Assembly: GCA_029945665.1 (NCBI GenBank)
Contig: JAQSCZ010000011.1
Coordinates: 16,746 to 55,079 of the forward strand
DNA length: 38,334 bases
Direction of reading: 5' to 3'
Origin: a bacterium
Lineage (GTDB): Bacteria > Bacteroidota > Bacteroidia > NS11-12g > UBA955
The position numbers and the translations under genes are program-made. This document shows, one piece after another, positions 1 through 38,334 of the stretch. The stretch's first letter is position 1. Each line of letters starts with the position of its first letter. The notes beneath the pieces were generated by a model. That model made no database searches, was not told the origin of the DNA, and saw only the letters and a program-made list of their open reading frames with translations.

Positions 1-199
1 CGAAGATGCTGATATTGAATGGCGCTTAAAGAAAAACGGGGTAAAATTGGTATCTATTCGTTTTTCTGCCACTGAATACCATTTGCACCATCCTTTGAAT
101 TATTCGGATGTAGACGTCAATATTGGACTGAAACAAATGGAATCAAAGAAAATGCAAGGTGCAATTTATTGCAAAAACGGCATACAAAAACAAAGTTAG
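1..199 (+). CDS. C-terminal fragment of a family 2-like glycosyltransferase (5' end outside window)
   Basis: An open frame enters the window at base 2 and runs 65 codons to a TAG at 197-199. It begins EDADIEWRLKKNGVKLVS. The ED-x-D-x-x-WRL pattern matches the acceptor-side motif found near the C-terminus of GT2 and galactosyltransferase-type enzymes, where the acidic pair and the Trp-Arg lie in the active site. The tail is basic and lysine-rich, with no membrane segment. Only the end of the protein is visible, so donor and acceptor cannot be inferred. It converges on the rhomboid gene with about 30 bp between the stops. The frame and the motif are seen directly; the family call rests on this one motif. 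Confidence 0.6.
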   Translation, partial: EDADIEWRLKKNGVKLVSIRFSATEYHLHHPLNYSDVDVNIGLKQMESKKMQGAIYCKNGIQKQS

Positions 200-230
200 A
201 ATTTGATTTCCTATGTTAAATTATAAAAGC

Positions 231-974
231 CTAAAAGAAATTTTTTCGGTCAAATTTCCGCCAATACCATACCAATAAGAATCCAAATATAGCACCACCG
301 ATGTGAGCAAAGTGAGCCACTGTATCGTCCTTTGAATTGGTAATACCCATCACAATATCTACCACTAAAAATCCAGGTATTAAATATTTTGCCTTTATAG
401 GATAGGGAATAAACATGATCATTAAGGTCCTATTCGGAAAAAGAAAAGCATAAGCCACTACCACACCATATAAGGCACCACTTGCTCCTTCGACTGAGCT
501 TGCAATAATACTGCCAGCATTTTGTAATTCCTCTTGTGATTTAATGATACTGCCATTCGAATAAATCGTAGAACCATCGATTGTTAATCCCAAATCAGCA
601 GGACTAGGCAACCACAGTCCAAAATCATAATGTAACTTAATAATCTGAACCAGTATGTGAACTGCCAATGCTCCTAAGCCCGAGAAGAAATATAACTGCA
701 CAAATTTCTTTGTACCCATAAAATCTTCGAGTATAACACCAATAGAAACTAAACCAAACATGTTAAAGATTAAATGGCCAATATTGTTAGAATCATGCAT
801 AAACATATGCGTTATGATTTGCCAAGGCTTAAAAAAACCAGAATTGGGATAATGAGCCGCTAGCATAAACTCTAAATCAGCAAGACCCTTAGCCTTAAAT
901 AAAAAAGTGCCGATGTAAAGTACAATACATGCTATTAAAATTTGCTTGACCGCTGGGGTTAAATTGATACGCAT
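231..974 (-). CDS. Rhomboid family intramembrane serine protease
   Basis: A 247-residue polytopic protein that cleaves membrane-spanning substrates within the inner membrane. TM1 is at about residues 11-26. The rhomboid signature HLIFN (His67, Asn71) is followed by the catalytic serine in GASGA (Ser165) and the catalytic histidine in HFAHIGG (His224), so the Ser/His dyad is complete. About 60 residues lie between the HxxxN helix and the serine, including a hydrophilic stretch at 122-160 that may be an extended loop. The gene starts 3 bp after the mutL stop and is very likely co-transcribed with mutL from upstream. Its substrates are unknown. The start ATG at 974 places TM1 right after a short N-terminus, as is usual for short bacterial rhomboids. 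Confidence 0.9.
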   Translation of the reverse strand: MRINLTPAVKQILIACIVLYIGTFLFKAKGLADLEFMLAAHYPNSGFFKPWQIITHMFMHDSNNIGHLIFNMFGLVSIGVILEDFMGTKKFVQLYFFSGLGALAVHILVQIIKLHYDFGLWLPSPADLGLTIDGSTIYSNGSIIKSQEELQNAGSIIASSVEGASGALYGVVVAYAFLFPNRTLMIMFIPYPIKAKYLIPGFLVVDIVMGITNSKDDTVAHFAHIGGAIFGFLLVWYWRKFDRKNFF

Positions 975-977
975 AGT

Positions 978-2792
978 TTATTGAAATAAATCTGTAATTT
1001 TTTGATTGGTAAACTCAACAAAAACTGGTTTACCGTTTGGACGTGTAGCTGGTGTTTCGCATTTAAACAATTGATTAATTAATTCAATTTGTTCTTCCTT
1101 TTCTAAATGTCTCGTGCGCAATATCGCTTCATTTTGAGCTAATGAGAGGGCCAAAGCTTTGCGTTTATCACCAGCAAAACTGGCAGAATTGTGCTTATAA
1201 TTTTCGAGTAAACTTTCAAGTAATTCTTTTTCACTCCCTTTAATTGTTTCTGCGGGAACGCCGTTGATGATAAGACAATTGGTGCCAAAATCGGCTACAT
1301 CGAAACCTAAATCTTTGATATCATCTAACAAATCATGCGCTAGAATATAATCAGTTTTTGATAATTCTATCGTTCTAGGAAATAACAGTTGTTGAACTGT
1401 AGCCGAGCGGTAAACAATATTTTGACTATATTTTTCAAAAAGTATGCGTTCGTGCGCAGCCCTCTGATCGATGATATAAAAATGCCCATTTCTATTGGTT
1501 GCCAAACAACCGTTACTCACCTGCATCACCTCGAATTCAATGATTTCAAGTGGCAAACCTAAGCCATTGGGTTCTATTGAGGCCTGCGATACAAAGGTAT
1601 GTGCGCTTTCTTTTTGGTCTATATTGGTATCAAATAACTTATGCCATTGACTTGTTTGAACATTTTTCCATTGTTGTTCGGCTGCAAATGGATTGTAACT
1701 TTTGTTAGTTTTTACATCGGGAGATTGGGTATGAACGACCTCCTTATTTAAAAAGGCGACTGGATTAAATACGTTTTTATCAGCAAATTCAAGTTCTGGC
1801 ATATTATTATACTGCCCAAGTGCCTTTCTTATAGCTGATTTAACAAGCGCGTAAATGGACCTTTCATCATCAAACTTGATTTCAGTTTTTGTTGGATGTA
1901 TATTCACATCTATGCGAGCAGGATCGATGGTGAGGAAGAGTGCATACATAGGAAACTGATCTTTGGCAATTAATTGGTCATAGGCAGAAGAGATGGCATG
2001 ATTGAGATAAGCATCTTTAATGAAACGGTTATTTACAAATAAGAATTGCTCTCCACGGGTGCGTTTGGCCACTTCGGGTTTACCTACAAAACCATTGACA
2101 ATTACCAAATCGTGATTTTCAGAAACACTTAAAAAATCAGCGGTATTTTTCTTACACATCAATTCGGCAATTCGATTCGCGCGCGTGGTTGGTTTCAAAT
2201 CAAATACATCCTTGTCGTTGTGATAAAGACTCATCGCTATTGTGTGATGTGCCATAGCCACTCGGGTAAATTCATCGATAATGTGTCGCATTTCTACAGG
2301 CACACTTTTAAGAAAATTTCTACGCGCTGGAACATTGTAAAACAAATTTCGAATAGAAAATATCGTACCATTGGGAGTAGCTATTTGACTTTGTTCGTTA
2401 ACCTTACTACCCTCAATTTTAATTAAAGTTCCTATTTCATCTTCGGGTCTTTTTGTTTTCATTTCGACATGTGCAATTGCCGCTATTGAAGCGAGTGCTT
2501 CCCCTCTGAAACCAAAACTTTTTAATTTAAATAAATCATCGGCATTGCTAATTTTCGAGGTAGCATGCCGCTCCCAACACATTCTAGCATCTGTAACACT
2601 CATACCAGATCCATTATCAATTATCTGAACGAGCAGAATACCACCTTCTTTGGTAATTAATTTTATCGCAGTGGCGCCAGCATCAATCGCATTTTCAAGC
2701 AATTCTTTGACGATAGAAGCGGGGCGTTGCACAACCTCTCCTGCTGCTATTTGATTGGCAATGTTATCGGGAAGCAGCTTAATATGATCCAT
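978..2792 (-). CDS. mutL: DNA mismatch repair protein MutL
   Basis: A 604-residue GHKL ATPase that couples MutS mismatch recognition to downstream repair. The N-terminal ATPase motifs are all present: ENAIDAGAT, DNGSGM, RHATSKI and GFRGEAL (about residues 33-100). The middle (about 345-400) is a low-conservation linker, and the C-terminal dimerisation domain follows. The metal-binding endonuclease motif DQHA(X)2E(X)4E appears as DQRAAHERILFE (residues 442-453), with Arg where His is expected; the usual C-terminal Cys/His metal motif reads TRPNGKP, without Cys or His. Nicking activity is therefore uncertain. It is the first gene of a two-gene unit with the rhomboid gene. A TAnnTTTG element lies about 80 bp upstream. 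Confidence 0.96.
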   Translation of the reverse strand: MDHIKLLPDNIANQIAAGEVVQRPASIVKELLENAIDAGATAIKLITKEGGILLVQIIDNGSGMSVTDARMCWERHATSKISNADDLFKLKSFGFRGEALASIAAIAHVEMKTKRPEDEIGTLIKIEGSKVNEQSQIATPNGTIFSIRNLFYNVPARRNFLKSVPVEMRHIIDEFTRVAMAHHTIAMSLYHNDKDVFDLKPTTRANRIAELMCKKNTADFLSVSENHDLVIVNGFVGKPEVAKRTRGEQFLFVNNRFIKDAYLNHAISSAYDQLIAKDQFPMYALFLTIDPARIDVNIHPTKTEIKFDDERSIYALVKSAIRKALGQYNNMPELEFADKNVFNPVAFLNKEVVHTQSPDVKTNKSYNPFAAEQQWKNVQTSQWHKLFDTNIDQKESAHTFVSQASIEPNGLGLPLEIIEFEVMQVSNGCLATNRNGHFYIIDQRAAHERILFEKYSQNIVYRSATVQQLLFPRTIELSKTDYILAHDLLDDIKDLGFDVADFGTNCLIINGVPAETIKGSEKELLESLLENYKHNSASFAGDKRKALALSLAQNEAILRTRHLEKEEQIELINQLFKCETPATRPNGKPVFVEFTNQKITDLFQ

Positions 2793-2870
2793 TGGAGTGA
2801 CTTGGCATGTTTAGAATTAGATGAAAATAAAATACATTTTTTACAAGCATTATTTTCAAATATTAAGTTA

Positions 2871-2878
2871 CAAATTTA
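2871..2878 (-). promoter_or_regulatory. Candidate Bacteroidota -7 element for mutL
   Basis: An exact TAnnTTTG match (TAAATTTG on the minus strand), which would give a leader of about 70 nt. No well-spaced TTTG -33 box was found, so this is among the weaker promoter calls here. Confidence 0.35.
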
Positions 2879-3000
2879 ATAAATAGTACGGCTTATTCGT
2901 CTACAATTTCGATAAGAAAATGTACCAATTGTCAACAAAAAACATGGAATCAAATATTTTCATTTGTCCGAAATATTTTTTAAACTTGCATAAACTAAAA

Positions 3001-4281
3001 ATGAACGAAGACTTATTGCAATACATTTGGCAAGTTGGTTTATTTAATTCTGAAGATTTAAAAACCACGGATGGACAGCCAATTTTAATTTTAAAACGCG
3101 GTCGACTTAACCGCGATTCAGGGCCCGACTTTAGCGAAGCCCGCATTCGCATTGGCGAAGCGGATTGGGTTGGCAATGTGGAAATTCACATTAATTCCAA
3201 TGATTGGTATTTGCACAAACACCATTTAGACGCGGCATACAACAATACTGTTTTGCATGTCGTTTTCAATGATCAAAAAACTGCCCAAAGATTGGATGGC
3301 AGTTTTGTTCCAACGTTTATATTAAATGAGCGTATTTTCCCTGAGGTTATTAATCATTTCGCCTTGTTAAAAAAATCAACGCAATGGATTCCTTGTGCAA
3401 GTTTAATTTCCAAAATCGATGATTTCACCAAATCCCAGGCCATCGACCGAAGTTTAGTTAACCGGTTGGAACGCAAAAGCGATCAAATTCAACATTGGTT
3501 AGATGCCTGTAATAACGATTGGCATTCGGTCTTTTATTATGCCATCGCGAGAAGTTTTGGCTTTGGAACCAATGCACAACCTTTTGAAGAATTGGCGCTA
3601 AGATTACCAATTCATATTTTAGGAAAACATAAAAATGACGCCCACCAAATTGAGGCTTTAATAATGGGTACGGCTGGCTTTTTAAATGAGGTATTGATCG
3701 ACGATTATCATAGCAATTTGAGAAAAGAGTGGCTATTTTTAAAAAAGAAATACAATCTAAATTCTAACGAACCCAGTAGTTTTAAGTTGATGCGCATGCG
3801 ACCAGGGAATTTTCCAACCATTCGTCTTGCTCAATTATCTTCTCTCATATTCAAAAGCCATCACTTGTTCGCTTTAATCAATGAGTTAAATGAGGTGAAG
3901 GATATTATCAAATTATTTGATGTTGAAGCCTCTAACTATTGGCAAACCCACTATGTATTTGGTAAGGAATCTAAGAAGCACAGCGCTGAACTTTCGCAAG
4001 CCGCAAGGGAATTGTTACTTATTAATGCTGTGGTGCCAGTACTCTTCGTGTATGGCAAGAACATAGGTAACGAAAATATTTGCAACAAGGCGATATCTAT
4101 ACTTCAATATTTATCACCAGAAAACAATGCCATCATTAGCCATTGGAAAGAATTAGGCCTATCGGCCAAATCCGCATTTGATTCCCAAGCCTTACTTGAA
4201 CAAAAGACCCAATATTGTGATAAAAAACAGTGCTTAAGCTGTAAGATTGGCCATAAGATTTTGCAAGCAAAAACCGTTTAA
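3001..4281 (+). CDS. DUF2851 family protein
   Basis: A 426-residue soluble protein of a family common in Bacteroidota, function unknown. The conserved opening MNEDLLQYIWQ and the block around DSGPDFSEARIRIG and GNVEIHI fix the family and the start: this ATG rather than an in-frame one 81 bp upstream, because the extra 27 residues do not resemble the family start. The C-terminus carries the family's cysteine motif YCDKKQCLSCKIG (C-x4-C-x2-C), a possible metal site. It is transcribed divergently from mutL. A near-match to the -7 element, TAAACTTG at 2981-2988, would place the mRNA start very close to this ATG. The family call is confident; no activity can be stated. Confidence 0.88.
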   Translation: MNEDLLQYIWQVGLFNSEDLKTTDGQPILILKRGRLNRDSGPDFSEARIRIGEADWVGNVEIHINSNDWYLHKHHLDAAYNNTVLHVVFNDQKTAQRLDGSFVPTFILNERIFPEVINHFALLKKSTQWIPCASLISKIDDFTKSQAIDRSLVNRLERKSDQIQHWLDACNNDWHSVFYYAIARSFGFGTNAQPFEELALRLPIHILGKHKNDAHQIEALIMGTAGFLNEVLIDDYHSNLRKEWLFLKKKYNLNSNEPSSFKLMRMRPGNFPTIRLAQLSSLIFKSHHLFALINELNEVKDIIKLFDVEASNYWQTHYVFGKESKKHSAELSQAARELLLINAVVPVLFVYGKNIGNENICNKAISILQYLSPENNAIISHWKELGLSAKSAFDSQALLEQKTQYCDKKQCLSCKIGHKILQAKTV

Positions 4282-4319
4282 AACTAAATGATATTTACCT
4301 TTTGGTAACGATAATTAAA

Positions 4320-5285
4320 TTACAAACTCAATGTTTTGCCATACCTAGGAGCCAAATTCACCAACATATCTTTGGTCATAGTATCCAAATCGTAAGCTGG
4401 CTGCCAACCCCAATCTTTCTTAGCTTCAGAATCATCAATGCTGTTAGGCCAGCTATCTGCAATGGCTTGTCTTTTATCAGGATTATACTCCGTTGTAAAT
4501 CCAGGAATAAATTTTTGAATGGCAGCGGTAATTTCTGCAGGAGAAAAACTCATACCCGCCAAATTATAACTGCTGCGAATTTTAACATTTTCGGCAGGTG
4601 CGTGCATAATATCTAAAGTGGCTTTTAACGCATCGGGCATGTAGAGCATTGGCAATTCGGTATTGTCCTTTAAAAAACAATTGTGATGCCCACTTGTCAG
4701 TGCATCGTGATAAATACTCACTGCGTAATCTGTCGTGCCACCACCCGGATCACTTTTATGACCAATTAAACCAGGGTAACGCAAACTTCTTACATCTACT
4801 CCTCTCTTTTGAAAATAGTATTCGCAATATCTTTCCCCAGCCAATTTGGTAATTCCATAAATCGTATTTGGATCCATTACGCAATTTTGTGGCGTATGAT
4901 TAACCGGAGTACTCGGACCAAAAACTGCGATGGAACTTGGCCAATATACTTTGCCTATTTTAAAATCAACTGCTGCATCTAAAACATTAAACAAACCATC
5001 CATATTGAGGGTCCATCCTAATTTTGGTTTTGCTTCGGCCGTGGCACTTAACAAAGCAGCTAAATGATAAACTTGGGAAGGTTGGTATTTAGTTAAAATC
5101 TCACTTAATCTGTTTTTATCTAAAATATCTAGATTTTCGAAAGGACCTTGCTTAAAAACAGCATGTTCACTTTGGCGAATATCCGAGGCAATAACATGGC
5201 TATCTCCATAAATTGTTCTTAAAGATTCAACAAGCTCAGTACCCAATTGACCGCAAGCTCCGATTACTAAAATATTTTCAGACAT
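4320..5285 (-). CDS. tdh: L-threonine 3-dehydrogenase, epimerase-like (SDR) type
   Basis: A 321-residue NAD-dependent enzyme oxidising L-threonine to 2-amino-3-ketobutyrate in the cytosol. The extended-SDR Rossmann motif GACGQLG lies at residues 8-14 and the catalytic YGITK (YxxxK) near residue 143. The blocks VDVRSLRYPGLI and SSYNLAGMSF are typical of the UDP-galactose-epimerase-like threonine dehydrogenases described in Flavobacterium, which differ from the zinc MDR-type Tdh of enteric bacteria. The partner enzyme Kbl is encoded at 12170-13375. A TACGTTTG element lies 17-24 bp upstream of the ATG. Alternative: another SDR sugar epimerase, but the C-terminal blocks fit threonine dehydrogenase better. 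Confidence 0.9.
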   Translation of the reverse strand: MSENILVIGACGQLGTELVESLRTIYGDSHVIASDIRQSEHAVFKQGPFENLDILDKNRLSEILTKYQPSQVYHLAALLSATAEAKPKLGWTLNMDGLFNVLDAAVDFKIGKVYWPSSIAVFGPSTPVNHTPQNCVMDPNTIYGITKLAGERYCEYYFQKRGVDVRSLRYPGLIGHKSDPGGGTTDYAVSIYHDALTSGHHNCFLKDNTELPMLYMPDALKATLDIMHAPAENVKIRSSYNLAGMSFSPAEITAAIQKFIPGFTTEYNPDKRQAIADSWPNSIDDSEAKKDWGWQPAYDLDTMTKDMLVNLAPRYGKTLSL

Positions 5286-5301
5286 AATTATTTTTCTACT
5301 G

Positions 5302-5309
5302 CAAACGTA
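5302..5309 (-). promoter_or_regulatory. Candidate -7 element for tdh
   Basis: TACGTTTG on the minus strand, an exact TAnnTTTG match. Predicted leader about 10 nt. No clear -33 box. Confidence 0.45.
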
Positions 5310-5345
5310 AAATTAAAAACTGAGATTTTCATTGGAATATTTCTT

Positions 5346-5353
5346 TAGTTTTG
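5346..5353 (+). promoter_or_regulatory. Candidate -7 element for the 5358 gene
   Basis: TAGTTTTG is an exact TAnnTTTG match and ends only 4 bp before the ATG, so transcription would begin at or near the start codon (leaderless). No convincing -33 box. If the true start were the second ATG at 5364, a leader of a few nucleotides would remain. Confidence 0.45.
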
Positions 5354-5357
5354 TATC

Positions 5358-6044
5358 ATGCGGATGTTAAAATTGCTTACACTACTTATTATAATTGGCA
5401 ATTGCTTTTGCAATCCACTTTTAGCAAGACAAGACAGCACAAAATCTATTCAATTGATAATTGCTACTTACAATTTCGGGTTTAATAAAGTTGTGAGTTC
5501 TACCATTGCAAAAACTAATTTCTTTTACAATGAAGTGGCACCTTTGAAGAGCCCAGCAATAGGTGCGAATTTTCATTTGCAAATCACTTATAAAAAAAAT
5601 ATGTCAATTGAACTTTTATATTCTCACGCCTCCATAGGATATCACTATACCGCACCAAATGCAAATACTAACAATTTCAGTACTACTGGGCATATTAAAA
5701 TGAACGGATGGATTATGAATACACAAATGCAATACAAGGTATTTGATTGGATGAAAATTAACTACGGTCTTGGGCATTATTTTAATTCTACCAATACATT
5801 CGATAGTCTTGATATAGCTGAAGCGATTAGTTGGAACACCAATGGAATAAGCAATATGAAAACCTATACTTTAGCCTTGGCCGTTGGCGCTGAGTTTAAA
5901 TTATATAAGCGTTTATCCTTGGAAATTAACACCAATCGCGGCCTTACTAACTTTGTAATTCTCAATTTAAAAGCAGACCCCACTGTTGATTTTCCAATGA
6001 AAATGGGCTTTACAGGCCTCTCTTTAAATTATAGAATATGGTAA
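5358..6044 (+). CDS. Small outer-membrane beta-barrel-like protein, function unknown
   Basis: A 228-residue exported protein. A hydrophobic signal segment (residues 4-22) ends near LLARQDS. The mature part is built of alternating polar/hydrophobic strands with many Tyr, Asn and aromatic positions, and it ends in NYRIW; a C-terminal aromatic residue on a final strand is typical of outer-membrane barrels. No named family was recognised. It is a single gene between convergent hutI and divergent tdh, so context gives no function. It might be a porin-like or OmpW/OprF-type barrel of eight or so strands. The barrel is inferred from pattern only. Confidence 0.65.
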   Translation: MRMLKLLTLLIIIGNCFCNPLLARQDSTKSIQLIIATYNFGFNKVVSSTIAKTNFFYNEVAPLKSPAIGANFHLQITYKKNMSIELLYSHASIGYHYTAPNANTNNFSTTGHIKMNGWIMNTQMQYKVFDWMKINYGLGHYFNSTNTFDSLDIAEAISWNTNGISNMKTYTLALAVGAEFKLYKRLSLEINTNRGLTNFVILNLKADPTVDFPMKMGFTGLSLNYRIW

Positions 6045-6108
6045 GAACAGATAAATTGGGTTTAACTCCTGCTCCCAATAACTAATTAATCAATAACAAT
6101 TAACAAAG

Positions 6109-7332
6109 CTAGTACCAAACCTTTTTGGCGTGTGACTGAGCAAACCAATATGGTATTTCATTAATCGATTCGAAGGATCGGGTTTGAATGAAGCAAGCCT
6201 TTTTGCCAATGGCAATGCTACCGTGCGATTCACTTAAACCTAAAGCATAGGCACCATTTATTGTTAGTGCATTAAAGGCCTCGGCTGGCATTAATCCGTT
6301 GTATAAACAAGCCAAGCTCCATGTAAACCACAAGTTATGATGGGGACTGCTGCCTGGATTAAAATCGCTGGCTACACAAACAGGCAAACCAGCATCAATC
6401 ATTTTTCGCCCGGGAGCGTATGGAATTTTCAAAAAGAAAGAACTACCCGGTAAAATAACTGGCATGGTTTCACTGTTTAACAAATAGTTAATTTCTACAT
6501 CACTTAAATGTTCCAAATGATCGACAGAAAGCGCATTATTGTCAACTGCTGTTTGCACACCGCCTGTTAAACCAAGCTCATTGCCATGAATTTTCGCTCT
6601 TAATCCTATAGCTGCTGCTGCCACTAATACTTGATTGGTTTCTTCGACATTAAAAAAGCCCTTATCGCAAAAAACATCAATGTAATCCGCGAGTTCTTCT
6701 TTAGCAATTACTGGTAACATTTCATTGATAATTAAATCGATATACCCTTGGTGATTGGCCTTATATTCGGCAGGAAAAGCATGGGCTCCTAAAAAGGTTG
6801 ATTTTATAACTATGGGTAAATTATTTTTTAAGCGCTTAATAACGCGCAACATTTTCAATTCCGCATCGACAGTTAAACCGTATCCACTTTTAATTTCAAG
6901 TGCTAAGGTGCCTTCTGACATTGCTTCTTCGGCATGTTTCAATGCGTTTTTATACAATACATCTTCATCCAAATCTTGTAATTTTTTAGCAGAATTTAAA
7001 ATACCACCACCTTCGTCGGCAATATCTTCGTATGTTTTCCCTTGAAGCCGCATCACATACTCATTGTGCCTGCTACTTGCAAAAACCATGTGGGTATGAG
7101 AATCTACAAATCCTGGCATCAACCAGTCGCCATGGATATTTATAATTTGAGCATCTGTTTCAGGGCATACTTCCATTAATCCAAAAGATTTGATTTGCCC
7201 ATCCTCTACTTCCATAAAGGCATTGTGCAAGGCATTGATATGGCCCATTTCTTCGCCTTTAAGTAAAAGGGTTTCCTTTGGTAAAATCCCCATTAATTGA
7301 CCTATGTTTGTAATGATATAATTTTTAAGCAT
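6109..7332 (-). CDS. hutI: Imidazolonepropionase
   Basis: A 407-residue amidohydrolase opening 4-imidazolone-5-propionate to N-formimino-glutamate, step 3 of histidine degradation. The metal-binding DSHTH motif is followed by the family's ribosyl-free substrate loop GKTYEDIADEGGGI; later come IHGNELG, SVDHLEHL and ASDFNPGS, all characteristic of HutI. The length is usual. The other hut genes are not in the window. The start codon is separated by a single base from the divergent gamma-carbonic anhydrase start, so its 5' signals must lie inside that gene: TACCTTTG at 7366-7373 would give a leader of roughly 30 nt. The N-terminus (MLKNYIITNIGQL) aligns with the family, so a later start is unlikely. 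Confidence 0.95.
   Translation of the reverse strand: MLKNYIITNIGQLMGILPKETLLLKGEEMGHINALHNAFMEVEDGQIKSFGLMEVCPETDAQIINIHGDWLMPGFVDSHTHMVFASSRHNEYVMRLQGKTYEDIADEGGGILNSAKKLQDLDEDVLYKNALKHAEEAMSEGTLALEIKSGYGLTVDAELKMLRVIKRLKNNLPIVIKSTFLGAHAFPAEYKANHQGYIDLIINEMLPVIAKEELADYIDVFCDKGFFNVEETNQVLVAAAAIGLRAKIHGNELGLTGGVQTAVDNNALSVDHLEHLSDVEINYLLNSETMPVILPGSSFFLKIPYAPGRKMIDAGLPVCVASDFNPGSSPHHNLWFTWSLACLYNGLMPAEAFNALTINGAYALGLSESHGSIAIGKKACFIQTRSFESINEIPYWFAQSHAKKVWY
7277..7310 (+). promoter_or_regulatory. Candidate promoter of the gamma-carbonic anhydrase gene, inside hutI
   Basis: TTTG at 7277-7280 and an exact -7 element TATGTTTG at 7303-7310, separated by 22 bp, close to the Bacteroidota consensus TTTG-N19..21-TAnnTTTG. 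It lies wholly inside the first 20 codons of hutI (opposite strand) and would give a leader of about 15-20 nt. Confidence 0.55.
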
Positions 7333-7333
7333 A

Positions 7334-7840
7334 ATGAATATTCAGACTATAAAACAAATAGATTGCAAAGGTAAAGCAATTTTTATTGCGGATTCGGCAA
7401 GCGTGATAGGCAATGTTTCTATTGGAGATGAAGTGAGTATCTGGTTTGGTGCTGTGTTGCGAGGAGATGCCGATCATATTACAATTGGCAAGCAGAGTAA
7501 CATTCAAGACAACGCGGTTGTGCATGTAGATCCAGGTTTTCCAACAACAATTGGAGAAGCATGCATAGTTGGCCATGGAGCCATTGTACATGGAGCTACA
7601 CTTGCCAATAATGTATTAGTTGGCATGCGCGCTACGATAATGAATGGCGTTAATATTGGTGAATTTAGTATTATTGGTGCAGGGGCTTTAGTGCCTGAAG
7701 GCATGCAAATTCCTGCCTTTAGTTTGGTATTAGGTATTCCTGCTAAAATTGTAAAGACCATTGGGGAAGACCAAAAATTAAAAATTATTAAAAATGCAGA
7801 GAGCTATGTTAAATTGAGTAAGTTTTATTTGTCAGAATAG
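7334..7840 (+). CDS. Gamma-class carbonic anhydrase-like protein (left-handed beta-helix)
   Basis: A 168-residue hexapeptide-repeat protein of the gamma-CA/PaaY/YrdA group, expected to be a trimer with a metal at subunit interfaces. The repeat pattern (VIGNVSIGDEVSIWFGAVL and similar) runs from about residue 20 to 130. Three candidate zinc ligands are present at His64 (AVVH), His81 and His86 (VGHGAIVHG). The C-terminal helix (about 143-166) follows the helix-beta design of the family. Many family members hydrate CO2, while others have no shown activity, so carbonic anhydrase activity is an inference. It is transcribed divergently from hutI with 1 bp between start codons. A separate beta-class enzyme is encoded at 37650-38279. 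Confidence 0.88.
   Translation: MNIQTIKQIDCKGKAIFIADSASVIGNVSIGDEVSIWFGAVLRGDADHITIGKQSNIQDNAVVHVDPGFPTTIGEACIVGHGAIVHGATLANNVLVGMRATIMNGVNIGEFSIIGAGALVPEGMQIPAFSLVLGIPAKIVKTIGEDQKLKIIKNAESYVKLSKFYLSE
7366..7373 (-). promoter_or_regulatory. Candidate -7 element for hutI, inside the gamma-carbonic anhydrase gene
   Basis: TACCTTTG on the minus strand, an exact TAnnTTTG match lying within codons 11-14 of the divergent gene. Only a poor -33 (CTTG, 24 bp away) is seen. Confidence 0.42.
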
Positions 7841-8004
7841 CACCACATAATAGGAAAAACACCTTATCAAAATAATATTTGATTCGGTAGCTTTTAGTTA
7901 TTAAATGAATAAATAGCAACTAAATCTTAATCATTTAATCATAACTGACATTTGTCATTTATTTAATTATTTTTTATTTAGATATTGCGCACACTTACTG
8001 TTGT

Positions 8005-8226
8005 ATGAAGAAAGAAGAATTTCTTAAAGAAATCGGTTCGAAAATTAAAAATTTAAGGGCCGAAAAAAAAATGAGTCAAATTCAATTGGCTAGCCTATGC
8101 CAATTCGACAAGGCAAGTATGTCGCGCATTGAATCGGGACAAGCCAACCCAACCATACAAACACTCTATAAAATAAGCGAGGCATTGGAAATTCCAATAC
8201 CCCATCTATTTAAAACCGATAAATAA
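8005..8226 (+). CDS. Small XRE-family DNA-binding regulator
   Basis: A 73-residue protein that is little more than a helix-turn-helix domain: the Cro/CI-type pattern MSQIQLASLCQFDKASMSRI followed by ESGQANPTIQTLYKISEAL, the classic HTH_3 signature. No sensor domain. Its upstream 160 bp is AT-rich without an exact -7 element, and it ends 5 bp from the convergent receiver-like gene. Small stand-alone XRE proteins in Bacteroidota often control neighbouring accessory genes; here the signalling block to its right is a possible target (inference). The function is clear only as a DNA-binding protein. Confidence 0.85.
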   Translation: MKKEEFLKEIGSKIKNLRAEKKMSQIQLASLCQFDKASMSRIESGQANPTIQTLYKISEALEIPIPHLFKTDK

Positions 8227-8231
8227 AATAC

Positions 8232-8722
8232 TTAAGCAGCTAGCAATTGGCCGGCTTGTTTCATTTCATTAAGGACGTCCTCTAAATACCGCTCCATCAA
8301 TTTATAAAATGAAGGTTTAGAAATACTCTCATCAAGATTTTCATTGCGTATTTTACATTGTTTACTATACACAAACGTTAATTCACCATCTTTATATAAA
8401 TGCCCTGAAATATTAATTTCTCTGTATCCAGAAATAGAAATGAAGAAACAATTTTTATTTAAATTTTTGATTGTTTCTGTGGTTTTGCTAACATCATAAT
8501 CATTTCTTTGATGGACATTGCTAAAATGATTATCAAAAACGATTACTTGATAATTTAATTTAGAGTTTCCAATCAAAGATTCAACCGCAGTTAGTGAATC
8601 AATTTCAAATTTTAAATTATCGATAGATTTTTTGTTACTCAGTTCATTAATTTCTTCGTTAATTAAATGACTGTAATAAGCTGCTGTTCAATAACAGCAA
8701 TTTTAATTTTTTTAAGTTTCAT
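8232..8722 (-). pseudogene. Frameshifted atypical receiver-like gene
   Basis: The ATG at 8722 opens a frame reading MKLKKIKIAVIE that stops at 8663-8665. The next frame is open from 8687 to the stop at 8232-8234. Joining the two between 8664 and 8689 (one base short in the window) gives about 163 residues. The joined product looks like a divergent CheY fold: strand KIKIAVIE, strand YQVIVFDNHF with an Asp at the phosphoacceptor place, then strand NCFFISISG; the usual acidic pair after strand 1 is absent. The downstream part alone has only a TTG start. The break coincides with a 7-bp hairpin (8682-8688 with 8693-8699). A consensus promoter lies just upstream, so either the mutation is recent or this is a base error in the assembly. 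Confidence 0.6.
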
Positions 8723-8742
8723 AGTTTCAAGTGTAGTTTCAA

Positions 8743-8773
8743 CAAAGCTACCATAAATAGTTTAATTACCAAA
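8743..8773 (-). promoter_or_regulatory. Consensus Bacteroidota promoter of the frameshifted gene
   Basis: On the minus strand TTTG (8770-8773), a 19-bp spacer, then TAGCTTTG (8743-8750). Both boxes and the spacing match the TTTG-N19-TAnnTTTG consensus. Leader about 14-20 nt. This is the best-formed promoter in the window. Confidence 0.65.
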
Positions 8774-9122
8774 CTGATAGGTGTCATGTTATCACTTATA
8801 GGAAGCAGAATTATTGCAACATAAAAACATGTTTTTTAGTGCGTTACAAATTCAGGCTTTGCACTACAATTTTTCACAAAAAACTAGAGCAAATTAAAGA
8901 CTAAAAAACGGCCAATTGTTATATTAAATTTTTAAATATTTTATATTAAAAATATGAATCACAGTAATTTATAAAAAATAAAAAAATAAACTATTTATTC
9001 GAAGTAAAAAATAGCCAGAAAAAATATTACGCTGATATTGATATTCTTAGTTATTTTCATAATATTTTAACTTTTTTACAACCTAAATAACACGACAAAT
9101 TATCTGAATACAAAAGACTTAC
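8774..9122. other. AT-rich intergenic stretch without recognisable genes
   Basis: About 350 bp between the frameshifted gene's promoter and the stop of the response regulator. It is extremely AT-rich, especially 8930-9000, with A and T runs. I see no open frame of note, no repeat shared with other parts of the window and no RNA gene. Confidence 0.6.
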
Positions 9123-9518
9123 TTAAGAAATAATTCTTAATATCTTATCTAATTTTTGCTTTGTTAAAGGCTTTTGAATAAATCCTTTTATAGCATGATA
9201 AGAAAAAGATTTCTCCTTATCAGCAGGATTAATTGAAGATGTAAAAACAAACAATGGAATTTCAATTGGAATTGATAACTTAAGAAATTCATCCACAAAC
9301 TCCCATCCATCCATAATTGGCATATTCAAATCAAATAAAATTACTTGTGGAAGTTGTTCATTATTTACAATGGCTAGTTTCAATCTTTCAATTGCTTGCA
9401 AACCATCGGTAAAAGTTAGTGTTCTGCTACAAAATTCCTCCTTTTTCAATAAGGCTCCCGTCAGATAAATAATAATTTCATCATCATCTATTATGTATGC
9501 CAAGTTAATTTTCTTCAT
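9123..9518 (-). CDS. Single-domain response regulator (CheY-like receiver)
   Basis: A 131-residue stand-alone receiver domain. The acidic cluster DDD at residues 11-13, phosphoacceptor Asp63 (ILFDLNMPIMDGWEF), switch Thr93 and Lys116 (QKPL) are all present, so it should accept phosphate from a histidine kinase. There is no output domain, so it acts through protein contacts or as part of a phosphorelay. It lies back to back with the PAS-rich histidine kinase at 9814; the 295 bp between them would hold both promoters, though no exact TAnnTTTG element was found there. Pairing with that kinase is inferred from position. Confidence 0.92.
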   Translation of the reverse strand: MKKINLAYIIDDDEIIIYLTGALLKKEEFCSRTLTFTDGLQAIERLKLAIVNNEQLPQVILFDLNMPIMDGWEFVDEFLKLSIPIEIPLFVFTSSINPADKEKSFSYHAIKGFIQKPLTKQKLDKILRIIS

Positions 9519-9813
9519 ATAGTTTTAATTCAAAATATCAATTACAGACTGCTAAATTAGCAAATAATGCACTTTAAAAACAAAAACTATAAGTCAAATT
9601 AGTTGTCATTAAGTAAAAAGATTTTCATACAAAAGTAATTAAATTGTTGTTAAAAAAAACAAAATATTATAAAAATTACCATTTATTGTGTAATCAAAAA
9701 GGCTACCTAAATCTTAATCTTTGTACAGAAAAGTATTTGCACAAACATTTATAAATTCAGTTTTATTTAAATTGTAATTATTCATACCCATTTGCTTCCT
9801 CTTTTAAATATTG

Positions 9814-12048
9814 ATGAAAAATAAAATATTCACAGAACAATCTCTACTGAATACATTGCTTGACAACCTCCAAGAAGGCGTGCAAGTAATAGATCGAGAT
9901 TGGCATTATAAATACTTAAATAATTCTTTAGAAAAAAGAAATAAGTTTAAAGATGGAGAACTAATTGGCAAATCAATGTTGGACATATATCCGGGAATAC
10001 AGGATAGTAAATTGTTTAAAATTCTTGCAAGATGTATGACAAAAAGAACTTCTTTCAAAATGGAAACAGCATTTGTTATGCCTGACAATTCAACAGGTTG
10101 GTTTGAACTAAACATACAACCTGTGCCTGAAGGCCTTCTTATATTATCTAATGATATAACAAAACACCATAAATCGACTCGAAAGTTGAAGAAAATCGAT
10201 TTTTTTAACACCAATGTACTTTCTTCCTTAAATTTCCAAATAGCTGTAATTAATAATAAAGGAACACTCATCTCCGTAAATAAAGCATGGAATGATTTTG
10301 GAAAGGAAAATGGCTCAACTTCCTTAAAGCGAAGCGCCGTAGGCAGTAATTATTTTAAAGTTTGTAAATTGGCTATATTGTCAGGTGATACGCTTGCTAA
10401 AAAAGCGATAGATGGTATTCTTTCTGTTTTTAACAAAGAAACACCGTCATTTGAAATGGAGTACCCTTGTCACTCGCCTCAAAAACAACGGTGGTTTATA
10501 CTCAACGCAAAACGCTTTGAATCTGATGATAATTACTTGGTGATTTCGCATCAAGATATTTCGGCTCTTAAAAGTGCACAATTAAAAGTGCATTCTTCCG
10601 AAATAAAATATAAACGTCTATTTGAAACGACCAAGGAGGGGATATTAATCATAGATGCCACAAACGGTAAAATACTAGACGCTAATCCATTCATCAGCTC
10701 GCTTTTAGAATACCCATATTCTGAACTTTTAGGTAAAGAATTCTGGGCGATTGGATTGAATAAAGACATCAAAGCTTCAAAAAACACGTTCAAAAAATTG
10801 AAGTTTAAAAAATATCTTCGTTATGACGATTTACCGTTGAAAAGCAAAAAAGGAAAGGTTATATACGTTGAATTTATTTGTAATGTTTTCGTGATTGACA
10901 ATACCAAAGTTATACAATGTAATATTCGTGATATTTCTGAAAGAAAAATAAACGAAGAATTGCTGCAAAAATTGCAAATTAACATGCGAGCTGTTTTAAA
11001 TAACACAGATGCAAATATTTATTCTTTAGATAAAGATTTTAGATATACATCCTTCAATTTGCAACTTTATACTCAATTAAAAAATTTATATGGAATCACT
11101 ATTAAAATTGGGGACAGTGTTTTTAATTTTCATGAAAGTATACACTCTGATGAGGCCATTAAATGGAGATTAATTTATGAAAAGGCACTAACAGGTGAAA
11201 TTGTGAAATTTGAAAAAGAATTTAAAACTGATGCATTTTATAATTGTTCGGCATTTTCTATTTATCCGATTTGGGAAAGCACCGCCGTGGTGGGTCTATC
11301 GTGCTTTGTTATAGACATTACAAAACAGAAATTGGAAAGTATTCAAAAAGAAAAAATGATTGTAGATATAATTCAGCGCAATGATGCGCTAGAGCAATTC
11401 ACATACATTATTTCTCATAATCTAAATGGGCCTTTTGCAAATATCGTTGGGTTAATTGACCTTGTAAAAGAGCAGATGAAAAAATCAGAAGAAAATACGA
11501 TAATTAAAAAAGGCTTAACCTCTTCCATAGGAAAACTCAATGAAGTTATAAGCGACCTCAATAACATTTTACAAATAAAAAAGTTGGATGAACAAAATAC
11601 AAGGGTCCAATTTTCAGTAGTTATCAAAGATATACTTTCAAATTTTGAAACAATAATAACAAATATTCATGCTCAAATTAATGAAAATTTTTCTTTAGTT
11701 GATGAAGTAATTACGATTAAAAGTTATCTGCACAGTATACTTTTTAACCTGATTTCAAACAGTATAAAATACAGAAGACAAGATGTTAAACTAATTATTG
11801 AAATTGATACATACCAAGAAGCAAGTAATATAATCTTAAATTACACAGATAATGGAATGGGTATTGACTTAGATAAAAAAGGAAGCCAAGTATTCGGTTT
11901 ATACAAACGTTTTCATACTGATAAGGCAGACGGTAAAGGCATAGGATTATTCATGGTAAAAGCGCAGGTAGAGGCGCTAGGCGGGTCAATTAGCATAAAA
12001 AGTGTGGTCGATATTGGAACTTCCTTTAAAATAACATTTAATCAATAA
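9814..12048 (+). CDS. Soluble multi-PAS sensor histidine kinase
   Basis: A 744-residue cytosolic kinase with no membrane segment or signal peptide. By pattern there are four PAS-like sensor modules, at about residues 10-115, 130-250, 260-385 and 390-505; the second and fourth are the most divergent. The phosphorylated histidine is in SHNLNGP (His535). The ATPase domain has the N box (SNSIKYRR, about 645), DNGMGI (679) and GKGIGLF (about 707). The H box and the kinase type resemble the soluble PAS kinases common in Bacteroidota. The start is taken as the ATG at 9814; a TTG lies one codon earlier. It is divergent from the receiver at 9123-9518, its likely partner. The signal sensed is unknown. 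Confidence 0.92.
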   Translation: MKNKIFTEQSLLNTLLDNLQEGVQVIDRDWHYKYLNNSLEKRNKFKDGELIGKSMLDIYPGIQDSKLFKILARCMTKRTSFKMETAFVMPDNSTGWFELNIQPVPEGLLILSNDITKHHKSTRKLKKIDFFNTNVLSSLNFQIAVINNKGTLISVNKAWNDFGKENGSTSLKRSAVGSNYFKVCKLAILSGDTLAKKAIDGILSVFNKETPSFEMEYPCHSPQKQRWFILNAKRFESDDNYLVISHQDISALKSAQLKVHSSEIKYKRLFETTKEGILIIDATNGKILDANPFISSLLEYPYSELLGKEFWAIGLNKDIKASKNTFKKLKFKKYLRYDDLPLKSKKGKVIYVEFICNVFVIDNTKVIQCNIRDISERKINEELLQKLQINMRAVLNNTDANIYSLDKDFRYTSFNLQLYTQLKNLYGITIKIGDSVFNFHESIHSDEAIKWRLIYEKALTGEIVKFEKEFKTDAFYNCSAFSIYPIWESTAVVGLSCFVIDITKQKLESIQKEKMIVDIIQRNDALEQFTYIISHNLNGPFANIVGLIDLVKEQMKKSEENTIIKKGLTSSIGKLNEVISDLNNILQIKKLDEQNTRVQFSVVIKDILSNFETIITNIHAQINENFSLVDEVITIKSYLHSILFNLISNSIKYRRQDVKLIIEIDTYQEASNIILNYTDNGMGIDLDKKGSQVFGLYKRFHTDKADGKGIGLFMVKAQVEALGGSISIKSVVDIGTSFKITFNQ

Positions 12049-12169
12049 ATTGCTGAGGTATGTATCTAATTTTGCTAATAAAAGGCTCGCATCTTTAACT
12101 TGCATTCAGACTCAGAAAATTTATAAATATTTCGAAATCACTTCACCAATGAATGAAAACTAATAACGC

Positions 12170-13375
12170 TTATTGCGCCAATTTAATCACACCTAATTCA
12201 AGACCCACTTTGGTGAATGCTGCAATGGCTTTATCTAAATGATGCTGCTCATGTGCTGCAGAAAGTTGTACTCTAATTCTGGCCTGATCTTTTGGAACAA
12301 CTGGATAGAAAAATCCGATGACATAGATGCCTTCTTCCAATAATTTTTCTGCCATCGTCTGACTTAATTTAGCATCGTATAACATGATTGGAACGATTGC
12401 ACTGTCTCCATTTTTAAAATCAAAGCCCGCTTTTTTAATCCCAGCTTTAAAATAAGTGACATTCCGCTCAAGTTTATCGCGTAATTCAGTCGATTCACCT
12501 AAAATCTTGAAAACCTCTATGCTAGCAGACACAATGGCGGGCGCTAATGAATTCGAGAATAAATAAGGGCGAGAACGTTGGCGCAATAATTCGATAATTT
12601 CTTTTTTACCTGTGGTATATCCTCCCATCGCTCCACCTAATGCTTTACCAAGTGTGCCTGTAACAATATCAATTTGACCGTGTACGCCACACAATTCTGG
12701 AGTACCTTTTCCTGTTTTACCAATGAAACCAGCCGCATGACACTCATCTACCATCACCAATGCATCATATTGATTAGCCAAGGCATTTATTTTGTCCAGT
12801 TGCGCAACGTAACCATCCATACTGAATACGCCATCGGTTACAATAATTTTATGTCTATGTCCTGCTTTATTAGCAGCAATCAATTGTTGCTCCAAATCTC
12901 CCATATCGTTATTGTTATAACGATACCGAGCAGCCTTACACAGACGCACACCATCAATGATAGAAGCGTGGTTGAGTGAATCAGAAATAATAGCATCTTG
13001 TTCGCCAAATAAAGGCTCGAATACGCCTCCATTTGCATCGAATGCTGCTGCATATAAAATGGTATCTTCTGTACCATAAAATTCAGCAATTTTTGCCTCC
13101 AATTCCTTATGAATGTCTTGCGTTCCACATATAAAACGCACACTGCTCATGCCGAAACCATGGGTATCTAATGACTTTTTGGCAGATTCAATTACACGTG
13201 GATGACTAGATAAGCCGAGGTAGTTATTAGAGCAAAAATTTACAACCTCTTGGCCACTGCTTAATCTAATGTCTGCGCCTTGCGGAGATACTATGATTCG
13301 CTCTTTTTTATACAAACCTGCTTGCTCAATTTGTTCTAATTCTTGTTTTAAATGTTGTTGAAGTTTACCGTACAT
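12170..13375 (-). CDS. kbl: Glycine C-acetyltransferase (2-amino-3-ketobutyrate CoA ligase)
   Basis: A 401-residue PLP enzyme of the alpha-oxoamine synthase family, splitting 2-amino-3-ketobutyrate with CoA into glycine and acetyl-CoA. Diagnostic blocks are FCSNNYLGLSSHP, VTDGVFSMDG, DECHAAGFIG (PLP-contacting Asp and His) and the Schiff-base lysine in TLGKALGGAMGG. The length is the family norm. Together with the threonine dehydrogenase at 4320-5285 it makes a complete threonine-to-glycine route, though the genes are not adjacent. AONS/BioF-type relatives share the fold, but the residues around LCKAARYRYNNNDM and the overall match favour Kbl. TATTTTTG lies 20-27 bp upstream. Confidence 0.93.
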   Translation of the reverse strand: MYGKLQQHLKQELEQIEQAGLYKKERIIVSPQGADIRLSSGQEVVNFCSNNYLGLSSHPRVIESAKKSLDTHGFGMSSVRFICGTQDIHKELEAKIAEFYGTEDTILYAAAFDANGGVFEPLFGEQDAIISDSLNHASIIDGVRLCKAARYRYNNNDMGDLEQQLIAANKAGHRHKIIVTDGVFSMDGYVAQLDKINALANQYDALVMVDECHAAGFIGKTGKGTPELCGVHGQIDIVTGTLGKALGGAMGGYTTGKKEIIELLRQRSRPYLFSNSLAPAIVSASIEVFKILGESTELRDKLERNVTYFKAGIKKAGFDFKNGDSAIVPIMLYDAKLSQTMAEKLLEEGIYVIGFFYPVVPKDQARIRVQLSAAHEQHHLDKAIAAFTKVGLELGVIKLAQ

Positions 13376-13394
13376 ATTAATGGAATGTTTTTTG

Positions 13395-13402
13395 CAAAAA
13401 TA
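13395..13402 (-). promoter_or_regulatory. Candidate -7 element for kbl
   Basis: TATTTTTG on the minus strand, an exact TAnnTTTG match with a predicted leader of about 13 nt. No well-placed -33 box. Confidence 0.42.
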
Positions 13403-13457
13403 AGTGAGTCAACTCATATTTTTCAGTCTATCTCAACAATATCTCTGAACAAATAAT

Positions 13458-13465
13458 TAGATTTG
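13458..13465 (+). promoter_or_regulatory. Candidate -7 element for ftsH
   Basis: TAGATTTG, an exact TAnnTTTG match 53-60 bp before the ftsH ATG, predicting a leader of about 45 nt. No clear -33 box. Confidence 0.4.
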
Positions 13466-13517
13466 CTGTTAGTACACAAAAAAGATTTCAATCACAAGTA
13501 CCTTATAAATATCCAAA

Positions 13518-15605
13518 ATGGACGAACAAGAAAAAAAGAAAAAAGAAGAGAACCCTTTCGGTGAGCGCAAGAATAACGCACCAAAATTCAATATGTATTG
13601 GATTTGGGGCATATTACTACTGGGGTTTATTATCATAAGTTTTTATCCGAACAACCCTGGTAAACGCAGCAACTGGAATGCCGTGAGCGAAATGATTATA
13701 AGCAACGATGTTGAAAAAATGGAAGTTGTTAATAATCGTGTGGTGAAAGTATACATTAAAAAAGAGATGCTTTCTAACGATAAATACAAAGATCTGAACA
13801 AGCAAGCACCAAACATGTTCGGTCAAGTTTCACCTCAATATTATTTCGAAATAGACAAAGATGCTTTTAATAAAAATTTAGAAACATTAAAAGTGGAACA
13901 CAAAGAAGCTAAAGCTGTAATAATTGATTATCAATATGAAAATGACAGTACATGGCAAATTTTAAACTGGATTATTATGATCGGTTTATTAATTGCTTTT
14001 TGGAGTTTCATGATGCGCAGAATGGGCGGTGGATCAGGCGGTGCTGGTGGTGGTCCAGGTCAGTTGTTTAACATTGGAAGAAGCAAAGCCACACTGTTTG
14101 ATAAAAATACCAAGGTGAATGTAACTTTCAAAGATGTTGCAGGATTAGATGAAGCCAAAGTAGAGGTAATGGAAATTGTAGATTTCTTAAAAAACCCTAA
14201 AAAATATACCCGCTTAGGTGGTAAAATTCCAAAAGGAGCTTTGTTAATTGGTTCACCAGGAACGGGTAAAACCTTATTAGCAAAAGCAGTTGCTGGTGAA
14301 GCCAATGTACCATTCTTCTCATTATCAGGTTCTGATTTTGTAGAGATGTTTGTTGGTGTTGGAGCATCAAGGGTAAGAGATTTATTCCGTCAAGCCAAAG
14401 AAAAAGCACCATGTATCATTTTTATTGATGAGATTGATGCAATTGGGAGAGCACGTGGTAAAAATTTAATGAGCGGTTCGAATGATGAAAGGGAAAATAC
14501 CTTGAATCAATTGTTAACTGAAATGGATGGATTTGGAACGGATAGTGGTGTAATTATTTTAGCAGCTACTAACCGTCCTGACATTTTAGATTCAGCTTTG
14601 TTGAGACCGGGAAGGTTCGATAGACAAATTTCTATTGATAAACCTGATTTAGTTGGCAGAGAGCAAATATTTAAAGTGCATTTACAAGGCAAAGAATTAT
14701 CGCCCGAGGTAGATGCTAAAAAACTATCTGCACAAACCCCTGGTTTTGCTGGTGCCGAAATCGCAAACGTATGTAACGAGGCGGCCTTAATAGCAGCGCG
14801 TAATGATAAAGATAAAATAGATATGCATGATTTTCAGGATGCCATTGATAGAGTGATTGGCGGACTTGAAAAGAAAAATAAATTGATTTCTCCGGAAGAA
14901 AAAAATATTGTTGCATACCACGAAGCTGGTCATGCTGTTGCAGGTTGGTTCTTAGAATTTGCCGACCCTTTGGTTAAAGTATCAATTGTACCGCGTGGTG
15001 TTGCGGCCTTAGGTTATGCGCAATATTTACCAAAAGAACAATACATTTACAGAAGTGAACAATTGCTTGATGAGATGTGTATGACACTTGGCGGCAGAGC
15101 AGCAGAAGATATTATTTTTGGCAAAGTAAGTACAGGTGCACAAAACGACTTGGAAAGAATTACGAAGATGGCTTATTCAATGGTGACCATTTATGGTATG
15201 AATGAGCGCATTGGCCACGTCAGCTTTAATGATTCAACTGGTGAATACACGTATAGTAAACCTTACAGCGAAAAGACTGCTGAGATGATCGATGAAGAAG
15301 TGCGTAAAATTATTGATGTGGCTTATTTGCGAACCAAAAGTTTATTGAACAGTAAAAAAGCTGAATTAATCAATCTTGCACAGGAATTATTGAAAAAAGA
15401 AATTCTGTTCCAATACGATTTAGAAGCTTTGATTGGCAAACGTCCATTTGATCATAAAACCAATTATGAAAACTATATGGACAGTGATTCATTGCCAAAA
15501 TCTGAGCCTGTAATAACCATCCCGCAGGAGCCAGTTACGATGGTCATTGATCCAAATAATCCGATTGCAGAAACACCAGCTACTGCCGACGATCAGAACG
15601 TATAA
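13518..15605 (+). CDS. ftsH: ATP-dependent zinc metalloprotease FtsH
   Basis: A 695-residue inner-membrane AAA+ protease degrading unassembled membrane proteins and unstable regulators. A charged lysine-rich N-terminus precedes TM1 (about 28-43), a periplasmic domain, and TM2 (about 150-166), then a glycine-rich linker. Walker A reads GSPGTGKT (245-252), with Ser replacing the usual second Pro; Walker B is [12 protein letters not shown]; the second region of homology is intact. The zinc motif HEAGH is at 468-472, with a downstream acidic ligand in GGRAAED. The tail (about 650-695) is Pro/Glu-rich and variable. A small secreted-protein gene follows after 32 bp. Confidence 0.97.
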
Positions 15606-15637
15606 AACATTTTTATAATGATGTCCCAATCATTGTT

Positions 15638-15904
15638 ATGAAGTCATTACTGTTTTTATTAACCTTATTAATCACCCAAACAGCCAAGGGTAGTGATACA
15701 CTTAGCTGTTCTGGGAAAACAGACAAGCAAGGCAAAAAACACGGTATATGGCTTTGCAAATCCAACACTGGACAACTCATAAAGAAAGAACATTACAAGC
15801 ATGGTGAATTAAGTACTTGGATGTTGTTTAACCACAAAGGTCAACTGGTGCAATCTCGCAATCGCAAAGGTAAAATTAGAAAGTACAATCCTTGTGGCTG
15901 TTAA
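15638..15904 (+). CDS. Small secreted protein with MORN/YwqK-like repeats
   Basis: An 88-residue protein with a signal peptide (residues 1-18, ending near AKG) and a short mature part containing GKKHGIWLCKSNTGQLIKKE and HYKHGELSTW. The spacing of G-x-HG-x-W, G-x-L and Y-x-x-G resembles the MORN-like repeats of YwqK-type proteins; about two degenerate repeats fit. Four cysteines, including the terminal NPCGC, suggest disulfides outside the cytoplasm. It lies 32 bp after ftsH, and a terminator-like hairpin follows within 10 bp, so it may share the ftsH transcript. No function can be stated. Confidence 0.7.
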   Translation: MKSLLFLLTLLITQTAKGSDTLSCSGKTDKQGKKHGIWLCKSNTGQLIKKEHYKHGELSTWMLFNHKGQLVQSRNRKGKIRKYNPCGC

Positions 15905-15911
15905 TAAGGAT

Positions 15912-15934
15912 TCAAAAAAACGGAGTTTTTTTGA
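15912..15934 (+). terminator. Terminator-like hairpin after the ftsH unit
   Basis: TCAAAAAAAC and its exact reverse complement GTTTTTTTGA flank a 3-nt loop GGA, giving a 10-bp A/T-rich stem with seven T residues on the downstream arm. It sits 8 bp after the stop of the small secreted-protein gene. Confidence 0.55.
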
Positions 15935-15998
15935 GTGTTTAGCCTGCGCATAGCATCCTTATTAATCCCGCACGGTTCACCCTATGCGGGATAGACAC
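15935..15998. repeat. Imperfect palindromic repeat, copy 1
   Basis: The outer arms GTGTTTA (15935-15941) and TAGACAC (15992-15998) pair with one G-T wobble, and the inner arms CGCATAG (15947-15953) and CTATGCG (15982-15988) pair exactly. The intervening loop contains a further CCCGCA...TGCGGG pairing option. A second copy starts 98 bp downstream; 15941-15964 is identical to 16039-16062 (24 bp). It lies between convergent genes. Confidence 0.7.
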
Positions 15999-16032
15999 AA
16001 GACAAAGTATTAACATCTATTATTATTTTTGA

Positions 16033-16095
16033 GTGTCTAGCCTGCGCATAGCATCCTTATTAGTATCGCACGATTACCCTATTTTTGGCAGACAC
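16033..16095. repeat. Imperfect palindromic repeat, copy 2
   Basis: The outer arms GTGTCTaGCC and GGCAGACAC pair over 9 bp with one bulged A. The left half matches copy 1 closely, while the right half is diverged and has lost the inner CTATGCG arm. The outer stem is kept although both of its arms differ from copy 1, which hints at selection on structure. Confidence 0.65.
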
Positions 16096-16202
16096 AATAC
16101 AACTATTTTTTTTAAATTTTAATATTTTTATTGATTTAAAAGCATAAAGTTATATACCTACATATCTCTATTAATAGGCGGACAAACCAATTAGTTTTTT
16201 AC

Positions 16203-16814
16203 CTAAAATAATGATAGGGTAGCTATAACCACCCCAAACCCCAACAAGTACCCCCAATAGATTTGCTTAGTTGTATGCGCATTTAAATACAAACGGCTAC
16301 TGCCAGTTATGCCTGCAATAAGAATTGAAATAACAAGATAGTATTCCATTTGGGCAATGTGTTGAATGGCGGTAACATAAAACATAAGTGCTACCAAGCC
16401 ACCTGCTGCTATGGTATGACTGCTGATACCAAATTTGAGGGTGATAATAGCATTTAAAAACAAGCATATTGTTGAACCTATGAGAAAATACATAGGCAGA
16501 CCACCCATTTCATTGTTATATAACTGATAGGCTGTTACTGCCATTAAAACAGCGATAATAATGTAAGGAAAAGTGCGTTGTTTGTGGGTAGCAATTGTAT
16601 AACTATCTAAATATTTAAAACGTTTGAGCAAAACAATTACCAACAACGGCATGACTAAAGTATTAACAGCCATATAAATAACTAAAGTTACAAGTTGTTC
16701 GTCGTAATATTTACTATTATAATAAGGGTGGAACAACAAAAGTACTGATATCCCCAAATTGAGGAGAATTAATGGATGAAATAAGACTGAAAAAAACCAA
16801 GCAAGGTATTTCAT
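16203..16814 (-). CDS. PAP2-like integral membrane protein
   Basis: A 203-residue protein with about six membrane helices. Two family motifs are recognisable: ISSHT in place of PSGH (about residue 133), and SRLYLNAH in place of SRxxxxxH (about residue 174). The final acidic residue of the third motif is Gln (TTKQ), and the first motif KxxxxxxRP is only vaguely present (HKQRTFP). It may be a lipid phosphatase of the PAP2 superfamily or a non-catalytic relative; the two histidines argue for retained chemistry. The ATG at 16814 is preferred over a TTG one codon earlier. It starts 9 bp after the MetH-type gene and so is probably the third gene of the tyrS transcript. Confidence 0.75.
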   Translation of the reverse strand: MKYLAWFFSVLFHPLILLNLGISVLLLFHPYYNSKYYDEQLVTLVIYMAVNTLVMPLLVIVLLKRFKYLDSYTIATHKQRTFPYIIIAVLMAVTAYQLYNNEMGGLPMYFLIGSTICLFLNAIITLKFGISSHTIAAGGLVALMFYVTAIQHIAQMEYYLVISILIAGITGSSRLYLNAHTTKQIYWGYLLGFGVVIATLSLF

Positions 16815-16823
16815 CAATTCATA

Positions 16824-17834
16824 TTATGCTAAAACAGGTACTTCTCGAGGTGCGTAATTTTTTGCCTTTTCGGCAATTGCCTTAATATGCGCTGGTGTTG
16901 TTCCGCAGCAACCGCCAATCATATTCACCCAACCTTCGGCCATAAATTTTTCGACGACATTCGCCATGGCTTCTGGCGATTCATCGTATTGTCCAAATTC
17001 ATTCGGCAAACCTGCATTGGGATAGGCCGTAGTATAAACCCAAGCCACACGGCTAATTTCACTTATATGTGGAATCATGTCTTTAGCACCTAAGGCACAA
17101 TTAAGGCCGATGCTAATAATATTGGCATGCGATAGGGAGTTCCAAAATGCTTCTGGGGTCTGTCCACTTAAAGTTCTACCACTGGCATCGGTTATAGTGC
17201 CAGATACCATCACTGGGATATCAATTTGTCTTTTGTCTTTAATTGTATTTACAGCAAATAAAGCTGCTTTTGCATTTAAGGTATCAAAGATGGTTTCTAC
17301 CAATAGCAAATCAACGCCACCATCGAGCAGTGCATTAATTTGAGCAGAGTAGGCTTGCACCAAATCATTAAAGGTAACGGCTCTGTAACCAGGATTATTG
17401 ACATCCGGACTTAAAGACGCAGTTTTCGTCGTTGGACCAATGGCACCGGCTACAAAACGGGGCTTGTCCGGATTGGCAGATGTTGCCTCTGCTGCTACTT
17501 TTTTAGCAATTTTAGCCGCTTCGAAATTAATTTCATAAACCAAGTCTTCCATGTGATAGTCTGCCATTGAAATGGCTTGGGCATTGAAAGTATTGGTTTC
17601 GATAATATCGGCACCAGCCTCCAAAAATTCCTTATGTATGGCTGCAACTATATCTGGGCGGGTTAGTACCAATAAATCGTTATTGCCTTTTACAGAATGC
17701 GGAAAATCTTTGAATCTTTCGCCTCGGTAATCTTCTTCAGTTAATTGATAGGTTTGTATCATGGTGCCCATTGCGCCATCTATCACCATTATTCTTTCAG
17801 AAAGAATTTTTTCGATTGTTGATTTAGTACTCAT
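16824..17834 (-). CDS. metH: Homocysteine-binding subunit of a split methionine synthase
   Basis: A 336-residue homocysteine S-methyltransferase domain corresponding only to the N-terminal module of cobalamin-dependent MetH (about 1,200 residues in enteric bacteria). Zinc-ligand cysteines occur at GLNCALG and in the [10 protein letters not shown] pair. DGAMGTMIQ and ETNTFNAQ are MetH rather than BhmT/MmuM blocks. The folate, cobalamin and reactivation modules are absent and are not encoded elsewhere in the window. Bacteroidota commonly split MetH, so this is probably a functional subunit rather than a truncation; the clean stop and the intact domain support that. It starts 2 bp after the tyrS stop, indicating translational coupling. 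Confidence 0.88.
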
Positions 17835-17836
17835 AT

Positions 17837-19129
17837 TTATTCAACTGTAATTAAACAGTAATCTTTTTTACCTTTTTGTGCCAAAATATATTTTCCATTA
17901 ATTAAAAACTCAGCGTTAATTGTGGCATTTAAATCGCTAACTTTTGCTTTGTTTATACTAATTCCATTGCCTTGTAGCATTTCTTTTGCTTTGGTTTTAC
18001 TGGGCAATAAATTAATTTTTTCGCTTAAAAAATCTATGATATTAATACCAATTGCTAATTCTGATTGCGTTAGTTTTGCTTGAGGAACCCCTTCCATGGC
18101 ATTCAATAAAGTTTCCTCATCAATACTACCCAATTCATCGGTACTGCCCTTACCAAACAGTATTTCTGAAGCACGCACTGCTTTATTATAAGCATCTTCG
18201 CTATGCACACGAATGGTTATTTCTTTGGCCAATTCCTTTTGCAATAGTCTTGCACCTGTATTCTGCAAATGTTCTGCTTCTATTGCTTCTATTTCAGCTC
18301 TGTTTTTTAAACTAAATATGCGCATATAATTAATCACATCGGCATCGGCTGCATTGAGCCAAAATTGATAGAAGGCGTAAGGACTGGTTCGCTTTGGATC
18401 GAGCCAAATATTTCCATTTTCAGATTTGCCAAACTTGGTACCATCGGCTTTTTTTATTAAAGGAGTTGTTAAAGCAAATGCTTCTCCACTGTCTTTCCTT
18501 CTAATTAATTCGGTGCCTGTAACTATATTTCCCCATTGATCGCTGCCGCCCATTTGAAGCTGCACACCATGGTGTTTCCACAGATAATAAAAATCGAAAC
18601 CTTGCACCAATTGGTAACTAAATTCTGTGAAAGACATGCCATTTTCCAAACGGTTTTTTACACTGTCTTTGGCCATCATATAATTAACAGTAATATGTTT
18701 ACCTACATCGCGAATAAAATCGAGAAAATTAAAGCTTTTAAACCAATCGTAGTTATTAACTAAGACTGCACTGTTTTCGCCACAGTTAAAATTTAAAAAC
18801 TTCTCTAATTGGGCCTTTTGACAGGCCAAATTGTGGTTCAGTGTTTCTTCATTTAATAAATTTCGTTCAGCACTTTTTCCACTTGGATCGCCCACCATAC
18901 CGGTTGCTCCACCAAGCAATGCCATGGGCTTATGACCAGCATTCTGAAAATGAGTAAGTGTCATTATTTGCACCAAATTACCAACGCCTAAAGAATCGGC
19001 AGTAGGATCGAAACCAATATAACCAGTTACCATTTTTGAATTCAATAGGTTTTCGGTTTCGGGCATTACATCCTGCAACATATTGCGCCAGCGCAATTCT
19101 TCAATAAAATTTTGTTTCACGTTACTCAT
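17837..19129 (-). CDS. tyrS: Tyrosyl-tRNA synthetase
   Basis: A 430-residue class Ic synthetase charging tRNA-Tyr. Present are the tyrosine-pocket block [23 protein letters not shown], the KMSKS equivalent KFGKS, and a C-terminal S4-like RNA-binding domain (about 365-430). The HIGH tetrapeptide reads GVGN (SLGVGNLV): the first His is Gly and the last is Asn. The ATG at 19129 is chosen over a non-ATG start 30 bp upstream, because the upstream residues (RLSLCLLFQ) do not fit the family and overlap the promoter element TATCTTTG. First gene of an apparent tyrS-metH-PAP2 unit, divergent from the AcpH-like gene. Confidence 0.95.
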
Positions 19130-19144
19130 CTGAAAAAGGAGGCA

Positions 19145-19152
19145 CAAAGATA
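19145..19152 (-). promoter_or_regulatory. Candidate -7 element for tyrS
   Basis: TATCTTTG on the minus strand, an exact TAnnTTTG match 16-23 bp upstream of the tyrS ATG. It lies 15 bp from the opposite-facing element of the next gene. Confidence 0.5.
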
Positions 19153-19166
19153 ATCGCAATTGTTAT

Positions 19167-19174
19167 TACATTTG
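19167..19174 (+). promoter_or_regulatory. Candidate -7 element for the AcpH-like gene
   Basis: TACATTTG, an exact TAnnTTTG match ending 8 bp before the TTG start codon, so the mRNA would begin within a few bases of the start. No -33 box seen. Confidence 0.45.
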
Positions 19175-19182
19175 TATCCGAT

Positions 19183-19854
19183 TTGAATTTCCTGGCCCAC
19201 TATTTTTTCGACAGAACAGACAATATTTATCACAATGTTGGATTGGTATTACCCGATTTATCGCGCAACTTTTGTAAAGGGCATCTCAATTTAAAGCAAG
19301 AATTTGAGGGAGCTGATTTTAATGCATTAAAGTCAGGCAGTTTAAAACATTTGGCAAAGGATAAAATCTTTCATCAATCTGTATTTTTTAAAGAAGCGCA
19401 AAAATCAGTCAGTCTTTTGCTTGACCATGAGGCCCAATGGCCGCGCAAGTGGTTTTTGAACCATGTACTCACAGAAATTATGCTAGACAGGGTTTTAATG
19501 GATGCAAATCCTCAATTGTGCAGCGATTTTTACCGCGATTTAGGTGAGGCGGATCCCGATGTCATTGTTTCTTTTCTTGAAAAAGGCGGGGTTGTCAATG
19601 CCCAATTATTTAAAGAAAGGTATTTAAAATTCCTAGAATATCAGTTTATTTTTAACTATCTACACAATGAAAAGCTAATTATTGCGTTAAGCAGGTTATA
19701 TTTGAAAGTAGGTATTCAATATGAGTGGCAAAAAGCAGATGAGGATTTACTAAATCGCCATTTTGTAGCAATTTTGGACACTATCGCCCCTCAGATTGAC
19801 TATTTGACTAAAGAATTAAAACTTAACATTGATGAAAATAACAAACAATTGTAG
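19183..19854 (+). CDS. ACP phosphodiesterase-like protein (AcpH/DUF479 family), TTG start
   Basis: A 223-residue soluble protein. AcpH of Escherichia coli removes the 4'-phosphopantetheine arm from acyl carrier protein. The opening MNFLAHYFF is the family start, LPDLSR and the acidic positions around it correspond to the metal-binding region, and the C-terminal half is helical. The start is read as TTG at 19183: no in-frame ATG or GTG occurs upstream in the short gap, and the family N-terminus begins exactly here. PorV/PorQ-like follows after 16 bp. Bacteroidota homologues are not well characterised, so the activity is inferred. Confidence 0.78.
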   Translation: MNFLAHYFFDRTDNIYHNVGLVLPDLSRNFCKGHLNLKQEFEGADFNALKSGSLKHLAKDKIFHQSVFFKEAQKSVSLLLDHEAQWPRKWFLNHVLTEIMLDRVLMDANPQLCSDFYRDLGEADPDVIVSFLEKGGVVNAQLFKERYLKFLEYQFIFNYLHNEKLIIALSRLYLKVGIQYEWQKADEDLLNRHFVAILDTIAPQIDYLTKELKLNIDENNKQL

Positions 19855-19870
19855 AAATTTGACCCTTTCT

Positions 19871-20986
19871 ATGCAGAAGCGAATATTAATTATAGCTTGT
19901 TTATTAAGCACAATAAAAGGATTTGGACAGAATGCCACCAAATACAGTAATGAGTTTTTGCAAATTGGCGTGGGTGCTCGTTCCTTGGCCATGGGTGGCG
20001 CAATGATTGCATCAGCCAAAGATGTGTATGCTGGCTATTGGAATCCTGCTGGACTAACCAAAATTGATAAAAATTCGCAAGTTGCTTTAATGCACGCGTC
20101 ATACTTTGCGGGCATAGCCAACTATGATTATGGGGCCTATGCAACGAAAACAGGTACTAATAGTGCATTAGGTATTAGCATGGTAAGATTTGGCGTTGAT
20201 GGCATTGCCAATACATTTGATCTAATAAGAAATGGGGAAATTGATTACACCAGAGTTACTTCTTTTAATACTACTGACTTTGCTGCAATTGTCTCTTATG
20301 CGCAAGAGGCAGATATCAAAGAATTAAGAAACATCGATTTTAGTTGGGGTGCTAATATGAAAATTATTCACCGCAAAGTAGGACCATTTGCCAATGCTTG
20401 GGGCTTTGGTTTTGATGCGGCTATGCGCATGGAGAACACGAAAAAAAATTGGGCTTTAGGAGTTGTCGTTAGAGATGTAACTTCCACCTTTAATAGTTGG
20501 AGATATACCTTTACAGATGCACAAAAAGATGTTTTAGCAGCTACCCAAAATGCCATTCCCAAGAATACCTTAGAAATTACTTTACCCAGAATAATTGGCG
20601 GATTTGCCAAAACTTGGGAGAAAAATAATTGGATTTTCTTAGCAGAATTAGATGCCAATATTACTTTAGATGGAAAGCGGAATACCCTGATAAAAACCAA
20701 TCTTTTAAGTATCGACCCTTACATTGGAGGCGAAATTGGATATAGCATTAGTGATGAAAATAAAGTGTATTTCCGAACAGGTTTGAATAATTACCAGCAA
20801 TACACCAATAACAACGGTAAAAAAGTACCGAGTGTGATGCCGAATGTTGGTGTTGGAATTACACTTGGAAAATTCACGATTGATTATGCATTAACTAATT
20901 TATCGGCTGTTGCTGGCAATGGACCATCACTATACAGCAATGTGTTCTCACTAAAATTAGCGATCGATAAGGAATCTAAAAAATAG
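19871..20986 (+). CDS. PorV/PorQ-like outer-membrane protein (UPF0164 family)
   Basis: A 371-residue exported protein: signal peptide at residues 1-19 (MQKRILIIACLLSTIKGFGQ), then the family signature FLQIGVGARSLAMGGAMIAS followed by YWNPAGL, typical of the FadL-like barrels that include PorV and PorQ of the type IX secretion system. The rest alternates beta strands. The ATG at 19871 is chosen over one at 19829, because only the former starts a proper signal peptide and it avoids overlapping the upstream gene. PorV shuttles T9SS cargo; the window also contains a CHU_C-type cargo (32372-36697). Which paralogue this is cannot be told from the sequence alone. The 3' end overlaps the convergent deacetylase gene by 11 bp. 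Confidence 0.85.
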   Translation: MQKRILIIACLLSTIKGFGQNATKYSNEFLQIGVGARSLAMGGAMIASAKDVYAGYWNPAGLTKIDKNSQVALMHASYFAGIANYDYGAYATKTGTNSALGISMVRFGVDGIANTFDLIRNGEIDYTRVTSFNTTDFAAIVSYAQEADIKELRNIDFSWGANMKIIHRKVGPFANAWGFGFDAAMRMENTKKNWALGVVVRDVTSTFNSWRYTFTDAQKDVLAATQNAIPKNTLEITLPRIIGGFAKTWEKNNWIFLAELDANITLDGKRNTLIKTNLLSIDPYIGGEIGYSISDENKVYFRTGLNNYQQYTNNNGKKVPSVMPNVGVGITLGKFTIDYALTNLSAVAGNGPSLYSNVFSLKLAIDKESKK

Positions 20987-21878
20987 TTTCTATTGCGGCT
21001 TCAAATGTATTGCAATGGGCATCAACAATATCTGATATTTCAGGAGAATAGCCGCCCCCCATTGTTACAACCACAGGTAAGTTTCTTGCCTTACAGAACT
21101 TGAAAACCATTTCATCTCTATGCTTGCATTCTTGTATAGTCAATTTTAATTTCCCCATTTTATCTGTAAGCAATACATCAACGCCTGCTACATAAAAAAC
21201 AATATCAGGCTTTATTAGTTCATCGGTCTTAATCAAAACGGCTTCCAATAATTTAAGATATTCCGTTCCATCACAACCTGTTTTCAATTCGATATCTATG
21301 TCACTTTGTTCCTTATGCAAAGGATAATTGTCTTTGCCATGCATACTAAGGGTGAATACATTCCTGTTATTTTTAAAAATGCTGGCCGTACCCTGTCCCT
21401 GATGAACATCTAAATCGATAATTAAAACTTGCGATACCAACTTTCTTTTTAATAAATAATTTGAAGCAATCGCACAATCATTCAATAGACAAAAACCCTC
21501 TCCACTGTCGGCGTAGGCATGGTGAGTTCCTCCGGCAATATTAAAAGCTGCTCCATACTGCATAGCATATAGCGCGCAATCTATTGTCCCTTGTGTTATA
21601 ATTCTCTCTCTTATTACCAATTCTTCCGAAAGTGGAAAACCAATTTTACGGATTATTTTAGGATCCAATGTCAATGTTTTCAAATCTTTCCAATAAGCCG
21701 CAGTGTGTGTTAAAAGAATATGCTCTTCTAGAATTGGAAGTGGTTCAAAAAAATTATTTTCATCAACTAACCCATTTCTTAGGAGTTGCAATGGAATTAA
21801 TTCATACTTTAGCATTGGAAATCTATGACCGTCTGGCAAAGCATGCTGATAAATTGGCGAATAGGCTATTTTTAACAC
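20976..21878 (-). CDS. Histone-deacetylase-superfamily amidohydrolase
   Basis: A 300-residue zinc-dependent deacetylase of the HDAC/AcuC/APAH superfamily. Tandem active-site histidines are in GGTHHAYAD, zinc ligands Asp and His in DLDVHQGQGTA, and a third in AGVDVLLTDK. The opening YSPIYQHALPDGHRFPMLKYEL is typical of bacterial members. The natural substrate could be acetyl-lysine in proteins or acetylpolyamine; sequence alone does not decide. The start is a GTG at 21878 (V-L-K-I-A-Y-S-P); an ATG lies at MLKYEL 21 codons later, but the segment before it is conserved. Divergent from folA with 41 bp between starts. Confidence 0.87.
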   Translation of the reverse strand: MLKIAYSPIYQHALPDGHRFPMLKYELIPLQLLRNGLVDENNFFEPLPILEEHILLTHTAAYWKDLKTLTLDPKIIRKIGFPLSEELVIRERIITQGTIDCALYAMQYGAAFNIAGGTHHAYADSGEGFCLLNDCAIASNYLLKRKLVSQVLIIDLDVHQGQGTASIFKNNRNVFTLSMHGKDNYPLHKEQSDIDIELKTGCDGTEYLKLLEAVLIKTDELIKPDIVFYVAGVDVLLTDKMGKLKLTIQECKHRDEMVFKFCKARNLPVVVTMGGGYSPEISDIVDAHCNTFEAAIETIF

Positions 21879-21919
21879 AAAAGATATTGTTTATTTGTAG
21901 TAACAATTTAAAAACGAAA

Positions 21920-22417
21920 ATGGTAATTTCTATGATAGCTGCAATGGACCAAAACAGGGCCATTGGATTTAATAATAATTTATTGTGGCATTTGCCTGAT
22001 GATTTTAAATGGTTCAAGGAGAAAACAAAAGGTAAGCCTATGATTATGGGCAGACATACCATGCTTTCATTAGGCAAACCATTGCCAGGCAGAATGAATA
22101 TTGTTGTTTCATCTACCTCGCAATATATAATAGATGGCTATGTCTATGCAAACAGCCTTGAAAATGCACTTAGTTTGGTACCAGAAGGTACCGAGGAGGT
22201 CATGATTATTGGTGGTGGCAAGGTATACAAACAAATGCTAGAAACGGCCGATAGAATGTATGTAACAATTGTTAATCACACATGGCCTGAGGCTGACACA
22301 TATTTTCCAGAATGGAAGGACAACGAATGGCAAACTATTTATTCAGAGCACCATTCAAAAGATGAAAAGCATGCCTTTGCATTTGATTTACAGATTCTAG
22401 AAAGAAACAAAGTTTAA
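21920..22417 (+). CDS. folA: Dihydrofolate reductase
   Basis: A 165-residue enzyme reducing dihydrofolate to tetrahydrofolate with NADPH. The motif IAAMDQNRAIGFNNNLLWHL with the acidic active-site residue in LPDDFKWFK, then GKPMIMGRHT, PLPGRMNIV and the NADPH-binding IIGGGKVYKQM, are all in place; the length is the family norm. The start is the ATG at 21920, because residues further upstream are not DHFR-like and overlap the divergent deacetylase gene. Its stop codon overlaps the stop of the convergent TraB/GumN gene by two bases, leaving no room for a terminator between them. No exact -7 element was found in the 41-bp gap. Confidence 0.95.
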   Translation: MVISMIAAMDQNRAIGFNNNLLWHLPDDFKWFKEKTKGKPMIMGRHTMLSLGKPLPGRMNIVVSSTSQYIIDGYVYANSLENALSLVPEGTEEVMIIGGGKVYKQMLETADRMYVTIVNHTWPEADTYFPEWKDNEWQTIYSEHHSKDEKHAFAFDLQILERNKV

Positions 22418-23277
22418 ATTTTTATTGGTGTTAGGATATAACCAGCATTGGTTAACAATGCAATCAAACCTTTATCTCCGCCAAGATGGCCGGCTCCAAC
22501 AGCTAAAAAATACGATTCAGTCGTCATATTCATTAGTAAGAAATTAACCCAATTTTGATTCCTTTTATCCAATAATGTTTCTTTTAGGTAGGCATATTCA
22601 GGTGAACTTTCAATGGCCGCTTTATAGAGTTCTTTGCTGCTTTGGTTATTATAAGCGATTCCCAAGGCTATAAAATCACTTTTGGCTTTTTCCTTATCCT
22701 TGCAAAATTCTACCAGCCACTTTGCTTGAATTTCCATTGGAATAGACTTTAACAAACTATCCTGAAATTCATAATTTTCTAACCCAATAATTTTTTTGCC
22801 AGTTTTTTTTGCCATTTCAACAATCAGGAAATCTATAGGTAAACCCTTACAACCAGTAAATGTAGGTGCCATGTATAATGAACCTAATAAATCGATGGGT
22901 GATTTATTGTCTAAATTAGCGAGTGAATCATCTAAAAATAAACGACAAGTTGAATCCACAATTTTATACTCATTAGGGGAAAGTAACTTTACCAAACTAG
23001 CGCCTGATGGTTGCATAGATTTTGCGAACAGTGTCATCAAGACTACCATATCGCTTAAATTTATCTCTAATGCTACTTTCGAACTTGATTTGATTGCATT
23101 TACCAAGACTGGTTTATTGAATGATTCGGCTTTACAATGGTAATGAATGGTGCCAAATAAATAACTTGGTTTCGTCAAACCATGGCCGCTAATTTTCCAT
23201 AACAAGGCATCGGTTTGAGCATTCGAACACATGCCAAATCCTAGTGACAAAAAAAGAGATAAAAGGTGCTTTTTCAT
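22414..23277 (-). CDS. TraB/GumN family protein, exported
   Basis: A 287-residue protein with a signal peptide (about residues 1-20, ending near SNAQ). The TraB/GumN family motifs are SYLFGTIHYH near the N-terminus, IGLENYEFQ in the middle, RNQNW, and the C-terminal FLAVGAGHLGGDKGLIALL. These conserved GxxH and GLE elements relate the family to putative metalloproteases (Tiki/TraB fold), but activity is unproven for most bacterial members. The ATG at 23277 is preferred over a TTG two codons earlier. TATATTTG ends 3 bp upstream of the ATG, implying a leaderless mRNA. The 3' end overlaps the folA stop. Confidence 0.85.
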   Translation of the reverse strand: MKKHLLSLFLSLGFGMCSNAQTDALLWKISGHGLTKPSYLFGTIHYHCKAESFNKPVLVNAIKSSSKVALEINLSDMVVLMTLFAKSMQPSGASLVKLLSPNEYKIVDSTCRLFLDDSLANLDNKSPIDLLGSLYMAPTFTGCKGLPIDFLIVEMAKKTGKKIIGLENYEFQDSLLKSIPMEIQAKWLVEFCKDKEKAKSDFIALGIAYNNQSSKELYKAAIESSPEYAYLKETLLDKRNQNWVNFLLMNMTTESYFLAVGAGHLGGDKGLIALLTNAGYILTPIKI

Positions 23278-23280
23278 GCA

Positions 23281-23288
23281 CAAATATA
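23281..23288 (-). promoter_or_regulatory. Candidate -7 element for the TraB/GumN gene
   Basis: TATATTTG on the minus strand, exact consensus, 3 bp from the ATG. It predicts a leaderless transcript. Confidence 0.45.
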
Positions 23289-23298
23289 AGTAGGAATT

Positions 23299-23973
23299 CT
23301 AAAGTGAAGTTGATGCCGAATCTTGTGAATCGTTAGAATTAATATTAGCACCGACAGATTCGGTGGTTGAATCTGATTGTAAATTAGAATTTGTGCTTAA
23401 TTCTTCGTGCTTAAAATATTTTTTTTGAAAAACAATAATAGAAATTACACCAGTGCTAATGGCTGCATCGGCTAAGTTAAAAACGGGACTGAAAAAGGTA
23501 AATGGCTGTCCTGCCTTTAATGGAAACCATGCTGGATAATAGGTTTCAATTATTGGAAAATAGAGCATGTCTACCACTCTGCCGTATAAATAGCCGCCTT
23601 GATATTCATTAAAATGTTGATACCAAACTCCATAAAACAAACAATCAATAATATTTCCTATTGCGCCAGCAAGAATAAGTGCGACGCAAACTAAAAACCC
23701 AATATTCATATTGCGTTTAATTGCTTTGTACAGATACCAGAATCCAAAAAAAGCCACACCAATTCTGAAAACACTCAGAATAAGTTTACCATATTTACCG
23801 GCAAACTCGATGCCAAAGGCCATCCCATTATTTTCAGTAAAATGGAATAAAAACCAGTTTCCAATAATATTTTTCTCAGTATGCATAATCATGTTATGCT
23901 TCACCCAATATTTTAAATATTGATCGATAAAAATAACAAACGCTAACACAAATAATGGCAACAACCATTTCAT
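23299..23973 (-). CDS. lspA: Lipoprotein signal peptidase
   Basis: A 224-residue inner-membrane aspartyl peptidase that removes signal peptides from diacylglyceryl-modified prolipoproteins. Four hydrophobic segments; conserved motifs IDQYLKYWV, TENNGMAFG, AIGNIIDC, GRVVDM and FNLADA, the last two carrying the catalytic aspartates. There is an insertion before the second Asp and a Ser/Asn-rich tail of about 45 residues beyond the fourth helix. The ATG at 23973 (MKWLLPLF) is chosen because it matches the family start; a TTG at 24030 would add 19 polar residues. Third gene of the ileS-dksA/traR-lspA unit; ileS-lspA linkage is widespread in bacteria. Confidence 0.93.
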   Translation of the reverse strand: MKWLLPLFVLAFVIFIDQYLKYWVKHNMIMHTEKNIIGNWFLFHFTENNGMAFGIEFAGKYGKLILSVFRIGVAFFGFWYLYKAIKRNMNIGFLVCVALILAGAIGNIIDCLFYGVWYQHFNEYQGGYLYGRVVDMLYFPIIETYYPAWFPLKAGQPFTFFSPVFNLADAAISTGVISIIVFQKKYFKHEELSTNSNLQSDSTTESVGANINSNDSQDSASTSL

Positions 23974-24041
23974 TAAGCTTGAATTGCTCTCCTTGTTAGG
24001 AACCGCTAAATTTACTTCGAGGTCTTGCAAATTGGGAAAAA

Positions 24042-24446
24042 TTATTTGTATTGATTAAGCTTTGCTTCCATGCTTAAAGTAGCATGCGGCACAGCCATTA
24101 ATCTTTCTTTTTGAATTAATTTTCCAGTTACACGACAAACGCCATAGGTTTTGTTTTCAATTCTGATAAGCGCTGCCTCCAGATTGTCAATAAACTTCTT
24201 TTGTCTAGCCGCTAATTGATTCAAATTTTCTTTTTCAAAAGTACTTGCGCCGTCTTCCAACGTCATGTATTGATTAGACGTGTTTTCATCACCATTTTCA
24301 TTTGGATTTTGCAATGATTTTTGCATTTTGTGAAATTCATCTTTAGCTGATTTCAATTTGCCTAGGATCAAATCTTTAAATTCCTGTAAGTCAACGTCGC
24401 TGTAACGTGTTCTTATGTCTTTTTCTTCAGTTTTTTTCTTAACCAT
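24042..24446 (-). CDS. DksA/TraR family transcription factor
   Basis: A 134-residue protein with a basic N-terminus, a coiled-coil segment (about residues 18-95) and the DksA-like finger region YGVCRVTGKLIQKERLMAVP. DksA binds RNA polymerase through the secondary channel and adjusts transcription with ppGpp. Only one of the four zinc cysteines remains (C-R-V-T instead of CxxC, and no cysteine in the last pair), a pattern I recall as usual in Bacteroidota members. The start overlaps the end of ileS by 8 bp, so the two are translationally coupled, with lspA next. Whether it responds to ppGpp cannot be judged. Confidence 0.9.
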   Translation of the reverse strand: MVKKKTEEKDIRTRYSDVDLQEFKDLILGKLKSAKDEFHKMQKSLQNPNENGDENTSNQYMTLEDGASTFEKENLNQLAARQKKFIDNLEAALIRIENKTYGVCRVTGKLIQKERLMAVPHATLSMEAKLNQYK

Positions 24447-27400
24447 TTTTTTCTATTTTTATAATACAATCAACTCCCTCTATTTCAATTTTATTGCCTT
24501 CTAACAAATTTAAATCTATTTCAAGGTTGTCTGCCAAAATTTCGGTGCAAATATACGATTTATAATCATGCAATGCACCCATTGTCTCATCTTCAGTATT
24601 TACCCATACTTTTATCCTATCCATTACCTCAAAACCGCTGTCCTTTCTTAGGTTTTGAAGGCGATTGATAAATTCGCGGGCTATTCCTTCCTTTTTTAAT
24701 TCTGCACTTATTTTTATATCAAGGGCAACCGTTAAGCGTCCATTTGAGGCAACCAACCAACCCGGTATATCTTGAGAGGTAATTTCAACATCTGATATAA
24801 GCAGTTCAAATTGCTTTTGACCTAAATTAACTTCAATTTTACCCTCTTGCTCAATTTTGGCAATATCTTGGGCAGAGAATTTTTGAATAACTGTTGCCAA
24901 TTCTTTCATGTGAGCACCCACCTTGGTTCCAAGTAATTTGAAATTCGGTTTAATACCTTTAACCAACACTGAATTATTTGCGTCTAAATATTCTAATTCC
25001 TTAACATTTACTTCTGAAAGTATCAAAGCTTCCACATGCCTTAATTGTTTACCAAAAGCCTCGTCTAACACTGGTACCATAATTTTATGCAATGGTTGGC
25101 GCACTTTTAGGCTATTCTTTTTTCTAAGACTTAAAACCATACTGCATAAATCTTGAGCCAGTTGCATGGTAGTTTCAAGTTCATTGTCGGTTTGGCTTTC
25201 GATTGCAGGAGCTATGTGCGTAAGATGAACAGAATCTGTGGTTTTGTTCAAGCTTTGAAACAACCACTCGGAAAAGAATGGAGCAAACGGACTCATTAGC
25301 TGTGCGACAGTATTGATACAGGTATACAAAGTATCGTATGCAGCTTGCTTATCAGTATTCATTTCACCTTTCCAGAATCTTCTTCTAGAAAGTCGAATAA
25401 ACCAGTTACTTAAATCATCACAAACAAAAGTTTCGATAGCTCGTGCAGCAGGCGTAGGATCATAATTATCCATATTGCTTACCACAGTTGCCTTGAGTGT
25501 ATTTAATTTAGATAGAATCCATCTGTCAAGTTCACTAAGTTCATTTGTATTTAGAACTTTGGCTGCATCAAAATTATAATCATCTATATTGGCATAAATG
25601 GCAAAGAAAGAATAGGTATTGTAGAGGGTTCCAAAGAATTTTCTTTGTGTCTCTGCTAAACCCTCCATATCAAATTTCAAATTATCCCAAGGATCGCTAT
25701 TGGTAGCCATGTACCAACGTGTGGTATCAGCACCATATTGATTGATAGTGGCAAAAGGATCAACCCCATTGCCTAGGCGTTTACTCATTTTATTGCCATT
25801 TTTATCAAGTACCAATCCATTGGCTATCACATTCTTATATGCTACTGAATCGAATAACATGACCGATAAAGCATGGAGCGTAAAGAACCAACCACGGGTT
25901 TGATCAACTCCTTCTGCTATAAAATCTGCAGGAAATACCCCTTCCCTGCCAGCACCGAATGGAAAATTACTAAGTTCGCTATTTCCTTCGGAAAGCGCTT
26001 GGGATAGGTTTAAACCCCATTGGGCATAAGGCATTGCACCACTATCAAACCATACGTCAATTAAATCTGTTTCTCTTTTCATGGGTTCACCATTAGAAGA
26101 AAGTAAAATAATGTCATCTACGTATGGGCGGTGTAAATCGGCAATGTCTAGATTATTAGCGTGGCCAGCAGCATTTGCCTTGGCCATTTCAACTTTTAAC
26201 TCCGCTATAGAACCAATGCAAATCTCTTCGCTACCATCTGCTGTTCTCCAGATAGGTAAAGGTGTTCCCCAATACCTGCTTCGACTTAAATTCCAATCAA
26301 TTAAATTTTCTAACCAATTGCCAAAGCGTCCTTCACCTGTTGAGGCAGGTTGCCATTTGATGGTTTTATTTAATTCCACCAATCGCTCTTTTACTGCTGT
26401 TGTTTTAATAAACCAACTATCCAACGGATAGTATAAAATTGGTTTATCTGTTCGCCAGCAATGTGGGTAGGTATGCTCATATTTTTCTACTTTAAAAGCT
26501 TTGTTTTCTTCCTTAAGTTTGATTGATATTAAGACATCTGTACTTTTATAATTGGGATCTTTTTCATCTGCGTCATTGTAATTTTTTACATATAAACGAG
26601 AGAATTCACCAACTCCTTCAACAAATCTACCTTGCTTATCAACCAAGGTTAATGAACCAATTCCATTTTGTTTCGCCACTCTAAAATCATCGGCACCAAA
26701 ACTAGGTGCAATGTGAACAATACCTGTTCCATCTTCGGTGGTTACAAAATCTCCTATTATTACTTTAAACGCGTCACCTTCAATAAGTTCCTTAATATTG
26801 GCATCGAAAGGCATTAATTGTTCATATTGGATACCTGCTAAATCGCTTCCTTTAAGTTCATGAATGATTTTAAACGGAATTAATTTGTCGCCTGCAGTGT
26901 AATCTTCCAGTTGAATATCAGTTGCTTTTTCACTAAAATATTTACCCATTAAATTCTTTGCAAGAATCACAGTAATTGGCAAAAAGGTGTATTGATTAAA
27001 AGTTTTAACGATTACATAGTCAATATTCTTACCAACAGCCAATGCAGTATTGCTTGGCAGGGTCCAAGGCGTGGTCGTCCATGCTAAGAAGTACAAATCA
27101 GCCGCAATTGCAGACAATGGATGATTAGCAGTCAATTTGAACTGTGCAACAGCAGTTGTATCTTTAACTGGTTTGTAGGTACCTGGTTGATTTAATTCGT
27201 GACTACTCAAACCTGTACCCGCAGCAGGACTGTATGGTTGAATAGTATAACCTTTATATAAAAACCCTTTAGCGTGTAATTGTTTAAGCAAGTACCAAAG
27301 TGTTTCTACATATTTGGTTTCGTAGGTGATATAAGGATGTTCTAGATCTACCCAATAACCCATGCGTTCAGTCAATGAATCCCATTTATCCTTGAAAAGC

Positions 27401-27771
27401 ATGACATCTTTGCGACATTCTGCATTGTAGTCCTCGATGCTAATGGTTTTACCAATATCTTCTTTTGTAATTCCAAGTCGTTTCTCTACTTGTAATTCAA
27501 TTGGCAAACCATGGGTATCCCATCCGCCTTTGCGTTCAACCTTAAAGCCTTGTAAAGTTTTATATCTACAAAAAATATCTTTAATAGCACGCGCCATAAC
27601 ATGGTGAATACCAGGCATACCATTGGCACTAGGGGGACCTTCGTAAAAAACAAAGTCCTTGTTATTCTGTCTGCTATCGATACTTTTTTGAAAAGTATTG
27701 TCTGCCTTCCATTGCAGTAATACTTCTTCTTCTATCTGAGGCCAATTGACTTGTTTAAGTGTGCGATACAT
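24439..27771 (-). CDS. ileS: Isoleucyl-tRNA synthetase, eukaryote-like type
   Basis: A 1,110-residue class Ia synthetase charging tRNA-Ile. The HIGH region reads PSANGMPGIHHVMAR and the KMSKS loop NKMSKRLGN; the editing (CP1) domain lies between about 200 and 400, including TTPWTLPSNT, and the anticodon-binding domain follows the KMSKR segment. The length and the GIHH form of HIGH place it in the longer eukaryote-like clade (type 2) rather than the 930-residue zinc-tailed bacterial type; type 2 enzymes are often less sensitive to mupirocin. First gene of the ileS-dksA/traR-lspA operon; TATCTTTG lies 29-36 bp upstream. Confidence 0.97.
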   Translation of the reverse strand: MYRTLKQVNWPQIEEEVLLQWKADNTFQKSIDSRQNNKDFVFYEGPPSANGMPGIHHVMARAIKDIFCRYKTLQGFKVERKGGWDTHGLPIELQVEKRLGITKEDIGKTISIEDYNAECRKDVMLFKDKWDSLTERMGYWVDLEHPYITYETKYVETLWYLLKQLHAKGFLYKGYTIQPYSPAAGTGLSSHELNQPGTYKPVKDTTAVAQFKLTANHPLSAIAADLYFLAWTTTPWTLPSNTALAVGKNIDYVIVKTFNQYTFLPITVILAKNLMGKYFSEKATDIQLEDYTAGDKLIPFKIIHELKGSDLAGIQYEQLMPFDANIKELIEGDAFKVIIGDFVTTEDGTGIVHIAPSFGADDFRVAKQNGIGSLTLVDKQGRFVEGVGEFSRLYVKNYNDADEKDPNYKSTDVLISIKLKEENKAFKVEKYEHTYPHCWRTDKPILYYPLDSWFIKTTAVKERLVELNKTIKWQPASTGEGRFGNWLENLIDWNLSRSRYWGTPLPIWRTADGSEEICIGSIAELKVEMAKANAAGHANNLDIADLHRPYVDDIILLSSNGEPMKRETDLIDVWFDSGAMPYAQWGLNLSQALSEGNSELSNFPFGAGREGVFPADFIAEGVDQTRGWFFTLHALSVMLFDSVAYKNVIANGLVLDKNGNKMSKRLGNGVDPFATINQYGADTTRWYMATNSDPWDNLKFDMEGLAETQRKFFGTLYNTYSFFAIYANIDDYNFDAAKVLNTNELSELDRWILSKLNTLKATVVSNMDNYDPTPAARAIETFVCDDLSNWFIRLSRRRFWKGEMNTDKQAAYDTLYTCINTVAQLMSPFAPFFSEWLFQSLNKTTDSVHLTHIAPAIESQTDNELETTMQLAQDLCSMVLSLRKKNSLKVRQPLHKIMVPVLDEAFGKQLRHVEALILSEVNVKELEYLDANNSVLVKGIKPNFKLLGTKVGAHMKELATVIQKFSAQDIAKIEQEGKIEVNLGQKQFELLISDVEITSQDIPGWLVASNGRLTVALDIKISAELKKEGIAREFINRLQNLRKDSGFEVMDRIKVWVNTEDETMGALHDYKSYICTEILADNLEIDLNLLEGNKIEIEGVDCIIKIEKNG

Positions 27772-27799
27772 GCTATCTGTTCAAAAAAATTTAGGTGTG

Positions 27800-27807
27800 C
27801 AAAGATA
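27800..27807 (-). promoter_or_regulatory. Candidate -7 element for the ileS operon
   Basis: TATCTTTG on the minus strand, exact consensus, predicted leader about 20 nt. No T-box or other tRNA-sensing leader could fit in so short a leader. Confidence 0.5.
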
Positions 27808-27934
27808 ATTTAATAATTGGGTAAATAATAGGGTTATTAATCCCTAAAGAATTGCGTACTCAATCTCATAAAAAATTGGCGTATATTAGGTAGGCAAAAA
27901 GAAAGTTTAGAAACTCCAAAAGGGAGTACAAAAC

Positions 27935-29566
27935 TTATTCCTCTGATAAGAAAGGATACCTGTAATCCTTTACAGGGACTAAGGTTTCCTTAATTGTACG
28001 GGTACTTGTCCAACGCAATAAATTGGCTTTACTACCAGCTTTATCATTGGTACCACTTGCTCTGCTGCCACCAAAAGGTTGTTGACCTACAACAGCACCC
28101 GTTGGCTTATCGTTGATATAAAAATTACCAGCAGCATTTCTTAAATATGCGGTTGCTTGAGTAATGGCATAACGATCCTGTGCAATTACAGCCCCTGTTA
28201 ATGCATATTCGCTAGTCGTATTTACAAGTTCTAAAGCTGTTTCAAATTCATTCTCATTGTATACGTAGAGTGTCAACACCGGACCGAATAATTCTTCGCA
28301 CATAGTAACATACTTTGGATTTTGAGCAACAATGATGGTTGGATCTATGAAATAACCTTTGCTTTTATCGTATCCTCCGCCAACAATAATTTCGACTGTT
28401 TGGTCATTTTTAGCGCTATCAATGTATTTTGAAAGTTTATCAAAAGATTTCTCATCAATTACTGCGTTCACAAAATTTGTAAAATTCTCTGTTGGACCGA
28501 CCTTCATGGTTTTTACTTCAGCCACTAATTTCGATTTTATCGCATCCCAAAGATTTGAAGGAATGTAGGCGCGCGAAGCTGCAGAGCATTTTTGACCTTG
28601 GTATTCAAAAGCACCACGGGCCAAAGCGGTAACTGTAGTATCCACATCGGCACTTTTATGCACCAGTACAAAATCTTTACCCCCTGTTTCACCTACTATT
28701 CTTGGATAGGTTTTATACTTGTGAATATTGGCACCAATACTGTTCCACATACCGCGGAAAACACCAGTAGAACCAGTGAAATGTAAGCCCGCAAAATCAG
28801 GATGATTAAAAATAATATCCCCTGTTGTTGGGCCATCGGTATAAACAAGGTTAATAACACCAGCTGGTAAGCCAGATTCAATTAGAATCTCCATAATTAC
28901 CTGTGCAGAATATATTTGGGTAAAGGCTGGTTTCCAAACCACCACATTGCCCATCATGGCCATGCTTGTTGGTAAATTACCTGCAATAGCCGTAAAGTTA
29001 AATGGCGTTAAAGCAAAAGTGAATCCTTCTAAAGGGCGATGCTCCAAACGATTCCATATAGTTTTGCTGTTAGCTGATGGTTGATCGGCATAAATTTCGG
29101 CCATGTATTGCACATTGAATCTTAAAAAATCTATCAATTCGCAGGCAGCATCAATTTCTGCTTGAAAGGCATTTTTAGATTGCGCCAACATGGTGGCAGC
29201 ATTCATTTTGGCACGGTAAGGACCGGCTAATAATTCAGCGGCTTTAAGGAAAATGGCAGCTCTTTGCTCCCAAGGCATATTTTCCCAAGCTGACTTTGCA
29301 GCAAGCGCTGCATTAATGGCATCGGTAACATGCTGAGCTTCGCCTTTATGGAAGGTACCAATTTGGTGATGAATATCGTGTGGAGGAAAAATATTTTGAG
29401 TATGGCCAGTTCTAACCTCAGCCCCATTGATGTACATGGGGATATCAATTACTTTACTTCTGGCTTCTACAAGCGCTTTTTTAAGTGCTAATTTTTCTTT
29501 GCTTCCTGGTGCATAATCCAGCACAGTTTCGTTGATAGCCGTTGGTATTTTGAAAAAACCGTTCAT
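27935..29566 (-). CDS. pruA: L-glutamate gamma-semialdehyde (1-pyrroline-5-carboxylate) dehydrogenase
   Basis: A 543-residue NAD-dependent aldehyde dehydrogenase completing proline (and ornithine) degradation to glutamate. The N-terminus (LDYAPGSKEKLALKKAL) is typical of the stand-alone, mitochondrial-like P5C dehydrogenases. The cofactor block FTGSTGVFRG, the catalytic glutamate region VGETGGKDF and the catalytic cysteine in QGQKCSAASR are intact; EELFGPVLTLYVY and GQQPFGGSRASGTNDKAG close the domain. No proline dehydrogenase is in the window; it is a single gene. TACCTTTG with a TTG box 21 bp further upstream forms its promoter. Confidence 0.95.
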   Translation of the reverse strand: MNGFFKIPTAINETVLDYAPGSKEKLALKKALVEARSKVIDIPMYINGAEVRTGHTQNIFPPHDIHHQIGTFHKGEAQHVTDAINAALAAKSAWENMPWEQRAAIFLKAAELLAGPYRAKMNAATMLAQSKNAFQAEIDAACELIDFLRFNVQYMAEIYADQPSANSKTIWNRLEHRPLEGFTFALTPFNFTAIAGNLPTSMAMMGNVVVWKPAFTQIYSAQVIMEILIESGLPAGVINLVYTDGPTTGDIIFNHPDFAGLHFTGSTGVFRGMWNSIGANIHKYKTYPRIVGETGGKDFVLVHKSADVDTTVTALARGAFEYQGQKCSAASRAYIPSNLWDAIKSKLVAEVKTMKVGPTENFTNFVNAVIDEKSFDKLSKYIDSAKNDQTVEIIVGGGYDKSKGYFIDPTIIVAQNPKYVTMCEELFGPVLTLYVYNENEFETALELVNTTSEYALTGAVIAQDRYAITQATAYLRNAAGNFYINDKPTGAVVGQQPFGGSRASGTNDKAGSKANLLRWTSTRTIKETLVPVKDYRYPFLSEE

Positions 29567-29593
29567 ATTGTTTGAATTAGATTAAATGAGGTG

Positions 29594-29625
29594 CAAAGGT
29601 AATTTTTTTAACTGAGAAAATTCAA
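29594..29625 (-). promoter_or_regulatory. Candidate pruA promoter
   Basis: On the minus strand TTG (29623-29625), a 21-bp spacer and TACCTTTG (29594-29601): both boxes and the spacing fit the Bacteroidota consensus. Leader about 20 nt. Confidence 0.55.
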
Positions 29626-29689
29626 CGGATATTCTATTCCATTAACTCTTACTGCAAATTAAGAAGTACAATTACTTGTTTCATTTTTA

Positions 29690-31102
29690 TTAATCCAAAG
29701 GAATACTATCAATAAGATTTAGTTTACCCTTTTTGTTACTTGTTACACCAATTATATGTAATAAGTTGCGACTAGATTCAAGGTAAAAAGAGGAAAAGTA
29801 AAAATCTGTGTCCATATTAGAATATGAATTTATTAACTTAAACTCATTTGAATAATTGTTAATTTTATATATTAATAAGGTTTTAGAAATCATATTCATT
29901 ATAGACAGATAAACATTATCTCCATATTTCTTAATATCACAAAAAACGGCAGTATCATTTCCAAATTTAGAAATTTTAAGTGACTTTGATGTATTATTGT
30001 CTATTAAAATATTCTTAACTAGGTTATAAGTATATTGATGAAAAAAGATATTTCCTTCAAATATTTTACACATATAATTTGATTTAACTTGAGGCTGTTC
30101 GACTAAACTATAATTTTGATTCAACAAAGTATAATAATATTTTGGATTATCATTCGTTATTTTTTTACAATGCAAAGCTGGCTTTTCATCTATTACAGAA
30201 AAATAACATGCATAACGAATGGCATTATCACCAATTGGTATTTCCACTACCCTTTTAGGAACTAAACTAGTTTTGACAATCCCCAATTCTATCCAAAATT
30301 GTCTGTAAGCCAATTCCACCTCATTGTTGCTTTTCAATAATTCAATTTTTGTTTTCATTTTAGCATAATCAATTAAGGAGAATTTAATATAAAGCCTATC
30401 GTTATAATAAGCATAACTAGTTAACTGACTTTCCATGATTTCTCCAACATCTGTTAAATAAAATAATCTTTTAGATTTTAAGATTGAATCAAATGAATTG
30501 TTAGGATAAATAAATGAAAGTAGTAATGAATCACTTAAGCAAAAGGATTTTGTTACTTTTGATTTCAAATTTGAAACAAGTATGTTTTTTGTCAACGAAG
30601 AATATATGGAATAATATTCGCCACATGTAAAAAAACCATTTGTTCCAAAAAACTTATTTTTATTAATCGAATCATTAATTAAATCTAAATTTTTTTGTGA
30701 AAAAAAGTTAATCTGGGAATCTTTAGGTAGGGCGAAATTATTTAGATCTTCAATTTTTTCGGCTAACTCCTTAACTTTGAATTTATATAAAATTTCATCA
30801 TTTTCTGAATATTCAAGATAAACCTGACCCATAGAAAATAACTTGTTATACTTATCTTTATTAATTTCATAAGGTATATTTTTAACCTTTAAAAATTCTA
30901 AAACAAAATAATGTGCAAGTGAAGAATCAACATTATCCAAAATCAAATAAGGATTCAGACTTTTATCAATTTTATTGACAAATTTATATGCAGACAAGCA
31001 AATTTGACAATCCTTAGTGTTAACTGCTATCAAACACTTTTTTTGAGCATTTAATTTATTAATTAAATGGCAAAATATCAAAAGTAATATCTTTAGTTTC
31101 AT
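29690..31102 (-). CDS. Secreted protein with an N-terminal CxxC thioredoxin-like region; function unknown
   Basis: A 470-residue exported protein. The signal peptide covers about residues 1-19 (ending near LNAQ). Residues 20-120 read like a thioredoxin fold: a strand before DCQICLSAYKFVNKI, where CQIC is a CxxC, then PYLILDN, and the closing VYLEYSENDEILYKF before a helix. The remaining 350 residues are rich in short beta strands, Tyr, Asn and Lys, and could be a six-bladed propeller (for example YRQFWIELGI, DTAVFCDIKKYGDNVYLSI), but no blade motif is secure. It is preceded by a 129-residue secreted-protein gene and a hairpin. Codon use is very AT-rich compared with the flanking housekeeping genes. 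No named family was recognised. Confidence 0.6.
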   Translation of the reverse strand: MKLKILLLIFCHLINKLNAQKKCLIAVNTKDCQICLSAYKFVNKIDKSLNPYLILDNVDSSLAHYFVLEFLKVKNIPYEINKDKYNKLFSMGQVYLEYSENDEILYKFKVKELAEKIEDLNNFALPKDSQINFFSQKNLDLINDSINKNKFFGTNGFFTCGEYYSIYSSLTKNILVSNLKSKVTKSFCLSDSLLLSFIYPNNSFDSILKSKRLFYLTDVGEIMESQLTSYAYYNDRLYIKFSLIDYAKMKTKIELLKSNNEVELAYRQFWIELGIVKTSLVPKRVVEIPIGDNAIRYACYFSVIDEKPALHCKKITNDNPKYYYTLLNQNYSLVEQPQVKSNYMCKIFEGNIFFHQYTYNLVKNILIDNNTSKSLKISKFGNDTAVFCDIKKYGDNVYLSIMNMISKTLLIYKINNYSNEFKLINSYSNMDTDFYFSSFYLESSRNLLHIIGVTSNKKGKLNLIDSIPLD

Positions 31103-31113
31103 ATTTTAAAATA

Positions 31114-31146
31114 AACATCACTGCCCTTTTTATTGACAGTGATGTT
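31114..31146 (-). terminator. Intercistronic hairpin between the two secreted-protein genes
   Basis: AACATCACTG (31114-31123) and CAGTGATGTT (31137-31146) pair perfectly over 10 bp around a 13-nt loop. In the minus-strand direction it is followed by only a weak T-rich tract (TATTTTAAAAT). It lies between the stop of the 129-residue gene and the ATG of the 470-residue gene, with no -7 element between, so a leaky terminator or an mRNA processing/stabilising hairpin is the best reading. Confidence 0.6.
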
Positions 31147-31162
31147 AAAAAAGTTTGTAATT

Positions 31163-31552
31163 TTAAGGTAAAACTTCAATTGAATAATCAGTGGATGGAA
31201 TTGCAAAAGGACCTACCCAACCAGTTCCAAGAGTGTAGCTAATATCAAAAGTGTTAGAATTCACTGGAATTTTAGTAACAGAGTTAATTGATGTTTCATT
31301 TGAACTTAAGTCTGGTATTTCAATGGTTGCTGAAATAATATTTGTTAAACCAATTGACCCATCTGCGCAAATCGCTCTTATAATAACACAGGGTCTTGTT
31401 GGATCTGTGATACACCGTGGTAAGTTTCCATTTCCTCCACTGCCTGGGACATAATATCCCCAAACCCTCACTTTATAACCATTTGTTGTTGCATTAAGAA
31501 ATCCAATAGACAAAGAGGTAAAAATTAATAATACCAAAATTTTGTTTTTCAT
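31163..31552 (-). CDS. Small secreted protein, unknown family
   Basis: A 129-residue protein with a clear signal peptide (residues 1-21, ending near LNAT). The mature part has a glycine-rich GYYVPGSGGNGN segment, a cysteine trio (PRC, RPC, AIC) and beta-type stretches toward IEVLP at the end. It is not a lipoprotein (no lipobox Cys) and has no CHU_C or Por sorting domain. It precedes the CxxC-containing secreted protein in the same orientation, separated by a hairpin, and follows an XRE regulator. The promoter CTTG-N20-TAATTTTG lies about 95 bp upstream. The odd number of Cys (three) could favour an intermolecular disulfide or a metal site. Function unknown. Confidence 0.65.
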   Translation of the reverse strand: MKNKILVLLIFTSLSIGFLNATTNGYKVRVWGYYVPGSGGNGNLPRCITDPTRPCVIIRAICADGSIGLTNIISATIEIPDLSSNETSINSVTKIPVNSNTFDISYTLGTGWVGPFAIPSTDYSIEVLP

Positions 31553-31643
31553 TTTATTTATTTATTTAAATTTTGCTTACTCTAAAACGTTTTCAGCATA
31601 CCGTACAATATAAATTTAAGCGCTATTGATTTATAAAGTTGTA

Positions 31644-31674
31644 CAAAATTAAAAACTAACTCAATAGCAATCAA
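31644..31674 (-). promoter_or_regulatory. Candidate promoter of the 129-residue secreted-protein gene
   Basis: On the minus strand TTG (31672-31674), a 20-bp spacer and TAATTTTG (31644-31651). Good match in both boxes. Leader about 85 nt, the longest in the window, so room for RNA-level control. It lies directly behind the XRE gene's stop. Confidence 0.5.
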
Positions 31675-31699
31675 GCTATAAATTATAGCAAAAAATAGC

Positions 31700-31975
31700 C
31701 TATTTATCCTTACCGACAAGTTTATTCAAGATTTCTTTAATTTGCTTTAATTCCTCAATTATATCCATTCCATTAATTTCCATATTTTCCATTTCATCCT
31801 TCGATAAATCAAAAAATTCAGCAATCTTTTTTTTACATTTATTATCCAATGATATCAAACCCGATTCCACTTTACTTACCCAATTTTGAGATTTATTTAA
31901 GTAACCAGCTAAATTCTCTTGTGAAAATCCTTTCAGCTGACGTAAATATTTTATTTTCTTCCCTAAATTAGACAT
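31700..31975 (-). CDS. XRE-family DNA-binding regulator of the secreted-protein cassette
   Basis: A 91-residue protein: an N-terminal Cro/CI helix-turn-helix (KGFSQENLAGYLNKSQNWVS, then KVESG) at about residues 8-62 and a C-terminal amphipathic helix (ELKQIKEILNKLVGK) likely used for dimerisation. Its product is the first of three co-oriented genes. A perfect inverted repeat GCGTAG-AA-CTACGC lies 70-83 bp upstream of its ATG and may be its own operator. No exact -7 element was found before it. It is distinct from the XRE protein at 8005-8226, which is shorter and not closely similar outside the core. Confidence 0.85.
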   Translation of the reverse strand: MSNLGKKIKYLRQLKGFSQENLAGYLNKSQNWVSKVESGLISLDNKCKKKIAEFFDLSKDEMENMEINGMDIIEELKQIKEILNKLVGKDK

Positions 31976-32044
31976 GATTAATTGTTTAAAAGTTAAATTG
32001 TAATTTTGTTGGGCTAAATTAAAACTAGTTTTCTATTTAAAAAA

Positions 32045-32058
32045 GCGTAGAACTACGC
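32045..32058. promoter_or_regulatory. Operator-like inverted repeat
   Basis: GCGTAGAACTACGC: two perfect 6-bp arms with a 2-bp centre, GC-rich within a strongly AT-rich gap. It is placed between the divergent XRE gene and the large surface-protein gene. Size and symmetry suit a dimeric XRE repressor; a short RNA hairpin is the alternative. Confidence 0.5.
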
Positions 32059-32314
32059 AATATTTTGAGTCATTTTGTCCTGCCAAAAAGGTTAAATACT
32101 TAAAATTAAGAATTTTATATTTTTTTAATATTTTAAATAATATTAAATATTTAGTCGCAAAACTTCAACAAGTTAATAATTTATGTAATTGTCCTTCTAA
32201 AACCTGGAAACAAAATTCAATTGTATAAATCTAGATTAACTGAAAAAAACTCAACCGTTGAAACGCTAACCTGTACATTATTAAATCCAAATTGTAAAGT
32301 TATTTAATAACATG
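32059..32314. other. Divergent intergenic region upstream of the large surface protein
   Basis: The gap from 31976 to 32371 is about 396 bp. Apart from the inverted repeat at 32045-32058 and the promoter-like boxes at 32315-32345, I see only AT-rich sequence with A/T runs, no open frame and no repeat shared with the rest of the window. Confidence 0.5.
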
Positions 32315-32345
32315 TTGACAATTTAAGTATAAACACTTAAATTTC
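32315..32345 (+). promoter_or_regulatory. Candidate promoter of the large T9SS-type protein gene
   Basis: TTG (32315-32317), a 20-bp spacer and TAAATTTC (32338-32345), one mismatch from TAnnTTTG. Leader about 20 nt. Confidence 0.42.
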
Positions 32346-32371
32346 GCCTCAATTAACATTTTCATAACACA

Positions 32372-35300
32372 ATGTCTAGAATATACAGGATATTTTTATT
32401 TTTTCTGTTCTTGGGTCTTATTGCAAAACCAATGCAAGCGCAGGAATTATCCACCTTGGGCAAAACCTTTTGGTTAACTTTCATGGAAAATAATTCCAGC
32501 AATACGGATAGTGCGACTGCACCTCAGATGAAGATTGTTATAAGCAGCCCTAAAGCCACATCTGGCACAGTTAAAAATATAAATACTGGCCATAGTTTGC
32601 CTTTTTCCATTGGCGCTGGTGGTGGCGTTGACACCGTTCTTGTACCAAGCTATATGGGTTATTGTTTTAATTCTGAATTCAGATCGAAAAGAAACAGAGG
32701 ACTACTTGTAGAAGCAAATGACACAGTGGCTGTGAGCGCTCAAAGTACCAAATCATTTACCTGTGATGCTTCCCTTATTTATCCTATTGAAGCGCTAGGT
32801 GTTGATTATAGAATTTTATCCTATTTGGGCGATCCAAGTGGACCAAATTCAAATTACCGTTCGGCATTTGCAATTGTAGCAACTGAAAATAGCACCACTA
32901 TTGAAATTACACCCTCTGTGAATACGAAAGGTGGAATAACCGCTGGCACTAAATTTACAATTGTACTCAATAAGGGTGAATCCTACCAAGTTCAAGCCAG
33001 CACCAATAGACTCGATTTAAGTGGCACCTTGGTTCAAGCATTGAATTGCAAAAAAATTGCAGTTTTTGGAGGCAGCAGTAGAAGCGCCATTGGTCCTCCG
33101 GGGAGCTCGTGCGCAAGTTCTTATGACCATCTATACGAGCAAATGATGCCCATTAATTTATGGGGTAAAAAATTCATCATTGCACCGACTATATGGTCTA
33201 AAGCAAGATTAAGAAAATGGGAATTGATTAAAGTAGTATCAAACACTAATAATACCATTGTTCGTTTTAATAACCGTCCCGTAAAAATTATTAATGCAGG
33301 TTTTTCGGATACCTTTTGGATTGATTCCTCACGCTGTAAAAACACACTAATAACAGCCAATAGAGCTGTTGGAGTTTGTCAATATGCCTCCAGTGAGGCG
33401 TGTGATGGCGGTGGGTTTTTTGGCGGTGGAACTGATACAGACCCAATGATGATGTGGGTTGCGCCAATAGAACAATCCTTAAAAAGCTTAAACTTTAGTT
33501 GCGAAAATGCCTTAACCATAAATAAGTTCTTTTTAAATGTCTATGTTAAAACAGCCTATCGAAGTACTTTTAGATTAGACGGTGTAACACCAACGGCACC
33601 TTGGCAATTGGTTAACAATGACACCAGTTATTCTTACATACAGCAATCGGGATTGACACAAGGAAAACATAATATTACAAGTCCTTATGGTTTCTCGGCC
33701 ATGTTATACGCATACGGAGATCATGGTTCTTATGGTTACAATGCTGGATCCTCTGTAAAAGCTTTGAGTTTTTATATGACCGCCGCTGGCAAAAGCAGTT
33801 CTGATTTCGAATTGGATACGCCTTATTACGTTGCTTGTCAAGGTACTTCTATTCCATTTGATGTATCGACCTCATATGGTCCAAAATCTTGGAAATGGGT
33901 ATTGTTTAACCCTTCTGGGATTGTTACAAAGACGACCAAATCATTCAGTTACACGTTTAATGATACTGGTTTTATTAAGCTAATGGCAATAACCGAGCGC
34001 CAACCAATTGGTGTTTGCAATGGTATTAGCAAAGATACCTTAATCAATTACATCAAGGTGTTTGCTAAGCCAAAAATACGGCTAATGGCTGATACACTTA
34101 TTTGTAAAGGCAATAGTTTCTATATAACTTCGAAAACCGATGGAGATACTAATTATACCTTTACCCCAAGTACTTGGCTAAGTTGTAATAAATGTTATTC
34201 GCCTATGTGTACTCCTTTAATGGATACCAGCTATACAGTAGTTGCTACAACAAAAGGATGCACGCCAAGTAGAGACACCTTTAAAGTTAAAATTCGAGAT
34301 AGTCTATTCTTGTTCAAAAGCAATGACACCACAATATGTAGAGGAACAAACACAACCTTAAAAGCTTCGGCCATTGGAGGCAATTTAACAGGTCATTCAA
34401 TTGCTTGGGATAATGGGCTAGGCAATGGATTAACGAAGGTTGTTGCGCCAAAAGTAACCACCACCTATCGCATGATTTTAACTGATGGTTGCACTAAAGA
34501 TGGTAATGGCAACTTATATGCAGATACCAATTATATTAAAGTAACAGTGCTCGATAGTTTAAAAATAACCATGCCAAACGATACTAGCGTTTGCGAAGGT
34601 AATACTGTTACCTTTAAAGTTAAAATAGCAGGTGGGGTAGAAAGTGCAAGTGTGGTAAAATGGGACAATGGACTAGGAACTGGAATTAGCAAAACTGTTA
34701 CTGCCGGAACCAATACAATAACTTATAAAGCTGTTTTAAGCGATGGCTGTACAGTGCCAAAAGACAGTGGATATGTCAAATTAATCGTGCGTCCGTATAT
34801 TAAAATTGATACGATATTATATCAATCACCTGTCTGTAGAAATACAATATTTAAAGTGAGTTTAAAACTTAGCGGAGGTGATAGCACTGGCTACAGGGTT
34901 AGGTTATTAAACTCAACCTATTCCAATCCAGGTCAAATAATAGATAGTGTAAAAAACACTGCATATCCTTCTTTTAATATCAAAATTCCTGATGATTCTA
35001 AGTTTAAAATTGCATTCGATCAGGCATGTAATTCTCATACGGCACCCTTAAAACCATTTAATGTTGCCATAAAAAAGACACTCAATATTGTCTCTACCTT
35101 ACCTTTTGACAGTGTTTGTCGTGGACAAAATTATGATATCAAAGCAACAGGCAGTAATTCAGATAATATTTCAATTAAGTTTATACTTAAAAAGAAAAAT
35201 GGGGCAAATTACACCGCAATAGATTCAATGATCGATTTGGGCAATGCCTCTTTTAAACTAACACCACCGATAATCCCAGCAGATTACATCATAATAGGCA

Positions 35301-36697
35301 ACGATGGTTGTAATCGAAATGATACTGACAAGTTTAGCATTGCTATAAAAAATACACTCAATATTGTCTCTGCCTTACCTGTCGATACTGTTTGTTCAGG
35401 TCAAACATACGATATTAAAGCAAGCGGTAAGAATTCAGATAATGTTCCAATTAAGTTTATTTTAAAGAAAAAGAATGGAACGAATTATACCCCTGTAGAC
35501 TCCATGATTGATGTAAGCAATGCAACATTTACTGTTACTCCAACCATTACTCAAACAGATTATATTATTGTTGGTAATGATGGTTGCAATAAGAATGATA
35601 CAGACAAGTTTAGATTAATGATGCGACCGCCTATGACTTTTAACACCTATTTGGCCGACGTCGAATTGTGTAGAAAAGAAAATGTAACCTTGAGTATTTC
35701 GAGTGTTGCAGGTGGTAAATCACAAATTAGGACCTATACTTGGACAGATGCAAGTAATGGCAGTTTATTAGGAAGTGGTACAAGCGTAATAGTTACACCG
35801 ACTGGTTCTATGGATGTGGCCTTATCTGTTGATGATGGTTGCTCGACACCAATAAAAGACACTGCCAGAATATTTGTAGCTCCTGTTGTGAGTGACTCAA
35901 CCTTGGCTATTGACCTCGCAGGTTGTGAACCCTATTCTACTGTTTTCAAATTTCCAATTACAGTTGCTCAAACCATTGTAACAAAATTTAATTGGGTTTG
36001 GTATTTTGATAATGCTTTATTCACGAGCACTGCATCTATTGGAGGACAAACACATACCGATATACCAAGAACCTATAACACTGCAGGCACTTACAATGGA
36101 AAAGTAGAAATGGTATTATCCAATGGAAAAAAATGTTATTCATTTAATCAGCCAATCAATGTTTGGAAACAAGCTATTGCGGAATTTAGTTATTCACCAA
36201 TACAAATTGATATTATAGAACCATTGGTAACCTTTACTAATAAATCAATTGGTGCAACCAATTATATCTGGGATTTTGGCGACAAATCACCTTTGGATTA
36301 TCAAGACAACCCCACCCATAGCTACACTGATACTGGTGATTTTATTGTGACTTTAGTTGCTACCAATGCAGAAGGTTGTAATGATATGATAACCCATAAA
36401 TTAACAGTTTTAGATATTTTCAGAATTTGGATTCCCACAGCTTTCTCACCAAATTTAGATGAATTCAATTCTTTTTGGGCGCCAAATGTTACCTCAATGG
36501 AAAAGATGGAATTTGAGATTTTCAACAGATGGGGTGAACAGGTTTTCAAAAGCGATGGCAGTTTAAAATGGACTGGACAATATACCAATAAACCTGATGT
36601 GCCTTGTTCTGAGGGTATTTACTATTATCACATCAAAGTACGCGATAATAGAAAACATTGGCACTATTACAATGGTACACTTACCTTATTAAGATAA
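32372..36697 (+). CDS. Large secreted repeat protein: IgGFc-binding-like domain, Ig/PKD-like repeats, T9SS type-B C-terminal domain
   Basis: A 1,441-residue cell-surface or released protein. Signal peptide at residues 1-24 (ending MQAQ). About residues 28-400 resemble the IgGFc-binding N-terminal domain (LGKTFWLTFMEN, then WVAPIEQSLKS). From about 480 to 1,210 come Ig-like modules, several carrying a D-G-C motif (LTDGC, LSDGC, two GNDGC, VDDGC). Two modules, at about 903-994 and 995-1,086, are near-identical 92-residue repeats. A PKD domain (YIWDFGD, then HSYTDTGDF) precedes the CHU_C domain, about 1,350-1,441 (IPTAFSPN, FEIFNRWGEQVF, GIYYYHIKV), which directs export by the type IX system and anchoring. 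An adhesin role is likely but inferred. A strong terminator follows. Confidence 0.9.
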   Translation: MSRIYRIFLFFLFLGLIAKPMQAQELSTLGKTFWLTFMENNSSNTDSATAPQMKIVISSPKATSGTVKNINTGHSLPFSIGAGGGVDTVLVPSYMGYCFNSEFRSKRNRGLLVEANDTVAVSAQSTKSFTCDASLIYPIEALGVDYRILSYLGDPSGPNSNYRSAFAIVATENSTTIEITPSVNTKGGITAGTKFTIVLNKGESYQVQASTNRLDLSGTLVQALNCKKIAVFGGSSRSAIGPPGSSCASSYDHLYEQMMPINLWGKKFIIAPTIWSKARLRKWELIKVVSNTNNTIVRFNNRPVKIINAGFSDTFWIDSSRCKNTLITANRAVGVCQYASSEACDGGGFFGGGTDTDPMMMWVAPIEQSLKSLNFSCENALTINKFFLNVYVKTAYRSTFRLDGVTPTAPWQLVNNDTSYSYIQQSGLTQGKHNITSPYGFSAMLYAYGDHGSYGYNAGSSVKALSFYMTAAGKSSSDFELDTPYYVACQGTSIPFDVSTSYGPKSWKWVLFNPSGIVTKTTKSFSYTFNDTGFIKLMAITERQPIGVCNGISKDTLINYIKVFAKPKIRLMADTLICKGNSFYITSKTDGDTNYTFTPSTWLSCNKCYSPMCTPLMDTSYTVVATTKGCTPSRDTFKVKIRDSLFLFKSNDTTICRGTNTTLKASAIGGNLTGHSIAWDNGLGNGLTKVVAPKVTTTYRMILTDGCTKDGNGNLYADTNYIKVTVLDSLKITMPNDTSVCEGNTVTFKVKIAGGVESASVVKWDNGLGTGISKTVTAGTNTITYKAVLSDGCTVPKDSGYVKLIVRPYIKIDTILYQSPVCRNTIFKVSLKLSGGDSTGYRVRLLNSTYSNPGQIIDSVKNTAYPSFNIKIPDDSKFKIAFDQACNSHTAPLKPFNVAIKKTLNIVSTLPFDSVCRGQNYDIKATGSNSDNISIKFILKKKNGANYTAIDSMIDLGNASFKLTPPIIPADYIIIGNDGCNRNDTDKFSIAIKNTLNIVSALPVDTVCSGQTYDIKASGKNSDNVPIKFILKKKNGTNYTPVDSMIDVSNATFTVTPTITQTDYIIVGNDGCNKNDTDKFRLMMRPPMTFNTYLADVELCRKENVTLSISSVAGGKSQIRTYTWTDASNGSLLGSGTSVIVTPTGSMDVALSVDDGCSTPIKDTARIFVAPVVSDSTLAIDLAGCEPYSTVFKFPITVAQTIVTKFNWVWYFDNALFTSTASIGGQTHTDIPRTYNTAGTYNGKVEMVLSNGKKCYSFNQPINVWKQAIAEFSYSPIQIDIIEPLVTFTNKSIGATNYIWDFGDKSPLDYQDNPTHSYTDTGDFIVTLVATNAEGCNDMITHKLTVLDIFRIWIPTAFSPNLDEFNSFWAPNVTSMEKMEFEIFNRWGEQVFKSDGSLKWTGQYTNKPDVPCSEGIYYYHIKVRDNRKHWHYYNGTLTLLR
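35078..35629 (+). repeat. Tandem 276-bp (92-codon) repeat inside the large surface-protein gene
   Basis: Two units, 35078-35353 and 35354-35629. Both begin TLNIVS and contain IKFILKKKNG, NYT, DSMID and end near GND-GCN-NDTDKF. They are close in protein sequence but diverged at many codon third positions, so the duplication is not very recent. Confidence 0.8.
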
Positions 36698-36709
36698 TCC
36701 AATACTTAA

Positions 36710-36743
36710 AAAAAAGCCCTTAACTAATACTAAGGGCTTTTTT
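36710..36743 (+). terminator. Rho-independent terminator after the large surface protein
   Basis: AAAAAAGCCCTTA and TAAGGGCTTTTTT pair across an 8-nt loop (ACTAATAC), with a T-rich run following. It starts 13 bp after the stop. It is the strongest terminator in the window and could act in both directions. Confidence 0.85.
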
Positions 36744-37091
36744 TATTTAATTAACGTGAGTTGGGGTTAAGTGTATCAATTAAATATGATGTCTCAAATA
36801 TTTTAATCATATCATTTTCTTCTCCTATAGCTTCGCTGCGACTTTGTGGTTTGTTTGGGTAAAAGGGATACAAACTTAGCTGAAGGCGTTTTCATGAGCT
36901 TGCGAATAAAAACCACCACGTATGGAAAATTTCAATTGGTCTTTTCTTACAGGCCCGCCTTTCATCCCTAACTATGCATGGGTTGGCTCAGCCCCTAGTT
37001 TTAGTTCCTAAATATATTTTAACTTTACTAACGTGAGTTCGATTTAAGTATATTAGGTAAATATCAAATATTTTATCATATTAATTTCCTT

Positions 37092-37119
37092 CTACTTTTT
37101 TGTTTGGACAAAAAAGTAG
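37092..37119. repeat. Perfect 11-bp-stem hairpin within the composite repeat
   Basis: CTACTTTTTTG (37092-37102) and CAAAAAAGTAG (37109-37119) flank the loop TTTGGA. It occurs in the second copy of the composite unit only; the first copy has unrelated sequence there. It could act as a bidirectional terminator. Confidence 0.65.
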
Positions 37120-37174
37120 CAAAAAAACCACCACGCATAGAAAATTTCAATTGGTCTTCTCGCACAGGCCCGCC

Positions 37175-37514
37175 CTTCATCCCTGACCAATTAAAATTTT
37201 TACGCATGCGTGGACCCAGCCCGCAGATCCTGCCCTCGATAAAAATTGTATAATTTTAGTAGGAAGTAGTTTTAGTTAAGGTTTTTTTTAAATTCGCACA
37301 AATCTTCATCCCTGACCAATTAAAATTTTTACGTTCCGGTGGAAATCGGGATGGACCCAACGCGCAGATCTTGCCTTCGATAAAAGTTGTACAATTTTAA
37401 TAGGTAGTGGTTATTGTTATTTTATATTGACCAAATCTTCATTACGGTCTTATTAAAATTTTTACGTCCCGATATCAATCGGGATGGACCCAGCCCGCAG
37501 AGTCGTCCTAAAAT
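37175..37514. repeat. Three tandem copies of a roughly 130-bp unit with changing hairpins
   Basis: Unit starts at 37175, 37304 and 37437 (periods 129 and 133; the third is partial). Each has TTAAAATTTTTACG, then a variable inverted repeat, then TGGACCCA, CGCGCAG or CCCGCAG. The variable part is ACGCATGCGT (a perfect 10-bp palindrome) in unit 1, a degenerate form in unit 2, and TCCCGAT-ATCA-ATCGGGA in unit 3. A degraded fourth relative begins near 36959. Confidence 0.75.
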
Positions 37515-37649
37515 GCTAATTTAAATTTACAATTTATTTACTTCGATTACCTCTTTTAATATTATTTACACAATATTGTAGCAAAATAGTTAAATAACTA
37601 AATATAGTTGTATTTACTTCCTTAATCCGAACTCACGTTAAATATCTTA

Positions 37650-38279
37650 TTAATACAATTTATAAATCTCCATTATGTTTTTAAGGATATCGGGGAAATT
37701 AATTTTCAAATCGATGAGTTTACCCGAATATATATCAAAGACCCAGCCATGAACACTTATTTTTCTCTCAATATAGGCTTCTTGAACAGCGGCGGTTTTT
37801 ATTAAATTAACGCACTGTTCTTGTACATTTAACTCAACTAAACGATTAAAGCGTGCATTTTCATCCTCAATTAAATTAAGTTCATCTTTGTGGGTACGAT
37901 AAACATCGCGAATACCCCTTAACCAAGGATTTAAAATGCCTAAATCTTTTGGTTGCATTGCTGCTTTGACACCACCACAATTGTAATGACCACATACAAT
38001 TACATGATTAACCTTTAAATGTCGAACAGCGTAATTCAGCACTGTCATAACATTCAAATCGACATTGTTAACTAAATTTGCAATGTTTCTATGTACGAAT
38101 ACTTCGCCAGGTTGAACACCCATCAAATCTTCGGCAGTTACTCGGCTGTCCGAACATCCGATGTACAAAAATTCTGGTTGTTGGCTAGTTGCAAGTTCTT
38201 TAAAATAATCTTTATTGAGACTAAGCTTTTCTTCGATCCATTTTTTATTATTCTCAAATATTAAATCTATTCTATCCAT
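37650..38279 (-). CDS. can: Beta-class carbonic anhydrase
   Basis: A 209-residue cytosolic zinc enzyme interconverting CO2 and bicarbonate. Zinc ligands Cys42 (in GCSDSR, with the Asp44-Arg46 dyad), His98 and Cys101 (CGHYNCGG) are all present, and the length matches the Can/CynT family. The second conserved block GEVFVHRNIAN supports the assignment. A near-consensus -7 element TATACTTG (38312-38319) lies upstream. The composite repeat region abuts the 3' end, with an inverted AACGTGAGTT end 10 bp from the stop codon. The window also encodes a gamma-class relative, so the organism has at least two carbonic-anhydrase-type proteins. Confidence 0.95.
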   Translation of the reverse strand: MDRIDLIFENNKKWIEEKLSLNKDYFKELATSQQPEFLYIGCSDSRVTAEDLMGVQPGEVFVHRNIANLVNNVDLNVMTVLNYAVRHLKVNHVIVCGHYNCGGVKAAMQPKDLGILNPWLRGIRDVYRTHKDELNLIEDENARFNRLVELNVQEQCVNLIKTAAVQEAYIERKISVHGWVFDIYSGKLIDLKINFPDILKNIMEIYKLY

Positions 38280-38334
38280 AATTAATTAATATGACTGTCA
38301 GAAAGCTTGCACAAGTATACGTAATATTGTAAAT

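Follow-up and report, generated by a model that had tools for sequence, protein, structure and literature searches.

The locus described here lies in a 38,334-nucleotide stretch of DNA from a member of the Bacteroidota, hereafter termed the window. It comprises three co-oriented genes, a stem-loop and two short palindromes, flanked by pruA and by the gene of a large multidomain protein. The features, with window coordinates and strand where assigned, are as follows.

27935-29566: pruA, named by reading only, one flank of the three-gene block.
29690-31102, minus strand: large gene, an ORF for a 470-residue protein predicted to be exported (AlphaFold2 mean pLDDT 78.6).
29693-30703, minus strand: predicted β-propeller, residues 134-470 of the large protein, probably six-bladed (VIA-align).
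30731-31042, minus strand: predicted thioredoxin (Trx)-like domain, residues 21-124 of the large protein (AlphaFold2 model; hhalign probability of 64% against a small Trx set).
30998-31009, minus strand: CQIC motif, residues 32-35 of the large protein, the first Cys being present in all 24 family members compared.
31114-31146, minus strand: stem-loop between the small and large genes, ending 11 nt before the large start codon.
31163-31552, minus strand: small gene, an ORF for a 129-residue protein predicted to be exported (signal-like N-terminus and C-x7-C; a relative adjoins the large gene in genome G051).
31388-31414, minus strand: C-x7-C motif of the small protein, Cys47-Cys55; no other column is invariant in an alignment of 13 such proteins.
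31675-31689, no strand: palindrome GCTATAA-A-TTATAGC between the XRE and small genes, a candidate operator or terminator.
31700-31975, minus strand: gene of a 91-residue XRE regulator, an optional part (HTH_3, E 5.6e-7).
32045-32058, no strand: palindrome GCGTAG-AA-CTACGC ahead of the XRE gene, a candidate operator.
32372-36697: gene of an IgGFc-binding/PKD/CHU_C protein, the other flank of the block.

An earlier note on this DNA had placed three co-oriented genes, a hairpin and a palindrome here, and all were found where it put them. The 129-residue protein has exactly three cysteines (residues 47, 55 and 62), and the CQIC of the 470-residue protein is confirmed. Its description of the block as far more AT-rich than its neighbours holds for the large gene (GC 0.245) and the XRE gene (0.272) and fails for the small gene (0.341), the flanking mean, taken over three ORFs, being 0.380. 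In 12 of 13 loci the large gene has a higher AT content than the mean of its flanks, the exception being G463.

Among 108 genomes of the order, the large protein was matched in three (its own, G051 and G045, where the relative has no Trx-like part) and the small protein in two (its own and G051). G051, of the same genus, carries both genes side by side in a different neighbourhood with no XRE gene. A first contig scan with the 470-residue protein alone revealed no relative. A profile search of 395 genomes of the class gave 17 at E ≤ 0.1, nine of them real by gene layout and eight weak (L072, L074 and L075 inspected), a search that was not exhaustive: G198, only a weak match elsewhere, was later found to carry the cassette. 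Within family f12, 15 of 64 genomes were matched at E ≤ 0.01, and the named carriers are Edaphocola flava HME-24 (G182) and E. aurantiacus H2. One further search matched 13 genomes, comprising three real carriers (the window's own, G464 and G463), seven rejected on inspection and three others (L042, L045 and L048); another matched eight, with its own genome and G182 (two cassettes) real and six weak (G735 and the inspected G790, G617, G719, G810 and G212); yet another gave three weak matches (L051-L053).

The comparison set comprises 24 Trx-propeller genes, from the window, G051, G464, G426a, G426b, G339, G463, G182a, E. aurantiacus, G182b, G480, G220, G230, G511, G499, G521, G506, G529a, G529b, G509 (3'-truncated where its contig stops, and counted), G198, G493, G497 and G516. 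Left out were G516 contig 299 and G530, where contig ends leave the Trx-like part beyond judgement, and the Trx-less propellers of G045, G536, G493 contig 244 and the second one in G198. A small C-x(5-8)-C gene lies directly upstream of, and co-directional with, 19 of the 24 genes, all in Bacteroidia and amid differing flanking genes, so that the small and large genes are genomic partners; one of these small genes has an in-frame stop (G511) and another has no ATG, GTG or TTG start (G497). No small partner accompanies the other five (G499, G521, G506 and both G529 genes). Among Trx-less propellers, the G536 lipoprotein has an adjoining small gene and those of G045 and G493 contig 244 do not. 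The gene order for which the earlier note sought recurrence elsewhere is thus borne out for the small/large pair; it does not extend to the XRE gene (4 of the first 13 cassettes), and five large genes lack the small partner.

The 13-member small-protein profile gave strong matches only at cassettes in 11 genomes (ten with a cassette plus G045); it missed the G182b small gene, as it does divergent ones, and could likewise miss distant solo copies. Its weak matches L113 and L108 are unrelated by reading. A two-member profile matched 41 of 395 genomes at E ≤ 0.1, only its own genome strongly, and the weak matches L009 and L011 proved unrelated on inspection. Carriage by plasmids or phages was considered and rejected, the window's large protein having no tblastn match in either; the G230 large protein and the XRE protein had none in plasmids. 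The cassette is an accessory element, patchily distributed in Bacteroidia.

The regulator, counted in the cassette by the earlier note, is not a constant member of it. An XRE gene lies upstream in four of the first 13 cassettes (counting G339, which is cut by a contig end), on the same strand in the window and divergently in G463 and both G426 cassettes, and none was seen by reading in the second cassette set. In G230 the genes directly upstream encode, again by reading, a histidine kinase and a regulator of LytTR type. Compared with PADLOC, the XRE protein matched generic HTH models, the best being HTH_VI (2.9e-8). The GCGTAG/CTACGC palindrome that had been reported ahead of the regulator occurs once in the window, with 0.18 matches expected by chance at ≤2 mismatches and at least one match in 18 of 100 shuffles. 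It was not seen ahead of the G426 and G463 XRE genes, where other short palindromes occur.

AlphaFold2 returned a poor model of the 470-residue protein from an alignment of three sequences (pLDDT 47.7) and, from 14 family sequences, the model with mean pLDDT 78.6, in which residues 21-120 reach 86-93. Residues 21-124 are predicted to adopt a Trx-like fold, with the order strand-helix-strand-helix-(short strand, helix)-strand-strand-helix; the first long helix begins at CQIC. The Trx-like fold proposed earlier for the N-terminal ~100 residues is therefore supported by the model, and profile comparison agrees less strongly: when the family's N-terminal profile was aligned by hhalign to the small Trx set, CxxC fell on CxxC at 64% probability. 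The top non-family protein among 339 compared was a 151-residue AhpC-TSA-like protein of G790 (90.8%), a match that is not independent, as the Trx proteins among the 339 had been fetched with the same profile; the second (65.9%) was a sigma-factor-like protein whose aligned part excludes the cysteine motif.

Residues 134-470 are predicted to form a β-propeller, probably six-bladed. VIA-align matched trypanosomal sialidases (trans-sialidase; Z 14.5, rmsd 4.5, 275 aligned), Pizza6 (Z 12.2, rmsd 4.1, 235 aligned) and TolB (Z 12.0, rmsd 4.1, 228 aligned), all of which are six-bladed propellers, and also WD-type proteins (Z ~12-13). The top Foldseek matches were prolyl oligopeptidases at a TM-score of only 0.28, and the blade number consequently rests on the VIA-align matches and the strand count. 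The match lists of the fold searches are taken up by the propeller and so carry no information on the Trx-like part. Neither the large nor the small protein gave a Pfam or NCBIfam match above cut-off or any match in PADLOC or PHROGs, and the sub-cut-off matches of the large protein, Curto_V3 (0.023) and TIGR00242 (0.094), were taken as chance. Sequence searches of solved structures with the large protein and with its profile gave nothing convincing. NHL was not among the Pfam matches at E ≤ 0.1 for 11 members, a search that divergent repeats could escape.

The first active-site cysteine is present in 24 of 24 Trx-propeller proteins, although identity among them falls to 11-19%. At the second position 20 have Cys and four have His (CxxH), all of the latter in family f10, so that the CxxC noted in the window protein is not a constant feature of the family. 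At the position aligned with the expected proline before the third core strand (cis-Pro site), 19 of the 24 proteins, the window protein included, have no proline. This assignment is alignment-based, the position being placed by the G790 protein, the sequence pattern and the predicted strand, with the reference thioredoxin (trxA) poorly aligned there; the G463, G182a, E. aurantiacus and G220 proteins have a proline some residues before it. The five proteins with a proline at that position (G529a, G529b, G506, G499 and G230) form one clade (FastTree support 0.991). A small partner accompanies 18 of the 19 large genes without cis-Pro and one of the five with it, an association that amounts to a single contrast, not 24 independent ones, since the cis-Pro genes are one clade. 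The excerpt of PMC2757866 describes the cis-proline as more conserved than CxxC across Trx-fold proteins. By alignment, this family reverses the usual order of conservation, with the attacking cysteine kept and the putative cis-proline mostly lost.

The two cysteines of the small protein are the sole invariant columns among 13 aligned members, and their spacing across the small genes is C-x(5-8)-C. A crude signal-plus-motif test was passed by 18 of 20 cassette small proteins and by 1 of 47 other ORFs of similar size, with the motif itself having served in part to pick out some of the small genes; both failures concern the signal part. G464, G230 and G426b have small genes in tandem. The Bacteroidales small-protein family NVEALA (PF14055) was rejected, with no match in the window's genome or the 13 small proteins (E ≤ 0.1), and a search of the open-licence literature on that name found nothing. 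Tissue factor (E 0.11) and 20 weaker matches, obtained with the small-protein profile against solved structures, were taken as chance.

The perfect 10-bp hairpin noted earlier between the secreted genes is confirmed, its arms at 31114-31123 and 31137-31146. Its folding z is -4.2 relative to 200 dinucleotide shuffles, and no shuffle was as stable. Of the first 12 small-large gaps, 9 contain a perfect stem of 10 bp or more, against 2 of 19 control gaps, one of these two located immediately ahead of the G230 cassette and the 19 including near-duplicate Edaphocola gaps. Folding at z ≤ -2.5 was observed in 10 of 12 gaps of the first set and in 6 of 7 of a second, which was examined after the hairpin idea had formed and includes one gap (G536) with a Trx-less partner. 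Together these give 16 of 19, against 3 of 13 stricter control gaps (Fisher p 0.0009), with a threshold chosen after the values were seen, two Edaphocola loci that are not independent and only the last 60 nt of the G426b gap folded. Cassette gaps not behind a small gene gave z +1.3 (G198, large-propeller) and -1.9 (G529, large-large). No significant stem was detected in the G051, G339 and G497 gaps, and in G230 the small and large genes overlap by 4 nt, leaving no gap. Stem sequences differ between lineages; T-runs follow the stems in G516 and G198, and most others have no clear T-run. Rfam gave nothing at gathering score over 29300-32400. The recurrence of the stem-loop fits a putative effect on the small/large expression ratio, through a leaky terminator or a stabiliser.

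Comparison of two Edaphocola genomes revealed eight flanking genes that are 94.8-99.5% identical with dS of 0.13-0.27, and cassette dS values of 0.70 (large) and 0.88 (small). The cassette dS, far above that of the flanks, suggests that the cassette was probably exchanged at a fixed site between the two species. The small mature proteins are 94.5% identical (dN/dS 0.04) and the large proteins 77.3% identical (dN/dS 0.18), which points to the small protein as the more constrained partner.

Several known systems come near the pair. DsbL and arylsulfate sulfotransferase represent an exported oxidoreductase encoded beside its one exported substrate, and the likeness lies in one exported oxidoreductase gene adjoining one exported substrate gene; here, in contrast, what would be the substrate is very small, its putative oxidoreductase is fused to a propeller and the pairing is deduced from the genes. 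Lantibiotic-type operons carry a stem-loop behind the precursor gene and share the succession of small product gene, stem-loop and larger partner gene. They differ in that both products here have export signals and the searches matched no family of modification enzymes. The closest non-family protein, the 151-residue protein of G790, is of the TlpA/AhpC-TSA type (Pfam E 1.1e-6) and adjoins the gene of a 374-residue lipoprotein with no Pfam match, which may, as a guess, be a propeller; its Trx-like part is thus a separate protein, unlike the fused Trx-propeller. NHLRC2 shares with the large protein the domain order of Trx-like part and propeller (PMC6107167). According to the excerpt of that paper, NHLRC2 carries the motif CCINC together with NHL repeats, a cis-proline and a β domain at the C-terminus, with no conserved adjacent genes reported for its bacterial homologues in seven genomes. 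In the present family, by contrast, the motif is CxxC or CxxH, the proteins bear export signals, a small gene lies upstream and the cis-proline is mostly absent; CC(I/V)NC occurs in 0 of 24 large proteins, the window protein having CQIC. PADLOC anti-phage models matched neither protein of the pair, and no description of such a pair was found in the open-licence literature, as judged by titles and the starts of abstracts. The pair is placed beside the dedicated redox-partner systems, as a member of none of them.

Our leading interpretation, held tentatively and as somewhat short of probable, is an accessory secreted pair in which a small disulfide protein would be made in excess and the Trx-propeller would be its dedicated thiol partner. 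The first gene would yield a small exported protein whose cysteines, 5-8 residues apart, probably close a β-hairpin by a disulfide, export and disulfide state both being read from sequence. The stem-loop before the second gene would most likely act as a leaky terminator or 3'-end stabiliser, giving more small than large protein. The second gene would yield an exported protein with its predicted Trx-like domain on a propeller. The propeller may bind the small protein and present its cysteine pair to the invariant first Cys of the Trx-like domain, which would form, isomerise or hold a disulfide with it. The large protein would in that case be a one-substrate thiol partner and not a general oxidoreductase, and in the window's genome the XRE protein would probably repress the unit. 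The earlier proposals that the CxxC protein acts on or senses the small one and that the hairpin sets their ratio stay, like these steps, at the level of inference. The pairing in 19 of 24 loci, the invariant cysteines, the predicted folds, the recurrent stem-loop and the constraint on the small protein argue for this interpretation; against it stand the cis-Pro missing in 19 of 24, the second Cys missing in four, the small gene missing in five, the Trx-less protein of G536 and the stemless gaps.

Some of these objections are what would be expected if the small protein were a secreted signal or matrix ligand and the propeller its receptor, with a degenerate Trx-like domain serving structure or binding only, a reading we regard as rather doubtful. 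It would accommodate the absent cis-Pro, the CxxH proteins and the small gene adjoining the Trx-less lipoprotein of G536, and the Trx-like domain of human NHLRC2 is reported, in the excerpt of PMC6107167, to have no activity in the insulin assay. That all 24 large proteins retain the first active-site Cys, and all 13 aligned small proteins both of their conserved ones, is nevertheless hard to explain without thiol chemistry. That chemistry would be retained in an altered form if the Trx-like domain were a covalent carrier, keeping the small protein bound to the propeller scaffold through a long-lived mixed disulfide and passing it on outside the cytoplasm, the cargo being produced in excess by means of a leaky terminator; the loss of the cis-proline, and in one lineage of the second cysteine, with the attacking cysteine kept, would then be what makes the disulfide last. 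The association of absent cis-Pro with a small partner (18 of 19) and of cis-Pro with none (4 of 5, one clade) agrees with such a carrier. The excerpt of a 2026 study of DsbA (PMC13269488) describes a cis-proline variant as impaired, with no stable mixed disulfide seen, which speaks against the carrier, and cites earlier reports of substrate trapping; we consider the carrier unlikely.

An antibacterial or competition protein, with the large protein as its maturation, tethering or immunity partner, appears improbable to about the same degree. The small protein is small, exported and disulfide-bearing as judged by its motif, with tandem copies in three genomes; the distribution is patchy (nine real genomes among 395) and the dS values suggest exchange of cassette alleles between the two Edaphocola species. 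The stronger constraint on the small mature protein (dN/dS 0.04 versus 0.18) is, however, unlike that of an arms-race product, and PADLOC and the other family collections gave no match. The low GC of the block and the lack of the XRE gene in most other cassettes would suit a chance neighbourhood of functionally unlinked genes in a low-GC island. This is highly improbable, and for the small/large pair it is already contradicted by the same order at 19 of 24 loci with different flanks, same-genus G051 included; for the XRE gene it may hold.

Two secreted families that have no Pfam or NCBIfam entry can now be annotated together, and a small C-x(5-8)-C gene, a stem-loop and a Trx-propeller gene provide the signature by which to search for them. 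The large proteins constitute a natural series of Trx-like domains, as predicted, in which the attacking cysteine is kept and the cis-proline mostly lost, mostly with a candidate partner encoded next door. Such a series would make testable the turning of a general oxidoreductase into a one-partner device.

In genome G536 (stretch L142 4134-5683), the neighbour downstream of a small C-x7-C gene encodes a propeller protein of 374 aa that displays a lipobox-like signal and lacks the Trx-like domain, and here too a stem-loop was found (z of -4.1). In G198 (L144 2049-3197), the Trx-propeller gene is followed by a second, Trx-less propeller gene of 382 aa. In G790 (L094 299-1875), a 151-aa AhpC-TSA-like protein of lipoprotein type adjoins a 374-aa protein, also of lipoprotein type, and these neighbours possibly constitute a split form of the Trx-propeller.

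The top PADLOC match of the window's XRE protein (31700-31975) is HTH_VI (2.9e-8, residues 3-85 of 91), the HTH partner in type VI retrons. Next to the XRE gene, there was no sign of a reverse transcriptase. Genome G426 holds two cassettes in tandem (L059 3396-8809), each with one divergent XRE gene, and the DNA upstream of these XRE genes is nearly identical between the two. In one of them, G426b, the gap that separates the listed small gene from the large gene contains, as read from its sequence, an additional small gene with C-x7-C (L059 7466-7868). The G230 cassette is preceded by genes that, by reading, are histidine-kinase-like and of LytTR regulator type (L084 3038-4806), and a perfect 10-bp stem lies in the gap between the regulator and the first small gene.

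Outside the cassette, the window contains a 336-aa protein (16824-17834) whose sequence appears to resemble only the homocysteine-methyltransferase part of MetH, and a second AT-rich block (GC 0.28-0.31).

ORFs of the second AT-rich block, window 8232-12048 (likenesses by reading)
114 aa
131 aa, response-regulator-like
745 aa, PAS/histidine-kinase-like

In three cassettes of family f10, whose large protein has CxxH with only one Cys around this motif, the small protein displays an extra N-terminal Cys pair (C-x4-C).

Small proteins with the extra C-x4-C
G339, L060 208-573
G463, L049 1943-2317
G426b, L059 7869-8213

In the other G426 cassette, G426a, the CxxH large protein has another Cys close by and the small protein is devoid of the extra pair. 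The extra Cys pair of the three small proteins possibly represents a compensation; the cases are few and related.
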